From Cytophagales bacterium (GTDB lineage: Bacteria; Bacteroidota; Bacteroidia; Cytophagales; Spirosomataceae), in assembly GCA_013298125.1 (NCBI GenBank), contig JAAFJP010000029.1:1-64000 (forward strand): 64,000 bases of DNA, in the 5' to 3' direction. Below, one piece after another: positions 1 through 64,000 of the stretch. How positions within the stretch are numbered: the first letter of the stretch is position 1; each line of letters begins with the position of its first letter. Both the position numbers and the translations under genes were made by a program. The notes under the pieces are model-generated. The model ran no database searches and had not been told where the DNA came from. It worked only from the letters and a program-made list of their open reading frames with translations.

Positions 1-108
1 TAACTTCCCACTGGGAATCGGTTAAAACTTCGTAACAAGTTTGCATATCTTATAAATTTTGTCGTTTAAAAGATAACAAACCGATTCCCTTTTTTGATTA
101 AAAACTAA

Positions 109-2523
109 AATTTAAACATCTTCTTAGATGAAGTTGTGGTTACGGCTAAATCTAAATTATTTGGTTCATCTTCCATCATTGATAAATCTGCCATTATTCA
201 CACTCAACCCACCAGTTTGGCAGATGTGTTGCAGTTGATTCCAGGTCAGTTGGCTGTAAACCCTAATTTGGGAGCGGCACAACAGATTAATTTAAGACAA
301 ATACCAAGTACGGCAGATGCAGGTAGAGCGAATGCTCTGGGTACACAAATCATTGTCGATGGTGTTCCGATTAGTAATAATGGTAACCTTCAAACCGATG
401 TTACGATATTGAATTCGAGTGCTGGGGCATCACCACCATTTTCGTCTGTGGCAGGACGGGGGAATGATTTAAGACAAATTCCTGCCGATAATATTGAGAG
501 TATTGAGGTCGTCAGGGGGATTCCATCGGCTCGATTTGGTGATTTAACTTCGGGTTTAATCATCGTCAATTCACGGATTGGGAGTTTCAAACCAGAAGTG
601 CGGGTTCGTTTAAATCCTAATTTGGCTCAGGTGGCAATGTTTACTGGTTTTACGAATAGAAAGAAAAATAATACCTATAACATTGGATTGGACGTACTGA
701 ACGCTCGGGATGATGTGAGAGATAATTTCAACAAATATACCAGATTTCAGACTCAATTGGCTTGGCAAAAGTTTTGGAATTCGGATAAAACTTTTACTAC
801 CACCAGCATTGCTTCATTTTATAAAAGCATTGATGCCCTTACGAAAAACCCCGAAGATTTACGGAATCAAAATGAACAAAATGCTGATGATAATGGACTG
901 AAAATCAGCACAGAAGGCAAATGGAGGGCAAATAAAAAAGGGATTACGACACTCAATTATATAGCCTCATTTACATACAGTGAACAAAAGGCATATTATC
1001 AATCCCTTATCACCAGAGATTTATTCCCAATTTCCACTGCCACAAAAGACACAACTCAACGAGGTGTTTATGGCAAAAGCGAATACCTAAACCAGACCCG
1101 TGTAGATGGTAAACCATTTAATAGTTATGTTAGAATAGAGGGGACATGGCTGAAAAATATTTGGCAGTTTCAACATAAAATTATGGCGGGAACGGAATGG
1201 CGTTATGATGTAAATAATGGTAATGGGCGGCAATTTGATGTACTTTCGCCACCAAGACAAAATTACAGTGTTGGCGAACGTCCCCGTGCGTATAATGAAG
1301 TGCCAGGGTTGCATCAATTAGGCTATTATGTTGAAGATAAAATCACAAAAACGATAGGTGGGAAACTGTGGATTTTACAAGCAGGGCTAAGATTCGATAA
1401 TGTTGCTCCAACGAGTATTTTTAAGAGTAAATATGGAATGGTAGCGGCTCCACGCATTAACACTGCCATTGAAATTCAGAGGGGGATTTGGTTGAGAGGG
1501 GGATATGGAATTGCCGCTAAATCTGCCACTTTGAACTATTTGTACCCTGGCATTCGCTATTTTGACTTAGTGAACTTTAATTATTTTGCCACTAATCCCG
1601 CTGAACGTTTGGTAATTATTACCACAAAATCTATCAACCTTGATGACCAAGATTTGAAGCCTTACCAATCAAAAAAATATGAACTTGGATTTGATGTTGA
1701 AAAAAAAGGAATTGGCGTAAATGTTTCGTTTTTTCAAGAAACTACTACTGGGGCAATTGGCATAAATCGTGAGGTGAAACCTTTTACTTATGCCAAATTG
1801 GTTGCAACCAGCACACCCCCGAATCTACCTCCAGTTTTGAACCCCGTTCCTATCAAAATAGATACGTTTTTTGCCGCTTATGATGTGCCTGTTAATAACC
1901 GTTTTATCCAAAATAAGGGCTTTGAATACGATATTAACATTCAAGAAATTAAAGCCATCAGAACTTCATTTAACATTACGGGTGCTTATATACAAACCAC
2001 CAGTTTTGATGATGGGCAGTTTACCGATGCCACAAAAGCATACAGTGGCAACACCACACCAACACGCATAGGAATTTATCAATCTTCTGCCAAAATAACA
2101 TCCGAAAGGCTTAATAGTAGCATTCGACTTATACATCGAATACCGAAGCTAAATATCGTTATATCAATGCTTTGGCAAACTATATGGCTTTCAAAAAGTG
2201 CCAATGATGCTCTCAGCTCTTTACCGATTGGGTTTATAAACAAAAAAGGAGAAACTATTTTTTTTAACACAAATGAGGCAGAAAAGCCCGCCAATAAAGA
2301 CCTCATAAGACCTGTCAGTAATCTGATTCCAACCAGTTTGCCTCCTTTACATTTGTTTAATATAAGGCTTACCAAAGAGTGGGCGAAGGGCTTTGGATTC
2401 TCTTTTTATGCTAACAATTTTTTAAATATCCGACCGCTCCACGGCGATGTAAATACGGGGGGCTTAGTGCGAAGAAACGAAGCCCTCTTTTTTGGGGCTG
2501 AATTTAATATTTCAATCAAATAA
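109..2523 (+). pseudogene. TonB-dependent outer-membrane receptor, 5'-truncated (no signal peptide or CarboxypepD_reg-like domain; in-frame TAA at 106-108)
   Basis: Frame reads ...F-L-D-E-V-V-V-T-A-K..., the motif that normally follows the N-terminal carboxypeptidase-like domain, then plug (VRGIPSARFGDLTSG) and barrel ending in FNISIK. No ATG between the in-frame stop and this motif; the ORF-track start is a GTG inside the motif. Confidence 0.6.
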
Positions 2524-2549
2524 AACGTGGCGACGTACCGCTTAAAATT

Positions 2550-3749
2550 ATGAAAAATCTATTGTTTTTAACTCTCTTTTTATTGGTGTTTTTGACAGCT
2601 TGTAGAAAAGACAATTTTGAGGCTTTGGTAACTTCTACTGTTACAGTTGAAGCAAAATACCCTGTTACTTACGGGCAACCTCTGGCAAGTGCTGCCACCA
2701 TAACCTTAACAAATATTACCGATGGAAGCGTGAAGACGGCAACTACTAATGCAACAGGTCAAGCTATTTTTACTGAAATATTGCCTGGTACATATAACAT
2801 TACCGCCAGTAAAAATTTAGCCGCAACCGAAGCTCAGCCTCTTACGGGCATAAATGCCGCTGTTACACTAAATGCTTCTCAGAATGGAGCAATTGTTGTG
2901 GGTGGGCAAAACCCTAAATTTCAACTACAACTTCAAGGCGGTGCCGTGGGCGGATTGGTGATAAAGGAAGTTTACTACACGGGTAGCAAAACGGCAAGTG
3001 GGGGAACGTATTTCAGTGATCAATTCGTGGAAATCTATAATAATGCTACGGATACACTGTTTTTGGACGGACTTTTTATTGCCGATATTTTTGGAAATGC
3101 AGGCTTGATTAATGCCACTTCTTTACCAACGGCTTTCAATACTGATAAAGATAATGTTTATGCAAGTAGTATTTGGCAAATTCCAGGTACGGGCAAACAA
3201 TATCCCTTAGCCCCTGGTAAAAGTATTGTTATTGCCCAAGACGGTGTGAATCACAAAGATGCCACATTGAACCCAAATAGTCCCGTTGATTTATCGAAAG
3301 TGGAATGGGAAACCTATAACGAAAGACCCGACAATAGAGATGCCGATGCACCCGCCGTTCCTAATTTGATAAAAACCTACTTTACGGGTGGTTTCGATTG
3401 GTTATTACCTGTTTTTGGACCAGGAGTTATCATTTTTAGAGGAGATTTTACAAAATTGGAGCAAGTAGTAATTCCTGGGGCAGCTTCCACCATTCCACCG
3501 AGAATAAAAGTCCCAAACACTGCCGTAATAGATGCCTTTGAGGCACTTAAAGATGGTAATAGCGTTACTTTTAAAAGATTAACAACCGCCTTAGATGCTG
3601 GATTTGTGTTTGCTGATGATACCTATAATATGCAAAGTTTCAGAAGGAAAACGAGTACAACTATTAATGGAAGAAGGGTTTTGCAAGATACCAATAACAG
3701 CACCAGCGATTTTGAAAAAATAGTTTTGCCAACGCCGAAAGGGTTTTAA
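2550..3749 (+). CDS. DUF4876-like lipoprotein
   Basis: Lipobox LTAC after signal peptide; Ig/CarboxypepD-like repeat then 'VYYTGSKTASGGTYFSDQFVEIYNN' lamin-tail-like region; follows a TonB receptor. Confidence 0.65.
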   Translation: MKNLLFLTLFLLVFLTACRKDNFEALVTSTVTVEAKYPVTYGQPLASAATITLTNITDGSVKTATTNATGQAIFTEILPGTYNITASKNLAATEAQPLTGINAAVTLNASQNGAIVVGGQNPKFQLQLQGGAVGGLVIKEVYYTGSKTASGGTYFSDQFVEIYNNATDTLFLDGLFIADIFGNAGLINATSLPTAFNTDKDNVYASSIWQIPGTGKQYPLAPGKSIVIAQDGVNHKDATLNPNSPVDLSKVEWETYNERPDNRDADAPAVPNLIKTYFTGGFDWLLPVFGPGVIIFRGDFTKLEQVVIPGAASTIPPRIKVPNTAVIDAFEALKDGNSVTFKRLTTALDAGFVFADDTYNMQSFRRKTSTTINGRRVLQDTNNSTSDFEKIVLPTPKGF

Positions 3750-3772
3750 TAAGTGGTATTACACGGTGTTTG

Positions 3773-3933
3773 AGGTTAAGCATCTCCGAGGCTAAGACCA
3801 GTATTTTTATACTTTCTACAAAAGTCATACTTCTCCGAAGAAGTCTTTGAAACTGATTACACTTTACTTCGGAGAAGTGCAACCTTTGTAGAAAGTAAAT
3901 ATAAAGCGAAATAGCATCGGAGATGCTTAACCT
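3773..3933. repeat. Composite palindromic element, ~161 bp
   Basis: aggttaagcatctccga / tcggagatgcttaacct outer arms; actttctacaaa / tttgtagaaagt and acttctccgaag / cttcggagaagt inner arms. Confidence 0.8.
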
Positions 3934-3959
3934 TAAAAATCCCATTACAAGCAACCTAA

Positions 3960-5465
3960 ATGTTCTATTTCAAGGAAATATCGTTAAAATTCATACGCTG
4001 TTTTTTGTACGTAACTGTTTTCAACCAAACCGTTATTGCTCAGAAAACCGCTTTGGATAGTGTGCAAATTATAGAGGATAATCGAAGTTTAGATGTTTAT
4101 AATTTAACTCAAAATGTGGTTTATGTGGAAACATTAAGACCCCAAAAAGGCTTTGCATCAGCAAATATTTTGGGTGGTTCTGGTGATTTTAGGCAACCCA
4201 TGCAGGCTGGTTCATTCAACCAATTTAATCTGGGAACGGGCGGATTTAAGAAAATTAATCACTGGGGATATTATGGATTTTTTTCCTACAAAAAAACCTT
4301 TGAAAATGGTGTAAAATGGAATGGAGTTTATGATGCCTACGATGACAATCCCTTTATTTGGGCGGATAGTAGTCAAGGAAATTGGCAAAAAGATGAAATA
4401 AAAACGGTGATTGGCATAATACCACCTCCCATTTCAAAAAAACTATCCCTTGGTTTACAGATAGTCTATTCGATAAGTTCGGGAGCGAGATTATCTGAGC
4501 CAAAACCTTTTTTTAGGTATCGAAATATTGCTTTACAACCCGCTTTGAACTATCAATTAACTCAAAATCAAGCAATTGGAATCACGGGAACGATTGGGTT
4601 TGTGTTAGAAGAAAACGAATTGGGGTTTTATGGAAATAGTAGTAATAATGTGCTGTTGTATCGACTTCGAGGCTACGGAACTTTTAGTAAATCACCTTTT
4701 GTAAGTGGCGAGCGTAAAAGAGTGCAAAACGATTTGGCGGTGCGAATTCACTACATAAAAAAGAAACAAAATACTCAATTTTTATTGGCTGGATATGCCT
4801 CACAACGAAACGACGATGTTACAGAAGGGGTGGCAATCCCACAAAGTATCGGCTTTTTCACGGGCATTGAATACGGTGGTTTGGTCAGTTTTTACAAAGG
4901 AAATGCAAATCAAGGTAAATCAATAAATCTTAAAATTAATTCAAAAAACGGTTATGCAGACGATGTAATTTTTAGGGCGGAAAGTGCTTCTTCAATTTAT
5001 CAAAACATTGATATTGAGGGTAGTAAGTGGTTTTCCGATGAATTAAAAAAATCAATTACACAAGTTTCCATATTGACTAATTTTTCAACAATTGACAACA
5101 AAGACCAAGCTACTCGTACCCAATTCTTAGTCAGTAAAATACAATTCTCGGGCAAACTAAATTACCGAAAACAACTCAATAAAAAAATCCGTTTCAACGG
5201 CTCACTCGAAACGGGTTACAGTTATGTTTTTGATAATTCTTTTGTAAACCGAACCAGCAATACAATCATTAGAGAGCTAATTATTCCTAATTATAATTTT
5301 CATAAAAGCAATTTTGCCATTGCTCATACCAAGTTCGGAATAGATATTATCCCAGAAAAAAACAATTTGGTTCATTCAATGCAGGTAACTACGCACAATC
5401 GGTTTTTCGCTCAATTTGACTCACACAGAAGTAATATTCAACTTAATTATTCAATCCTTTTTTAG
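3960..5465 (+). CDS. DUF6850-like outer-membrane beta-barrel protein
   Basis: 501-aa ORF with signal-like N-terminus, barrel-type strands and C-terminal aromatic residue; follows DUF4876-like gene. Confidence 0.55.
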   Translation: MFYFKEISLKFIRCFLYVTVFNQTVIAQKTALDSVQIIEDNRSLDVYNLTQNVVYVETLRPQKGFASANILGGSGDFRQPMQAGSFNQFNLGTGGFKKINHWGYYGFFSYKKTFENGVKWNGVYDAYDDNPFIWADSSQGNWQKDEIKTVIGIIPPPISKKLSLGLQIVYSISSGARLSEPKPFFRYRNIALQPALNYQLTQNQAIGITGTIGFVLEENELGFYGNSSNNVLLYRLRGYGTFSKSPFVSGERKRVQNDLAVRIHYIKKKQNTQFLLAGYASQRNDDVTEGVAIPQSIGFFTGIEYGGLVSFYKGNANQGKSINLKINSKNGYADDVIFRAESASSIYQNIDIEGSKWFSDELKKSITQVSILTNFSTIDNKDQATRTQFLVSKIQFSGKLNYRKQLNKKIRFNGSLETGYSYVFDNSFVNRTSNTIIRELIIPNYNFHKSNFAIAHTKFGIDIIPEKNNLVHSMQVTTHNRFFAQFDSHRSNIQLNYSILF

Positions 5466-6293
5466 ATGAAAAAATACGCATATTTTCTATTCATTTTCGC
5501 TTTTTTCATAGCGTGTAAAACGAATCAATTACCGCAAAATCACACAAAATCAGACCTCTCAAATCGTATTTTGGCAGATTCTGTTTTGGCGTATGCCCTT
5601 GACCATGAGGCACTTTACACGCTCACAGACACGCTTAAACCCATGAGTAGTGTGAAATTTTTGCGGTTTGCAGTTGCCAAAGATTCCACTCAAAAGGACG
5701 GAGATTATAAAATTGTAACCAAAGACTCCTTGTTGAAAAAAATGGAGGAATATCAAAAGGTTTGTAAAGATTTAAGTCAGGGAGATTGGCAATTTATTAT
5801 GATGCCATTTGAAAGAACAGATAAAAACATTCGAAATATTGAAATTTATGTTGTTCGCAAATCAGTTTTTGCCAAGAAAATTCAACAATATCAATCCTTT
5901 TTTGGACAGTGGGGTTTCACGCCCAGCACCGACCCAGCCGTAGTGCTTGCAGTAGTTGAATACGAAACCAAATGGGACAGAAACCGAGCTTATGGTTATT
6001 TATTTGGCTATCCCGCCCACGCCGTAGATTTTTTTGTGGAAGCCCAGAAAATTCAAGATTCATCTCCCGATAAAAAATTTGTAACTCGTGATTTTTTCGC
6101 TATTCCAGTTTTTGTCAAGGAAAAAGGCTATTTCACTTATGCCACCCCAAAAGGGTATAAACCTACCGAAGTTGATAGTATTTTGTTCAAAGCCGCCACG
6201 CAAACATTAGAAAAATATAAATCTTTCAGGGGTAAATATGTAGTGGGTAAGGGTTTGCATGGGCTTGATTTATGGGAAAAGTTAAGGAATTAA
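5466..6293 (+). CDS. Lipoprotein of unknown function
   Basis: Signal peptide with lipobox FIAC; start codon directly abuts the previous gene. Confidence 0.55.
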   Translation: MKKYAYFLFIFAFFIACKTNQLPQNHTKSDLSNRILADSVLAYALDHEALYTLTDTLKPMSSVKFLRFAVAKDSTQKDGDYKIVTKDSLLKKMEEYQKVCKDLSQGDWQFIMMPFERTDKNIRNIEIYVVRKSVFAKKIQQYQSFFGQWGFTPSTDPAVVLAVVEYETKWDRNRAYGYLFGYPAHAVDFFVEAQKIQDSSPDKKFVTRDFFAIPVFVKEKGYFTYATPKGYKPTEVDSILFKAATQTLEKYKSFRGKYVVGKGLHGLDLWEKLRN

Positions 6294-6324
6294 ATCATGA
6301 ATGAAACCTTAAATTAACGAGTAA

Positions 6325-8541
6325 ATGAAATTAATTTTACTTTATAATTGCTTAATAATCAGTCTATTAATTGGCTTTTCAACCCTCGCCCAAGACGGTT
6401 ATATTTTCCCTGCCCAAAATCCACCAAAAGAAATTTCGGGTTTAAAAATCAAGGAAAATCTTACTATTAATGGGCGTTTGGAGGAAGATTCGTGGCGGCT
6501 TGCTCCGCTTGCGAATGGCTTTTTCAAGCAATTTCCCGACCAAGGTGGTAAACCCAAGTTTGATACCCAAATAAAAATTCTTTACAACAAAAAGAATCTT
6601 TATTTTGGATTTTTCTGCCCTGATTCTCTTGGAAAAAAAGGCGTGCGAGTCCCTGATTTACAACGTGATTTTGATTTTTTTGAGTACGATTTAGTAGGTG
6701 TTAGCCTTGACCCTTTCTTGGATAAACGAAATTCTATCTCTTTTCAAACCAATCCTCATGGCGTTCAGCGAGATTTATTGACTTTTGATGATGCCTTTTT
6801 TGACCGTGAATGGGACGGATTTTGGAAAGTTCGCACCACCAGAACCGACTCAGGCTATGTGGCTGAAATGCAGATTCCGTGGGCAACCCTTCGTTACCCA
6901 AAAGGCGAAAAACAAGATTGGGGAATCCAGTTCGTCAGACGAACCCGAAGGTTAGGAGAACAATCGTCTTGGTCGCCCTATCCAAGAGCATATAACCCCT
7001 ATCGAATGCCCTACGCAGGAATTTTGAAAGGAATTGAGCCGCCTACGCCTTCGCTCAATCTACGTGTCCAGCCTTATTTCTTGACAGATTATAACCGTCA
7101 ATTTGAAAATGGAAATCTTGTTTCGGATAAATTTACCCCCAAACTTGGCGGAGAAATCAAATGGGCAATAACACCTCATACGGTCTTAGATGTAACTTTC
7201 AACACCGATTTTGCCCAAGCCGATGTGGATAGACAAGTACAAAATCTGACTCGCTTCTCCGTACTTTTTCCAGAACGCAGACAATTTTTTCTGGAAAATG
7301 CAACACTTTTTAATTTGGGAGATAGCTTTAATCAACCATTTTTTAGTCGTAAAATCGGACTTTCTGAAAACGGTAATCCCATTGGTTTAGAAGGCGGTGT
7401 AAGATTAGTAAACAGAAATTTGAAACAAAGTTTTGGGGCTTTATTGGTTCGGCAACGGCAATCAGAGGAAAATGATTTGGGGGCAACCAATTTTGGCGTG
7501 TTGCGATACAGCAAAAATGTGGGTAAACAGAATCGTTTTGGTACGATGATTACTTTTCAAAACACGGAAGAAGCCTTCGGTAAATCAGGATTTAGCAATG
7601 CTACTTTTTCGGTTGATGGTTTTATTAGAATTAGCGAGCCTTTCAGTTGGAATTTTATGGTTACTAAAAGTCAAACTTCGGGTGATGGAGGCGATGGTTT
7701 CACGGCTTTAAGTGGCTTTGACTTTGAAAATAATAACTGGAATGGCTTTTTGAAAACTTCCATCATCACCCAAGATTACAACCCAAGCATGGGTTTTGTG
7801 TATGGCTCAAATCTGATAAACACCAATTTTGGCGGTTACAGAATTGCTCGTCCCAAATGGAAACCAAAATTTATGCGACAAATGGACCCAGGTATGATGT
7901 TAGATATGTACCACCGTGCATCTGATGGCAAATTTCAACAAGCAGAATGGATAATTTTCCCGATTTGGATTATTGCGAATACAGGCAATAGGCTGACGGC
8001 AGAGTTCGTACCCACGTGGCAAGTGGTGGATGAGGCGTTTCCGATTGTTGGAATCAATATTAAACCTGAGAATTACTTTTATACTCGTTATAATTTCTCA
8101 TATCGGTCAGACCAATCAAAGGCTTTTTCGTTCGTTGTGAGAACCGAATTAGGCGGTTTTTATGATGGGAAATTAAGCACGCTTAGCTCTGAATTGAGGT
8201 ATTCGCCAGTACCCAACATTTCTGCAAAAGTTACTTATACCCGCAACGATTTTGATGAAGTAGGAGAGAAAAAAGAATCAAAAGTTACCCATCTATTTTC
8301 CCCCGAAATACGGCTTGCACTCAATCCACGGCTACAATTAACGTCATTTTACCAACACAATTCAGCCGCCAATCGTGATGTTTGGAACGTCCGTTTTGCT
8401 TGGGAATTTCAGCCACTTTCGTTTCTGTATTTGGTTTATAATTCAAATAACAATCAAGTTTACAATGGCTCAACTAAGCGTTTTGATAGTTTCAGAAATG
8501 AGTTGTCAATTATGAAATTGACGTATTTAAAACAGTTTTAA
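6325..8541 (+). CDS. CBM9-like / DUF5916 domain outer-membrane-associated protein
   Basis: N-terminal 'NGRLEEDSWRLAP' CBM9-like region and 'NTDFAQADVDRQVQNLTRFSVLFPERRQFFLEN' typical of DUF5916. Confidence 0.75.
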   Translation: MKLILLYNCLIISLLIGFSTLAQDGYIFPAQNPPKEISGLKIKENLTINGRLEEDSWRLAPLANGFFKQFPDQGGKPKFDTQIKILYNKKNLYFGFFCPDSLGKKGVRVPDLQRDFDFFEYDLVGVSLDPFLDKRNSISFQTNPHGVQRDLLTFDDAFFDREWDGFWKVRTTRTDSGYVAEMQIPWATLRYPKGEKQDWGIQFVRRTRRLGEQSSWSPYPRAYNPYRMPYAGILKGIEPPTPSLNLRVQPYFLTDYNRQFENGNLVSDKFTPKLGGEIKWAITPHTVLDVTFNTDFAQADVDRQVQNLTRFSVLFPERRQFFLENATLFNLGDSFNQPFFSRKIGLSENGNPIGLEGGVRLVNRNLKQSFGALLVRQRQSEENDLGATNFGVLRYSKNVGKQNRFGTMITFQNTEEAFGKSGFSNATFSVDGFIRISEPFSWNFMVTKSQTSGDGGDGFTALSGFDFENNNWNGFLKTSIITQDYNPSMGFVYGSNLINTNFGGYRIARPKWKPKFMRQMDPGMMLDMYHRASDGKFQQAEWIIFPIWIIANTGNRLTAEFVPTWQVVDEAFPIVGINIKPENYFYTRYNFSYRSDQSKAFSFVVRTELGGFYDGKLSTLSSELRYSPVPNISAKVTYTRNDFDEVGEKKESKVTHLFSPEIRLALNPRLQLTSFYQHNSAANRDVWNVRFAWEFQPLSFLYLVYNSNNNQVYNGSTKRFDSFRNELSIMKLTYLKQF

Positions 8542-8584
8542 TGCAATTTCAGATGTCTCTGCCATTTTAATACATCTTTAACCT

Positions 8585-9079
8585 TCAATTATCTTTTACA
8601 AAAATCAAGTAAGTACCCTTGGGGTCAAAACCGTTGGCAGTTGGAAGACCTTTTCCAATTTGAAGAAACATTTTTGAATCTTTCGACCCCCCTTGTTTCG
8701 TAGTTGACCGAATTACTTTAAATTCCTTAGCATCCAATAAAATTTCTAATATTTGTGACTCACAGTTCATGTCAGCAACTGGACCTCCAATAAAAGTAGT
8801 TCCAACTGTTTCAATCTTTATTGACTGATTTCCTAAATAAGTTAATTTTCCCCCTATGGTGTTTATCGGAGCTAAACCGCTGTAAGTGTTTCCTTCAAAT
8901 CTAATTTCTACACGTTCTTTGCTGGCAAGACCGTCACATAAACTTTCTGTTTTTGCATTAATAACCAAGTTGTGTAATTTCCACGTTCCTTCTGGAATTT
9001 TGTCCGATTCTATAAAAATTTCTTCGGTTTTTGAACAAGAAAACAATCCGATAAATAGAAATAAAAAGGCTTTTTTCAT
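8585..9079 (-). CDS. META/HslJ-like lipoprotein
   Basis: Lipobox LFSC; 'GTWKL..', 'RFEGNTYSG' and 'GGPVADMNCE' pattern. Confidence 0.5.
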   Translation of the reverse strand: MKKAFLFLFIGLFSCSKTEEIFIESDKIPEGTWKLHNLVINAKTESLCDGLASKERVEIRFEGNTYSGLAPINTIGGKLTYLGNQSIKIETVGTTFIGGPVADMNCESQILEILLDAKEFKVIRSTTKQGGSKDSKMFLQIGKGLPTANGFDPKGTYLIFVKDN

Positions 9080-9269
9080 GATTTCTTCGTTTTTTTCTTA
9101 AAGACTCCAAATTGATTCAAATGGTTGGAAATTATATAAAAATATTGTTCTAATGATATGATTTTCAATATTTTAGACATTTTGAGGTGCCTTTGAAAAT
9201 TATTTCTAACATATCCAGTCTCATTAAATCTCCATATATCTTTCAAAATTTTGTACATAAATTTTGATT

Positions 9270-9322
9270 ATGCAACACCATTGCATTTTAAAATTATTTG
9301 ATTAATTTTGCAACATTGTTGC
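9270..9322. promoter_or_regulatory. Two operator-like palindromes upstream of ABC/TonB operon
   Basis: ATGCAACACCATTGCAT at 9270-9286 and GCAACATTGTTGC at 9310-9322, 20 bp before the ATG at 9342. Confidence 0.55.
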
Positions 9323-9341
9323 GTAAAATAATCAAATAAAG

Positions 9342-10037
9342 ATGCTATCAGCCCAAAACCTTACCAAAAAATACGGAGAACAAACCGCTCTCAATGCCCT
9401 CAATCTTACCATTAAAGAAGGTGAAATTTTTGCTCTTTTGGGGCAAAATGGAGCGGGGAAAACGACGACTATCAACCTGTTTTTGGGATTTATTGAATCC
9501 ACAAACGGAACGGTGAAAATCAATGATATTTCGGTGGTTGAAAATGCTTTGGAAACCAAGAAGTACGTGGCGTATATTCCCGAAACCGTGATGCTTTATC
9601 CGAATTTAACGGGTATCGAAAATCTACAATTCTTTTCTTCTTTGGCGGGTTTCAACTATTCTGATGAACAATTGAGTGATTTTTTGAGTAAATCAGGATT
9701 ACAAAAAAATGCCCATACGCAATATTTAGAAGGATATTCAAAAGGAATGCGTCAAAAAGTGGGCATTGCCATTGCCTTAGCCAAAAATGCCAAAGCCCTG
9801 TTATTGGACGAACCAACGTCTGGACTTGACCCAAAAGCCTCTAACGAATTTTCTGAGATTTTAAGAGATTTAGCCAAAAACGGCACGGCGGTTTTGATGG
9901 CAACGCATGATATTTTCAGAGCCAGAGAAGTAGCCCACCGCATAGGAATCATGAAAGAAGGCAATTTGGTTTCGGTGGTGGATGCCAGCACGATTTCTGC
10001 CAACGAATTAGAGCAACTTTATTTACAAACAGTTTAA
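9342..10037 (+). CDS. ABC transporter ATP-binding protein
   Basis: Walker A LLGQNGAGKTT, signature YSKGMRQKVGIA, Walker B ALLLDEPTSGLD. Confidence 0.95.
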   Translation: MLSAQNLTKKYGEQTALNALNLTIKEGEIFALLGQNGAGKTTTINLFLGFIESTNGTVKINDISVVENALETKKYVAYIPETVMLYPNLTGIENLQFFSSLAGFNYSDEQLSDFLSKSGLQKNAHTQYLEGYSKGMRQKVGIAIALAKNAKALLLDEPTSGLDPKASNEFSEILRDLAKNGTAVLMATHDIFRAREVAHRIGIMKEGNLVSVVDASTISANELEQLYLQTV

Positions 10038-10115
10038 TGATTCGATATTTAGTTATCCAATCTTGGATGTTCGGTATCATATTTAATTATTTTTTTCAAA
10101 TACAATAACTCAAAA

Positions 10116-12581
10116 ATGAAACATTTATTTACATTTCTCTTTTTACTTTTTTCCACTTATTCGCAAGCCCAGACCATCACTGGAAGAGTAACAGATGCCA
10201 CCACTAACGAAAAAATTGTAGGGGCATCCATCAAACTCGTAGGTACTGAAAAAGGCACTGTTACTGATGCCGAAGGGAAGTTCTCTCTGGAAGGTTCGGG
10301 TTCGATTCAAGTCTCTTTTGTGGGGTATAAAACCTTTGAAATGAAGGCAAAAAACAAATTTTTGGACATCCAATTAACGCCACAAGTAGCTGAATTACAG
10401 ACCGTTGAGGTTACGGGACGAGTAGCCAAAGATTATAACAGTGAATACTCTTTTTCTGCCACCAAAATCGCCGTTTTGAACAAAGATATTCCCCAAGCGA
10501 TTGCCACTGTAACGAAAGAATTGATTGCTGACCGTCAGGCTTTTCAGTTGGCAGATGCTGTGAAAATTGCGAGTGGCGTTGCTCCTTCGAGTTTTTATAA
10601 TCAGTACAATATCAGAGGAATAAGCCAAAATGAAGAGGGACAAATCATCAACGGAATGCGTACTCGTCAGTATTATTTTTTGCAACCTTTAACGTCCAAT
10701 ATTGAAAGAGTTGAGGTAATCAAAGGACCTGCGAGTGCTACTTTTTCATCGGTTGACCCAGGCGGAAGTATCAATTTAGTAACCAAAAAACCTTTGGCGA
10801 TAGATAGAAAAGAAGTCAGTATGAGCGTGGGGAGTTTCAGTACATTAAGAGGAACGTTGGATTTTACAGGACCATTGAACAAAGAAAAAACGTTACTTTA
10901 TCGCTTAAACGGTGCATATCAAGAAGCGGCTTCGTACCGTGATTTGGTTAAAAATAACTCTTTTTTATTATCTCCATCAATCTCATATATTCCAAATGAC
11001 AAAACTGCCATCAATGCAGAGATGATTGTCAGTAATATGCAGGGAAATTTAGACCGAGGACAACCCATTTTTGGAGTGGTAGCGGGAGTAGTTACCGACC
11101 TAAATAGTACGCCCAGAAGTCTAAATTTAGGAGCAACTAATGATTTTTTCAATTCAAAAGAGTTGATTATTACGGGAAATTTAGCCCATAAGTTTTCTAA
11201 AAATATTAGCTTCAACACGTCCTACATGAAGCAAACTTGGACGGAAGATTTACAAGAACACCGCACCACAAATGCCTTCGCACCCGACATTACGGGCAAA
11301 TCGGTTACTTCTTTGGCGGCTATGCAATTTGTGCAACGCAAGCAATTTTGGACGATTGATAACTTAAATGCTTATTTCAATTTTGAAGGAAACACAGGTA
11401 AAATCAAACATAAATTATTGGTAGGTTATGATTTACAAAGCTGGCAAAAACTCAAAGGCGGTGGGCAAAATGCAGCACGTGGATTTTTGTTGAAAGATGG
11501 TTCGGTTGCAGGGGCTTTCACAGTAGCTAATGCCGCTAATTATCAGACTGTTACGATTGGTGGCGTGGTTTTACCAAGACCCAATGTTAATTATGTTGAT
11601 TTGAATAATCCGAGTTATACCGTTAGAAATGTCAATGATTATACCACCAACGTAAGAACAGCGATTCCTTCGGCTTTAACAACTACCAACGCTATTTACA
11701 TTCAAGAATATTTGCAATGGAATAAATTGACGGTATTATTGAGCCTAAGAAATGAGTGGTTTGAAGACATTACTTTCTACCAAACACCCACTGAAAGTTC
11801 ATTCAAAAACGAAAAATTATTGCCAAGAATTGGACTTACGTATGCCGTTACTAAGAACATAAACGTCTATGGAACGTATTTAGAGGGTTTTCAGCCACAA
11901 TCAAACACGGTTACGTTGATGCCAAGTACGGGTTCTTTTTTCTGGACAGCCAAATCAGCGGCAGCATTTAAACCTTTGGAAAGTGATTTAAAAGAAGTGG
12001 GTATGAAAGCTAATTTATTCAAAAATAGAATCAGTTTGACGGCTTCGATTTATGAAATTAATCAGAAAAATATTTTGATGAATGCCAACGACCCTACCCA
12101 ACCCGATTTGTTAGTGCAACGTGGGGCGGATAGAAGTCGTGGTTTTGAGATGGATTTGGCGGGATATATTCTACCAAATTGGCAAATCAATGCTTCGTAC
12201 AGTTACATTGATGCTAAAATCGTAACGGATTTTAATGAGAAATTGAATGGCGAACGCAAAGAAAACGTGCCGATGAACAGTGCCAATATCTGGACTCGCT
12301 ATAATTTTAACACCAATTCTGCCCTCAAAGATTTAGGCATTGGCTTAGGATTTCAACACAGTGGCAGCAAAATTCCTTGGTTCACGAGAGCTTTTGAAGT
12401 ACCAGCATATACCTTGTTGGACATGGCTTTTTATTACACCCCAACCAAAAGCAATATGCAGTTAGCCTTGAATATCAATAACTTAACGAATGAAAATTAT
12501 TTTATCGGAGCTCAAAGTTATTTACGTTTATTCCCAGGAGCACCACGTAATTCGACTTTGACTTTGACTTATAAATTTTAA
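10116..12581 (+). CDS. TonB-dependent siderophore-type receptor with CarboxypepD_reg-like domain
   Basis: Signal peptide, ITGRVTDATTNEKIVGASI, plug VEVIKGPASATFSSVDPGGSINLVTKKP, C-terminal ...TLTYKF. Confidence 0.9.
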   Translation: MKHLFTFLFLLFSTYSQAQTITGRVTDATTNEKIVGASIKLVGTEKGTVTDAEGKFSLEGSGSIQVSFVGYKTFEMKAKNKFLDIQLTPQVAELQTVEVTGRVAKDYNSEYSFSATKIAVLNKDIPQAIATVTKELIADRQAFQLADAVKIASGVAPSSFYNQYNIRGISQNEEGQIINGMRTRQYYFLQPLTSNIERVEVIKGPASATFSSVDPGGSINLVTKKPLAIDRKEVSMSVGSFSTLRGTLDFTGPLNKEKTLLYRLNGAYQEAASYRDLVKNNSFLLSPSISYIPNDKTAINAEMIVSNMQGNLDRGQPIFGVVAGVVTDLNSTPRSLNLGATNDFFNSKELIITGNLAHKFSKNISFNTSYMKQTWTEDLQEHRTTNAFAPDITGKSVTSLAAMQFVQRKQFWTIDNLNAYFNFEGNTGKIKHKLLVGYDLQSWQKLKGGGQNAARGFLLKDGSVAGAFTVANAANYQTVTIGGVVLPRPNVNYVDLNNPSYTVRNVNDYTTNVRTAIPSALTTTNAIYIQEYLQWNKLTVLLSLRNEWFEDITFYQTPTESSFKNEKLLPRIGLTYAVTKNINVYGTYLEGFQPQSNTVTLMPSTGSFFWTAKSAAAFKPLESDLKEVGMKANLFKNRISLTASIYEINQKNILMNANDPTQPDLLVQRGADRSRGFEMDLAGYILPNWQINASYSYIDAKIVTDFNEKLNGERKENVPMNSANIWTRYNFNTNSALKDLGIGLGFQHSGSKIPWFTRAFEVPAYTLLDMAFYYTPTKSNMQLALNINNLTNENYFIGAQSYLRLFPGAPRNSTLTLTYKF

Positions 12582-12588
12582 CCAGTTG

Positions 12589-12651
12589 AAACCTTATAGG
12601 TTTTGAAAACCTATAAGGTTTACCAAAATTCCCCCTCTGGGGGTTAGGGGG
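12589..12651. repeat. Perfect palindrome plus C/G-rich repeat abutting the next start codon
   Basis: aaaccttataggttttgaaaacctataaggttt (12589-12621), then tccccctctgggggttagggggc just before ATG 12654. Confidence 0.75.
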
Positions 12652-12653
12652 CT

Positions 12654-14096
12654 ATGAACTCAGAAATTTTAATTGCTAAACTCTTCATAAAAACCGCCTT
12701 CAAAAACAAGGCGGTTTTTATCCTTACCCTATTCATTGGATTATTATTGATTTATGCAGCCTTTTCGGGATGGACAAATTTCAAGTATCAAAATGACATG
12801 AAGGTAAAATATCAAGAACAATCTCGTAAAGATTGGTTGAGTAATCCTGATAAACATCCGCACAGAATGGCTCATTACGGCAATTTTGCCTTTCGTTCCA
12901 AAGCACCATTGAGCGTTTTTGATTTTGGGATGGAAAGTTTCTTTGGAAATTCCATTTATTTAGAAGCTCATAAACAAAACACTACCAATTTCTCAGAAGC
13001 GGGTTTTTCAACGGGAATGTTGCGTTTTGGAGAAATCAGTATTGCCATGATTTTGCAAGTTTTGTTGCCTTTGCTGATATTTTTCTTAGGTTTTTCAAGC
13101 ATCGCATCTGAAAGAGAAAATGGCACTTTGAAGATTTTATTGAGTCAAGGATTGAGTTGGAAGCAATTGATTTTGGGTAAAAGTTACGGACTGATTGGCG
13201 TGGTAATGACGATTTTTATTCCTGTGATGATTACCATTTCCCTGATTTGGATAACGATTCAAGGCGAAAATATTACCGTGGAAGAAACGCTCAGATTGCT
13301 TTTGATTATCATTTCATACTTCGTATATCTCAGTATTTTTTGTGTGATTGCGGTTTTGATTTCTGCCATCAGCAAAACCTCCAAAACAGCTCTGACTTCA
13401 TTAATTGGGCTTTGGTTGATGCTCACGATTGTACTTCCGAGAGCAACACAAGCCTTGGGGAAAGCCATTTATTCAACTCCCTCAAAAGTGAAATTTGAGT
13501 CGGATATTGATGCAGATGTGGTTAAAGTAGGCGACAGTCATAATCCCGACGACCCTTACTACAAATCGTTAAAGGATTCATTATTAGCCACTTACAAAGT
13601 AGATTCTGTTAAAAAATTGCCCTTTAATTATGGAGGTTTTCAGATGAAAGAGGGTGAAAAAATTAGTGCCAATATTTATCAAAAACATCAAAAAGAACTT
13701 TGGAATATTTATTACAAACAAAATAGTTTTTCAAAAATATTGGCTTTTGTAAATCCTTATATGGCAATAAAAAACTTGTCGATGGCATTATCAAGTACTG
13801 ATTTTAGTTCGTACACGGAATTTCAAGAACAAGCCGAGGCATATCGCTATCACGTGAGCCAAGAAATGAACGAACTTCAAATGAAGTACATCAGCAATAA
13901 TGCTAAAAGTTCGGCGGGTAAAAGTAATATTATCGACAAAAAACATTGGGAAGATATGCACGATTTTCAGTATAAACCATCAGGAATTGGTAAGGTTTTC
14001 AGCAATGAATTGATTTCTATTTTAGCCTTTTTGTTTTGGATTGGCTTACTATTTTTCCTGATAAGATTACTATCTAAAAACCTCAAAGCAATATGA
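12654..14096 (+). CDS. ABC transporter permease (DUF3526-type)
   Basis: Multi-TM ABC-2-like protein with large extracytoplasmic loop; 'SERENGTLKILLSQGLSWKQLILGK'. Confidence 0.75.
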   Translation: MNSEILIAKLFIKTAFKNKAVFILTLFIGLLLIYAAFSGWTNFKYQNDMKVKYQEQSRKDWLSNPDKHPHRMAHYGNFAFRSKAPLSVFDFGMESFFGNSIYLEAHKQNTTNFSEAGFSTGMLRFGEISIAMILQVLLPLLIFFLGFSSIASERENGTLKILLSQGLSWKQLILGKSYGLIGVVMTIFIPVMITISLIWITIQGENITVEETLRLLLIIISYFVYLSIFCVIAVLISAISKTSKTALTSLIGLWLMLTIVLPRATQALGKAIYSTPSKVKFESDIDADVVKVGDSHNPDDPYYKSLKDSLLATYKVDSVKKLPFNYGGFQMKEGEKISANIYQKHQKELWNIYYKQNSFSKILAFVNPYMAIKNLSMALSSTDFSSYTEFQEQAEAYRYHVSQEMNELQMKYISNNAKSSAGKSNIIDKKHWEDMHDFQYKPSGIGKVFSNELISILAFLFWIGLLFFLIRLLSKNLKAI

Positions 14097-15439
14097 TAAC
14101 CCTAATTTTAAAGAATTTCTTACGGTCAAATAGTGTAAAGATTGGCGTTTTGTTCTTGCTTCTATCTGGAATAATTAGCCTTTTTGTGGGTAAACAATTC
14201 ATGGCTAAACAGAAGCAAAGTGTTGCTGAAACAGCCCAATATCAACAAAAACACATTGCCGATAATGTGAAAAATCACAAAGACGAAATGGGTCTTTTGT
14301 TGTATTATTTAAAGTTTTCGTTGGTCAATAACACCTTGCCAATCAATGCTTTATCTATTGGTCAGCGAGATGTGAACCCTTCTATTCAAAGTGTAACTAT
14401 TCGAGGTTTAGAAGCCCAAAAGTATGATGCTGATTTGAATAATCCCTACAATTTGTTATTAGGAAACATTGATTTTAGCTTCGTTTTAATCTTCCTTTTT
14501 CCTTTAATCATCATTGCATTTACCTATAATATTATCTCCGAAGAAAAAGAAAGTGGCACTTGGAAAATAGTCGTGATTCAAAGTAGAAGTCCTTTTTCGT
14601 TCATTTTTCAACTATTTTCAGTTCGATTTTTGGTGGTACTATTGGTTTTATTTGTAACACTTTTCATGGGCTGTATTTTCTTGGCAATTCCATTAGATTC
14701 AGCTTTTTTGACGTATTTATTGGTCTCCATTTTATACATTTTATTTTGGTTTGGTGTATGTTTTTGGGTAGCTTCCTTGCATAAAAGTTCAAATTTCAAT
14801 GCGGTGATTCTGTTATCAATTTGGATATTTCTCATCATTATTTTACCCGCTTCCATCAACAATTTTTTAGTCAATAAATATCCAACGCCCGAAGCCTTAG
14901 AAACGACCCTGAAACAACGAAAAGGCTATCACGAAAAATGGGACACGGACAAGCAAGCAACCGTAGATAAATTCTTTGCCCATTACCCCCAATTCAAGAA
15001 ATTCAAAATGCCCGAAGGAGATTTTAATTGGCTTTGGTACTACGCCATGCAACAAATGGGCGATGATGAATCCGCAAAACAGTCGAAGGAATTAAGAGAA
15101 AAATTAGATAAACGCAATGAATTGAGTGCCAATATTGCTCAATTTATTCCAACGCTTCATTTACAAATTCAATTGAATGAAATAGCAAAATCTGGCTTGA
15201 CAAATCAGTTACTATTCTTAGATGAGGTAACTTATTTCCACGAAAAAAATAGGCTTTATTTTTACCCAAAAATATTCAGCGAAGCACCTGTGAGTTCTGA
15301 AAAATGGGAAAAGTTTAAGGTTCAAACTTTTACCGAGGAGAGTTCTTTGAATTATACAAAGATTTTCTTCCCTCTAATGGTTTTTATTGGGATTTTTATT
15401 GGTTTGGGGTATATGAATTTTAGAATAAAAAAATCCTAA
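14093..15439 (+). CDS. ABC transporter permease (DUF3526-type)
   Basis: 4-nt overlap with preceding permease; 'SEEKESGTWKIVVIQSRSPFSFIF'; paralogous layout. Confidence 0.75.
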   Translation: MITLILKNFLRSNSVKIGVLFLLLSGIISLFVGKQFMAKQKQSVAETAQYQQKHIADNVKNHKDEMGLLLYYLKFSLVNNTLPINALSIGQRDVNPSIQSVTIRGLEAQKYDADLNNPYNLLLGNIDFSFVLIFLFPLIIIAFTYNIISEEKESGTWKIVVIQSRSPFSFIFQLFSVRFLVVLLVLFVTLFMGCIFLAIPLDSAFLTYLLVSILYILFWFGVCFWVASLHKSSNFNAVILLSIWIFLIIILPASINNFLVNKYPTPEALETTLKQRKGYHEKWDTDKQATVDKFFAHYPQFKKFKMPEGDFNWLWYYAMQQMGDDESAKQSKELREKLDKRNELSANIAQFIPTLHLQIQLNEIAKSGLTNQLLFLDEVTYFHEKNRLYFYPKIFSEAPVSSEKWEKFKVQTFTEESSLNYTKIFFPLMVFIGIFIGLGYMNFRIKKS

Positions 15440-15456
15440 ATAATAATCCCTAACAA

Positions 15457-15489
15457 GAAAACCCTTCGGAGACTCCAAAGGGGTTTTTT
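15457..15489. terminator. Intrinsic terminator, possibly bidirectional
   Basis: aaaacccttcggagactccaaaggggtttttt between convergent genes. Confidence 0.65.
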
Positions 15490-15490
15490 G

Positions 15491-15979
15491 TTATTTCTGC
15501 AAACTAAATTCTTGATTACTAAACGATTCAGTCGTTGGAGTTTTTACGACATTAAATTCGTGTTTTGTCGCCAAATGGCAAGCGTTACAAGTATTTGTCA
15601 ATTCGGAAAAACTACTTTTAAACACAGCCAGATTCTTTTTGTCAATGGCAGATTTCACATTGTCCAAAGACGGATTTACCATATTCATCAACTTACTTTC
15701 TTCTCTATCGGATTTGTATTTTTGAATATCCTCAACCAATTCCAAAATCTCTTCGACCTCAAACTCCGCTAATTTCCAATTTTCATTTTTACCCGCATAC
15801 CACAATTTAGCGTGATGAGCTTGAATACCATTCATAAATTCGCCAAGTCCAGGGCTATAAGTGTTAGCGAGTTTTTTCTCTAAACTGTCAATTCTACTTT
15901 GCAATTTACCCTCATTGGTCGGAGGATTTGAACAAGACATTACTAAAAATACCAAGGCTACATACGTTTTCTTTATCAT
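15491..15979 (-). CDS. Lipoprotein with single CxxCH haem-binding motif
   Basis: Lipobox VMSC; 'NTCNACHLATKHE' near C-terminus. Confidence 0.65.
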   Translation of the reverse strand: MIKKTYVALVFLVMSCSNPPTNEGKLQSRIDSLEKKLANTYSPGLGEFMNGIQAHHAKLWYAGKNENWKLAEFEVEEILELVEDIQKYKSDREESKLMNMVNPSLDNVKSAIDKKNLAVFKSSFSELTNTCNACHLATKHEFNVVKTPTTESFSNQEFSLQK

Positions 15980-16020
15980 ATTTTAAGAGTTTAATTTTTA
16001 CTAAATATACAGCAAAAATC

Positions 16021-17775
16021 TCAAAGCCCCGAAGGCTTAGGCTTAAATGGATTCTCAAAAGTATTCACACCACGAGTTTTGAATTTTCGTTTGTAAACTT
16101 TATCAATGGCAGTAACGTACATCGTATCAAAATCTTTTCCTCCAAAACACAAATTAGAACTGCCTTTTGTGGGAATTGGAATAATGGCATTTACACGTCC
16201 TAATTGGTCAAGAATTTGGATTCCTAAGTTTGTAGTAACGTAAATTTTACCGTCTTTATCGCATTTCAAGCCATCCGCCCACGCTACACCGTCCACATCC
16301 TGTCCGTGTAACCATCCGTAACGTTGTTTATGTACGAGTTTTCCATCCGCTTGAATTTGATAAATCCAAACCCAATGCGTAGCGGATTCTGTGATATACA
16401 ATTGCGTTTGGTCGGGTGAGAGGGTTAGACCATTAGCAAATTTTAATCCCTCATCTACTACCAATTTTTCACCATTTGGACGAATCAAAATTATTTTGCT
16501 GGGTTTGTCCACACCATCGGGTGAGGTGATGTACATATTGCCATTTTTTGCAATCACGACATCATTGCCTGCCACACTATCGGCAAACGTCGTTTCTTTG
16601 TTATTTTCATCATAACGAAATACCTTTTTAGAGCTTCCAGAAACTGTATATCGCATTCCATCCGTTGCAATGGCTGTTCCGCTGGCTTTTTTAGCATCAA
16701 TCTTCAAAACTTGAACCTTGCCATCGAGACCAATTTTATAGGTTTTTGAATTAGGAATATCTTGAAAAAACACCTCTCCTACTGCGTTTGCAACAGTTCC
16801 TTCGGTGAACGTATAACCCTCCCCGACCAACTCCCAACCTTGATTTTCTATCAAAATATCATTCAAATATTGGTTTTTATTTTTGTAAGTTGGGGTAATC
16901 TTTTCAGGATAATTTTTCCATAACCAACGCATGGCATTCGGAAAAACCGCCGTTCCATGTTTGGCATTATGTCCCCCTTCGCCCCAAACGCTTTTTACGG
17001 AATATCCTGCATAAATCAAAGCCCTCTCCATCATCTGATTCGCCATCCACCAATCACCGCCGTAGATATTCAAATCGTTTGAACCATCTTGCAAATAAAC
17101 TCGGATTGGCTTGGGTTCGTACTTCCGAATCAAAGTTGGATAATCGTCAGCCCCACGCAACCCCACATACGTCCCGATAGAACTAAAAACCTTAGAAAAT
17201 GCCTCTGAATGCTCCCAAGCGGCAGTAAAGGCACAAACAGCTCCACTACTTATCCCGCCAATGGCTCTATCATTGCCATTTTTTGAAAGAATAATTGCTC
17301 TTCCATTAGTCGTTTTTTGTTTTTCAACTTCGGGTAATATTTCATTCAAAATAAACCTTGCATAGGCATCCCCCAAACCATCATATTCAAAACTTCGATT
17401 AAATCTATCCAATGCCTCATCGGGTTTTGCGGCTTTCACTCGCCCGTGCATCACGAAAACACCAATGGTCACGGGCATTTCTTTTTTATGAATCAAATTA
17501 TCAAAAACCGTTGGGGCTTTCCATAATACTCCATCCTGATTCACATATACACAAGCGGGTTTGTCTGGACGATATTGTGCTGGTATATAGACAGTTATCT
17601 CTCTCGAAGTGCCAGAAAAAATCTTTGAATTTTCAAAAGTAAATTTCAAAATCTCACCTTTCGGAACGTTTGGCTTTTCGATTGAAGCTGAATCTTCTGG
17701 ATAAGATTCGGTAGGAGATTGAGCTAAGAGATTGATTTGGAGGAAAATACAGAGGAGGGTTAGTAAGTTTTTCAT
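16021..17775 (-). CDS. Esterase (enterochelin-esterase-like) fused to SMP-30/gluconolactonase-like domain
   Basis: GGISSGAVCAFTAAW nucleophile elbow in N-terminal half; C-terminal 'DGVAWADGLKCDKDGKIYVTTNLGIQILDQLG' SMP-30 pattern. Start set at MKNLLTLL; the longer ORF start lies in repeat DNA. Confidence 0.8.
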   Translation of the reverse strand: MKNLLTLLCIFLQINLLAQSPTESYPEDSASIEKPNVPKGEILKFTFENSKIFSGTSREITVYIPAQYRPDKPACVYVNQDGVLWKAPTVFDNLIHKKEMPVTIGVFVMHGRVKAAKPDEALDRFNRSFEYDGLGDAYARFILNEILPEVEKQKTTNGRAIILSKNGNDRAIGGISSGAVCAFTAAWEHSEAFSKVFSSIGTYVGLRGADDYPTLIRKYEPKPIRVYLQDGSNDLNIYGGDWWMANQMMERALIYAGYSVKSVWGEGGHNAKHGTAVFPNAMRWLWKNYPEKITPTYKNKNQYLNDILIENQGWELVGEGYTFTEGTVANAVGEVFFQDIPNSKTYKIGLDGKVQVLKIDAKKASGTAIATDGMRYTVSGSSKKVFRYDENNKETTFADSVAGNDVVIAKNGNMYITSPDGVDKPSKIILIRPNGEKLVVDEGLKFANGLTLSPDQTQLYITESATHWVWIYQIQADGKLVHKQRYGWLHGQDVDGVAWADGLKCDKDGKIYVTTNLGIQILDQLGRVNAIIPIPTKGSSNLCFGGKDFDTMYVTAIDKVYKRKFKTRGVNTFENPFKPKPSGL

Positions 17776-17833
17776 GATAGTTTTTGGGGGATATTTTCTG
17801 AACTGTAAAAAGTTTGTTTGTAACAGTTGATGG

Positions 17834-17958
17834 GACACAGATGACACAGATTCTGCGAAGCACAGATTTTCACAGATTTTCACAGATTTTGATTCTTTAA
17901 TCTGTGAAAATCTGTGTTATTTTTAATATCTCAATTCCATTGTGGGTTCATCTGTGTC
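17834..17958. repeat. Palindromic element with 3x 10-bp tandem repeat (cacagatttt)
   Basis: gacacagatga (17834-17844) / tcatctgtgtc (17948-17958); tandem cacagatttt at 17861-17890 opposed by aatctgtgaaaatctgtg. Confidence 0.8.
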
Positions 17959-17976
17959 TTATTTTTTTGAAATATA

Positions 17977-18006
17977 CAAAAAAAGCCCAATGCTTGACAT
18001 TGGGCT
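17977..18006 (-). terminator. Intrinsic terminator of candidate sRNA
   Basis: 9-bp perfect stem agcccaatg/cattgggct followed on the minus strand by TTTTTTT. Confidence 0.75.
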
Positions 18007-18219
18007 GAGTTAAAATATTCAGAAGTATGATGCTAAATAAATGTTTTTGTTTAAGACAATTGTCTGTGGGAATGCATTTCATCCCCGCAGACACTGTACA
18101 CCATTAACCATTTTTATAAACAAAAACTAACCAAATCGTCTTCATGAAGAAGACATTGTACTATATTTTGAAACCTTGTTTAACGAGTCTTAAACAATGC
18201 TATACTATGCTAACTAATT
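17977..18219 (-). ncRNA. Candidate structured small RNA with Bacteroidota-type promoter and intrinsic terminator
   Basis: Minus strand: TTTG-N18-TATATTTG promoter (about 18226-18255), 11-bp closing helix (18047-18057 / 18187-18197), apical hairpin 18061-18093, terminator AGCCCAATG-TCAAG-CATTGGGCT followed by U-tract. Confidence 0.6.
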
Positions 18220-18354
18220 GTGATGCAAATATAAAAATATTTTTTGCTAATCAAAACAATTTGACAATAAATATGAATAAAATGCAAAAATCATATCATA
18301 AATAGTTTAAATCAGTATATTTGCCCTTGACGAAACCTGCCAAAATAGATTTTT

Positions 18355-19368
18355 ATGGATAATATTACATTTAGTTCAAGTTCAAGTAAACCTAAATTTC
18401 AACAATTGATTGAATATGTTGTCGGTCTGATTGAGGATGGAGGATTGGTGCGTGGGCAAAAATTACCCTCTATCAATGAGGTCTCCGCCAACTCTGGGAT
18501 TGCCCGTATGACTGTTGCGAAGGCGTACGAAGAATTGCGTGAGATGGGTTTGGTAAGTTCACATCACGGGAAGGGTTTTTATGTGGCAAGTACTGATACT
18601 CGTAATCAACTCAATATTTTTGTGTTGTTTGATGCTCTTACGCCTTACAAAGAAATTTTGTACGATAATCTCATTGCGGGTTTAGGCGGAAATGTGAATG
18701 TAAATATCTTTTTTCATCATCATAATTTGAAGGTTTTTGAAAGCCTTTTGGTGAATAATATTGGCTCGTATAATTATTACGTTGTGATGCCACATTTCAA
18801 CGTTGATACTTCAAAATTACTGCAAGAAATTCCCAAAGAAAAACTCCTGATTCTGGATATTGATGCTCCAAAATTAGGAAATGATTATGCTATCTTATAT
18901 CAAGATTTTGAAAGAAATATCTACAATGGACTCTCCAAAGCCACTTTATTGATAAAAAAATACGAAACGTTTTCTTTGGTTTTGAGTAGCAAAAACTTTC
19001 AATATACTCCCGTGGGGATTATTAATGGTTTTGAAAAATATTGTAAAGAACAGGCTATCAGCTATGAGATTATTTCTAATTTGGAAGAAGAAGAACACCT
19101 CCAAAAAGACCATGCTTATTTAGTTTTTCGAGAAAATGATTTAGTTAGATTCATCAATTGGTCGAATAAAAAAGGATGGAAATTGGGTGAGGATATTGGG
19201 CTAATTTCGTACGACGATACCCCCATCAAAGAGATTTTGGCGGAAGGAATCACAGTAATTTCAAACGATTTTGCTCTCATGGGGAAGCGAGCGGCGGAGA
19301 TGATTTTGACCAGAGAAAAAGGGCGTTTTGTGAATGAGAGTCGGTTTATTGAGCGGAGGTCTTTGTAA
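18355..19368 (+). CDS. GntR-family transcriptional regulator with LacI-like sensor domain
   Basis: N-terminal wHTH 'GQKLPSINEVSANSGIARMTVAKAYEELREMGLVSSHHGKGFYV'; C-terminal periplasmic-binding-like domain. Confidence 0.9.
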   Translation: MDNITFSSSSSKPKFQQLIEYVVGLIEDGGLVRGQKLPSINEVSANSGIARMTVAKAYEELREMGLVSSHHGKGFYVASTDTRNQLNIFVLFDALTPYKEILYDNLIAGLGGNVNVNIFFHHHNLKVFESLLVNNIGSYNYYVVMPHFNVDTSKLLQEIPKEKLLILDIDAPKLGNDYAILYQDFERNIYNGLSKATLLIKKYETFSLVLSSKNFQYTPVGIINGFEKYCKEQAISYEIISNLEEEEHLQKDHAYLVFRENDLVRFINWSNKKGWKLGEDIGLISYDDTPIKEILAEGITVISNDFALMGKRAAEMILTREKGRFVNESRFIERRSL

Positions 19369-19370
19369 CC

Positions 19371-21548
19371 CTAAAAAGCCCCCGCCCCAGAACGTACCGC
19401 CTTGATATTAATACCATAAAGCGTATTACTGATAGCATCAATGCCATAATTGGTCAAATTTCCAAAATTACCATCGGTACTCATTCTCCTACTCTGACAA
19501 CCATCATTTGTCCATTCCCAAAAAAGATACCCTATATTACTGGGAATGAGATTGTTAGGTAAAAGATTCTTGTACGAAAAACCAGACGGAGCGGCGTGTT
19601 CTATGGTAGTTCCGTCAATTCCGTAATAACATTCAGAATAACCTGTTATTGGTGTTGTATTATAATCATCCGCCCCAACTTGCTTGTTTGCTACTTCGCC
19701 CATGATGATTGGAACATTATTGGCTATCGAAGTGGCGATTTGATTTGTTTCGTTATTTACTGCCCAATACGTATGAATACTGAAAATAATATTGTGGTCA
19801 GGGTCGTGGGCAATGATTTCAGAGGCGGCTTGATTTACCAAACTTAAACTCCCTCCGCACAGTGGGGCATCTATCATTATGGGCATATGCAAACCCGCAT
19901 TTCGGATGCTTGTGATGGCGATTTTGTATTGATTTCGCCAATTCGTAAAAGCCGTAACATCGGCGGTATTGTTAGGGTCATAGCTATAACCAAAACCCAA
20001 TTCGTTTACCAAATTGAGAATGACGTGCTTTTTGTGATTATTCAAAAGTATAACTCTTGCGGGGTCAATAAACCATGACACGTAGCCGTTTGGGTCGTTG
20101 AGTTTATTAGGATTATTTGGGCAACCTCCACCTCCGTCCCAAAGGGCTACGACTGAGAAAATACGTTGAGCGGTCAGTTTTGTGATGAGTTGGTCTAAAT
20201 CTGTATTGGTGTGTGAAGTATTAGGATGTCCATTTTGAAACCAAATAATTCTCGCCATATTTGCCCCTGTCTGTGTGAATTGAGCCACTTGGTCATTTGT
20301 ACCCGAAAATTGGTAATAGTCGGTGGGAATATTTAAGCCAATCGGCACGACTTGATTTCCTAAAACATCATACAAACTTCTTCCTTGCACGTACATTGTT
20401 TGGGCAGTCGTAGCTGTGTTTGTGATACACCCTCCTACTTTTGCCGTAAAAACTGAACCGTTACTTACTTCAAGTCCAGCGTTTAGGGTAATTGATTTTC
20501 CCGCTTGATAGGTCAAATTATTGCTATTTGTACTATTGATAATGATATTGGGCGGTGCTTGGGTAGTGATATATTCCGAGGCTTTGATTTGTTGATTGAC
20601 TGTATAAGTAGCTGGTGATATGGAGGTTATGTTTACGTCGGTTATTGTAGCGGGGTAAGTCCCTTTTGAAAATGTACTAAAAAAGTTCCAAATCTCTTGT
20701 GGAGCGTCATAGTCTGCATTGGCGAGGGTGGGCCAACCGTGACCTAAGCCCGCTTTTTTTAGTCCCATCAAAATCACTTTGTTGCCCGTCCCACAAAAAG
20801 TGTGTTTGTCGATGGTGGGTGAAACTACCGTAGTTGTATATGTTGCATTATTACAATTTTTATTACTGAAAGAAGCAAAGGGCCAAGTCCAACTACTGAG
20901 GGTCGGGAAGGCGACTGTGCCGTCTGCGGGGCTATGGAGGTGCAAAATGGGCGTTTGGACATACGTACCTGTGGCAAATTGAGCATTGAGAAAAGCATTC
21001 TCGCCCCACAAATTCGCTGCTACGGGAGCTATTCCTGCAATTTTGTTTTTGGTCAAATTAGCAAGAGCTAAATGGTACGCCATAAACCCACCGCCTGAGT
21101 GTCCAGTTACATAGACTTTTGAGCGGTCAATGCCGTAAGTATTGTAGAAATAATCAATCAAATCTGAGATAAACTGCACATCGTCGGCAGCGTTTGGGTC
21201 TGGAATGGCTGAAAAACCAGCGGCAGCATCCGCATATTTATTCCATTGAACGCCCCACACCGTATTTTGAGCATCGGGATAAACTGCGATAAAATTATTG
21301 GCATCCGCAACGGCATTGAAACCCGTGTAGGACATCAATCCGCTTCCATTTCCACCGTCTCCGTGCAGAGCAATCAACAAGGGACGATTGCAGTTTAAGG
21401 GGTTACTGGGCAATCTGAACGTGAAACTACGTGTTCTGGGATTACCCGTTTGGAGGGTACTGGTTACGGAAATACTACCCGTTTGCGTTGTTTGTGCAAA
21501 GGTTAGATTTGTTAGTAAAAGGGATAGGAATGTTAGTGTTTTTTTCAT
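19371..21548 (-). CDS. CE1/PHB-depolymerase-like esterase fused to GH5-like glycoside hydrolase
   Basis: N-terminal GHSGGGFMAYHLA elbow; C-terminal 'HVILNLVNELGFG' and 'PIIMGEVANKQ' GH5-like acid/base and nucleophile regions. Confidence 0.75.
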   Translation of the reverse strand: MKKTLTFLSLLLTNLTFAQTTQTGSISVTSTLQTGNPRTRSFTFRLPSNPLNCNRPLLIALHGDGGNGSGLMSYTGFNAVADANNFIAVYPDAQNTVWGVQWNKYADAAAGFSAIPDPNAADDVQFISDLIDYFYNTYGIDRSKVYVTGHSGGGFMAYHLALANLTKNKIAGIAPVAANLWGENAFLNAQFATGTYVQTPILHLHSPADGTVAFPTLSSWTWPFASFSNKNCNNATYTTTVVSPTIDKHTFCGTGNKVILMGLKKAGLGHGWPTLANADYDAPQEIWNFFSTFSKGTYPATITDVNITSISPATYTVNQQIKASEYITTQAPPNIIINSTNSNNLTYQAGKSITLNAGLEVSNGSVFTAKVGGCITNTATTAQTMYVQGRSLYDVLGNQVVPIGLNIPTDYYQFSGTNDQVAQFTQTGANMARIIWFQNGHPNTSHTNTDLDQLITKLTAQRIFSVVALWDGGGGCPNNPNKLNDPNGYVSWFIDPARVILLNNHKKHVILNLVNELGFGYSYDPNNTADVTAFTNWRNQYKIAITSIRNAGLHMPIMIDAPLCGGSLSLVNQAASEIIAHDPDHNIIFSIHTYWAVNNETNQIATSIANNVPIIMGEVANKQVGADDYNTTPITGYSECYYGIDGTTIEHAAPSGFSYKNLLPNNLIPSNIGYLFWEWTNDGCQSRRMSTDGNFGNLTNYGIDAISNTLYGINIKAVRSGAGAF

Positions 21549-21564
21549 ATTAGTAAGATTTTTG

Positions 21565-21662
21565 GGTCACAGAGTCTCACAGAGTATTTCACGGAGTTCC
21601 ACGAAGGAAAAGATTAATTTCTTAGTGAAACTTTGTGCTAAACTTAGTGAAACTCCGTGACC
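21565..21662. repeat. Palindromic repeat between two minus-strand genes
   Basis: ggtcacagagtctcacagag...tcacggagttccac / gtgaaactttgtg...gtgaaactccgtgacc. Confidence 0.75.
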
Positions 21663-21668
21663 TTAAAT

Positions 21669-23351
21669 TTATTTCCCACTCGGTAACAATGCTTTCAAGG
21701 CATTTTCAAGGGCTTGGAAACGGATTTCGTTATTCAAATTTACATTTTTTAGCTCCAAATTCGTTTTTTTCAAATCTTCTATTTCTTTCGCTAATTGTTG
21801 AATGGCAGAAATTCCCAACATCGACAAAGCCTCATAGTCCACACTTCTGAAATCGTTTACTTCTCGACCAAAGACAAAGATTTTATCGGTTGGATATTGC
21901 CAATCTTTTACCGTAAAACTTTTACCCGAAACCTCTACTACTTCCGACTGAATCTTCCCTTTTTCTGGATGAACTAACTCTATTTTATCGCCTATTTTTA
22001 TTCCGTAATCATTTAATAATGAAACATTTAGCTTTTTACTCTGTGCATCATAGACCACACTTTCTGCCAAAGCATAAATATCTGGGATGACCTGCGTTTG
22101 TTTCTTGATTACTTCTGGATAAACAGATTCTACTTGTTGAGCAATGACTTTTTTGAAGGTTTGATTGCACCAAGTAGCCACGTCTTTCATACGATAATTG
22201 GTAATTTCGATTTTTTTGAGACACTCTAAATCTTCGGAATTGTTGGAGGGGGAGAAGTCTTTTTTGATGCGGGAGTCGGAAGAAACAACAGTAAGATATG
22301 AGCCAATGACATTATTTGAACAAATTGTACCATCTGCATAAATGGCAGCATTATTGGCTAATGGTGAGGGACTTGCCCCTGAATATGGATAAAAAACGCC
22401 ATTATTTCCAAAATAAACCCCGTAGTTTACTAATACGGGTGTCCCTGTACCGACCACGTGTAATTTAGCAATTGGGTTTTCAACTCCTATGCCTACTCGG
22501 TTATTGTCACCTCTTATGATGAAGGCAGTGTAGGGATTAGATGAGCCATTACCTACCATAAATAGCCCGTTTGGATTATTTACATTGAATTTTCCTATTG
22601 CTAATGAATAATTTCCACTTGCTTTTGTATCTTGCCCCATTGCAGTTGAAACATATCCACTTGCAATTGTTGATTGACCCAATGCAAATGATAAAGTGCC
22701 TAATGCTAATGTATTAAATCCAAATGCGGTCGAATATTCTCCATTTGCTTTTGAACCGTAACCCATTGCAAATGAATATTTCCCGTAAGCAAATGTATTA
22801 AATCCCGAAGAAAAGGAAAAAAGACCAATATTATTTGCATCCCAATAGGCGGATTCATTTGAAATATCATTAATAACAGTTCCCACTCTAAAAGCCGACC
22901 TCGAAGGAATCCACATCATACGTGTACCCGCACCACTTATAGGTGCAGTGGGCGGATTTGAAGTATCATCAGAAGAAATTGTAAGTCCAACAGGAGCCAC
23001 CGACCAAAACCCACCCGTATTCGTATTCTTAATCTCATTACCGCCTAATCCTGTTTGTTGCCAAAAGTTTACGGCGGCGGTGCTTTGGGGGAGTTCTGTC
23101 CATGTGCTATTTCGTCTGTACCAATAGCTTTGGGTGGAGATGTCAAAAACCAATAATCCATCGGCTGGGGAGACAATGGTGGTTCTTTGGGCGGTGGTCA
23201 TACGTGGGGGCAAGAGTCCTTTTGTTGTACTACTCACATCCAACATTGCTGAGGCATTGGCAGGTGTATTAGTGGCACTAATGCCTACTTGGGCAAGGCT
23301 TGAAAACCCTGCAAAGAGGATTAGTATGAGGGGAATTATTTGTTTTTTCAT
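21669..23351 (-). CDS. Tail-fiber/S74 chaperone-domain protein with YadA-head-like repeats
   Basis: Repeats 'YGKYSFAMGYGSKANGEYSTAFGFNTLALGTLSFALG', C-terminal 'SDSRIKKDFSPSNNSEDLECLKKIEITNYRMKD'. Confidence 0.85.
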   Translation of the reverse strand: MKKQIIPLILILFAGFSSLAQVGISATNTPANASAMLDVSSTTKGLLPPRMTTAQRTTIVSPADGLLVFDISTQSYWYRRNSTWTELPQSTAAVNFWQQTGLGGNEIKNTNTGGFWSVAPVGLTISSDDTSNPPTAPISGAGTRMMWIPSRSAFRVGTVINDISNESAYWDANNIGLFSFSSGFNTFAYGKYSFAMGYGSKANGEYSTAFGFNTLALGTLSFALGQSTIASGYVSTAMGQDTKASGNYSLAIGKFNVNNPNGLFMVGNGSSNPYTAFIIRGDNNRVGIGVENPIAKLHVVGTGTPVLVNYGVYFGNNGVFYPYSGASPSPLANNAAIYADGTICSNNVIGSYLTVVSSDSRIKKDFSPSNNSEDLECLKKIEITNYRMKDVATWCNQTFKKVIAQQVESVYPEVIKKQTQVIPDIYALAESVVYDAQSKKLNVSLLNDYGIKIGDKIELVHPEKGKIQSEVVEVSGKSFTVKDWQYPTDKIFVFGREVNDFRSVDYEALSMLGISAIQQLAKEIEDLKKTNLELKNVNLNNEIRFQALENALKALLPSGK

Positions 23352-23356
23352 GTTTT

Positions 23357-24280
23357 TTATTTACAATTGTTATAATTATACGTGATTGTCTCGGTACTGT
23401 ATTTATCAACACCTACCGCTTTACTCAGCAAACCCGAGGTGTTTTTTGTATTGGTATAAGTGGTTATCACTTGTTCAAAACCACCATTGGCATCTGGTAA
23501 ATTAGAAATCGTTTTCTTTACTGCATTTTTAGTTTTTGGAGTAAATCCTATTTGTCCATCACCCGCAAAATCCATGAAAAGTCCCGTAGAACCCGTTTTT
23601 TGCACAACTTCTGGAATGGCAGTTTCGTATTCAAAAAGCACAAAAGAAAGAAGTTCCCCAGGCGTTAAAACTACCTTTCCTCCTGCAATGAGCAATTCTA
23701 AGGTATAGGTGTTTACTCTCAACAAATCACCATTGGTTTCATATTCATAAGACAAATACCCATCGATGTCAAAGGGTTCACTTGTGCCATTGACTGTTAC
23801 GATTGAGGTGGTAGTAGTAGTTTGTGTGACCAGTTGTTTTTTACTATTCCATTCAAAAGTTAATACGTTTTTGAAATTGGTAATCGTGGCGGGTTTGCCC
23901 AAAATGAGACCTCCATCCTTTTTGGCGATGGTCGTTGTAGCGTTTAGTAGTAAATTATCCTTGGAATAAGTCAGAACAGTCAATGAAGAATTCGCAGGAT
24001 TTCCGATTGATACTACTGGACCATTGGCTTGGGTTTTGTCGTACGAAAGCGTGAAAGTTGTGTTGGTTGTACCGCCCGTTACGTTTACTTTTTCGATTTT
24101 TTGCTCGTTGTTATAAGAATATCCAACGGCATAACCATCACTTGAAGAAATGGTGGCAATGGAACATACGCCACCTGTTCCCGTTGAGGTAGGTTCGACA
24201 GATTCGCCACAATTAGCAAAAGTTACTACTACAAATGCACAAATGGCAATGCTGAGTTTGTTGATGAAGGTATTTTTCAT
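23357..24280 (-). CDS. Secreted hypothetical lipoprotein
   Basis: N-terminal TM segment and 'FANC' lipobox-like site; sits between two S74-domain genes. Confidence 0.5.
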   Translation of the reverse strand: MKNTFINKLSIAICAFVVVTFANCGESVEPTSTGTGGVCSIATISSSDGYAVGYSYNNEQKIEKVNVTGGTTNTTFTLSYDKTQANGPVVSIGNPANSSLTVLTYSKDNLLLNATTTIAKKDGGLILGKPATITNFKNVLTFEWNSKKQLVTQTTTTTSIVTVNGTSEPFDIDGYLSYEYETNGDLLRVNTYTLELLIAGGKVVLTPGELLSFVLFEYETAIPEVVQKTGSTGLFMDFAGDGQIGFTPKTKNAVKKTISNLPDANGGFEQVITTYTNTKNTSGLLSKAVGVDKYSTETITYNYNNCK

Positions 24281-24312
24281 GTTGTTTGGGTTTTGGAATG
24301 TTTGTAATGTTG

Positions 24313-24437
24313 CAAAACCTCACCCGAGCGTCGGTCACCCCGACCCCTCTCCAATGGAGAGGGGAGCATTTGTCCGTTTTTTTCTCCCCTCTCCGATGGA
24401 GAGGGGTCGGGGCGACCGACGCTCGGGTGAGGTTTTG
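24313..24437. repeat. Long palindromic element ([16 protein letters not shown] family, long-arm variant)
   Basis: caaaacctcacccgagcgtcggtcaccccgacccctctcc / gagaggggtcggggcgaccgacgctcgggtgaggttttg. Confidence 0.9.
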
Positions 24438-24450
24438 TTAGACTAACAAT

Positions 24451-26166
24451 TTATTTAATCACAGATTGATTCATGGCTTTAAGCGTTGCTTCGATACTTT
24501 CGAGGCGTTTGTTGAAATCTTCTTTTTGCTTGGCATTTTCTTTTTTCATGGCTTCGTTTTCCTTCGCTAATTGTTGAATGGCTGAAATTCCCAACATCGA
24601 CAAAGCTTCATAATCCACACTTCTGAAATCGTTTACTTCTCGACCAAATACAAAGATTTTATCGGTTGGATATTGCCAATCTTTTACCGCAAAACTTTTA
24701 CCCGAAACCTCCACAACTTCCGACTGGATTTTACCTTTTTCTGGATGAACCAACTCTATTTTATCACCTACTTTTATACCGTAATTTTTTGATAATGAAA
24801 TAGATAGCTTTTTAGAAGCCGCATCATACACCACACTTTCTGCCAAAGCATAAACATCTGGAATGACAGATGTTTGCTTTTTGATAACCTCTGGATAAAC
24901 CGATTCTACCTGTTGAGCCACGACTTTTTTGAAGGTTTGATTGCCCCAAGAATCGGTGTCTTTCATTCGATAATTGGTGATTTCGATTTTACGGAGACGT
25001 GCTAAATCTTCGGCATTATTTGATAAAGAAATGATATGTTTGATACGGTTATCAGAGGCAGTTACCGTTTGTGACGCACCAATGTAAAGTGCCGATACAA
25101 TACCGTGAGTGGCATAAATGGAATTATTAGAATTTGATGAAGCTGACGAAGCCAAAGTAGTATTGCCAGGATTGAAGAAACTGGATAGACTATTTGTAGA
25201 AGGGTTAAATCCTGTAACTACTAATTGTGCTTTGGGTAATGCTGGAACAGCGGTTAATCCAATAGCTACACTGCCGTTGAGCCATGTATTACCAACGGAT
25301 TTTAAGGCATAGTTTGTAACTCCACCCGTGGCTTCTGTTAAAATACCATAATTAGTTCCAGCACCTACAACACTTGCATATAAACCATAGTTTGTAGCAC
25401 TGGTATTTGCCGCAGCACTTGTAACATATGTTGTATAACCAAAGTTATTCACCAATCCACTGGCTTTTGAGCTGGTTACTTCTGAATAAACACCATAACT
25501 TGAACCAATTTCAGAGTTAACAATTCTGCTAAATGACCCATATGGTGTTCCAACCCCAGCTTGTGTTATCTCATTATAGCTTCCCATAACAGTACTTGCA
25601 AAGGAAGCGTTTTGATAGCCATAAAAACAAATATTATTATTGCCCGTTGAGCCTGTGGTAGATAAAACACCTATGTTACTATGATAAGTTGCTGCGTTTG
25701 CATTTGCTGCGAAAGCCGCTATACCTATTGCACTGTAATTATCATTAACCAATGCGTGTGAACCAGTTACAGCTAAACCCGCTCTGAGTGGATTAATAAA
25801 ACTACCCCATCCAGCTTTAGGTACACCAGTTCCAAAAACTTCTAACTTTGCGGTTGGAGAAAGAAAATTAATACCCACATTTCCTGTGCCTCCACCAACG
25901 GGCATTAAAGCAAAATTTGAGTTTGAATACCAAATAGAATTTCCATTAATTGCTCCTCCTGATTGAAAAAGGGACATTCCTCCACCTGATGAGTTTCCGA
26001 TAGCAAGGTCGTTTCCAGCAAAAGGAGAAATGGTTGAACCAATTGTTAGTCTATTTTGAGGTGACACATTGCCAATCCCTACATTTCCTGAACTAAGAGA
26101 AAGTTGAGCGTTTACTTTTGTCATTAAAAGTAAAAAAATGACCGTTATGAGTATTGCGTTTTTCAT
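24451..26166 (-). CDS. Tail-fiber/S74 chaperone-domain protein (paralogue of 21669-23351)
   Basis: C-terminal region closely similar to the 21669-23351 product. Confidence 0.85.
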   Translation of the reverse strand: MKNAILITVIFLLLMTKVNAQLSLSSGNVGIGNVSPQNRLTIGSTISPFAGNDLAIGNSSGGGMSLFQSGGAINGNSIWYSNSNFALMPVGGGTGNVGINFLSPTAKLEVFGTGVPKAGWGSFINPLRAGLAVTGSHALVNDNYSAIGIAAFAANANAATYHSNIGVLSTTGSTGNNNICFYGYQNASFASTVMGSYNEITQAGVGTPYGSFSRIVNSEIGSSYGVYSEVTSSKASGLVNNFGYTTYVTSAAANTSATNYGLYASVVGAGTNYGILTEATGGVTNYALKSVGNTWLNGSVAIGLTAVPALPKAQLVVTGFNPSTNSLSSFFNPGNTTLASSASSNSNNSIYATHGIVSALYIGASQTVTASDNRIKHIISLSNNAEDLARLRKIEITNYRMKDTDSWGNQTFKKVVAQQVESVYPEVIKKQTSVIPDVYALAESVVYDAASKKLSISLSKNYGIKVGDKIELVHPEKGKIQSEVVEVSGKSFAVKDWQYPTDKIFVFGREVNDFRSVDYEALSMLGISAIQQLAKENEAMKKENAKQKEDFNKRLESIEATLKAMNQSVIK

Positions 26167-26260
26167 GATTGTATGGGTTTGAATTTGGTAAATATGAATC
26201 TATTTTTCAGCTTGTTCTATTGATTTGAGATGAGGAATACGGGATTTTAATTTCGTACTT

Positions 26261-26295
26261 TACGGAAGCCTTCGGTTAAACCGAAGGCTTCCGTA
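26261..26295. terminator. Strong hairpin / possible bidirectional terminator
   Basis: tacggaagccttcggttaaaccgaaggcttccgta between consecutive minus-strand genes. Confidence 0.55.
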
Positions 26296-26306
26296 TTTCC
26301 AAAGAA

Positions 26307-26648
26307 TTAACAAACAACTCCTTCCAAATTCCCTTGCTTACGCCTTGAAATTGAAGCAGTTAGGTCATTTGTAAGATACAAAACACATTGTGATTTATCG
26401 TAGCCTTTGATGTAAGCGGGATTGACCAAGTAGGCTCTATGACATCTGATGAATTGGTTTTCTTCCAATTGTTTTTCAAAGTGACTGATGCTACGGGCAA
26501 ATAACTTTTTCTTTCCGTTTTCGAGGTGAAAGAGGGTGTAATTATTATGCCCCTCCAACATCACGATTGTGTCGGTTTGGATATACAATTTCTGTTTTTG
26601 ATTGACCGTAACGAAAGACAACTGAGGTAATTTTGTGTGCTTTTCCAT
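26307..26648 (-). CDS. Stand-alone LytTR DNA-binding domain protein
   Basis: 'MLEGHNNYTLFHLENGKKKLFARSISHFEKQLEENQFIRCHRAYLVNPAYIKGY' LytTR pattern; no receiver domain. Confidence 0.85.
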   Translation of the reverse strand: MEKHTKLPQLSFVTVNQKQKLYIQTDTIVMLEGHNNYTLFHLENGKKKLFARSISHFEKQLEENQFIRCHRAYLVNPAYIKGYDKSQCVLYLTNDLTASISRRKQGNLEGVVC

Positions 26649-26857
26649 TGTAATTTTTTATGGGTTTTATGAAGGGTAAGTTTCGCAAAAAAAATATTTT
26701 TTAACGCTACAAATCTAATCCTTCAAAAACCATCAAAAAATAACCTTTTACACCCAACAGAATCGCTTAAATCCCTCATTTATACTCTTTTAGACTGTTT
26801 TGTAGAAAGTCAATACCGATAACTAATTTTTATATAACCCTTTATACACATTCATAA

Positions 26858-26893
26858 AAAAATCCCCGAGGCTTTGGGGCTTCGGGGATTTTG
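26858..26893. terminator. Intrinsic terminator
   Basis: aaatccccgaggctttggggcttcggggattt. Confidence 0.7.
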
Positions 26894-26906
26894 TAAAATA
26901 TCCTTT

Positions 26907-27542
26907 TTAATTATCTAACAATTGTTCATTAATCGCCTTCGCCACTGCCTCCGTACCGCATTGTACATGGAGTTTTTGGTAAATATTCTTCAAATGTCGC
27001 CTGACGGTTTCAATTGAAATAGTACATTCAATGCCAATCATTCTGTATGAAAATCCTTTGGTCAATAATTCCAAAATCTCTTTTTCTCTTTCAGTCAAAT
27101 GATAATTATTGGAAGGTTTTTCTACTTTTCGGAAGGTCTGCAAAACTCTTTTGGCAATCCCAGAAGACATCGGAGCTCCACCAGCAAGCACTTCTTTGAT
27201 AGCGTTGAAAAGGTGTGTCGGAGCATCTTTTTTGAGGATGTAACCGTCTGCACCGTAACTCAGGCAAGTGAAAAGTCGTTCGTCATCATCAAAAACAGTG
27301 TGCATGATGATTTTGATGTTGGGGAAGAAGTTTTTTACCTGCATTACGCCCTCAATACCATCATGTTCGGGCATATCAATATCCATAATAATAACGTCTG
27401 GTTGATGCAAAATCACCTTATTGACTATATCATAAGTATTTGAATAAGAGCCACTTACAACACATTCATTGGAACTACCGATGAGCATTTCTACCAAATC
27501 ACGGAGTTTATCATTATCTTCAAAAATAGAAATTGTCATCAT
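26907..27542 (-). CDS. LuxR-family response regulator (REC-HTH)
   Basis: DVIIMDIDMPEHDG phosphoacceptor; 'LTEREKEILELLTKGFSYRMIGIECTISIETVRRHLKNIYQKLHV'. Confidence 0.95.
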   Translation of the reverse strand: MMTISIFEDNDKLRDLVEMLIGSSNECVVSGSYSNTYDIVNKVILHQPDVIIMDIDMPEHDGIEGVMQVKNFFPNIKIIMHTVFDDDERLFTCLSYGADGYILKKDAPTHLFNAIKEVLAGGAPMSSGIAKRVLQTFRKVEKPSNNYHLTEREKEILELLTKGFSYRMIGIECTISIETVRRHLKNIYQKLHVQCGTEAVAKAINEQLLDN

Positions 27543-27647
27543 AGTCTTTCTTCAAATGGAATGATTAGAGAATTTTTATACAAAGGAAGGCAAAAGAAAT
27601 TTCTTAGAAAATAACCCTTTTGTGTGATTGATGTTGAGAATCTGTAC

Positions 27648-27736
27648 AACCTCACCCCCAGCCCCTCTCCTTCTGAGAGGGGAGTATTCGTCCCAGTTAC
27701 TCCCCTCTCAGAAGGAGAGGGGTCGGGGGTGAGGTT
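27648..27736. repeat. 89-bp palindromic element ([12 protein letters not shown] family)
   Basis: aacctcacccccagcccctctccttctgagagggga...tcccctctcagaaggagaggggtcgggggtgaggtt. Confidence 0.9.
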
Positions 27737-27747
27737 ATGCGGTATTC

Positions 27748-30729
27748 CTATATCAAAAACTCCAAACAAACCCTCGTCCCCTTCCCCACCTCAGAATCAA
27801 TCATTAGTGTCCCATTCAATTTTTCAGCCCTACTTTTCATATTCCTAATACCATTTCTGGAATTGGGTTTTTTGAGGTCAAAACCAACGCCATTATCCGA
27901 AATTTTCATGCTAAACTTTCTTTTCTCAACCAAAATCTCAATCACAACCAAAGTACATTGGGCATATTTCAAAAGATTATTAACGGCTTCTTTATAAATC
28001 AAATACACATCACGACGTTGTTCCATCGACAGTTTAATTTCAGAAATCTCATCGGGTGTAAGTATTTGATATTCAACGCCTTTGGCATCAAATAAATCAG
28101 AGCCATGTCTTCTGATTCGGGCGATAATATTACTCAAATCATCATTTTGAGGGTTTATACTCCATACAATATCATCTATCGAATTTCCAACCGTGAGGGC
28201 ATCGTCCGTAATACGCCCGAGGAGTGCGTGGGCGGGATTAGCCATATCTACTTGCTGACGTGCCACCGTCCCGAGGATGCCGATACCGCTGAGGGTTGCC
28301 CCAATTTCATCGTGCAAATCTGTCGCTATCCTGTTTCGGACGGCTTGAAGTTGTAATAATTGGTTGATTCTATAACGATAAAAAGCATAAGCCAAGCCAA
28401 CGACAGCCAAAAGGCAAAAAAGCCTAAACCACCAAGTTCGCCAAAAAGGCGTAGCAATATGGATGGTCAGAGATTTTTCAGAACTCACTTTTCCGTTGTC
28501 ACCCAAGGCTCTAATTTTAAAATCATAGCTATTGTCTGGAACATTTGAAAAGTGAATATTTGCGGGATTTTTAACCGTAATCCACTCATTATCAAAGCCT
28601 TCCAATTTATATTGCAGTCGCACACCTTGGGGTCTTGCGTAGTCAATTCCGACAAAATCTAAGGAAAATGAGTTTTGATTAGGTTCTAAATTGATTGAAG
28701 AACTCTCGCCGATATAGTTGGGCATTGGTAAAGACTTTTCATCAATTTTTATGTCAGTAATGTATAATTTTGGTGGAGTTGCCGAGTTGAATTGCTTGGG
28801 GTCAATGACTGTAATTCCATCCGTACCCGCAAACATCATTCGCCCGTCAGGGAGGTAAAAATTGCCGTACCAATCGTATTCTGAGGAGGTTGCCCCGTCT
28901 TTGCCCGAGAAATTTTTGAATACTTTTGTTTTACTGTTATAAAATGAAATACCTCGATTGGTAATCAACCAAAAATCGCCATTTTTTTGTGGAATAATGG
29001 TCGTAACTGAATTATCAGGAAGCCCTTTTTCTTCATCCCAAACCTCATATTTTTGGGTTTTTATGTCATATTTCAAAAGTCCTTTATTGGAACAAAACCA
29101 CAACTTATTTTCATCCAAAATATCTGGAACGATGTTGAAAATACTCGCCTCCATTTTTGGATGAGGCTGAATTACCCATTTTTGATTGATTTTTTTAGCA
29201 ACCGTAAACGTACTCCACCATTTATTCAAAATAAATAATTGCTGAGATTTTTTATCAAAATACACTACGTTTGTAATCTCATAATTAGCCTTTTTAAACT
29301 CGTCAAGTCTTTGAATTTCAAACGATTGTCCTTTTTTGATAAACGAATGCAGTCCGCCCATACCTCCCAAAACAAACTCATTTGGGCTAATTTCTGCCAT
29401 GGAAAGTATTTGCTCTCTATCTTTTGATTTAGGATTGACTAATATTTTTTGGATAACTTTAAAATCCTCGTTATATACAGACACAGAGCCGTATTCGCAA
29501 CCATAAAGTTGATTGTCAGAGCTTCGCAAATAACTGGAAATTCCCGTTGCATCGTTATTATTTGATAAAATATTACCCTCAAAATCTAATTTGAATGATT
29601 TGCCGTTTTGCAATTTTGCATAAATATTTTTCTTGCCTACATAAGCGTAATTGACATCATTTTCAGTTGAGCCATATTTGCTAACATCCTCATCTTTAAG
29701 CCATTGCTGGGTGTTTGAAGAGTTTAGATTGGTAAAATCAATTCCCCAACCTAAGATATTTACAAACAAATTTTGGTTATTGTCAATCACTAAATCCTCC
29801 GCCCAATTAGATTTTATACTATTGGGATTGGTAGGAACGTGTTTGAGTTGTTGAATAAATTTGCTCTTTTTTGAGTCAAAAACCATCACCCCCAAATCAT
29901 TTGAACCAATAAATAATTGACTGGATTTTGGTCGAAAAGCAACAGTGGTTAAACCTCTGATTTTAGTATTTTGGAACGTTTCAAATAACTGAAATCGTTG
30001 ATTCAGATAATTAAATCTTATAAGACCGTAAGAACCACTTGTCAGCCAAACCAGCGAATCATTTTCAACAAAAATATACCTCGAAGGATTGAGCAAAGGT
30101 TGCTGATTTTTACCCTCAAAAAAGGTTTGTAGTTTATTGACTTTATTATTCTGAACCGTCAAAATATTCAATCCTGGGTTATTATCTGCATAAAAAATCT
30201 TTTTAACTTTCTGAAATTTTTGTTCATAAACACGGGCAAATTTTACGACTCTTGAAACTATTTTTTTGTAAGTTTTTTGTAAAGGATTGTAAACGATAAT
30301 GCTGTTATCATCCACAATGAGCCAAATTTTATCTTCATCATCAATATAAAAAGGAACGTAATGATGTGTTTTGCCGTCTTTTATACAATCAACTACTTCA
30401 AAAGAATCAGTTTTTCGTAAATAATGATTGAGTCCAGACTCGGAAGTGGACCACAAATTGCCCTTTTTATCTTCGATTAAGTTGCTGAAATTCAAGCCTT
30501 TAATATTGGAATTAAAAGGTTTATAGACCCTACAACTCGATCCATCAAAGCGATTCATGCCGTTGAAAGTACCAATCCACAGAAAGTTTTTGGAGTCAGA
30601 TAAAATCGAAAAAGCGTTGTTGTTGGAAAGTCCACCTTCTCTATCAAGGTGATTGAAAGAAAGATTGAGATTTTGGGCAAAAATTGGTTTGCACAAAATC
30701 AATAACAAGAAGAATATTAATGGTCTCAA
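27748..30729 (-). CDS. Sensor histidine kinase (two-component propeller, Y_Y_Y domain, HisKA_3, HATPase)
   Basis: Reg_prop-type repeats, Y_Y_Y region, TM segment, 'IATDLHDEIGATLSGIG' H-box and 'GVGFDLKKPNSRNGIRNMKSRAEKLNGTL'. Confidence 0.95.
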   Translation of the reverse strand: MRPLIFFLLLILCKPIFAQNLNLSFNHLDREGGLSNNNAFSILSDSKNFLWIGTFNGMNRFDGSSCRVYKPFNSNIKGLNFSNLIEDKKGNLWSTSESGLNHYLRKTDSFEVVDCIKDGKTHHYVPFYIDDEDKIWLIVDDNSIIVYNPLQKTYKKIVSRVVKFARVYEQKFQKVKKIFYADNNPGLNILTVQNNKVNKLQTFFEGKNQQPLLNPSRYIFVENDSLVWLTSGSYGLIRFNYLNQRFQLFETFQNTKIRGLTTVAFRPKSSQLFIGSNDLGVMVFDSKKSKFIQQLKHVPTNPNSIKSNWAEDLVIDNNQNLFVNILGWGIDFTNLNSSNTQQWLKDEDVSKYGSTENDVNYAYVGKKNIYAKLQNGKSFKLDFEGNILSNNNDATGISSYLRSSDNQLYGCEYGSVSVYNEDFKVIQKILVNPKSKDREQILSMAEISPNEFVLGGMGGLHSFIKKGQSFEIQRLDEFKKANYEITNVVYFDKKSQQLFILNKWWSTFTVAKKINQKWVIQPHPKMEASIFNIVPDILDENKLWFCSNKGLLKYDIKTQKYEVWDEEKGLPDNSVTTIIPQKNGDFWLITNRGISFYNSKTKVFKNFSGKDGATSSEYDWYGNFYLPDGRMMFAGTDGITVIDPKQFNSATPPKLYITDIKIDEKSLPMPNYIGESSSINLEPNQNSFSLDFVGIDYARPQGVRLQYKLEGFDNEWITVKNPANIHFSNVPDNSYDFKIRALGDNGKVSSEKSLTIHIATPFWRTWWFRLFCLLAVVGLAYAFYRYRINQLLQLQAVRNRIATDLHDEIGATLSGIGILGTVARQQVDMANPAHALLGRITDDALTVGNSIDDIVWSINPQNDDLSNIIARIRRHGSDLFDAKGVEYQILTPDEISEIKLSMEQRRDVYLIYKEAVNNLLKYAQCTLVVIEILVEKRKFSMKISDNGVGFDLKKPNSRNGIRNMKSRAEKLNGTLMIDSEVGKGTRVCLEFLI

Positions 30730-30864
30730 TGGATTAGGGGATTTTATTGAGCCAAGTTCAAGAATAATTAGAAGAAATGCAAAAAGGGGGGTGATTACTT
30801 AGTAAGCGGATGGTTTATTTAAGGGAGCATATAAAATTAAACATACCAACGTTTGATTCATAGG

Positions 30865-30945
30865 AACTTCCCGAAAGTAGAAATAACTTTCGGGAAGTTG
30901 TTGGGAGACTTACTTCCCGAAAGTTATTTCTACTTTCGGGAAGTT
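30865..30945. repeat. Palindromic element
   Basis: aacttcccgaaagtagaaataactttcgggaagtt...acttcccgaaagttatttctactttcgggaagtt. Confidence 0.85.
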
Positions 30946-30954
30946 GGATGTAAG

Positions 30955-31386
30955 TCATAAGTGTCTTTTCCGAAAAATCAAAAAACTCACCACCACCCAA
31001 ATCAAAGTCTCAACAATCAAATAAATCCGATGAAGGAGATAAAAAATGTCAGGATTTAAGATTTTATGTTGCTCAAAATCTATTAAATCTGTTTTGTAAT
31101 AATGCAATAAAAACAACAATAACTGAAAACTAATTAAGCTAATGGCAATGATTTCTTCCAATAAACTATTCATTGTAACGTCCTCATTTTTAAGACAATA
31201 AGCATAAATCAAGAAAATAATCAAACTAAAAATATTCAAATAAATGGTTACTTGTTGGGTTATCATACCCATCTCAAAATGCGAACCCAATACCCTCATT
31301 CCTACGGGTACGACAATGCCCGCATAGAAAGTAAATGCTCCCCACCAGATGCTTAAAATAATGGTTTTTAGATAGTTAAGATTCAT
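30955..31386 (-). CDS. Small integral membrane protein (DUF4149-like)
   Basis: 143 aa, four hydrophobic segments; 'WWGAFTFYAGIVVPVGMRVLG'. Confidence 0.45.
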   Translation of the reverse strand: MNLNYLKTIILSIWWGAFTFYAGIVVPVGMRVLGSHFEMGMITQQVTIYLNIFSLIIFLIYAYCLKNEDVTMNSLLEEIIAISLISFQLLLFLLHYYKTDLIDFEQHKILNPDIFYLLHRIYLIVETLIWVVVSFLIFRKRHL

Positions 31387-31418
31387 TTTCGATAAATACT
31401 CACGGACAAAACAAACCG

Positions 31419-34400
31419 TTAATTATTAATTGACCCAAAACCACCTCCCCCAGGTGTGTAAATTGTTAAAATATCACCCTTTTCAGCTGAAAATTCGGTA
31501 TATGAAAAACTTGTACCGTCCTTTTTTTGAAGTAAATGCTTTCCAGTTTTACCATTTCCGCCCCCTCGCAAACCATAAGGTTCTTGCTCTTGATGCTGTC
31601 TGATTAAAGAAACTTCTACATTTTCCAAAAATTCTACTTCCCGAATGATGCCGTCTCCGCCCTTGAATCGCCCTTTTCCTCCTGAATTTTCTCTAATTTC
31701 AAAACGATTCAGATAGACTGGATAACGTAATTCCATTACTTCGGGGTCGGTAATGCGGGTATTTGTCATGTGTGTATGTACGCCCGAAGTTCCAGCAAAG
31801 CCGTTTCCTGCCCCACTTCCGCCACAGATAGTTTCGTAATACCCAAAATTAGCATTTCCGAATAAAAAATTATTCATAGTTCCTTGCGAACAAGCCACAA
31901 TTCCGAAGGCTTTAAGAAGTGTATCGGTCAATCTTTGACTCAATTCTACATTTCCGCCAACCACCGCAGGACACTCTTCTGGGTCTTCTGGAAAATTGGG
32001 ATTTAGAATTGAATCATCGGGAATAATGATTTTTACGGCTTTCAATATGCCGTCATTCAAAGGGATTTTTTCATTTAGTAATAATCGTAAAACGTAAACT
32101 ACCACTGAATTGACGATGGAAATATTAGCGTTTAAGTTTCCTGAATGTATTTTTGAAGAGCCTGTGAAGTCGATAATTGTTTGATTATCAGATATTTGAA
32201 CTTTGACTCGCAAAACCTCACCCCCAGCCCCTCTCCTACTGAGAGGGGAGATTTTTCGTCCAAATTCTCCCCTCTCAGCAGGAGAGGGGCTGGGGGTGAG
32301 GTTGTCTAAATCCAAAAACTCCTCCGCCTCATAAACCCCTTCTCCAAACGCCTTCAAACGCTCTCTCATTTTCTCAGTTGAATACGTTTTAAGTCGATTC
32401 ATGTAAAAATGGACTTTCTCTAAACCATGTTGAGCAACTAAATTTTGTAAAGCTAATTCGCCATTTCTATTAGCTGCCAAGGCGGCATTCAAATCTGCCA
32501 AATTCTCTTGTAATGAACGAGTTGGATATTTTGCTGAGGTCAAAACATTTGTAATTTCCTCCCAACGGATTTCTCCATTTTTGACTAAATACATCGGAGG
32601 AATCACTACGCCTTCTTCTGCCAAATTAGTAGAATTGGGAGGCATCGAAGCGGGACGAATACCACCAATTTCAGAATGATGACAACGATTAACTACATAG
32701 CCAATCAATTGGTTATCAATAGAATATACCGAAGAAATCAAGGTAACATCAGGTAGATGTGAGCCACCATATTTTGGGTGATTGGTAATAACTACATCAC
32801 CTTTTTGGATGTTGATATATTTCAAAACACTTCTCACACACACGCCCAAACTACCTAAGTGTACGGGTATGTGAGGGGCATTCGCAATCAATTCTGCCTC
32901 TGCATCCAACAAAGCACAAGAAAAATCAAGGCGTTCTTTTACATTTACTGAAAGAGAAGTTCTTTGTAATAAAACGCCCATGTTTTCAGCAATCGACATA
33001 AAGCGATTGGTGAATAGTTCGAGTTCTGCAAACCTCACCCCCAGCCCCTCTCCTTCTGAGAGGGGGGCAACTCGGACGAATACTCCCCTCTCAGAAGGAG
33101 AGGGGTTGGGGGTGAGGTTTAGTCGTCCCGTTTCATTTTCATCTAAAATAAACTCCCAACCTTCTTCAATTACAGTTGTACTAAATCTATCCAATAGCAA
33201 AGCAAAACCATTAATTTTTGCCCCTGATTTTAGGTTTTCTCTTATAAAAACAGGAATTGATTGATACTTATTTTCTACCAAGGAATTGATATGATGAGAT
33301 GGTTCTGGTCTGTATGGAACGCTGACTGGGTTTTGAACCCAGCCAGCGTTAATTAATTTATCATCTTTCTCACTCGCAATCACTCGAATACTCTCAATTT
33401 CGATTGCCCGATTTTCTACCCAATGCCCATAGATTGACACATATTTTTCTTTAAAATGAAAAATAACTTCCTCATAATCAGACCATTCTATTTCCAAACT
33501 CGAATCTTGCCCTTTGAATCTGAGATACAGAAAATGGTTTTTGAATTGTATATTTACCTTCAACACACCGTCATTTTCTAATTTCTGTACAACCTCAATC
33601 TCTAATTTTTCAAAATTTTGATACAGATTTTTACAAAAATTTTCATCGAAATTCTGGATTAAAGAAGCCTCTGCAAAGCGTTCAATTTTAGCCTTTGAAA
33701 TGCCAAAAGCTGACAAAATCCCTGCATCTTTGGGTAAAAGAATTGTTTTGATATTCAATAAATTAGCTATCCCACAAGCGTGTAAACCGCCCGCACCACC
33801 GAAGGCTACGAGGGCGTAATTGGTTGTATCATAGCCTTTTGAAATAGAAATTTTACGGACAGTATCAGCCATTTTTTCGTTGGCAATGGCTCTGAATCCT
33901 TCTAAAACTTCTTCTCTACTTAATAGATTACCAGATGTTTGCAATATTTCCTGCAAGCTTTCCTCGGCTTTTTCTGGAAAAACTGGAATGGAAAATTGGG
34001 TAGGATCTAATCGACCTAATAACAAATTTACATCCGTAATAGTGAGTGGTCCACCAGCCCCATAACAAGCGGGACCAGGCGTTGAACCTGCACTTTCTGG
34101 ACCTACCGAAAGTTTGTAACCATCGTAACTGCAAATCGAACCACCACCTGCCGCCACCGTTTCGATGGCTAAGGATGGACTAAAAATGTGAGCATTTCCA
34201 ATTTTTTGAGAAAATTGATATTCAAATTGACCGTCAAAGCGAGCAACGTCTGTACTTGTTCCACCCATGTCAAAGGCGATAAAGTTCTGATAACCAGCTT
34301 GTTCTGCAATCACCGAAGCCCCTACTACTCCACCCGCAGGACCTGAAAAAAGACTATCTTTTGGATAAAAAGCATCTGACCGAACCAAACTGCCCGAACT

Positions 34401-35465
34401 GGTCATTACTTTCAAATCTTGATTGGGTAATTTATCGGTGATTTTTTGAAGATAATTTGAAATGATTGGTGATAAATAGGCATTCACAACGGTAGTCTCC
34501 GCCCGATTGACAAACTTTATTTGACCACTTAATTCAGTAGAAATATTGACGAACTTGAAGTATTTAGAGAAAAACTCTTGGAGAATTTTCTCGTGAAAAT
34601 TATTTCGATAAGCGTTTTTTAGACAGATGGCTATTGACTCAATGCCTTGATTTTTAAGATGTTGAATAAGTGGTGTCAGATTTTCTTGTTGCACCAGATT
34701 CTCTGTTTCTCGTGGTGTCAGATTCTCAAATCTGACACTTGATGGGTTCTCAAACCCATTATCGTCTTGGGTTTGAGAACCCAAGTGTGTCAGGTTTGAG
34801 AACCTGACACCACCTAAGACAGAATTCTGTAAATCAATTTCTCTAATAATCTTCCCTTCAAAATCAATCTGTTCATCAATCTCGACTACTGTATTATGCA
34901 ATGGCTCTGGACGAACTATATTCAAAGCAAAAATATCTGGACGAGCCTGATTGCCTATGACTAATAAATCCTTAAAACCTTTCGTAACCACAAATGCTAT
35001 CTTTGCTCCTTTCAATTCCAAGAGGGCATTTGTGCCTTTGGTTGAGCCAATTCGCATCTGGATTGCTGGGAATTGTTCGTATAAACTTGTTTCAGTAATG
35101 AGTCTTGCTCCCAGAATTGGGGCTTCTTCTTTGGCGGTCAGAGCAAAACTAAATACCTGATTTTGAAATACTTGTGGTAAATTTTCTTCAATTTCAAGAA
35201 TCGAATTTTCAACATCAAAAGCCTTAACTCTTGCCTCGAAGGTATCACCCAAAATCAAAAAGAGATAATCGGTCAGAATATCTCTCTTCAATTGCCAAGA
35301 TTGTTTTACTTTAAATTTATTTCCAGATATATGTTCAACAACTTCTCCTCTGATAGTACTGTTCGACAGGATTTTGGTGCGGTATTCTGTTCCAAAATTA
35401 TCTGTCGCAATACAATCCGTAAAAGTCCCGCCTGTGTCTATGGAGATTTGGTAAGATTTGGTCAT
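31419..35465 (-). CDS. 5-oxoprolinase / fused hydantoinase A-hydantoinase B protein carrying three repeat-derived segments
   Basis: Hyu[35 protein letters not shown]; Hyu[46 protein letters not shown], 'TPGGGGFG' end. Confidence 0.92.
32214..32303. repeat. 90-bp palindromic element inside 5-oxoprolinase gene, in frame
   Basis: aacctcacccccagcccctctcctactgagagggga...tcccctctcagcaggagaggggctgggggtgaggtt; encodes [30 protein letters not shown]. Confidence 0.93.
33031..33119. repeat. 89-bp palindromic element inside 5-oxoprolinase gene (HyuA/HyuB linker)
   Basis: aacctcacccccagcccctctccttctgagagggg...cccctctcagaaggagaggggttgggggtgaggtt; encodes [30 protein letters not shown]. Confidence 0.93.
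34714..34811. repeat. 98-bp palindromic element of a different family inside 5-oxoprolinase gene
   Basis: ggtgtcagattctcaaatctgacac...gggttctcaaaccc...gggtttgagaaccc...gtgtcaggtttgagaacctgacacc; encodes [33 protein letters not shown]. Confidence 0.9.
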
Positions 35466-35467
35466 AA

Positions 35468-35917
35468 TTAAAAATCAATATGCACATTAACCCACTCCTC
35501 ATCAAACCTTGCCCCGAATTTTTTATAGAAATTTATGGCTGGCTCATTCCAGTCCAAAACTTGCCACATTAAGCCTGTACATGAAGTTTGACGTGCTTTT
35601 TCGATGGTGGCTTCCAATAATTTTTCACCCAAACCACGTCCACGCATGGTTTCAGAAACGATTAAATCTTCCAAATACAAGCGTTTTCCTTTCCAAGTTG
35701 AATAGCGATAATAGTACAAAGCCATCCCAACAATCTCCCCATCAACCTCCGAAACGATAGTCCCGTAAATTGGATTTGCTCCAAAACCATCCACATACAT
35801 CTGTTCGACGGTATTGGTTACTTGCTCTGGGGCTTTTTCATAAAGAGCCAATTCTTTGATTAACTCAAACATGGCTGGGACATCCTCACGGACAGCATCA
35901 CGAATTATTATCGACAT
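35468..35917 (-). CDS. GNAT family N-acetyltransferase (diamine-acetyltransferase-like)
   Basis: 'LYLEDLIVSETMRGRGLGEKLLEATIEKA' acetyl-CoA site; 'NEPAINFYKKFGA'. Confidence 0.9.
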   Translation of the reverse strand: MSIIIRDAVREDVPAMFELIKELALYEKAPEQVTNTVEQMYVDGFGANPIYGTIVSEVDGEIVGMALYYYRYSTWKGKRLYLEDLIVSETMRGRGLGEKLLEATIEKARQTSCTGLMWQVLDWNEPAINFYKKFGARFDEEWVNVHIDF

Positions 35918-35920
35918 TTT

Positions 35921-36142
35921 CTAAAAATTATAAATTACATCACCGTTGAGACCCACAAATAGTAAGTCTCTGTTTTCCAATTCTTTAATCACATTGTGGG
36001 CATTAATTTCTACGTGTTTTATGCCTTCGTAATATCCAACAATGTAATTTTTGAGGGGCTTCGCTTTCTTCGGACGTACATCACGTTCTACACCACTCAT
36101 AAATTCAATAAAATCATCAAGATATTTTACTTCTGAATCCAT
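35921..36142 (-). CDS. Hypothetical protein, 73 aa
   Basis: Short ORF directly upstream of the GNAT gene on the same strand. Confidence 0.45.
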   Translation of the reverse strand: MDSEVKYLDDFIEFMSGVERDVRPKKAKPLKNYIVGYYEGIKHVEINAHNVIKELENRDLLFVGLNGDVIYNF

Positions 36143-36263
36143 TTTTTTAAAAGTTTAGAATTTAATTTGATTAAAATTTATTTGCTGTAAATCAAGTGGT
36201 TAGCAATAAAAGTTTGTCAGATTTTATCTATTTTTTAAAAATTAATGGCGTTTTTTAGGTAGT

Positions 36264-36359
36264 AGGTATGAGGTCGTAGGTATGAGTTATGAGGTTGTAG
36301 AGATGAGATTGTTAATATGAATTATAGGCTAAACTTATACTACCTACGACCTCATACCT
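36264..36359. repeat. Palindromic element with 17-bp perfect arms
   Basis: aggtatgaggtcgtagg (36264-36280) / cctacgacctcatacct (36343-36359). Confidence 0.8.
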
Positions 36360-36364
36360 GAAAA

Positions 36365-37384
36365 TTACTCATTATTCACATACCCCTCCCACTTCGCAAT
36401 GACATTCTGAATTTCAATGGGAAGTTCAGAGTCGAAGTGCATAAATTCATTTGTTTTAGGATGAATAAAACCTAACGATTTTGCATGAAGAGCCTGTCTG
36501 GGACACATTTTGAAGCAATTATTGACAAATTGTTCGTATTTTGAAAACAATGTACCTCGCAAAGGTTTATCTCCCCCGTACGTTTCATCATTAAACAGCG
36601 TGTTTCCAATCGATTTCAAATGCACCCTAATCTGGTGCGTTCTTCCAGTCTCTAAATTACACTGAATTAAGGAAACATACCTAATTTTTTTCAAAGTTTT
36701 GTAATGCGTAATTGCCTCTTTTCCTTGTGAACCGTCTGGAAAAACTGCCATAATTTTACGGTCTTTCAAACTTCTACCGATGTTGCCCTCAATCGTTCCT
36801 TCGTCTGATTTTGGTTCTCCCCACACGAGGGCATTGTAGGTTCTTTCGATGGTATGCTCATAAAATTGCTTCGCCAAGTGAGTCATGGCTTGGTCAGTTT
36901 TAGCGATTACGAGCAATCCAGACGTATCTTTATCGATTCTATGAACTAAACCTGGACGAATTTCCCCGTTGCGATGGGTCGGTAAATTTTGAAAATGATA
37001 CACCAAAGCATTCACCAAAGTCCCGTCCCAATTGCCGTGGGCAGGGTGAACAACCATTCCTGCAGGTTTATTGACTACCAAAAGCTCATCGTCCTCATAA
37101 ATTATATCCAATGGAATATCCTGAGCAATAATTTCGTGGTCACGAACTGGCTCTGTTAATGAGACAGTAATTACATCCAATGGTTTTATTTTGTAACTTG
37201 CCTTCACAGGCAAATCATTCACCTTCACCGAACCAGAATCTATCCCTTCCTGAATTTTCACCCTTGAAGCATTTTGTAATTTCGTCATCAAATATTTATC
37301 GACTCTGAGCATACTCTGCCCTTTATCGACCACAATCCTATGATGTTCGTACAATTCTTCGTAATCTTCTTCTAAATCTTGCAT
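36365..37384 (-). CDS. rluD: RluA-family pseudouridine synthase (RluD-like)
   Basis: S4 domain; 'RPGLVHRIDKDTSGLLVIAKTDQAM' catalytic HRID; 'CNLETGRTHQIRVHL'. Confidence 0.9.
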   Translation of the reverse strand: MQDLEEDYEELYEHHRIVVDKGQSMLRVDKYLMTKLQNASRVKIQEGIDSGSVKVNDLPVKASYKIKPLDVITVSLTEPVRDHEIIAQDIPLDIIYEDDELLVVNKPAGMVVHPAHGNWDGTLVNALVYHFQNLPTHRNGEIRPGLVHRIDKDTSGLLVIAKTDQAMTHLAKQFYEHTIERTYNALVWGEPKSDEGTIEGNIGRSLKDRKIMAVFPDGSQGKEAITHYKTLKKIRYVSLIQCNLETGRTHQIRVHLKSIGNTLFNDETYGGDKPLRGTLFSKYEQFVNNCFKMCPRQALHAKSLGFIHPKTNEFMHFDSELPIEIQNVIAKWEGYVNNE

Positions 37385-37411
37385 ATATTTGTTTTGTTGT
37401 ACTAAAAAAAC

Positions 37412-37473
37412 AGTACCACAGGTTTCTAACCTGTGAAATGAGTACGATATACAGGTTGGAAACCTGTGATACT
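37412..37473. repeat. Palindromic element
   Basis: agtaccacaggtttctaacctgtg...acaggttggaaacctgtgatact. Confidence 0.75.
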
Positions 37474-37509
37474 ATTTCAATCAAAACCCAAATTTAAAAC
37501 AATCTTGCC

Positions 37510-38388
37510 ATGATTCAATTACCTCCTTCTCCTTTACAACAAATCAATGACCCAATTCTTAAAGATTTTCCTGTAAAACTGTACATCAAAAGGGACGATT
37601 TAATTCATCCAGAAATCACTGGCAATAAATGGAGGAAACTTAAATACAATTTAATTGAAGCTCGTGAAAAAGGATATTCACGCCTTATGACCTTCGGAGG
37701 GGCATTTTCTAATCATATTTACGCCACCTCCGCCGCAGGAAAAGAGTTTGGGTTTGAGACTACGGGACTAATTCGTGGAGAAGAATTAGCTCCTTGGTCA
37801 AACGAAATTTTGATGTTTTCAAAAATCAATGGTATGGATTTAATTTTTATGCCAAGATTAAATTATGGATTCAAAGATAAAATTTCGAGAGAATACCGAG
37901 ATGATTTCTATGTCATTCCAGAAGGTGGCAGTAATGAGTTTTGTATCAAAGGGGTAGTAGAAATGATGGATGAAATTTATGACGAAATCATACCCGATTA
38001 CGTATGTGTAGCCGCTGGTACGGGCGGAACATTGGCAGGAATAGCTGAGGGTTTGAGAGGAGAAACAGAGGCATTAGGCTTTGCCGTTTTGAAGGATAAA
38101 GGCTTATTATACCCCGCTGTTGCTCGTTTAACAGAAAAAGAGTTTGACGTTACGACAGAATATATTTTCAATAATTACGGAAAAACTACCCCCGAATTAA
38201 TGGAATTTATCATTGAATTTGAAAAACGAAATCCTGATATAAAATTAGAGCAAGTCTATACTGGCAAAATGATGTATGGCGTTTATGACATGATTCAAAG
38301 AGGAAAATTTAAAGAAAATTCAACGATTTGTGTTATTCATACGGGTGGATTACGTGGGCGAGCTAAGGAATTGGGGGAGATTTGGTGA
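37510..38388 (+). CDS. PLP-dependent enzyme, ACC deaminase / D-cysteine desulfhydrase family
   Basis: 'LYIKRDDLIHPEITGNKWRKLKYNL' PLP lysine region; 'TFGGAFSNHIYATSAAG'. Confidence 0.88.
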   Translation: MIQLPPSPLQQINDPILKDFPVKLYIKRDDLIHPEITGNKWRKLKYNLIEAREKGYSRLMTFGGAFSNHIYATSAAGKEFGFETTGLIRGEELAPWSNEILMFSKINGMDLIFMPRLNYGFKDKISREYRDDFYVIPEGGSNEFCIKGVVEMMDEIYDEIIPDYVCVAAGTGGTLAGIAEGLRGETEALGFAVLKDKGLLYPAVARLTEKEFDVTTEYIFNNYGKTTPELMEFIIEFEKRNPDIKLEQVYTGKMMYGVYDMIQRGKFKENSTICVIHTGGLRGRAKELGEIW

Positions 38389-38392
38389 TTTT

Positions 38393-39502
38393 CTACTCCC
38401 TCTCATCAACAATTTTCTCCAACTCCTCAACAGCCTCCTCATAATTTTTATCGGCAGGAACAAACTCGTAGGTTTTCAAAATTTCTTTGGCAAGAGCCTT
38501 TGCTTCGTCCGAATGCCCCACTTTTTCTAATAAAATAGCTTTGTAGTATTTATAAATTCTTTCTGGATAAACTTGCTCAAAGTTTTTGTTTTGAGCTTTA
38601 ATTTTTTCCAAAGTCGTCAAAAGTGTTTCTGAGTCGGCAGTTCTGTAATAAATTTCGGAGATACTTCTCACAAATTCAGAAAATACTACGCCCGTAAACT
38701 GGAAATCTGCAAAACGGTCTTTGCTTTCAGCCAATTCTATCAAATATTTTTTAGTATTATTTGCATCATTTTTTTCGAGCCAATACACCAAATTTATCAT
38801 CGTTTTTTCTCTCCCAACGAACCCAATTTTATCAGCATAAATGCCTACTTCGTTCAATAAAGCCACATTATTAGTTTTCCCAGCCTTTCTGGCACAATTT
38901 ATCAAAACATGAAGAACCTCCAATTTTGAAGCAACTCCTTTGGGTTTAAAATTATTCCCTACATATAAAGTTAAAGCAAGCTCGGGCTTTGAGAGTAAGT
39001 AATTGAGATTGTAGGTCGCCCACGAATAATCGTTGGGAGTTTTGAGAGTAGCATTGAAAGAACTAATCGTTTCTTTCTCTAAATTATCGTAGCCTTCTGG
39101 TTCATTCAAAGATTCAACCAAAAATGTCCCAAAAGCATCCATGGACGTTTCGCCAATTCGCATTTTTACAATCCCCCCAAGTTTGTTGATAATGACGTAA
39201 GCGGGCAAAGCGGCAATGCCAAATTGCTTCTGGATGAGCTGCCCCTCCTCGGAAGAAGCCTCTAAACGTAGCGGTAAAAAGTGTTCGGTAAGTTGTTCGT
39301 TGATTTTTTCATCCTTAAAAATATTGCGTTCCATACGATTAGACGCACCACTCCAAGTGGCGGCAATATTCATAAAGATTAGTTTATCGTATTTTTTAGC
39401 TGAATCGAGTGCGGCTTTATAATTTCCCTTAAAATAATCTACTGCGAATAGATTTTGAGAAAATGGCGGAAGAAAAAGAGCAAATAAAAGTATTTTCTTC
39501 AT
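38393..39502 (-). CDS. Thioredoxin-family periplasmic protein
   Basis: Start set at MKKILLFALF; thioredoxin-like 'KLIFMNIAATWSGASNRMER...LPAYVIINKLG', lacking a CxxC. Confidence 0.7.
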   Translation of the reverse strand: MKKILLFALFLPPFSQNLFAVDYFKGNYKAALDSAKKYDKLIFMNIAATWSGASNRMERNIFKDEKINEQLTEHFLPLRLEASSEEGQLIQKQFGIAALPAYVIINKLGGIVKMRIGETSMDAFGTFLVESLNEPEGYDNLEKETISSFNATLKTPNDYSWATYNLNYLLSKPELALTLYVGNNFKPKGVASKLEVLHVLINCARKAGKTNNVALLNEVGIYADKIGFVGREKTMINLVYWLEKNDANNTKKYLIELAESKDRFADFQFTGVVFSEFVRSISEIYYRTADSETLLTTLEKIKAQNKNFEQVYPERIYKYYKAILLEKVGHSDEAKALAKEILKTYEFVPADKNYEEAVEELEKIVDERE

Positions 39503-39613
39503 TTTAGTTTCGTTGTGGTGGTATGTTGCAAAAATACAAAAAAAAGGCTTTTGTTTATTAAAACGAAAGCCTTTTTTGCAAAGAATCAATTTGACAATTC
39601 ATATTCTTGTACA

Positions 39614-39675
39614 TTTCCAGTAGATTATCAATAGCGAGGGATTTAAATCCCTCGCTATTGATAATCTACTGGAAA
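39614..39675. repeat. Perfect 62-bp palindrome with no spacer
   Basis: tttccagtagattatcaatagcgagggattt / aaatccctcgctattgataatctactggaaa; 31 of 31 positions complementary. Confidence 0.95.
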
Positions 39676-39723
39676 TCAAAGAGTTAATTTGAAATAATAT
39701 CTAAAATTAATGAAAGATACTTT

Positions 39724-41205
39724 TTATCCAACTGAACCTTCCAAAGAAACAGCCAATAATTTTTGGGCTTCTACGGCAAATTCCATTGGTAGTTGATTCA
39801 AAACCTCCTTAGCATATCCATTGACAATCAATGCCACGGCTGCCTCTGTTGAAATTCCTCTTTGATTACAGTAAAACAATTGGTCTTCCCCAATTTTTGA
39901 AGTCGTTGCTTCGTGTTCTACGGTAGCCGTTTTATTTTTAACCTCTATATACGGGAATGTATGAGCTCCGCAACGGTCACCCATCAAAAGGGAATCACAT
40001 TGTGAGAAATTACGTGCATTATCCGCCCGTTTCATCACTTCCACTAAACCTCTATATGAATTATGCGACTTACCCGCCGAAATACCTTTTGATACAATTC
40101 TTGACTTCGTATTCTTTCCAATATGAATCATTTTTGTACCTGTATCGGCCTGTTGCATATTGTTAGTAACAGCAACAGAATAAAACTCTCCAATTGAATT
40201 ATCGCCTTTCAAGATGACTGAGGGGTATTTCCATGTAATTGCCGAACCTGTCTCTACTTGTGTCCAAGAGATTTTTGAGTTATCTCCATCACAAATACCA
40301 CGTTTCGTTACGAAGTTATAAATTCCACCTTTTCCGTCTTTATCACCTGGATACCAGTTCTGAACGGTTGAATATTTTACCTCCGCACCCGCATGAGCAA
40401 AAATCTCAACGGTTGCAGCATGAAGTTGGTTTTCGTCACGCATCGGTGCTGTACAACCTTCCAAATAACTTACATAAGAACCTTCGTCCGCAACAATCAA
40501 AGTACGCTCAAACTGACCTGTATTTGCTGCATTTATTCTGAAATAAGTTGATAATTCCATTGGACAACGAACGCCTTTGGGAATATAACAAAACGAACCA
40601 TCCGAAAAAACAGCCCCGTTGAGTGCCGCAAAGAAATTATCTTTAACAGGAACAACCGAACTCAAATATTTTTTAACTAATTCTGGATGTTCCTGAATCG
40701 CCTCTGAAATAGAACAGAAAATGATTCCTCTTTTTGCCAAATCCGCCTTAAATGTTGTTCCCACAGAAACAGAGTCAATCACAGCATCAACAGCGATGCC
40801 TGACAATTCTTTCTCCTCTCCATCTTTCACATTCAATAAACGCTTTTGTTCTGTCAAAGAGATACCTAATTTCTCAAAAGTTGCTCTCAATTCAGGGTCA
40901 ATATCATCCATTGATTCAACAACCTTGGCTGCCTTTGGGGCAGAATAATATTTAATTGACTGATAATCAACGGGAGTATAATTCACATTCGACCATTTCG
41001 GTTCTTTCATGCCCAACCATACGTTATAGGCATTCAAGCGGTATTCCAACATCCATTCAGGCTCATTTTTTTTCGCCGAAAGTTGTCGAACCGTCTCTTC
41101 ACTCAATCCAATCGGAAATTCATCGGCATCAAAATCATTGTGAAAACCGTATTTGTACTCCGAGGAGGTTACTTCTTCTAAAATATCTATTTCTTCCTTT
41201 GCCAT
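39724..41205 (-). CDS. sufB: Fe-S cluster assembly protein SufB
   Basis: '[36 protein letters not shown]', '[24 protein letters not shown]'. Confidence 0.97.
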
Positions 41206-41320
41206 TTTATTGGTCTAAAAAATTGGTTTGTGGTTATGAAAATTCATTCATTAGCCTACAAAATTAACTCTAAAACACGTAGAATAGTTCTCTTGTTTAG
41301 AATTTTTCTATTTTAGCTTA

Positions 41321-41394
41321 ATTACAGTAGCTCGAAGTGGCACTTCGAGAATTGGAGTACAATTTCTCGAAGTACCACTTCGAGCTACTGTAAT
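41321..41394. repeat. Palindromic element
   Basis: attacagtagctcgaagtggcacttcgagaa...ttctcgaagtaccacttcgagctactgtaat. Confidence 0.9.
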
Positions 41395-41864
41395 TATATA
41401 GAAAAAGGCACAGGACGATTCAAAGACTCTTCCAAAGAAATAAAAGTCTCCGTTCGTTGAATGCCTTGCACTTTTTGAATTTTATCATGCAAAACCTCAC
41501 GAAGATGCACGGTGTCACGACAAACGATTTTAGCAAAAATTGAATAAATCCCTGTCGTATAATTAATACTAATCACTTCGGGGATTTCAGATAATTGTTC
41601 TGCCACTTCTTCGTAGAGGGAACTTTTATCTAAGTATATCCCCAAAAATGCCGATATGTCCCAACCTAATTTAGTATGGTCAATCACCAACTGAGAACCA
41701 ACTACAATACCAGCTTCCTCCATTTTGGTCATACGTACATGGACAGTTCCGCCCGATACATGGATTTTTTTTCCGATTTCGGTATATGGCATATTGGCGT
41801 TTTTCATCAAAAGGCTCAATATTTTCATATCCACCTCGTCGATTGTTATGTTTTTGTTTATCAT
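41394..41864 (-). CDS. Lrp/AsnC family transcriptional regulator
   Basis: 'IDEVDMKILSLLMKNANMPYTEIGKKIHVSGGTVHVRMTKMEEAGIV'; RAM domain. Confidence 0.93.
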   Translation of the reverse strand: MINKNITIDEVDMKILSLLMKNANMPYTEIGKKIHVSGGTVHVRMTKMEEAGIVVGSQLVIDHTKLGWDISAFLGIYLDKSSLYEEVAEQLSEIPEVISINYTTGIYSIFAKIVCRDTVHLREVLHDKIQKVQGIQRTETFISLEESLNRPVPFSI

Positions 41865-41874
41865 ACATTACTTT

Positions 41875-41938
41875 TTGTCATTCCAACGAAGGAGGAAACT
41901 GTTAAATACTCAGTTTCCTCCTTAGTCGGAATGACAAA
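41875..41938. repeat. Palindromic element upstream of lrp-like gene
   Basis: tttgtcattccaacgaaggaggaaactg...cagtttcctccttagtcggaatgacaaa. Confidence 0.85.
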
Positions 41939-42073
41939 TTAAAAATTTGTTAAAAATTGCCATTGAAAAATTCTCAAAATAAAAGCTATTCTCAAATAAG
42001 AATTTTTATTTTTCATAACAAATATAGTAAATTTTTAAAAATATTGTAAATTTTATTATTTTTTTATCAAAAA

Positions 42074-42105
42074 TTTGCAATATAAATACCAATGTACTAA
42101 TTTTG
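42074..42105 (+). promoter_or_regulatory. Bacteroidota sigma-type promoter driving tRNA-like gene
   Basis: TTTG (42074-42077) - 20 nt - TAATTTTG (42098-42105), matching TTTG/TAnnTTTG; predicted start about 42112. Confidence 0.7.
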
Positions 42106-42128
42106 TCATGTCGTAAAGGCAATCATAC

Positions 42129-42291
42129 TGTAGGGTGATGAAATTTGGCAGACGTACCCTCCTGTCTCGGGGGTGGTGAACATGAAATAAAATTAGTATA
42201 ATGCCTATCGCAAGATAGACTGGGGTGGACCACCGCTTTTTGTACTATATCTAATCACACCGTGGAGGTTCGAGTCCTTCTCCTACAGCCA
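42129..42291 (+). tRNA. tRNA-like gene: class-II body, anticodon GUC (Asp-type loop), 90-nt structured variable region, G73, encoded CCA
   Basis: Acceptor TGTAGGG/TCCTACA; T8 G9; D-arm ATGAAATTTGGCAGACGT; anticodon arm CCCTC-CTGTCTC-GGGGG; T-arm GGAGG-TTCGAGT-CCTTC; discriminator G then CCA; variable region 42174-42263. Confidence 0.75.
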
Positions 42292-42479
42292 ATTATTTGA
42301 ATATTTGAGGATAAATATTTTGATAAAAACTCATTAATTTATTACCTTTATTCTCAAATTATCAAAAAGACTACTTTCTATGTAGTCTAATTTGGTTTTT
42401 AGTTTGTTGATGAAGTGTAATTCAGAAAAGCAGTCTCGTTGAGGTTGCTTTTTTTGTGTTTTAAGGGTTTGGACATGGA

Positions 42480-42515
42480 AACGGCTTTGCAGGTTGAATT
42501 GCAAAGCCGTTTTGT
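42480..42515. terminator. Intrinsic terminator
   Basis: aaacggctttgcaggttgaattgcaaagccgttttgttttt. Confidence 0.7.
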
Positions 42516-42525
42516 TTTTGGATTT

Positions 42526-43044
42526 TCATTCTTTTAGCCATGGACGCTTAATAGGTAGTATTTTTTTCTCCTTTGAAATAGGTTTGATTGTAGGTGGGAC
42601 ATTTTCAGAAGTATTTAATTCTGTCCCAATTCTACTGTAATTAACACTTTCATCTACATTCTTGAAAACTAATTTAAACCAGTCAATTAACTCTACAAAA
42701 ATATTATCCCCATAAGGTATTGGCATATTTATATTTTCAATTACCCCATCTGAAAAAAGATAATGATCACAGCTAAAACACAATTCAAAAGTCTTTACAA
42801 CCTGACCATTATTATCTCGCCAAATCAGCACATCTCTATATATGGCTGCACACATCCAGTCTGCATCTAACTTTTTAGGGAATAGGCTTATTTTCTCAGA
42901 TAACTCTGTGAAATCAATATCTTTTAATTCAATTTCATATTCAGGATTGAACTTAAAATTACCATCAGGATTTAAAAAGCTACTGTAATAGTTATCTTTC
43001 GTTGGCTCAAAATGTATTGCAAAAATTTTCAACTCACTTTCCAT
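42526..43044 (-). CDS. Hypothetical protein
   Basis: 172-aa ORF between non-coding spacers, same strand as downstream hydrolase. Confidence 0.5.
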   Translation of the reverse strand: MESELKIFAIHFEPTKDNYYSSFLNPDGNFKFNPEYEIELKDIDFTELSEKISLFPKKLDADWMCAAIYRDVLIWRDNNGQVVKTFELCFSCDHYLFSDGVIENINMPIPYGDNIFVELIDWFKLVFKNVDESVNYSRIGTELNTSENVPPTIKPISKEKKILPIKRPWLKE

Positions 43045-43065
43045 GATTTATATTTTTATGTCAGT

Positions 43066-44949
43066 TTACTCTAATACCCCTATCCTCAAATAACTCTCCG
43101 CCCCCTTCTGGTGATAAACCCTATGCGTAGCCTTCTGATAATCAGACGATTCAGCCTTGAAAATGTCCATAAACTTCTGAGGGTTTCGATCTGCCCAAGG
43201 GAAACATGAACTCTGGATTTGTACCATGACTCGATGTCTTTTTTTGAAAGTATGCAGCACATCTTGTAATTCCACCTTCACGTCCGTTACTTGATTTGGC
43301 ACAAAAGGCTCAGGTTTTGAAACATCATTTCTATATTTTCCTCTAATAATTTCTGACCGAACTAATTGTTGATAATTGCCAAAAACAACTTCTGATTTTG
43401 GGGCTGGATTTTCAGTATCTTGTGGGTAAACATCAATTACTTTCACGACCCAATCAGCATCTGTACCAGTGGTTGATACTTTCAAAAACGCCTTAATTTC
43501 GCCTGAAAGGGTCATTTCTTTCTCTAAAACATCCGTTTGAAAACTTACCACGTCTGGGCGTGAATAAGCAAAACGCTGATCATCCACCATGTACGAAGAC
43601 GAAAATCCGTCGGTGATTTTTGAGTAAAAAGGTACTGGACGATTAGGGTCTGAAAGGTATTCTGTTGAAGTATTTTCAGTTTGTGGATTATCAAAACTCA
43701 ATTTGCCATTCGCTTGAAAATACAAAGATTTCTCCTTTGTTCCTTTCGCTGGATAAGTATCAAAAGTACGCCATTTGTTTGTTCCCGTTTCAAAAAGCGT
43801 TGCTTCTGGCAAATCAAGAGGTTTTGAATCATCAATTAGATAATGACGGAAAAATTTTGCTTCAATATTCTCTTGATAATAAGGTGAAACTTTTGAGCCA
43901 AAATCAATATCTCCGAGCGTTTGTCCAGAAGGTCCAGACCAACCACCATGATCCCAAGGTCCAACCACAAAGATATTTTTGATGTTTGGATTTTGCTTTT
44001 CGATGGCTTTGTAAGTATTGAATGTACCGTACAAATCTTGCTCATCGTACCACCCTCCTACAACCATCACGGCGTGTTTGATATTTTTGAGATGAGGTAA
44101 AATATTACGCATCTTCCAATGCTCATCATAGTCTGGATGCTCAAAATTTTCGTGATAATATGAGTTCCTACCTTTGTAAAAGCCTTCCTCCGAATTTTTA
44201 GTCGTTTTAACTTCATTCAAATAAAAGTCATACCCATCTGGATTATTTGTTTCAAAATAAACTGGTGGACTGGTTGTAGTAGGCTTCGATTGGTCTTGGA
44301 AATAATTATAAAAACCAAAGTTTGCCGCAATCATAAATGCACCATTATGAAAAGCATCATCACGCCATAAATCCGCCATTGGGGCTTGTGGAGAAGACGC
44401 TTTCAAGGCTGGATGCTCAGAAACCGAACCCGCCGAAGTGAAAAATCCAGGGTAAGAAATACCCCACTGACCGACTTTGCCATTATTATTTTTGATATTT
44501 TTTATAAGCCAATCTATTGTATCGTAGGTATCTGAGGCCTCATCAATATCGGTTTTCGCTTTCTTATTATCAAGATGCGGAGTCATTTCTACAAACTTCC
44601 CCTCGGATGCCCAGCGACCTCTAACATCCTGATATACAACAATATAATTATCTCGAAGCATAAAAGGATTAGGCGTAATTCTCTTCTTAAATTTATTTAC
44701 CCCATATGGCTGACACGTGTAAGGCGTGCGTTGCATGATGATTGGAAACTTCTTGGTCATGTCTTTTGGGGCATAGATTTGGGTAAAAAGTTTAACGCCA
44801 TCTCGCATCTGAACCATGATTTCGGTTTTGGTATAATTCTGTCTCACATACGCACTATCTTGCGAAACAGTAAACGGATAAGGCGAATCATTTTTTTGTG
44901 CCTGAACGAAGGCTGGAATAAGTAAAAAGAGGATGAATAGTTTTTTCAT
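43066..44949 (-). CDS. CocE/NonD family hydrolase (X-Pro dipeptidyl-peptidase S15-like)
   Basis: 'MRDGVKLFTQIYAPKD', 'GKVGQWGISYPGFFTSAGS' nucleophile, C-terminal jelly-roll-like domain. Confidence 0.92.
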   Translation of the reverse strand: MKKLFILFLLIPAFVQAQKNDSPYPFTVSQDSAYVRQNYTKTEIMVQMRDGVKLFTQIYAPKDMTKKFPIIMQRTPYTCQPYGVNKFKKRITPNPFMLRDNYIVVYQDVRGRWASEGKFVEMTPHLDNKKAKTDIDEASDTYDTIDWLIKNIKNNNGKVGQWGISYPGFFTSAGSVSEHPALKASSPQAPMADLWRDDAFHNGAFMIAANFGFYNYFQDQSKPTTTSPPVYFETNNPDGYDFYLNEVKTTKNSEEGFYKGRNSYYHENFEHPDYDEHWKMRNILPHLKNIKHAVMVVGGWYDEQDLYGTFNTYKAIEKQNPNIKNIFVVGPWDHGGWSGPSGQTLGDIDFGSKVSPYYQENIEAKFFRHYLIDDSKPLDLPEATLFETGTNKWRTFDTYPAKGTKEKSLYFQANGKLSFDNPQTENTSTEYLSDPNRPVPFYSKITDGFSSSYMVDDQRFAYSRPDVVSFQTDVLEKEMTLSGEIKAFLKVSTTGTDADWVVKVIDVYPQDTENPAPKSEVVFGNYQQLVRSEIIRGKYRNDVSKPEPFVPNQVTDVKVELQDVLHTFKKRHRVMVQIQSSCFPWADRNPQKFMDIFKAESSDYQKATHRVYHQKGAESYLRIGVLE

Positions 44950-44969
44950 ACGTTTGTTGTTTTGACTTT

Positions 44970-45027
44970 GCCACTAAGGCACGAAGGCACAAAGTTTTAA
45001 ATCTTGGAGACTTCGTGCCTTGGTGGC
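44970..45027. repeat. Palindromic element (gccactaaggcacgaagg family), uninterrupted copy
   Basis: gccactaaggcacgaaggcacaaagttttaaatcttggagacttcgtgccttggtggc. Confidence 0.85.
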
Positions 45028-45230
45028 AATTTCTATTTGTTGATAAGAAAATTTAAGCGAATTAATGACAATTTACAGAAAAGCACCCAAAAGCTAAACT
45101 TCATTGAGTAATTTTGTTGTGCGGTGAACGGTAAACGGTGAACGGTGAACGATTTAAGGGATTGCAAAACCTTTATCTACTAATCTCTAAGTGTTAATTG
45201 TTAATTGCTTTAATTGTTAATTGATAAATC

Positions 45231-46094
45231 GTGAATAATACAATTTTAAGAATTGCCGTCCAAAAATCTGGACGATTGAGTGATGATTCTCTCAACCTTT
45301 TTAAAGAATGTGGCATTAAATTCGACAATGGAGCGGGTAAATTAAAGGCTACTTCATCTAACTTTCCTGCCGAATTTTTGTTTCTTAGAGACGACGATAT
45401 TCCTGGATACGTAGAAGATGGCGTGGCGGATATTGGCATTGTGGGGCAGAATGTTCATGTGGAATCTCATAAAAATGTATCAGAAGTAAAACTTTTAGGC
45501 TTCTCAAAATGTCGTTTATCTATTGCCATTCCTCGGGGAGAGACTTATAACTCAATTCAAGATTTAGAAGGAAAAGACATTGCGACTTCTTATCCAATTA
45601 TCTTAGGTAACTATCTGAAAGAGAACGGAGTAACGGCTCATATCCACGAAATTTCGGGTTCGGTTGAGATTGCTCCAAGCATTGGATTGGCTCATGCGGT
45701 TTGTGATATTGTGTCTTCAGGTGGAACACTTTTGAGCAATGGTTTGAAAGAAGTTGAAAAGATTTTCTTCTCGCAAGCCATAATGATTGGTTGCCCGACG
45801 ATGAGCCAAGAAAAGCAAGAAATTTTGAATCAAATTTTATTCAGAATCGATGCAGTTCAACGAGCGAAGAACAATAAATATGTGGTTTTGAATACGAAAA
45901 ATGAGAATATTGAAGCGATTTCAAAACTTTTGCCTGGCATGAAATCGCCATCGGTTATTCCATTGGCACAATCGGGTTGGTCGGCGATGAGCTCAGTAAT
46001 TAATGAAAATGATTTTTGGCAAAATATTGAGAAACTCCGTGAGGCAGGTGCTGAGGGAATTTTGGTGATGCCGATTGAGAAGATGATTTATTAA
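45231..46094 (+). CDS. hisG: ATP phosphoribosyltransferase (long form), GTG start
   Basis: 'LRIAVQKSGRLSDDSLNLFKECG', 'DIVSSGGTLLSNGLKEVE'. Confidence 0.95.
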   Translation: MNNTILRIAVQKSGRLSDDSLNLFKECGIKFDNGAGKLKATSSNFPAEFLFLRDDDIPGYVEDGVADIGIVGQNVHVESHKNVSEVKLLGFSKCRLSIAIPRGETYNSIQDLEGKDIATSYPIILGNYLKENGVTAHIHEISGSVEIAPSIGLAHAVCDIVSSGGTLLSNGLKEVEKIFFSQAIMIGCPTMSQEKQEILNQILFRIDAVQRAKNNKYVVLNTKNENIEAISKLLPGMKSPSVIPLAQSGWSAMSSVINENDFWQNIEKLREAGAEGILVMPIEKMIY

Positions 46095-46097
46095 AAA

Positions 46098-46502
46098 ATG
46101 AAACGTCTTTATATTGATATAGATGGAGTTTTACTCACAACGAAACAAATTAGACCAGCCGAGAATGTCTCTGTTTTTTTAGATTTCATTTCTACTAATT
46201 TTGAATGTCTTTGGCTTACAACTCATTGTAAGGGATTAGAGAATAATTCCATTAAATATCTTTCAAATTACCTCAATATCAATGATTTAGAAAAGATAAA
46301 AACATTCAAAGAGACAAATTGGGATGCTTTAAAAACTGATGGAATTGATTTTGAGAGTGATTTTTATTGGTTAGACGATTATCCATTTGAATCCGAAATC
46401 TTGGTTTTGAAGTCATTAAATTTGGAAAACAGGCTATTAAAAGTAGAACTTAACGGTGAGAAAAACCTTGAATGGATTATGAAATTTTTACAAGAAAAAT
46501 AG
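46098..46502 (+). CDS. HAD-like hypothetical protein between hisG and hisD
   Basis: N-terminal 'LYIDIDGVLL' HAD motif I; 'FYWLDDYPFESE'. Confidence 0.6.
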   Translation: MKRLYIDIDGVLLTTKQIRPAENVSVFLDFISTNFECLWLTTHCKGLENNSIKYLSNYLNINDLEKIKTFKETNWDALKTDGIDFESDFYWLDDYPFESEILVLKSLNLENRLLKVELNGEKNLEWIMKFLQEK

Positions 46503-46505
46503 TAA

Positions 46506-47762
46506 ATGAAAATTATAAAATATCCCAATAATTCAGAATACAAAGCAATATTAACTCGACCTACCCAAGATATTTCGGTGATTGAGGAAAGAGTTTTGCC
46601 TATTCTGAAAAAAGTAAAAGCCGAAGGAGATTCCGCCATTCGTGAATATGCTTTACAGTTTGATAATGTATTTTTGGATTCATTAGAAGTCCCTCAAAGC
46701 GATATTCAAAATGCAGAAAGCAAACTCACTGAGGACTTAAAAAGTGCCATTAAACAAGCCTACGCTAACATTTATAAATTTCACGAAGCCCAAAAATCTG
46801 TTCCAGAGAAAATTGAAACGATGACTGGCGTAACCTGTTGGCGAAAATCAGTGGGTATTGATAAAGTGGGTTTATACGTCCCAGGCGGAACTGCACCACT
46901 GTTTTCAACGGTTTTGATGCTGGGAATTCCTGCCAAAATTGCGGGTTGTCGTGAGGTGGTTTTGTGTACGCCTTCCAATCATCCAGCCATTTATTTTGCG
47001 GCTCAATTGTGTGGTATTTCCAAAATTTTCAGAGTCGGCGGTTCACAAGCGATTGCTGCAATGGCGTACGGAACAGAGAGCATTCCACAAGTTTATAAAA
47101 TCTTTGGACCTGGTAATCAATACGTTACGGCTGCTAAGATGTTGGTTAATAAAGAAGGCGTGGCAATTGATATGCCTGCGGGACCTTCGGAAGTAGCGGT
47201 TTATGCCGATGATTCAGCCAATCCAGTTTTTGTGGCGGCAGATTTATTGTCCCAAGCCGAACATGGCATTGACTCACAGGTTTTGATAGTTTCTACTTCT
47301 GAAAAGATGATAGAATCTGTAAATCAAGAACTTACAAAACAAGTTTCCGTTTTACCAAGAGCTGAATTTGCCTCAAAAGCTCTCGAAAATTCACAGGCAG
47401 TTTTAGTCGAAAGTCAAGAAATCGCCTTGGAAATGTTGAATGAATATGCGGCGGAACATTTGATTATGTCGATAGAAAATGCCGAAGAAGTTTCTGAAAA
47501 AATATACAACGCAGGTTCAATTTTCTTAGGTAACTATACGCCCGAATCTGCGGGTGATTATGCCTCTGGAACAAATCATACCTTGCCAACCAATGGTTAT
47601 GCAAAAGCCTATTCTGGGGTTAGTTTGGACAGTTTTATGAAGAAAATAACCGTTCAGAATATCACCCAAGAAGGCATTAAAAATATAGGAAAAACAATTA
47701 TCGAAATGGCAACGGCAGAGTCTTTGGAGGCTCATGCAAATGCTGTTCGGGTAAGGTTATAA
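46506..47762 (+). CDS. hisD: Histidinol dehydrogenase
   Basis: 'VGLYVPGGTAPLFSTVLMLGIPAKIAGC', 'GPGNQYVTAAKMLV', 'DMPAGPSEVAV'. Confidence 0.97.
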   Translation: MKIIKYPNNSEYKAILTRPTQDISVIEERVLPILKKVKAEGDSAIREYALQFDNVFLDSLEVPQSDIQNAESKLTEDLKSAIKQAYANIYKFHEAQKSVPEKIETMTGVTCWRKSVGIDKVGLYVPGGTAPLFSTVLMLGIPAKIAGCREVVLCTPSNHPAIYFAAQLCGISKIFRVGGSQAIAAMAYGTESIPQVYKIFGPGNQYVTAAKMLVNKEGVAIDMPAGPSEVAVYADDSANPVFVAADLLSQAEHGIDSQVLIVSTSEKMIESVNQELTKQVSVLPRAEFASKALENSQAVLVESQEIALEMLNEYAAEHLIMSIENAEEVSEKIYNAGSIFLGNYTPESAGDYASGTNHTLPTNGYAKAYSGVSLDSFMKKITVQNITQEGIKNIGKTIIEMATAESLEAHANAVRVRL

Positions 47763-47774
47763 TTCAAATTTATC

Positions 47775-48395
47775 ATGGTACAAACAGCTGAATTACTTGA
47801 TTCAATTCGTGAAAGGCTATTAACAGAGCCTTTTATCAGAATCCCTGCGTCAGTAGAGGAATACGAAAGTGTTGCTGATGAGTGGGATTTGAAAATTGAA
47901 TATCATAACGAAGAAATTATTGCTACGATGGGAAAAGTTACCCCAAATCATTCAAAATTATCCTTTTTAATAGGAGTAATTTTACACAACTTTTATGCAA
48001 CTTTTGATAATGAATTTGAAATTATGGAAAGTGGAGCTTGTGTTCATATTCCAACCCTCAAAAGTTACTACCAACCAGATATGACCGTAGTTGATGGGAA
48101 AGTAAAATTAAAAGAAGGTTCAACATCGGAAATTTTAAATCCATATATAGTCGTTGAAGTCCTTTCAAAAGCAACGCAAGATTTTGATATGAGTGAGAAA
48201 TTGGTGAATTACAAAGCCATCGAAACTATCAAACAAATCATTTTTGTAGCACAAGATAAACCTTGGATTTCGACTTATACAAGAACTAATGAACCTAATG
48301 TTTGGATTAATACAGATTATGATTCATTAGAAAACGTAGCAATTATTGACAGCCTAACTGTCTCATTGAAAGACATTTACAAAAAAATATTTTAA
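47775..48395 (+). CDS. Uma2-family (DUF820) putative endonuclease between hisD and hisC
   Basis: 'YYQPDMTVVDGK...NPYIVVEVLSKATQDFDMSEKLVNYKAIETIKQIIFV' PD-(D/E)XK-like pattern. Confidence 0.85.
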   Translation: MVQTAELLDSIRERLLTEPFIRIPASVEEYESVADEWDLKIEYHNEEIIATMGKVTPNHSKLSFLIGVILHNFYATFDNEFEIMESGACVHIPTLKSYYQPDMTVVDGKVKLKEGSTSEILNPYIVVEVLSKATQDFDMSEKLVNYKAIETIKQIIFVAQDKPWISTYTRTNEPNVWINTDYDSLENVAIIDSLTVSLKDIYKKIF

Positions 48396-48399
48396 AATT

Positions 48400-49467
48400 T
48401 TGACTTCTTTTAACTTACAAAACATAGTCCGTCAGCACATTCTTAGCCTTGCTCCCTATTCCTCCGCTCGTGATGAATATACAGGTAAAGAAGGCATATT
48501 TTTAGATGCAAACGAAAATCCAATTGGTTCGGCAACTCCCGAAAATTGGAATCGTTACCCAGACCCTTATCAATGGGCAATTAAAGAGAAATTAGCTCCT
48601 TTGAAAGGTTGTCGCCCTTCGCAGATTTTTTTAGGAAATGGCTCAGATGAACCAATTGACCTCATTATTCGCTTGACTTGCGAACCCATAGAGGACAATA
48701 TTATCATCCTCCCTCCTACGTATGGGATGTACGAAGTGAGTGCGTCTGTGAACAATGTGGAGATTCAAAAAATCAACTTAACGTCTGATTATCAAATAGA
48801 TACATATAAAGTATTAGAGGCTATTAACCCAAAAACGAAGCTCATTTTTATTTGTTCTCCCAATAATCCGACTGGAAATGTTATTGATAGAAAAGCTATT
48901 TTAACCATCATCGAAAACTTCCAACAAGGCATTGTAATTGTTGATGAGGCTTACAATGATTTTGCTGATGAACCGTCCTTTATTCCAGAATTAGATAAAT
49001 TCTCAAATGTGATGGTTTTGCAGACTTTTTCTAAGGCTTGGGGTTTGGCTTCCTTACGTTTGGGCATGGCATTTGCGGGAGAAGAGTTGATTAAGTTATT
49101 GAACAAAATCAAATATCCGTACAACATTAACGGGCTAACACAGAAGGCTTTATTAGAAAATATTAGTAATGTCGATTTCGTAAAGACTTCCGTAAAAACT
49201 TTAAATCAAAATCGTGAAAGTTTAATTTCAGAATTAAAGACTCTTCCAATTACAGAAAAAATATATCCTTCGGATGCTAATTTTTTATTAGTACGATTTA
49301 CTGAAGCCAAACGTATTTTTGATTATTTAATTGAACAAAAACTTATCGTCAGAGACCGTTCAAAGGTAGTTCTTTGTGATAATTCGTTGAGAATTTCAGT
49401 AGGAACGGAAGAAGAGAATTTACATTTAATAAATCTTTTAAAACAATACAAGCCATTAAATTCTTAG
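48400..49467 (+). CDS. hisC: Histidinol-phosphate aminotransferase, TTG start
   Basis: 'LDANENPIG', 'SPNNPTGNVI', 'TFSKAWGLASLRLGMAFA'. Confidence 0.95.
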   Translation: MTSFNLQNIVRQHILSLAPYSSARDEYTGKEGIFLDANENPIGSATPENWNRYPDPYQWAIKEKLAPLKGCRPSQIFLGNGSDEPIDLIIRLTCEPIEDNIIILPPTYGMYEVSASVNNVEIQKINLTSDYQIDTYKVLEAINPKTKLIFICSPNNPTGNVIDRKAILTIIENFQQGIVIVDEAYNDFADEPSFIPELDKFSNVMVLQTFSKAWGLASLRLGMAFAGEELIKLLNKIKYPYNINGLTQKALLENISNVDFVKTSVKTLNQNRESLISELKTLPITEKIYPSDANFLLVRFTEAKRIFDYLIEQKLIVRDRSKVVLCDNSLRISVGTEEENLHLINLLKQYKPLNS

Positions 49468-49472
49468 ACAAA

Positions 49473-49988
49473 ATGAAAAAGATATTCCTTCTTACAATAT
49501 TGATTATCAGTTCATTAACTGGATACTCACAAGAAAAAAATTGGGCAGTTGGAGCGAAAGTTGGCGACCCTTCTGGCATCACATTACGCCATTACTTAGG
49601 GAATGACAAAAATACCGTTGAAGTCAATGTAGGCGTGTATGGTGCTATTTGGGGACTGAAAAGTAACTATAAAGACGGGCAGTTTGACGGAGCTGGATTT
49701 TCATTTAGCGGACTTTATTTGTGGCATAATGAAATGACTTCTAATTTAAAAAATTACTACGGATTTGGAGTTCAGTTTACTTCACGAAATTGGTATGAAA
49801 CTAAAAACGGTGTCAGACAAGAAAATCCTGCTACTGGTCTTGGTGGTCTTGGACAAGTAGGTTTAGAGTATTATTTATCAAGTTCTCCGCTTTCTATTTT
49901 TGGGGAAGTTGGTGCTTATGTGGAGCTTGTCCCAGCCATTTTGTATTTTCACCCACAAGGAGGTCTGGGCGTTCGACTAAATTTTTAA
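49473..49988 (+). CDS. Secreted / outer-membrane hypothetical protein
   Basis: Signal peptide; 'VGAKVGDPSGITLRHYLG' small beta-barrel-like protein. Confidence 0.6.
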   Translation: MKKIFLLTILIISSLTGYSQEKNWAVGAKVGDPSGITLRHYLGNDKNTVEVNVGVYGAIWGLKSNYKDGQFDGAGFSFSGLYLWHNEMTSNLKNYYGFGVQFTSRNWYETKNGVRQENPATGLGGLGQVGLEYYLSSSPLSIFGEVGAYVELVPAILYFHPQGGLGVRLNF

Positions 49989-50049
49989 GTTATTTTCCAA
50001 ATTGGTTTTGTAGAATAAAGTTCCTTGTCTATTTTTGCAAAACCAACAC

Positions 50050-50123
50050 GGGGGATTAGCTCAGTTGGCTAGAGCGCTACGCTGGCAGCGTAGAGGTCAT
50101 CGGTTCGAATCCGATATTCTCCA
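50050..50123 (+). tRNA. tRNA-Ala (anticodon GGC)
   Basis: Acceptor GGGGGAT/ATTCTCC with G3-U70; anticodon loop CTGGCAG; T-loop TTCGAAT; CCA not encoded. Confidence 0.96.
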
Positions 50124-50128
50124 CAATT

Positions 50129-50171
50129 AACAAAAAAGTCCTTAGAAATCATTTCTAAGGACTTTTTTGTT
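50129..50171. terminator. Bidirectional terminator (near-perfect 43-bp palindrome)
   Basis: aacaaaaaagtccttagaaat-c-atttctaaggacttttttgtt. Confidence 0.85.
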
Positions 50172-50183
50172 AAAATATTTTGT

Positions 50184-50957
50184 CTATACTTTAAATATCA
50201 TCTTCCGAATTCCAATCAAAACAAAAATTAGACACGTGTAAATAATAAAAAAAGGAATGATAAACTCAATCAAATTCATGGGCAACATAATGGCAATTAT
50301 CAACAACTGAAAACCTAAACCATAGATTGAAAGCAAGGTCATAAACCAATTAGGAAAGGATTTGACTTTGTGTGCATCGCTATCCAAAAAGTGAATAATT
50401 CTATCAAAAACACCATATACAATCGTATAAATTCCAAACAATATATCGACTGATTTCTGACTTTCATGTGGGAATGCTTTGGGGGATTTATACTCAAAAA
50501 TCTTACTGGTAGAGTCCCCTCCTACTAATTTATTCCTCAGAATCACATAGTAATAGTTATACAAAGTACCTTGTAACTGAATACAGATAAACGCCAGCAC
50601 AGTAAGCCAAATCGTTGCTTTTGAAACATAACAAATTGTCATCAAAAACATAAAATTGAGAATAATATCAAACACACTATCAAGGTAACGCCCTGTGTAT
50701 GAGGGCGTTTGCTTAATTCTCGCTAATTCTCCGTCGGCAGCATCAATGACAGATTTCAGTATTAAGAAAACACCTGCAAGGAAATAGTATCCTTTCAGAA
50801 TACAAAAAATGGCAACTATTCCAGAAATTCCGAAGAGTAATGTTACATGAATGGGCGTAAATCGGGTGTCTTTGAGTTGGTTGGCAAAGACCGTGGCGAC
50901 AGGTCTTCCGTAATCAGACAAATCAAGAAATTTGTCTTGGGCAGCAAGTTTTGACAT
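50184..50957 (-). CDS. CDP-alcohol phosphatidyltransferase family protein
   Basis: 'DAADGELARIKQTPSYTGRYLDSVFD' motif (D..DG.xAR....G..lD...D). Confidence 0.9.
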   Translation of the reverse strand: MSKLAAQDKFLDLSDYGRPVATVFANQLKDTRFTPIHVTLLFGISGIVAIFCILKGYYFLAGVFLILKSVIDAADGELARIKQTPSYTGRYLDSVFDIILNFMFLMTICYVSKATIWLTVLAFICIQLQGTLYNYYYVILRNKLVGGDSTSKIFEYKSPKAFPHESQKSVDILFGIYTIVYGVFDRIIHFLDSDAHKVKSFPNWFMTLLSIYGLGFQLLIIAIMLPMNLIEFIIPFFIIYTCLIFVLIGIRKMIFKV

Positions 50958-51029
50958 TTAATGGTAAATAAAAACACTTGACAATATAGTCTGATACAAA
51001 GGTACGGGTTATAATTTTTTAACACAAAA

Positions 51030-51548
51030 TTAACGCTTGGATAATATCCTAACCGTCACCAAAAGCTGTCCCACGTGCCTTTGAGTATGTTCGGCTGCGT
51101 GAAAAAGTAAGCCTAATTGATTGGTTGGAATTTGTTTTCTGCCAATGCCTCTGGGTTCAAGAAGCGTTTTTTCTTCGATATTTTTGAGTTGAGTTAATGC
51201 TTTATTTACTTGATTGTTGAAACGAGTTAAGAGTCCCTTTATCGTTAAGCATTGTGTCTCATCCGATTCCAATGCTAATAATTCTAATTGGTCTTCATTC
51301 AAAATTTGATTGTTGGCATACGTAAACAGTCTGTCCAAAACGCCTGAAAGATGTTGTAGATGGAAAGCAACGGAAGCAACACCATTAGGTCTTTCCCAAA
51401 TTAACTCGTGCGGAAATTCAATCATCATTTGATTAACCTCCTCACGGGCTTGAAGAATGGCGTGGGCAACGGGTTGAAGTAATGGTATTAGCCCTGCGAT
51501 AGGTCCACGCATCCAGACTTCGAGGGTTTGTGTTTGGTTTTTATCCAT
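51030..51548 (-). CDS. DinB family protein
   Basis: 'VAFHLQHLSGVLDRLFTYA', 'LLFHAAEHTQRHVGQLLVTVR' His motifs. Confidence 0.85.
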   Translation of the reverse strand: MDKNQTQTLEVWMRGPIAGLIPLLQPVAHAILQAREEVNQMMIEFPHELIWERPNGVASVAFHLQHLSGVLDRLFTYANNQILNEDQLELLALESDETQCLTIKGLLTRFNNQVNKALTQLKNIEEKTLLEPRGIGRKQIPTNQLGLLFHAAEHTQRHVGQLLVTVRILSKR

Positions 51549-51559
51549 AATTGTAAAAC

Positions 51560-51597
51560 AAAAAATCCTACCAATTTCAATAACCAGTAGGATTCTT
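51560..51597. terminator. Intrinsic terminator
   Basis: aatcctaccaatttcaataaccagtaggattctttatt. Confidence 0.6.
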
Positions 51598-51617
51598 TAT
51601 TCAGAACATTAAATCAA

Positions 51618-52763
51618 TTATCTCGCATCAATTAATCCTTGCTTCAAACCCTCATACGCTGATTTTTTCTTACCGTCTTTATCCCAAGGCAAAGGATTTT
51701 CATCAAATTTCCAACCTTTGTCGAAATTATCTATTACGCCCCAAGTATAAATTCTGGCTACACCCGCTTGGGCTGAAATTTTCATAAGATTATAGTAATC
51801 CGTTTTTTGTTGTTCTGCCAAAGCGGCTGTCCATGGCTTTGGTGTATTGTCGCTATTTTTGCCAGTACCAAAATCTACTTCGGTCATATAAACTTCCAAA
51901 CCTAAACCTTTGAAACGCTCAATTGAAAACTTCAAGTCACCCGTTGTGACATATTTTGAAAAATTACCAATATCATAATGCCCTTGAATTCCGATAGCAT
52001 CAATCGGAATTTTACTAACAATCATGTGTTTAAGTAATTGATATACAGCTCTTTGCTTTCTATTACTAAAAGAACTTGGGCTGGCTGTTTCAATATTATA
52101 ATCACGATATTCCAATTTTGCTCTTGTTTTCAATCGACAATATTCAAAAGCTTTTCTAACAAAAATCGGGTGTTTATCATTCATGTAATCATTGCCCGTC
52201 AGACCGCTTTTATCATCCTCCCAACCCATCTGATTCCAAACCATATCTGTTCTATAAACCCCGTTGTCATCAATCAACTCGTTGGCTACGTTCCAAACAT
52301 CTACCTTGTTTTTATTATCATTGCTCTCCATGATGTTATCAATCATATCCTTCAATTGAGCATCTAAATCTTGTGGTGTCCATTTCTGATTTTTAAGCCA
52401 AGAAGGCATATAAAAATCAGGACCTACCAACATATGTATATGCGTCCCTAATTTATTTTCTTTCAAGAAATTAATTTGATTATTAAAATCCGTAAAATTA
52501 TAGACTCCTTTGGCAGTCCACCCGCCAAAACCAGCGTACCAAAGCCCCTGACTGATATTAAATTCACTTTTCGTAATCGAAGCAATTGAGGGGTTCATAT
52601 CAAACCCTCTGGCATGAGCCCCAAATAAAACTTTGGGATTCGCCTCTTTGAGTGAATTGACCACGGGTGCAGGCGGAGGCGGAGTAGTGCCACTATCAGA
52701 GCAAGCAATACATAAAGAAATCAACAATGAAAGAATCATTACATTTGTTTTTAAGTAATTCAT
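51618..52763 (-). CDS. GH10 endo-1,4-beta-xylanase-like lipoprotein
   Basis: Lipobox CIAC; 'VDVWNVANELIDDNG' acid/base, 'LEVYMTEVDFG' nucleophile. Confidence 0.93.
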   Translation of the reverse strand: MNYLKTNVMILSLLISLCIACSDSGTTPPPPAPVVNSLKEANPKVLFGAHARGFDMNPSIASITKSEFNISQGLWYAGFGGWTAKGVYNFTDFNNQINFLKENKLGTHIHMLVGPDFYMPSWLKNQKWTPQDLDAQLKDMIDNIMESNDNKNKVDVWNVANELIDDNGVYRTDMVWNQMGWEDDKSGLTGNDYMNDKHPIFVRKAFEYCRLKTRAKLEYRDYNIETASPSSFSNRKQRAVYQLLKHMIVSKIPIDAIGIQGHYDIGNFSKYVTTGDLKFSIERFKGLGLEVYMTEVDFGTGKNSDNTPKPWTAALAEQQKTDYYNLMKISAQAGVARIYTWGVIDNFDKGWKFDENPLPWDKDGKKKSAYEGLKQGLIDAR

Positions 52764-52788
52764 AAGAGTTTTTATTGTAATAATGAGT

Positions 52789-54939
52789 TTAAACGCCTTT
52801 CATACTCAATGCCACTCGTTTTCGAGCAATATCTACTTCCATCACTCGCACCTGTACGTGCTGTTGAAGTTTGACTACTTGATTCGGGTCAGAGACGTAT
52901 TGGTTGGCTAATTGTGAAATGTGTACTAAACCATCTTGCTTCACGCCCACATCCACAAAACACCCGAAAGCCGTAATATTAGTAACAATGCCTGGCAAAA
53001 CCATCCCTTCGTATAGGTCTTCTACTTTCTTTACGTTGGGGTCAAACTCAAACGCCATTAATTGCTCTCTGGGGTCACGTGAGGGCTTTTCTAATTCTTT
53101 TAAAATGTCTTGAAGGGTCAAAAGTCCCGTTTTTTCTGTTACGTAATCTCTGAGATTCAGGCGTTTACGTAGTTCTGCGGAGGTCATTAAATCTTTGACG
53201 GTACATTTCAAATCCTTCGCCATTTGCTCTACCACAGGATAACTTTCTGGGTGAACTGCCGAATTATCCAAAGGATTTTTTGCTTCGTGAATCCTTAAAA
53301 ATCCTGCACATTGTTCAAAGGCTTTGTCGCCCAAACGAGCAACTTTTTTGATTTGATTTCTTGACGTAAAATTACCATTTTCTTGACGGAATTTCACCAC
53401 ATTAGCCGCTAAGGCAGGTCCAAGTCCAGCTACATAACTCAGTAAATGTTTGGAAGCGGTATTCAAATTTACCCCAACCGCATTCACACAACTTTCAACG
53501 ACAGAATCCAAAGAATCTTTCAATAAATTTTGCTCAACGTCATGCTGATACTGACCTACCCCGATAGATTTAGGGTCAATTTTTACTAATTCAGCCAATG
53601 GATCCATCAATCTCCGACCAATCGAAACAGCCCCACGGACGGTTACATCTTTATCTGGAAACTCCTCACGAGCAATGGGTGAAGCGGAATAAATAGAAGC
53701 ACCTTGTTCGGACACTGCAAAAATTTGAGGTGAAACCCCACCCCCAGCCCCTCCCCGTTGGAGAGGGGAGTTTTGGAATAATTTTTTAACAAAATCCTCA
53801 GTCTCACGTCCAGCCGTTCCATTTCCAATAGCCACGGCTTCAATTTGATATTTTTCAGAGAGGGTCAAAACTTTATCCTGAGACTCAGAAGGCTTATCGA
53901 AGGGATAAATTACGGTATCTGCCAATAAATTTCCTTGGGCATCCAAAACCACAGTTTTGCATCCTGTACGATATCCTGGGTCGATGGCAAGTACCTTTTT
54001 TTGTCCCAACGGCGAAGCCAATAATAGCTGACGAAGGTTTTGAGCAAAAATCTTAATTGCCTCAATATCAGCCTTTTCTTTCGATAAACCAGCAAATTCA
54101 TTTTCGATGGATGGCTTCATCAAACGCTTATATGAATCCGTGATGGCGGTTTCAACTTCCTTCTTAGCTTCGGGCAATCCACGCAAGAAAATTCTATCCA
54201 AAGCCCCCAAAGAATTGTCTTCATCAGGGGAAATAGTTACTGACAAGAAGCCCTCTTCTTCTCCTCTTCTAATTGCTAAAAGTCGGTGAGATGGCACTTT
54301 TTTGAGCGATTCATTAAAATCAAAATAATCACGATATTTTGCTCCTTCTTCCTCCTTATTTTTCTTAACTTTGGCATACACAATCGCCTCACGCTCAAAT
54401 ACTTTACGGACAGCGTTACGAGCCTCAACGTTCTCATTAATCCACTCCGCAATGATGTCTCTCGCCCCTTGCAAAGCCTCCTCAACGTTGGCAACTTTAA
54501 CATTCAAAAATGCCTCGGCACGTTTGAGAATGTTGTTTTCTTTTTGCTCAAAAATAACCTTCGCCAAAGGTTCTAAGCCCTTTTCGATGGCGATGGTAGC
54601 ACGAGTTTTACGTTTTTGTTTATAAGGTAAATAAAGGTCTTCTAATTCTTGAAGATGATAGGCATTTTGTAATTTTTGTAATAACTCAGGAGTCATTTTG
54701 CCTTGCTCTTCGATAGACTTAATAATGCCCTCACGACGTTTATCTGCCTCTTTTAGCTTCGTCCAAAGTTCTTTTATGTCCAGAATTTGCACTTCGTCAA
54801 GACTTCCCGTTGCCTCTTTTCTGTATCGTGCAATGAAAGGGACAGTACCACCTTCGTCAAAAAGATTGATGGTATTTTGTACTTGGTGGGTCATCACGCC
54901 CACCGAATTTGAGATGATTTGGATTTGTTGTTTGTTCAT
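52789..54939 (-). CDS. tex: Tex-family S1 RNA-binding transcriptional accessory protein with repeat-derived insert
   Basis: 'VPFIARYRKEATGSLDE', 'VLAIDPGYRTGCKTVVLDAQG', HhH region, C-terminal S1 domain. Confidence 0.96.
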   Translation of the reverse strand: MNKQQIQIISNSVGVMTHQVQNTINLFDEGGTVPFIARYRKEATGSLDEVQILDIKELWTKLKEADKRREGIIKSIEEQGKMTPELLQKLQNAYHLQELEDLYLPYKQKRKTRATIAIEKGLEPLAKVIFEQKENNILKRAEAFLNVKVANVEEALQGARDIIAEWINENVEARNAVRKVFEREAIVYAKVKKNKEEEGAKYRDYFDFNESLKKVPSHRLLAIRRGEEEGFLSVTISPDEDNSLGALDRIFLRGLPEAKKEVETAITDSYKRLMKPSIENEFAGLSKEKADIEAIKIFAQNLRQLLLASPLGQKKVLAIDPGYRTGCKTVVLDAQGNLLADTVIYPFDKPSESQDKVLTLSEKYQIEAVAIGNGTAGRETEDFVKKLFQNSPLQRGGAGGGVSPQIFAVSEQGASIYSASPIAREEFPDKDVTVRGAVSIGRRLMDPLAELVKIDPKSIGVGQYQHDVEQNLLKDSLDSVVESCVNAVGVNLNTASKHLLSYVAGLGPALAANVVKFRQENGNFTSRNQIKKVARLGDKAFEQCAGFLRIHEAKNPLDNSAVHPESYPVVEQMAKDLKCTVKDLMTSAELRKRLNLRDYVTEKTGLLTLQDILKELEKPSRDPREQLMAFEFDPNVKKVEDLYEGMVLPGIVTNITAFGCFVDVGVKQDGLVHISQLANQYVSDPNQVVKLQQHVQVRVMEVDIARKRVALSMKGV
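53733..53770. repeat. Half-length palindromic repeat in frame inside tex
   Basis: aaaccccacccccagcccctccccgttggagaggggag; encodes approximately NSPLQRGGAGGGVS. Confidence 0.85.
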
Positions 54940-54988
54940 TATTTTTTTATTGAGTTTCTATCTTCAATTTGTAAGAAGTTGTGACATT

Positions 54989-55248
54989 GCCACCAAGGCA
55001 CTAAGACTCAAAGTTTTGGCAACCGATGATATTATTCAGACAGGTGCAGAGCACCTTAATATTTGTAGAATATGCAAGAATTGGTTTCAAAGGTACAGAG
55101 TACCGAAATATTAAAAGGTTGAATATTTCGGTACTCTGTACCTTTGGGACTACATTTTACGAAAATACTACAAATATTTCGGTACTCTGTACCTTTATGA
55201 AACAACAGTTTGCACGTTAAATTCTTGGTGACTTAGTGCCTTGGTGGC
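54989..55248. repeat. Palindromic element (gccaccaaggcactaag family) interrupted by a ~201-bp insert
   Basis: gccaccaaggcactaagactcaaagtttt [55018-55218] aaattcttggtgacttagtgccttggtggc; compare uninterrupted copy 44970-45027. Confidence 0.85.
55018..55218. mobile_element. Candidate ~201-bp mobile repeat cluster inside another palindromic repeat
   Basis: One ggtacagagtaccgaaatatt, two aatatttcggtactctgtacc, and a diverged ggtgcagagcacc unit. Confidence 0.6.
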
Positions 55249-55267
55249 TACTTCTTTCATGAAAAAT

Positions 55268-55720
55268 TTATTTTCTAACCATCAAAATATGCTCAATCCC
55301 ATCTTCCAAATAAATCTCCTCAATTTGCTGAAAACCAAAGGATTCATAGAATTTTTTGAGATAACATTGAGCTCCAATTTTTATCGAAACACCACCGTAA
55401 AGGTCTTCCAATAATTCAATTGATTTTTGCATTAATTCCTTCCCGATTCCGCCTCCACGTGCTTGTGGGGACGTAACTACTCGCCCAATGGATGCCTCCT
55501 CATACGATACTCCCGCAGGGACAATACGAGTATATGCCATAATTTGTTGAGAATCGGTATCAAAACCCATCAAGTGAAAGCATTTAAAATCCTTATCATC
55601 CAAATCTTGAAAGGGGCAATTTTGTTCTACAATAAAAACCTCATTGCGAAGTTGAAGAATTTGGTATAATTCCGTTGTATTTAAGTCTTTGAAATGTTTG
55701 TGATACCAAGTGATGTTCAT
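55268..55720 (-). CDS. GNAT family N-acetyltransferase (ElaA-like)
   Basis: 'LRNEVFIVEQNCPFQDLDDKD', 'IGRVVTSPQARGGGIGKELM'. Confidence 0.92.
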   Translation of the reverse strand: MNITWYHKHFKDLNTTELYQILQLRNEVFIVEQNCPFQDLDDKDFKCFHLMGFDTDSQQIMAYTRIVPAGVSYEEASIGRVVTSPQARGGGIGKELMQKSIELLEDLYGGVSIKIGAQCYLKKFYESFGFQQIEEIYLEDGIEHILMVRK

Positions 55721-55768
55721 TCAATTATTAATTATCTTTGTAAAAACCAGACCATAAATCTCAAAAAT

Positions 55769-57367
55769 ATGCTTAACAGACTTATCCTTACCCTTATTTT
55801 GTTGAGTTCATTTTCATTTGCTTTTGCTCAAAAAAATACCGCTGAGTACGAATCTGCCTACAAAAAGGCTTTGCAAACTTACAAAAACGGTGAGTACGAC
55901 AAGGCTCAGTCGGAGTTTGCCGCTTTGAGTAACAATCGTATCGAGAGTTTTCTTGTGCCTTACTCTTTTTACTTCAATGCCCTTTCGTCCACAAAATTGC
56001 AGAAATATTTTGAGGCTAAAACAACTTTGAAAAATTTATTAATTCTTTATCCAAATTGGAGCAAAAAAGATGAGGTAAATTATCTGTTTTCAAACATTGC
56101 TTTTGAGGAAAAAAACTACGTTGATGCCCTTACGATTGCAAAATCTCTTATCACGGAGTCGTTCCAAGATGATTTGGCAGAAATGAAATCTTTTTATCTC
56201 GGACAAATTACTTCTCAGAAAACCCTCCAAGATTTAGCCAAAAAATTCCCCGAAGAAAGTATTTTATTTGAAAAGAAAAACAAAGTAATCAATACTTCTT
56301 CAACGTCATCAAACGTAAAGCAATCGAAAGGATATTTCAACTTCGGAATCCTCTTACCCCTTGACGTTGAGACACTTGAACCAGACAAAATACGTAAAAA
56401 CCAATACGCATTGGATATTTATCAAGGCATGAAAATGGCGAAGGCTGTCCTTTTGAAGGAAGGAATTACGGTAAATATTTTCACGTACGATGTGGCTAAT
56501 GATGCTGATAAAATGTTGGAATTGGTCAATAATGAATCGTTCAAAAAAATGGATTTATTGATTGGACCACTTTATTCAGAAACCAATAAAATTGCCATGA
56601 CGTATTGCGAACACAATAATATTCCGATTGTGAATCCAATGTCGAATAATAAAAAGTTGTTGGAGGAATATAATCTCTCATTTTTGGCTCAACCTTCCTC
56701 TGCCATGCAAGCCATGAAAGCAAAGGAATTTATCATAAAAAAACCATTTTTAGGACGAAATACTGCCATTTACTATACCGATTCACAGAATGATTCTACG
56801 ATGGCAAATACCTACCGAGAACAAATGCAAAAGATTGGTTATGAGATTGTTAAGTTTGAAAAAATACTACCTTTTTCCGATGATATTGGTTCAAAATTAC
56901 CCGCCAATAAGGTGAGTCATATCTTCATGGCGACTTCCGATAAAAAGGCGGGACTTTCGATGATTACAGCTTTGAATAAGAAGGATTCGAGTACGCCACT
57001 CATCACGACGGCGGAGGCATTTAATTCTTCCAATTTGAGCAATGGCACATTCTCAGGGCGTGAAGTTTTCTGTCTCGACCCAGAATTTGTAGATTTAGAC
57101 AAACCAGAAGTCGATGGATTTCGTAAGGATTATTTGATGAAATACGGAATTTTGCCTTCGTATTATGCCATTCACGGCTACGATTTAGCCCTCTTTTGGG
57201 GACGGTTATTAGGCAGAAATGGCAACAATATCCGCAAAGGTTTAGACAGCCGAGAGTCGTACAAAGACGGTTATATCCTTTCGGGCTATAATTATTACAA
57301 ATCACAAGACAACCAAGTATTACCAATAACAACATTTCAGAATTATAAATTTGTATTAGCGAAGTAG
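55769..57367 (+). CDS. Secreted TPR plus periplasmic-binding-like (ABC substrate-binding type I fold) protein
   Basis: Start set at MLNRLILTLILL with signal peptide; 'FNFGILLPLDVET', 'MDLLIGPLYSETNKIAMTYCEHNNIPIVNP'. Confidence 0.8.
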   Translation: MLNRLILTLILLSSFSFAFAQKNTAEYESAYKKALQTYKNGEYDKAQSEFAALSNNRIESFLVPYSFYFNALSSTKLQKYFEAKTTLKNLLILYPNWSKKDEVNYLFSNIAFEEKNYVDALTIAKSLITESFQDDLAEMKSFYLGQITSQKTLQDLAKKFPEESILFEKKNKVINTSSTSSNVKQSKGYFNFGILLPLDVETLEPDKIRKNQYALDIYQGMKMAKAVLLKEGITVNIFTYDVANDADKMLELVNNESFKKMDLLIGPLYSETNKIAMTYCEHNNIPIVNPMSNNKKLLEEYNLSFLAQPSSAMQAMKAKEFIIKKPFLGRNTAIYYTDSQNDSTMANTYREQMQKIGYEIVKFEKILPFSDDIGSKLPANKVSHIFMATSDKKAGLSMITALNKKDSSTPLITTAEAFNSSNLSNGTFSGREVFCLDPEFVDLDKPEVDGFRKDYLMKYGILPSYYAIHGYDLALFWGRLLGRNGNNIRKGLDSRESYKDGYILSGYNYYKSQDNQVLPITTFQNYKFVLAK

Positions 57368-57530
57368 GGGGTGAACGGTTCACTGTAAAAGGTAAACGGT
57401 ACACGGTAAGAAATACGGTACACGGTAAAAGGTGAACGGTTTACGGAATTTTATATTCAGTTTCAATTATTCACCATTTACGTTTTACTCCGTGTTATTC
57501 CGTTTACCGTGAACCGTTCACCGTGTACCG
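57368..57530. repeat. Palindromic / tandem gtgaacggt-type element
   Basis: gtgaacggttcactg...ggtaaacggtacacgg / ccgtttaccgtgaaccgttcaccgtgtaccg. Confidence 0.8.
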
Positions 57531-57546
57531 AAACATCCTTTCAATT

Positions 57547-58839
57547 ATGAAATCCATGAAAATATCCGAGCAACTTTTCCAAAAAGCAAAAAACTTTATC
57601 CCTGGGGGCGTGAATTCGCCTGTGCGTGCGTTTCGTGCGGTTGGAGGGAATCCTATTTTTATCAAATCTGCCAAAGGGGCATATCTTCACGACGAAGATG
57701 GTAATTCATACATCGAACTCATCAATTCTTGGGGACCTATGATTTTGGGTCATGCTCACGAATTAGTCGAAAAAGCCGTTTCTGATGCAATTCAAAGCGG
57801 TTTTTCATTCGGAGCACCTACTCGCAGAGAAGTAGAAATGGCAGAACTCATCTGTTCGATTGTACCTTCTGTCGAGAAAGTCCGCATGGTAAATTCGGGT
57901 ACAGAGGCAACGATGTCAGCCCTCAGAGTGGCTCGTGGATATACAGGACGAGACAAAATGATAAAATTTGAAGGCAATTATCACGGACACGGTGACTCAT
58001 TTTTAATTGCCGCAGGTTCAGGTGCAATGACTTTTGGCGAACCTGATAGTCCAGGCGTGACGAAAGGCGTTGCCAACGATACTTTGACGGCTCAATACAA
58101 TAATTTAGCGGCGGTTCAGACCTTGGTAGATGCTAATAAAGGACAAATTGCCTGTATCATTCTCGAACCCGTTGTGGGCAATATGGGCTTAGTAAAACCC
58201 GTAGAAGGCTTTTTGGAAGGACTCCGTAAAATTTGCGATGAAGAAGGAATTGTTTTGATTTTTGACGAAGTAATGACAGGGTTCCGTTTGGCAAAAGGCG
58301 GTTTTCAAGAACGTTGTGGCGTGATTCCAGACATGACCACGATGGGTAAAATCATCGGTGGCGGTATGCCCGTGGGTGCGTATGGAGGCAAAAAGGAAAT
58401 TATGGAATGTGTTTCTCCTGCGGGTCCTGTCTATCAGGCGGGTACACTTTCGGGCAATCCAATTGCGATGGCGGCAGGTTTGGCGATGTTGAATCACTTG
58501 AACGAAACGCCTTCGGTTTATACTCGTTTAGAAGAAATTGGCAATACTTTGACCAATGGTATGAAAGCCAACATGAACAAATTAGGCTTGAATTATACCC
58601 TCAATCACGTGGGTTCGATGTTTACTTTATTTTTTACCGACCAACCCATAAACAATTTTGAAGATGCCAAAACCTCTGACACGGCACTATTTGGCAGATA
58701 TTTCCAAGCCATGTTGAAGCGTGGAATTTACCTCGCCCCCTCACAATACGAAGCAATGTTTCTTTCAACCGCTTTGACCGATGAACATATCCAGATGGTT
58801 TTGGAGGCGAATTTGGAGAGTTTGAGGGAGGTGGTGTAG
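57547..58839 (+). CDS. hemL: Glutamate-1-semialdehyde 2,1-aminomutase
   Basis: 'FIPGGVNSPVRAFRAVGGNPIFI', 'MTTMGKIIGGGMPVGAYGGKKEIM'. Confidence 0.97.
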   Translation: MKSMKISEQLFQKAKNFIPGGVNSPVRAFRAVGGNPIFIKSAKGAYLHDEDGNSYIELINSWGPMILGHAHELVEKAVSDAIQSGFSFGAPTRREVEMAELICSIVPSVEKVRMVNSGTEATMSALRVARGYTGRDKMIKFEGNYHGHGDSFLIAAGSGAMTFGEPDSPGVTKGVANDTLTAQYNNLAAVQTLVDANKGQIACIILEPVVGNMGLVKPVEGFLEGLRKICDEEGIVLIFDEVMTGFRLAKGGFQERCGVIPDMTTMGKIIGGGMPVGAYGGKKEIMECVSPAGPVYQAGTLSGNPIAMAAGLAMLNHLNETPSVYTRLEEIGNTLTNGMKANMNKLGLNYTLNHVGSMFTLFFTDQPINNFEDAKTSDTALFGRYFQAMLKRGIYLAPSQYEAMFLSTALTDEHIQMVLEANLESLREVV

Positions 58840-58881
58840 ATTGTATCAGAATTAGATTTATTTTTGTAAAAAACCAGCATT

Positions 58882-60114
58882 ATGATTTTACCAGAAAATT
58901 TCCCATACATAACTTCCATATATGTAAACGATTGTTATACGTATCAAGATTTTAACATTGATTTGATAAAACATCAACCATTTAGTCATTTGATTTTGAC
59001 TGGAAAAAATGGTTCGGGGAAGAGTACGATTTTGAGGAATTTGAATCTGCACATTTTAGAAGCGGTTGTTAATGGTGATAGTTTAGAGAAACAGGCAAAA
59101 AACTATCTTAACTTTTTAAGTAGTGATGACTTACGGGCTTCAAATCTCACTAAGATACCATATTGGGAGAAAAGACTTAAAGAATATCAAATTATTACCC
59201 CTTCTTTTAGTGCTGAAATAGTCCCAACCTTACTGAATTCAAAAAAAGAAATTGTTTATTCTTATCTTTCTACACTTCGTAGTAGTAAAGTTAATGATGT
59301 AAATGTTCCAACAAAAAAAGATGATTTTATGAAACAGTTGGAACAAAATTATTCCAATTCTTCTAATTATTTCATAAGTAACTTTATGCAATTTCTTGTA
59401 AATAAAAAGGTTTCTCAGGCATTTGCACAATTAGAAAATAATCAGGAGGAAATAAATCATGTAAATGTATTTTTTGATAATCTTGAATCAAGTTTTAGAA
59501 AAATTTTTGAAGATCCTCAACTTAAAATAAACTTTAACAAAGATGCTCTGAAAATAACATTTACATTGGGAGACGGGAGAGAGTTATCTTTCAATGATTT
59601 ATCAGATGGAGTTTCTGCACTTTTGAGTATCATTATGGACTTATTTCTAAGAGTAGAATTAATTAGAGATGAAGTTGGAAACAAAACTTATAATCCTTGC
59701 GGAATTGTTCTAATTGATGAACCTGAGACACATTTACATTACTCATTACAATATAATGTATTACCAATCCTAACAACGTTATTTCCTAATGTCCAATTTA
59801 TTGTGGCTTCACATTCGGCAGCCATTATTTCAAGTATTAAAAATGTAACAATTTTTGATTTAGTTTCAAAAGAAATACTCTCAGATGATGCCATCGGAAA
59901 AAGTTTCTCAGAATTGATGGTTTCTCATTTTGGTTTGGATAATGAGTTTTCAGATTTTACGGATGATTTATTTGAAAAAGTGAATACAGTTTTGAAGGAA
60001 AATAAAAACAATATTCCACTAAGAAATCAACAACTCAAAGCTATTTTGAAGGAAAATGAACGTTTTATTTCTCCAACAATGCGTTTTGAATTAGAAGCTA
60101 AAATATCTGAATAA
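58882..60114 (+). CDS. AAA/SMC-like ATPase, PtuA-like
   Basis: Walker A LTGKNGSGKSTILRNL; 'LSDGVSALLSIIMDLFLR'; 'GIVLIDEPETHLHYSLQYNVLPIL' Walker B; 'VASHSAAIIS' H-loop. Confidence 0.85.
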   Translation: MILPENFPYITSIYVNDCYTYQDFNIDLIKHQPFSHLILTGKNGSGKSTILRNLNLHILEAVVNGDSLEKQAKNYLNFLSSDDLRASNLTKIPYWEKRLKEYQIITPSFSAEIVPTLLNSKKEIVYSYLSTLRSSKVNDVNVPTKKDDFMKQLEQNYSNSSNYFISNFMQFLVNKKVSQAFAQLENNQEEINHVNVFFDNLESSFRKIFEDPQLKINFNKDALKITFTLGDGRELSFNDLSDGVSALLSIIMDLFLRVELIRDEVGNKTYNPCGIVLIDEPETHLHYSLQYNVLPILTTLFPNVQFIVASHSAAIISSIKNVTIFDLVSKEILSDDAIGKSFSELMVSHFGLDNEFSDFTDDLFEKVNTVLKENKNNIPLRNQQLKAILKENERFISPTMRFELEAKISE

Positions 60115-60135
60115 CCACCAATACCAGCCGTCATT

Positions 60136-60882
60136 ATGATTAATATTACAAGGGGTGATACACCAACATCTTTGGATAGACCCGAAATACAACTCTATTT
60201 GAAGGAGGTAATTGCTTATAATAAACTCAGTAAAGAGGAAAAGAAAAAGGCGAAAGAACCTGATGCAGGTGCATATAGAAGATCTGATGTTTTGGAAGCC
60301 TTTGACAGAGACTTTTATTCAAAATGTTATCTGACAGAACAAAAATTTGAAAATTCATGGGCAATGGATGTTGAACATTTTAAGTCAAAATCGTTTAATC
60401 AATATCCTCTTTTAAAATATGAATGGCAAAATTTATACCCATGTACACATGATGCAAACATATCAAAACCAACAACCGAACCTGTTGGAGGATATTTAGA
60501 CCCTTGCGAGAAAAGTGATGATGTGGAGAAAGAAATCGTTTATACCTTGGAAATGGGCGGAAAAGCCTTCTTTGATGCTAAAAATGAAGGTAATATAAAA
60601 GCGGTAAATACTTGTAAATTATTAGACAAAATTCATAACGGAACGAGTAAAGATTCCAAAAAGAAAACGGCAGAATTAAGATTGCTAATCTGTAAAAAGG
60701 AGCGGAATCTTATTGAAACAATAATGAAATGGCAAAAAAATAAGCTACAAAATAACTTAGAAGAAGAAGTACGATTACGTGGAAAACTGAAAAGATTGCT
60801 TTCTCGAAAATCTGACTTCACTATGCTACTGCGTTCGTTATCATGTGTAAGTGAACATTTACCCAAAGATTTTTTAGATTAA
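60136..60882 (+). CDS. HNH-endonuclease-like protein, PtuB-like
   Basis: 'AMDVEHFKSKSFNQYPLLKYEWQNLYPCTHDANISKP' matches EHFxPK...YxWxNLxxxCxxCNxxK with reduced cysteines; 21 bp after the ATPase gene. Confidence 0.7.
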   Translation: MINITRGDTPTSLDRPEIQLYLKEVIAYNKLSKEEKKKAKEPDAGAYRRSDVLEAFDRDFYSKCYLTEQKFENSWAMDVEHFKSKSFNQYPLLKYEWQNLYPCTHDANISKPTTEPVGGYLDPCEKSDDVEKEIVYTLEMGGKAFFDAKNEGNIKAVNTCKLLDKIHNGTSKDSKKKTAELRLLICKKERNLIETIMKWQKNKLQNNLEEEVRLRGKLKRLLSRKSDFTMLLRSLSCVSEHLPKDFLD

Positions 60883-60894
60883 ATTTTCCAAAAA

Positions 60895-61230
60895 ATGTAC
60901 GAACTATCAAAAGCCGACAAACGTCTTTGTAGAGAATTAATCAAACAAGGTGTTGAAAAAGAATTTGCCATTGGATTAAATAAATTAGATGCAATTATTC
61001 AAGCATGGAAAGATGGAAAACATGATAATCGAGAAGGTTATCATACTGTTTACCAATCAGTTAAAGAGTTTGACAAACATATTGCTCGTCGTTATGACAA
61101 TCCATCAAACTCAACTCTTCATTTTACAGTTATTGCCCTTTTGCATGATAAATTGATTTCAGTGGAGGATTTAGAAGGTTTCTCTGAGCAAACCAAAGCA
61201 CTCTTTTTACGTCATCTCAGCGATGATTAA
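60895..61230 (+). CDS. Hypothetical protein, 111 aa, downstream of ATPase/HNH pair
   Basis: Codirectional, 12-bp gap; no recognised domain. Confidence 0.6.
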   Translation: MYELSKADKRLCRELIKQGVEKEFAIGLNKLDAIIQAWKDGKHDNREGYHTVYQSVKEFDKHIARRYDNPSNSTLHFTVIALLHDKLISVEDLEGFSEQTKALFLRHLSDD

Positions 61231-62353
61231 CCCTATGAAATTCAATCTCTTTCCTCTCCTAATCACCCTCCAATTAACCCTTGGAATCAGCACCACCTCC
61301 GCCCAACAACCCGCTTGGACATTAACGCCTTTCATAAAACAGGACACTGATAATCCCATTTTATTACCTATCAAAAACACAGAATTTGATTGCCCTGTTA
61401 GCAAGCAAAAAGTGCATTGGGAGGCTAAGGACGTGTATAATCCAGCGGCGGTGGTTCGGAATGGGAAGGTGTATTTGCTTTATCGGGCGGAAGATACTTT
61501 GAAATCTGTGGATGGTACTTCTCGCATTGGTTTGGCGGTGAGTTCGGATGGGATTCATTTCAAAAGACAAACAAAACCTGTCTTTTTTCCAGATAATGAT
61601 TTTATGAAGCCCTACGAGTGGGCGGGTGGTTGCGAAGACCCACGAATTGTGGAAACGGAGGATGGAAAATATATCGTTACCTACACAACCTATGATGGCA
61701 AAACCGCCCGACTTTGCGTTGCCTCCTCTCCCAATCTTCAAAAATGGAAGAAACACGGTTTGGCTTTTAATCAATTGAAATACAAAGATTTATGGTCAAA
61801 ATCGGGTGCTATTATTTGCAGAAGAGTCGGTTCAAGATTAATTACTACCAAGATAAATGGTAAATATTGGATGTATTTTGGCGACACCAGTATCTTCTTG
61901 GCAACTTCAAAAGATTTGATTCATTGGGAAATTGTGGAAGAAGAAACAGGCAAACCCAAGCCCATTTTTGGAGCAAGACCCGACAAATTCGATAGTCGTT
62001 TGGTAGAATCTGGACCGCCCGCCATGATTACGAAAAATGGCATTTTGTTACTCTACAATTCCATGAATTTGCATGAAAATGGCTTTGCAGGTTTGCCCCC
62101 AGATGCGTATAGTGCAGGGCAAATTTTGTTAGACAAAAACGACCCAAGTAAAGTAATTGCCAGAACTGACGAAAATTTTATGAAGCCCGAAAAGCCCTAC
62201 GAACTCACTGGACAAGTAAATCAAGTGGTTTTTATTGAAGGATTGGTTTATTTCAAGAAGAAATATTTTTTATATTATGGAACGGCGGATTCTAAAATTG
62301 CGGTGGCGGTATGCCGTCAGCTATCGGCTGTCGGCTTACGGAAAATAAAATAA
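61223..62353 (+). CDS. GH130-family glycosidase/phosphorylase-like secreted protein
   Basis: Signal peptide; 'YNPAAVVRNGKVYLLYRAEDT', 'GGCEDPRIVETEDGKYIVTYTTYDG', 'LYYGTADSKIAVAV'. Confidence 0.9.
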   Translation: MINPMKFNLFPLLITLQLTLGISTTSAQQPAWTLTPFIKQDTDNPILLPIKNTEFDCPVSKQKVHWEAKDVYNPAAVVRNGKVYLLYRAEDTLKSVDGTSRIGLAVSSDGIHFKRQTKPVFFPDNDFMKPYEWAGGCEDPRIVETEDGKYIVTYTTYDGKTARLCVASSPNLQKWKKHGLAFNQLKYKDLWSKSGAIICRRVGSRLITTKINGKYWMYFGDTSIFLATSKDLIHWEIVEEETGKPKPIFGARPDKFDSRLVESGPPAMITKNGILLLYNSMNLHENGFAGLPPDAYSAGQILLDKNDPSKVIARTDENFMKPEKPYELTGQVNQVVFIEGLVYFKKKYFLYYGTADSKIAVAVCRQLSAVGLRKIK

Positions 62354-62420
62354 ATTATTTTTCCAACATAATTAGCCACTTCAAAGAGTTGAAAGCCAAT
62401 TGCCGATAGCCAAAAGCCAC
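62317..62420. repeat. Imperfect palindromic element at the 3' end of GH130 gene
   Basis: ctatcggctgtcggct / agccaattgccgatag arms around an AT-rich spacer. Confidence 0.6.
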
Positions 62421-63392
62421 CTAAAACTCAATCCCCGTCCCTTTCATAAATTTTGAAGACAATTTGGATTTACTCGTGATGTAACGAACGCTTACACCTA
62501 CATACGGAGCTGTGGGTAAACTCACATTCGAGAGCGTTTCGTTGGCTGAGTTAAAGGTTTTGACTTGTCTGAAAGTACCAATTCCTCCTTCTATTCCAAG
62601 ATTCAGAACATTCAAAACATGGGCATTGGCGGATAAAGTAAATCGAACTTGCTGATAATTCTGACGACGAATCATTTTTTCAGAGGTCGTATATTCTTGA
62701 AAACCAGCACTATATCCATCATAAATAGAATTCAAATCTAAATGCAACCACGGGTTAGCTTTGTAGGTTACACTTGCTCTAAAAGGTAAAATCCCTGAGA
62801 CTTTCCAATCATTCCCCAATGCTTTTGTAAATCCAAAAATGGGAATTATTCTAAATTTTTGATTGTAAATAATAGCTGTTCCGTATAAAATTTGTGTCCT
62901 CAATCCCAAGATTCTTAAACGTGCCGCACCTCCATAAAAATAAGGTTGTGGATTAAAGAAAGTTTCGTTTGACTGTGTAACACCTCCGCCAACTCCATAA
63001 ACCCAAAATTTCTCACGCAAACTGGCTTTCAATTGCAAAAATGTAGCCCCAAACGTTTTATAGCCCCCTTCTGGTTTTTCTAAACCATCAATTGTTGGGC
63101 TAATTTGTGAGACATTGGCTATCAAAAGTGAGTGTCTGGCTTCGATATCCAACTTTTTCCCAAAACCAAAACCTGTGGATATTTCGGTACTCAAAGGAAT
63201 GATTCCTAATGCAGTGGTGCGATTAAACCCAAATTTTGTTCCATTTTCAGCCGTCACTTCTGGCATATATTCAGCCCGAAGACTTATATTTGGATAAAAT
63301 AATTGACTCAATGAAGGTGTTTGTGCCTTGCAATGAACGATACAAAAAACGGTCAAAGAACAAATTAGAGCAATATTTTTCGTTGAAAACAT
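62421..63392 (-). CDS. Outer-membrane-like hypothetical protein
   Basis: Signal peptide and alternating amphipathic strands; stop abuts the repeat. Confidence 0.65.
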   Translation of the reverse strand: MFSTKNIALICSLTVFCIVHCKAQTPSLSQLFYPNISLRAEYMPEVTAENGTKFGFNRTTALGIIPLSTEISTGFGFGKKLDIEARHSLLIANVSQISPTIDGLEKPEGGYKTFGATFLQLKASLREKFWVYGVGGGVTQSNETFFNPQPYFYGGAARLRILGLRTQILYGTAIIYNQKFRIIPIFGFTKALGNDWKVSGILPFRASVTYKANPWLHLDLNSIYDGYSAGFQEYTTSEKMIRRQNYQQVRFTLSANAHVLNVLNLGIEGGIGTFRQVKTFNSANETLSNVSLPTAPYVGVSVRYITSKSKLSSKFMKGTGIEF

Positions 63393-63516
63393 TTGATGAA
63401 GGATTTTCTGTTTTAAACGAGATTATGGATTCAAAAGTATTTGTTTCCATAAATTGCCCGAAAGAGTAACCTAAATCCACTATTTACTTTTAATCACAAA
63501 AACAATAATAAAAATC

Positions 63517-64000
63517 ATGTCCCCAAGAATTTTTACTATCATATTTTTCACCATCTCAACCCTCGAAATTTTAGCTGGCACTTTTGGTTTCAGAGAAGGA
63601 GTTTATCTCACAAAACCCCTCATTATGCTTTCAATAGGCATTTTTTATTATTCTCAACGAAAAGAAAAACTTGATACACAAGACAGAATAATGCTTGTAG
63701 CTTTCTTCTTTTCCATGTTAGGTGATATATTTTTAATGTTGGGAAAAGAAGAATATTTCCCGCTTGGCTTAGGGTCATTTCTGATAACTCAACTATGTTT
63801 GATACGAGTCTTTTTGAGTCAAAAAGGGAAGGCAAATATTGTGGCAAGAATAGCCATTTTTGTTTTAGGAGGAATCGTATTTTCATTCATCAAAAATCAA
63901 ATAAATTCGGGATTACTTATTCCAGTCATTGTCTATTTATTAGCAATTTCTGTGATGGCAATTTGTGCCTCAGAAAGGAATGTAAATTCGGAAAGTTATA
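63517..64000 (+). CDS. YhhN-family lysoplasmalogenase-like membrane protein, 3' end outside window
   Basis: Manual translation: MSPRIFTIIFFTISTLEILAG...KPLIMLSIGIFYY...MLVAFFFSMLGDIFLMLG...FPLGLGSFLITQLCLI; no stop before 64000, so absent from the ORF track. Confidence 0.75.
   Translation, partial: MSPRIFTIIFFTISTLEILAGTFGFREGVYLTKPLIMLSIGIFYYSQRKEKLDTQDRIMLVAFFFSMLGDIFLMLGKEEYFPLGLGSFLITQLCLIRVFLSQKGKANIVARIAIFVLGGIVFSFIKNQINSGLLIPVIVYLLAISVMAICASERNVNSESY

Follow-up and report, generated by a model that had tools for sequence, protein, structure and literature searches.

Palindromic repeats located within protein-coding genes have been described for REPs and for Rickettsia palindromic elements (RPEs), including cases with two repeats in one gene, and inverted flanks or palindromic targets are on record for some REPs (PMC3733652). 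The CGTC REPs have no known dedicated transposase, and the identity of the enzyme that moves intragenic palindromes, both CGTC REPs and RPEs, is an open question (PMC3733652). In Thiomargarita, a MITE has been linked to PD-(D/E)XK proteins (PMC4853749). Homing nucleases that invade coding sequence usually do so inside introns or inteins (PMC3943268). Nucleases of the DUF559 family have been described as homing enzymes of the EDxHD type in Thermosynechococcus (PMC9403480) and as Vsr-like proteins in Caulobacter (PMC12907096).

The window analyzed here, a stretch of 64,000 nucleotides (GCA_013298125.1, JAAFJP010000029.1:1-64000), comes from the genome of a freshwater bacterium of the genus Arcicella (5.85 Mb in 72 contigs; denoted G000 below) and contains a gene for a fused HyuA-HyuB protein with three palindromic inserts, two of family A (A1 and A2) and one of family B. 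We propose that A1 and A2 are copies of a REP-like mobile palindrome of about 90 nt that would have recently expanded to about 100 copies in this Arcicella lineage, and that family B is a rarer, separate palindrome. Some of the copies that land in protein loops would survive as translated, disordered inserts because two or more reading phases of the family A arms are free of stops, and the oxoprolinase has accepted three inserts while staying under purifying selection. Family A itself would be part of a wider Bacteroidota element type in which a gene for a DUF559 endonuclease is enclosed by the palindromic arms. With the nuclease, such an element would behave as a homing endonuclease gene: it occupies loops of conserved genes in frame, and the host protein would be made with the nuclease included, there being no intein or intron to remove it. 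As a whole, this explanation, in which mobile palindromes tolerated in frame are linked to a splicing-free, in-frame homing-type DUF559 nuclease, seems to us reasonably probable.

Family A shares with RPEs and CGTC REPs the short palindromes, the many copies found both between genes and in frame within genes, including repair genes, the occasional presence of two copies in one gene, and the 20-30 aa that are added to the protein. It apparently differs from both in its sequence, and also in the Bacteroidota host and in having arms in common with a DUF559 gene. The CGTC-REP tag (CGTC, TGTC or CCTC by an 8-9 bp stem, with A/T in the first two positions, a 4-5 nt loop and a CCA tail) is absent in family A, and there is no GTAG tag at the hairpin; the inner hairpin, CCCCTCTC(C)-3 to 5 nt-(G)GAGAGGGG, starts with C residues, and the long palindrome has CCTC at its outer start only. 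The first-pass annotation likened the oxoprolinase inserts to RPEs made of different repeats. The likeness extends to mobile-type palindromes that, at the level of the sequence, add peptide in frame to a constrained protein, but the annotation missed the arms that bracket DUF559 genes, and this DUF559 link points to a homing-type origin that has not been reported for RPEs.

Like REPINs, which are associated with RAYTs, family A has two hairpin units in inverted orientation with a short spacer between them and is dispersed in high copy, but it has no REP-type tag, and no arm is located beside the Y1-transposase genes of G000. With MITEs it shares terminal inverted repeats and the coexistence of small non-autonomous forms with a larger, nuclease-bearing form that has the same ends, as observed for the isoleucyl-tRNA synthetase (IleRS) insert described below and in a second genome, G118. 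In contrast to MITEs, there is no target-site duplication, and the enzyme of the larger form is a DUF559 nuclease instead of a DDE transposase, and this form is found in frame in conserved genes. The DUF559 inserts resemble homing endonucleases (EDxHD/Vsr-like enzymes, I-Bth0305I, and those encoded in inteins and introns; PMC3943268) in that a small nuclease occupies fixed sites in conserved genes, with a patchy distribution, lineages that follow the site and possible co-conversion. Unlike the intron and intein homing genes, they are accompanied by no self-splicing intron or intein, apparently stay in the host protein and are bracketed by REP-like palindromes. No description of DUF559 genes with palindromic arms in frame in host proteins was found in the open literature, nor any paper on the encoded peptides (LTPNPSP and similar) or on the arm sequence; novelty is to be taken as provisional.

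The oxoprolinase gene and its three inserts

The gene and its inserts are located as follows.

31419..35465, minus strand: fused HyuA-HyuB gene of the hydantoinase/5-oxoprolinase type, 1348 aa, uninterrupted ORF (translation)
32214..32303, minus strand: family A element A1, 90 nt, in a HyuB loop; inverted repeat with 42-nt arms, 95% complementary
33031..33119, minus strand: family A element A2, 89 nt, at the HyuA/HyuB junction; inverted repeat with 36-nt arms, 97% complementary
34714..34811, minus strand: family B element, 98 nt, in HyuA; hairpin fold
about 34683..34826, minus strand: entire insertion at the family B site, about 144 nt (48 aa), including degenerate additional copies of the B end motif (GAGAATCTGGTGCA, GAAAATCTGACACCA)

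These coordinates and the intact minus-strand ORF bear out the first-pass annotation, which described three palindromes of two families in one open frame of 1348 codons. The chain contains the Pfam domains Hydant_A_N, Hydantoinase_A, Hydant_A_C and Hydantoinase_B, that is, both HyuA and HyuB are complete. The nearest solved relative of the protein is the N-methylhydantoinase 7hk5, and the AlphaFold model of the HyuB half matches the N-methylhydantoinase 9h03 and the caprolactamase 6yra. The single-strand folding energies of A1, A2 and B are -89.3, -79.2 and -67.5 kcal/mol, respectively, with z-scores of -15, -11 and -13 against dinucleotide shuffles; the locus matched no Rfam family. Genome-wide arm matches place A1 and A2 in one repeat family, and the separate family B is represented in the genome by 3 full-length copies and fragments. 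The oxoprolinase is the only gene encountered with three inserts from two families; genes with two inserts occur elsewhere in G000.

Element-free alleles are present in every congener examined: the orthologues in seven congeners (Arcicella) are 1257-1281 aa long and all lack the three palindromes, and the more distant orthologues likewise lack the inserts. The family B site comprises 61 aa in G000 vs 12-13 aa in 12 orthologues, which amounts to 48 aa (144 nt) extra. This insertion is longer than the 98-nt palindrome because degenerate additional pieces of the B end motif follow the palindrome. The A1 site comprises 34 aa, compared to 14 or 12 aa in the nearer congeners and 6 aa in other orthologues, a gain of 28 aa over the usual 6-aa turn and of 20-22 aa over the nearest congeners, which have a short extension of their own. 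Judging from these lengths, B and A1 are additions to the oxoprolinase. The linker at the HyuA/HyuB junction, where A2 is located, is 39 aa long in G000 vs 24-32 aa of unrelated sequence in most orthologues and 45 aa in one distant relative. Since this linker is variable in the relatives anyway, A2 looks more like a replacement of the linker or a merger into it. The notion that the palindromes created new peptide segments thus holds for B and A1 and is not clear for A2, the one site where orthologues carry unrelated sequence of similar length.

In AlphaFold models of the two halves of the protein, which were built from 13 sequences, pLDDT is below 50 across all three inserts (residues 215-261 and 788-811 of the HyuA half; residues 23-42 and 288-316 of the HyuB half model), and these regions are flanked by well-predicted strands and helices. 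All three inserts are accordingly predicted to be disordered; low pLDDT is expected for any unaligned insert, so that the values are compatible with disordered loops and are no proof of them.

Outside the inserts, dN/dS of the oxoprolinase against the congeners is 0.08-0.13, approximate values given that synonymous sites are near saturation. Changes on its own branch comprise 45 synonymous and 4 nonsynonymous ones, a count that also covers pre-insert time because part of this branch is older than the inserts. By these measures, the gene with three inserts remains under purifying selection. The inserts would be translated as part of it. Decay of the oxoprolinase, with a frame that is open by chance or recency, or an assembly artefact at the inserts might be suspected in a contig-level genome of 72 pieces. 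Both are largely refuted, and exceedingly improbable, given the 45:4 ratio on the branch of this gene and the many independent intact hosts of the same elements, the only IleRS of the genome among them. Recruitment of the inserted peptides for a function in the oxoprolinase, such as regulation or interaction, as suggested for RPEs, would agree with the retention of three inserts in an intact gene, but the insert regions are predicted to be disordered, the inserts are absent from relatives, and the same peptides are encoded in unrelated proteins; we regard such a function as very improbable.

Family A across the Arcicella genome

Pattern searches of the genome, on which all family A counts rest, yield about 100 copies in G000. 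Genome-wide, with up to 3 mismatches allowed, the arm CCTCACCCCCAGCCCCTCTCC matches 94 times in forward and 96 times in reverse orientation, vs 1 + 1 for the reversed control pattern. When genomes are compared, there are 91 + 89 arm matches in G000 vs 0-32 in congeners, three of which (G003, G004 and G006) have none at 2 mismatches. Because arm matches in the congeners are few or absent, the expansion of family A in this Arcicella lineage is evidently recent. Apart from A1 and A2, the window contains the following copies, which have no strand assigned.

27648..27736: third family A copy of the window, intergenic; repeat families D2 and D3, inverted repeat I1
24313..24437: variant family A copy with longer outer arms (CCTCACCCGAGCGTCGGTC...), intergenic; inverted repeat I3, 54-nt arms 94% complementary
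53734..53770: half family A element (one arm), inside the Tex gene (ORF 52789-54939, Pfam Tex domains); repeat family D2

We examined 87 family A copies, including 62 full palindromes. The family A sequence follows the pattern AACCTCACCCCCAGCCCCTCTCC NNNN GAGAGGGGAG ..., and each arm forms a small hairpin of its own, CCCCTCTC-loop-GAGAGGGG, in which the tetranucleotide loop differs between copies (CGTG, TTCT, GATG, TACT, TGCT and others). The loops of the two arms are complementary in 49 of the 62 full copies, compared to 9.5 expected from shuffled pairs. No target-site duplication was detected, there being no excess of flanking direct repeats around the 62 full copies at offsets from -12 to +12; inverted repeats in the flanks are modestly above chance and are perfect in some copies.

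These properties could also be those of ordinary REP/REPIN or RPE-like palindromes that are moved by a RAYT or by an unknown transposase and tolerated in loops, with an incidental nuclease association. Intragenic REPs and RPEs are precedented, also with two per gene (PMC3733652), G000 encodes two full-length Y1 transposases, and REPs may sit in palindromic targets (PMC3733652), as some family A copies do. However, none of the five Y1_Tnp matches in G000 has an arm-like sequence within 1.5 kb, the best arm match there having 8-10 mismatches of 21, and the inverted repeats at DUF559 genes, which are far above the control, are in G000 the family A arms themselves. An ordinary REP or RPE origin with no role for the nuclease thus appears unlikely.

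A copy counted as intragenic if its ORF was 250 aa or longer and extended for 60 aa or more on each side of the copy. By this definition, 21 elements or arms from among the 87 copies are located within 17 ORFs, and 2 of the 21 belong to the IleRS nuclease insert. The hosts are QueA, LeuRS, MetRS, photolyase, a YccS-like protein, MutS2, exosortase, two AcrB-OEP fusions, a PSD1/PSCyt protein, a molybdopterin oxidoreductase, a histidine kinase, a DUF4011 helicase (two copies), a TPR protein, IleRS, the oxoprolinase (two copies) and Tex. The length is divisible by 3 in 6 of the 9 full intragenic copies vs 13 of the 53 full copies elsewhere, and 8 of the 9 are read in one frame, the LTPxPSPxERG phase. 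The same peptides recur in unrelated proteins. This bias in frame and length fits filtering by frame after insertion.

DUF559 nuclease genes with palindromic arms

A genome search identified two genes for DUF559 endonucleases (Vsr/PD-(D/E)XK type) in G000, both in frame within larger ORFs. In IleRS (1324 aa), the DUF559 domain occupies residues 619-726 between two family A arms, which are 454 nt apart instead of being separated by the usual spacer of about 18 nt. Over 34 nt, each of these arms agrees without mismatch with arms of miniature family A copies elsewhere in the genome. IleRS is a single-copy gene, and the nuclease-bearing form is the only IleRS of G000. The second host is a 1250-aa protein that we denote AddB-like, a name that interprets its PD-(D/E)XK domain; here the nuclease is located between two complete, somewhat longer family A elements. 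In view of this arrangement, we no longer regard all nuclease inserts as palindromes with a replaced loop. Pfam and NCBIfam scans detected no intein or Hint domain in the host proteins, and there was no Rfam match to an intron RNA at the gathering threshold at five loci; the host frame runs on through the insert. By the usual view, a homing nuclease needs an intron or an intein in order to occupy conserved coding sequence (PMC3943268), a rule that is challenged by an in-frame nuclease in the sole IleRS. Together with its palindromes, this insert appears to be an undescribed form of gene-invading DNA, and the nuclease-bearing IleRS is a testable case of a protein that tolerates, and possibly carries, an active foreign nuclease.

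DUF559 is present in 66 of the 149 genomes of relatives. Of 88 near-full-length matches, the surrounding ORF reaches 280 aa or more in 36 and 600 aa or more in 32. The hosts are IleRS, LeuRS, methionine synthase (MetH), UvrA, methylmalonyl-CoA mutase, the CoA-transferase A/B junction, PurL and AddB-like proteins, and, across Bacteroidota, also HsdR and HsdM, which were named from sequence by eye. Flanking inverted repeats are found at 19 of 30 DUF559 loci, compared to 4 of 1160 control windows at the same score.

The IleRS insert shows the combination that is characteristic of homing genes, namely, one insertion site in different taxa and empty alleles in relatives. It is spanned in 4 of 109 genomes (G000, G031, G062 and G075); in the others, the match is split and the insert missing. 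The IleRS allele of G035 has an empty site and is 98% identical to the G000 allele up to that site. In five genera, the inserts occupy one loop, before DLHRP, with CCCC-rich arms on both sides. A 14-nt tract beside the insert matches the insert-bearing alleles and then returns to the local type, which resembles co-conversion, though it is short. In the nuclease tree, clades are formed by the IleRS inserts of the five genera (98/93), the AddB-like inserts (100/98), the HsdR inserts (100/100) and the CoA-transferase inserts (99/88), and the two nucleases of G000 belong to separate clades; the LeuRS inserts are not a single clade, and those of MetH are not a perfect one. Four rows labelled 'free' in this tree are in large ORFs with an unnamed host. 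In this tree, the nuclease phylogeny mainly follows the host gene and not the genome, as is the case for homing endonucleases. The nuclease would be active and would home, and it or its relatives would move the 90-nt forms.

Alternatively, the palindromes might be independent elements that act as landing sites: DUF559 homing genes would invade them in the same way as some insertion sequences target REPs, and the arms would be the two parts of a split target and would not belong to the nuclease element. The IleRS palindrome is indeed split at its loop, and there are genomes with palindromes and no DUF559. However, the CCCC-rich arms on both sides of the insert, in the same IleRS loop of five genera, would require either a prior palindrome in each line or joint descent, and no IleRS with a bare palindrome was noticed among the alleles compared for the insert. 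We consider independent landing sites rather unlikely, even more so than an ordinary REP origin. The genomes with arms and no detected DUF559 gene are G001, G002, G005 and G015, and therefore a resident nuclease is not strictly needed for the palindromes. These genomes, together with the separate family B, which has no known link to a nuclease, indicate that the nuclease cannot be the whole story. Moreover, the small family A elements are dispersed and the nuclease inserts are site-restricted, so that one mechanism may not cover both.

With these qualifications, we tentatively suggest, as a possibility that falls somewhat short of an even chance, a new class of gene-invading elements. Such elements would combine a homing-type DUF559 nuclease with REP-like arms in open phase, would be translated in IleRS, LeuRS, MetH, UvrA and HsdR without splicing, and would also include nuclease-free forms of about 90 nt at about a hundred sites, among them genes with three inserts such as the oxoprolinase. 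If this is true, one kind of intragenic palindrome would have found its missing mobilising enzyme in this class. In G000 and in the unrelated genome G118, palindromes physically flank the candidate enzyme on both sides. The latter genome is an independent case, in which one arm type that is nearly confined to this genome brackets its DUF559 genes and also forms nuclease-free pairs that are 110-190 bp long.

Family-A copies and other repeats

Inverted flanks are present at several copies of family A, the ~90-nt palindromic element, and exceed the number obtained from shuffled pairs. The family-A copy at locus L113 (5350-5437) interrupts a palindromic target precisely at its midpoint (ACTCCGATT / AATCGGAGT). 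Half of a family-A element is found at 53734-53770 of the window, within the Tex gene (ORF 52789-54939). Long near-perfect palindromes of unlike sequence, intergenic or close by, are located at window positions 30865-30945, 39613-39676 and 41319-41396 and probably represent additional repeat families. The window also contains a 300-nt direct repeat (21747-22046 and 24523-24822; 87% identical), the units of which fall within adjacent genes (ORFs 21669-23351 and 24451-26166).

Endonuclease genes within host genes

Two DUF559 endonuclease genes of the window's own genome, G000, have family-A arms or whole elements on both sides:
L095:1289-5260 (G000:C17), in frame in the sole IleRS
L151 (G000:C46), in frame in a protein that we read as AddB-like

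In a relative, a single 1645-aa ORF contains two DUF559 domains (locus L156, G014:C65:84297-86792); the stretch read is methionine synthase.

Contrasting divergence in G035

G035 (L185) is a genome listed under a different genus, yet its IleRS and that of G000 share 95-98% identity. The oxoprolinases of the two genomes have diverged much further, with 60% identity in the HyuA part. This contrast suggests transfer or uneven relatedness.

Follow-up and report, generated by a model that had tools for sequence, protein, structure and literature searches.

The question raised by this locus is what a bacterium might do with an RNA that is built like a class-II tRNA with an outsized variable arm and carries, at the same time, the anticodon and discriminator base of tRNA-Asp. 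The gene lies within a stretch of 64,000 nucleotides from a Cytophagales bacterium (contig JAAFJP010000029.1, positions 1 to 64,000; hereafter, the window) and occupies positions 42129–42291 of the forward strand, with the mature body at 42129–42289 and the CA of the 3' end at 42290–42291. An earlier interpretation made from the letters alone (hereafter, the sequence-only reading) had described a canonical cloverleaf, which was borne out letter for letter and whose helices are also supported by covariation: the class-II cloverleaf at 42129–42289 is perfect, and its variable arm is long. Its acceptor stem pairs TGTAGGG (42129–42135, beginning with U1 and G2) with TCCTACA (42281–42287), the latter being part of a 3' strand (42281–42291) that goes on to include G73, C74 and the encoded CA. 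The D-arm (42138–42155) has a 3-bp stem, ATG/CGT, and a loop, AAATTTGGCAGA, containing G18G19; the anticodon arm CCCTC-CTGTCTC-GGGGG (42157–42173) presents C32, U33, G34, U35, C36, U37 and C38 at 42162–42168; the variable arm (42175–42261) is closed by a base helix (42175–42178/42258–42261) and has an internal loop (42186–42191/42251–42254); and the T-arm GGAGG-TTCGAGT-CCTTC (42264–42280) completes the molecule, all on the same strand. Upstream stands a Bacteroidota-type promoter (42074–42105, forward strand) consisting of TTTG (42074–42077), a 20-nt spacer and TAATTTTG (42098–42105), just as had been proposed, and a TANNTTTG box stands no more than 70 nt ahead of the RNA in 158 of 225 upstream regions taken from homologues (4% in shuffles).

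ARAGORN makes no call at the RNA of the window, and Rfam 15, searched at both gathering and permissive thresholds, returned only chance matches for the region, RF00005 not being reached; the architecture had been held to be novel, and the lack of any matching Rfam family agrees with that. The folding energy is no better than that of shuffled sequences (z = -0.48) and, being uninformative, leaves the case for the RNA to rest on its homologues.

These are plentiful, with at least about 290 host copies found in Cytophagales, Chitinophagales, Saprospirales, Sphingobacteriales and Ignavibacteria. In a blastn search of 200 relatives, near-full-length copies turned up in nearly every member of the organism's own family, and many more of the order's families had them as well; 78 of these copies were parsed into the same parts as the RNA of the window to give a first homologue set. 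The covariance search of Bacteroidota genomes suggested by the sequence-only reading, which had named a lack of compensatory changes as an outcome that would speak against the RNA, found homologues with such changes in abundance: over 399 genomes of the phylum, the scores were two-peaked, with true members at about 90 bits or more (the window copy, matched at 42129–42289, scores 155.8 bits), and the matches below 60 bits (83–88 nt) were set aside, on both length and score, as ordinary class-II tRNAs. A pattern scan of GTDB, which matched at least 120 stretches, pointed exclusively to records of the Bacteroidota group among the matches listed. Tandem arrays of up to five copies occur (loci L214 of Phaeodactylibacter, L261 of Lewinella and L267 of Flammeovirga).

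In an alignment of 41 diverse homologues that had been fitted to no structure, 98.9% of the cells in 27 pairs are paired, compared with 52–61% in slid controls, and 13 of those 27 pairs show two-sided changes; a second set of 55 further distinct sequences, mostly from other families and, in this case, fitted to the covariance model, gave 98.6% paired cells and 17 two-sided pairs. All of the homologues share the cloverleaf with its T-loop, D-loop GG, U8, A14 and CCA-type end, and covariation extends to the T-stem and to the D-stem (AU/UA/GC and UA/CG). The folded variable arm described earlier holds in part: its base is indeed conserved and covarying, yet the base stem is GGTG/CACC (GGAG/CTCC, GGGG/CCCC and so on in other homologues) rather than GUGA/UCAC; further inward come two additional pairs that covary and a 6x4 internal loop, RAWAAA/CTAA, that is conserved. 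Conservation is confined to this base, the distal domain (a GNRA hairpin and a GGTGGACCACC element in the window copy) being highly variable between lineages and the length of the variable region ranging from 43 to 106 nt in the first homologue set. The encoded CCA, previously thought to be worthy of attention, turns out to be no family feature, since, while G73 and C74 are invariant, the CA is usually not encoded.

Several structural peculiarities should also be recorded. Many Spirosomaceae homologues have a bulge of 1–2 nt in the T-stem; the anticodon stem of the Sphingobacteriaceae copies (L104–L108, L092, L093) is interrupted midway by a U-U mismatch; and two of the four tandem copies at L057:373-766 have about 48 extra nt before GGGATAAA in the variable arm. 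An anti-Shine-Dalgarno role for the CCUCC of the anticodon arm was considered and rejected, because covarying changes have replaced CCUCC in this stem in other clades.

Which enzyme such an RNA might be charged by is best judged from the bases that do not vary. Across 93 unique host sequences, chosen without regard to the loop sequence, U35, C36, C38, G73, C74, U1-A72 and G2-C71 are each found in 93/93 and G34 in 88/93 (the remaining five have C, U or A, i.e., anticodons CUC, UUC and AUC), whereas positions 32, 33 and 37 are variable, 12/93 having A, C or G in place of the U33 that is universal in elongator tRNAs. The Asp identity set consists of G73, G34, U35, C36 and C38, with G2-C71 being a minor element (PMC9976931), so that the AspRS-type identity suggested from the single copy is upheld by the family as a whole. 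The first base pair tells another story: U1-A72 lets GatCAB amidate Asp-tRNA-Asn, and G1-C72 is the antideterminant that protects Asp-tRNA-Asp (PMC9976931). In the organism's own genome, G1-C72 is the first pair of ordinary tRNA-Asp and U1-A72 that of ordinary tRNA-Asn; the RNA thus unites features of the two, its anticodon-side and discriminator identity being those of tRNA-Asp and its first pair that of tRNA-Asn. Three points weigh on the other side: five of the 93 sequences depart from G34, the G1-C72 pair that is helpful to E. coli AspRS is absent, which counts against Asp charging, and the D-loop, 11–12 nt long in most host copies and ambiguous in its residue numbering, may hold a residue like 20a, a GatCAB antideterminant, which would count against amidation.

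We favor, with a probability of roughly 0.7, a non-decoding or poorly decoding tRNA that would be charged with Asp by AspRS and amidated to Asn by GatCAB under the control of an AsnC-type regulator. The same invariant bases bear on two simpler explanations. That SerRS or LeuRS would charge it as a class-II tRNA, as its body, Leu-like D-arm and tRNA-Ser-like G73 might suggest, is barely credible: neither enzyme needs the invariant U35, C36 and C38, a GUC tRNA carrying Ser would lead to mistranslation, Leu needs A73, and the variable arm is lost in a 77-nt variant. An ordinary if divergent tRNA-Asp isoacceptor used in decoding, to which the GUC anticodon, the Asp determinants and ARAGORN's calling of short phage forms as tRNA-Asp would lend themselves, is very improbable too, as the genome already has two normal tRNA-Asp genes and the family includes non-U33 members, some CUC, UUC and AUC anticodons, and bulged T-stems.

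If charging by AspRS and amidation by GatCAB are to be taken seriously, the RNA should be seen in the company of GatB, and the gene content was compared accordingly. A first sample of 150 genomes included 37 Bacteroidia, 35 of which have GlnRS; 14 of these 35 carry the RNA together with GatB, whereas both are missing from the other 21, an agreement of 35/35 (p = 4e-10 with genomes counted as independent of phylogeny), and the two are likewise present or absent jointly inside families f23 and f24. AsnRS is encoded by all 14 carriers and AsnA by none of them, and E. coli-type AsnB, as judged by match pattern, is found in 0/14 carriers vs. 17/21 non-carriers. With both GlnRS and AsnRS present, GatCAB would otherwise be unnecessary in the carriers. 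The two GlnRS-negative genomes (G240 and G134) have GatB because such genomes need it for making Gln-tRNA; G240 lacks the RNA, and G134, which has AsnA, contains only a 77-nt relative without a variable arm (L109:1038-1114, loop CTATCTC), perhaps a decaying or repurposed copy.

A larger sample of 213 genomes of the class likewise showed GatB in 40/40 RNA-positive genomes and E. coli-type AsnB in 0/40 of them vs. 30/173 RNA-negative ones; it also included, however, 119 GatB-positive genomes without the RNA, which counts against a strict link between the two. For scoring E. coli-type AsnB, NF006949 was used alongside TIGR01536, as the latter is too broad for asparagine synthetase. The organism's own genome has GatB, AsnRS and GlnRS, with neither AsnA nor AsnB above the cut-off, and most other RNA-positive genomes encode AsnB-like amidotransferases that pass TIGR01536 and fail the E. 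coli-type model, some of which may make Asn, a point against the favored reading.

These distributions are also what a quite unlikely, but less easily dismissed, explanation has to face, according to which GatCAB and a non-discriminating AspRS would act on ordinary tRNA-Asn, a route established in Bdellovibrio (PMC4206432), with the RNA being a regulatory partner, e.g., a charging sensor of AspRS, GatCAB or AsnC. Bacteroidetes have indeed been listed as having AsnRS, GlnRS and GatCAB and no Asn synthetase (PMC4206432), ordinary tRNA-Asn does have U1-A72, and AsnC is the RNA's neighbor; what would be left unexplained are the strictly kept C36, C38, U1-A72 and G73 of the RNA and its joint presence and absence with GatB. 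The tRNA-derived regulatory RNA entertained by the sequence-only reading is less favored for similar reasons, since the conservation of the acceptor end and anticodon loop, together with the strict co-occurrence with GatB, points to aminoacylation and amidation, and this very combination brings the alternative offered in the same place, an "unusual aminoacyl donor", close to the best reading. No mechanism had been attached to that suggestion; the meaning of U1-A72, the AsnC neighbor and the GatB link now supply one.

The neighbor in question is encoded at 41394–41864 on the reverse strand, divergently from and head-to-head with the RNA, and its product belongs to the Lrp/AsnC family, having an AsnC HTH and a ligand domain. 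The top NCBIfam model is PRK11179 AsnC (E 6e-47; 159 bits vs. an equivalog cut-off of 227), and among PDB chains the protein matches that of E. coli AsnC best (2cg4, E 8.6e-32), the runner-up reaching 4e-21. Among 110 named loci with enough flank, an AsnC-type gene is adjacent and divergent to the RNA in 82 (median gap of 172 nt), including loci of Ignavibacteria, and no other arrangement of the two genes was seen; the 28 loci without this neighbor count against an AsnC-controlled Asn carrier. In the flanks examined, AsnC is the only recurrent partner common to several families, followed by SufB, which is local. E. coli AsnC is an activator of asnA, and asparagine abolishes the activation (PMC4482635), from which we infer that the AsnC-type regulator next to the RNA would bind asparagine and control the divergent RNA gene.

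On the other side of the RNA, a 25-nt element, TTTTTAGTTTGTTGATGAAGTGTAA (42396–42420, forward strand), is conserved, and 52 of 69 loci have its core AGTTTGTTGATGAAGT in the 200 nt that follow the RNA, at a distance of 12–146 nt; the element could be the 3' part of the RNA transcript or a separate small RNA. In several loci, a terminator-like hairpin comes next. The adjoining reverse-strand gene of the window (42526–43044) encodes a 172-aa protein without a Pfam match.

Taken stepwise, the favored route of Asp charging and amidation would run as follows. AspRS would read G34-U35-C36, C38 and G73 and attach aspartate to the RNA; GatCAB would recognize U1-A72, which is missing from ordinary tRNA-Asp, and amidate the bound Asp to Asn; the Asn, freed by hydrolysis or transfer, would feed AsnRS; and the divergent AsnC-type regulator would match this RNA-dependent synthesis to the available asparagine, in the way that E. 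coli AsnC regulates asnA. Asn-tRNA(GUC) would have to be kept off Asp codons, for which four features might be responsible: U33 has been lost in several clades, position 37 holds a pyrimidine or G, the variable arm is huge and, in many members, the T-stem is bulged. In the window copy, ribosome exclusion would rest on U37 and the variable arm, since U33 is kept and the T-stem bulge is absent. We know of no enzyme releasing Asn from such an RNA. The fuller proposal of an RNA cofactor that makes and releases free Asn, is regulated by an asparagine sensor and is carried by phages to keep up the Asn supply during infection is given slightly better than even odds.

Release is also the point at which an unlikely variant departs: Asp on the RNA would again be amidated by GatCAB, with the Asn then being passed directly to a peptide, lipid or cell-wall precursor by a transferase bound to the variable arm. 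The same invariant identity bases would be expected, and the highly elaborated arm with its conserved internal loop would find a use; no recurrent transferase gene, however, adjoins the RNA in the flanks examined, and the 14 carriers without AsnA or E. coli-type AsnB suggest a need for free Asn.

The family is not limited to cellular genomes. While blastn searches of phage and plasmid record collections found no homologue, a pattern scan of viral contigs identified 58 with the RNA, the copies being 91–173 nt long. Among 43 distinct phage copies, 38 have U1-A72 and 5 have A1-U72, the latter counting against the GatCAB reading; a phage group with A1-U72, a short variable arm and a length of 93–94 nt comprises L301, L285, L308, L276 and L319. 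In some phage arrays, the RNA stands beside a tmRNA and as many as about 25 ordinary tRNA genes (L283), and in other loci (L301, L304) it is the sole tRNA found, short phage forms being called tRNA-Asp by ARAGORN (e.g., in L301, where no other tRNA is present). L283, L316 and L321 have about 22–26 tRNA/tmRNA calls each, including an ordinary tRNA-Asp and, in L283 and L321, the tmRNA, and all three also contain the RNA; L299, L312, L316 and L322 have an extra D-loop hairpin besides the long variable arm. Clustering of the phage neighbors yielded lineage-specific ORFs only and no shared partner. That phages carry the RNA to sustain asparagine supply is, for the time being, speculation.

What is at hand is, in any case, a previously undescribed and widespread RNA family of Bacteroidota and of phages, whose window copy is overlooked by both ARAGORN and Rfam and of which a literature search, with subscription papers outside its scope, found no description; bacterial and phage genome annotation would gain a new RNA gene that escapes the tRNA and Rfam tools now in use. 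Should the proposed function be true, it would explain the asparagine supply in much of the Bacteroidota lacking AsnA or E. coli-type AsnB, as well as the retention of GatCAB beside AsnRS and GlnRS, a puzzle noted before (PMC4206432). More generally, tRNA-dependent amino acid synthesis would prove separable from decoding through the evolution of a separate carrier RNA, that is, there would be a class of tRNA existing to make an amino acid and not protein.

How far this departs from what is known is best seen by comparison. Bacterial tRNA-Asp(GUC) shares with the RNA G34, U35, C36, C38, G73 and G2-C71, but has G1-C72 in place of U1-A72 and a short variable loop in place of the class-II body with its 43–106-nt variable region, and U33 and base 37 are free only in the RNA. 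The E. coli asnC/asnA pair likewise joins an AsnC-type regulator to an asparagine-making gene, although here the proposed counterpart of asnA is an RNA and not a protein synthetase. Some tRNAs are used outside decoding, such as the dedicated tRNA-Gly species of the staphylococcal cell wall and tRNA-Glu in haem synthesis, and in this the RNA would resemble them; it would differ in the amino acid and pathway, in its long variable arm, which they lack, and in converting Asp to Asn, whereas they donate or reduce the amino acid. The known tRNA-dependent Asn route has the same predicted enzymes and chemistry, the same U1-A72 amidation signal and the same occurrence in the absence of AsnA and AsnB; its carrier, however, is the decoding tRNA-Asn with a GUU anticodon, charged by a non-discriminating AspRS. 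The enzymes and chemistry are thus already known, and what appears to be new is a separate carrier RNA of the Asp-type GUC kind, apparently incompetent in decoding, with an AsnC-type regulator beside it and homologues in phages.
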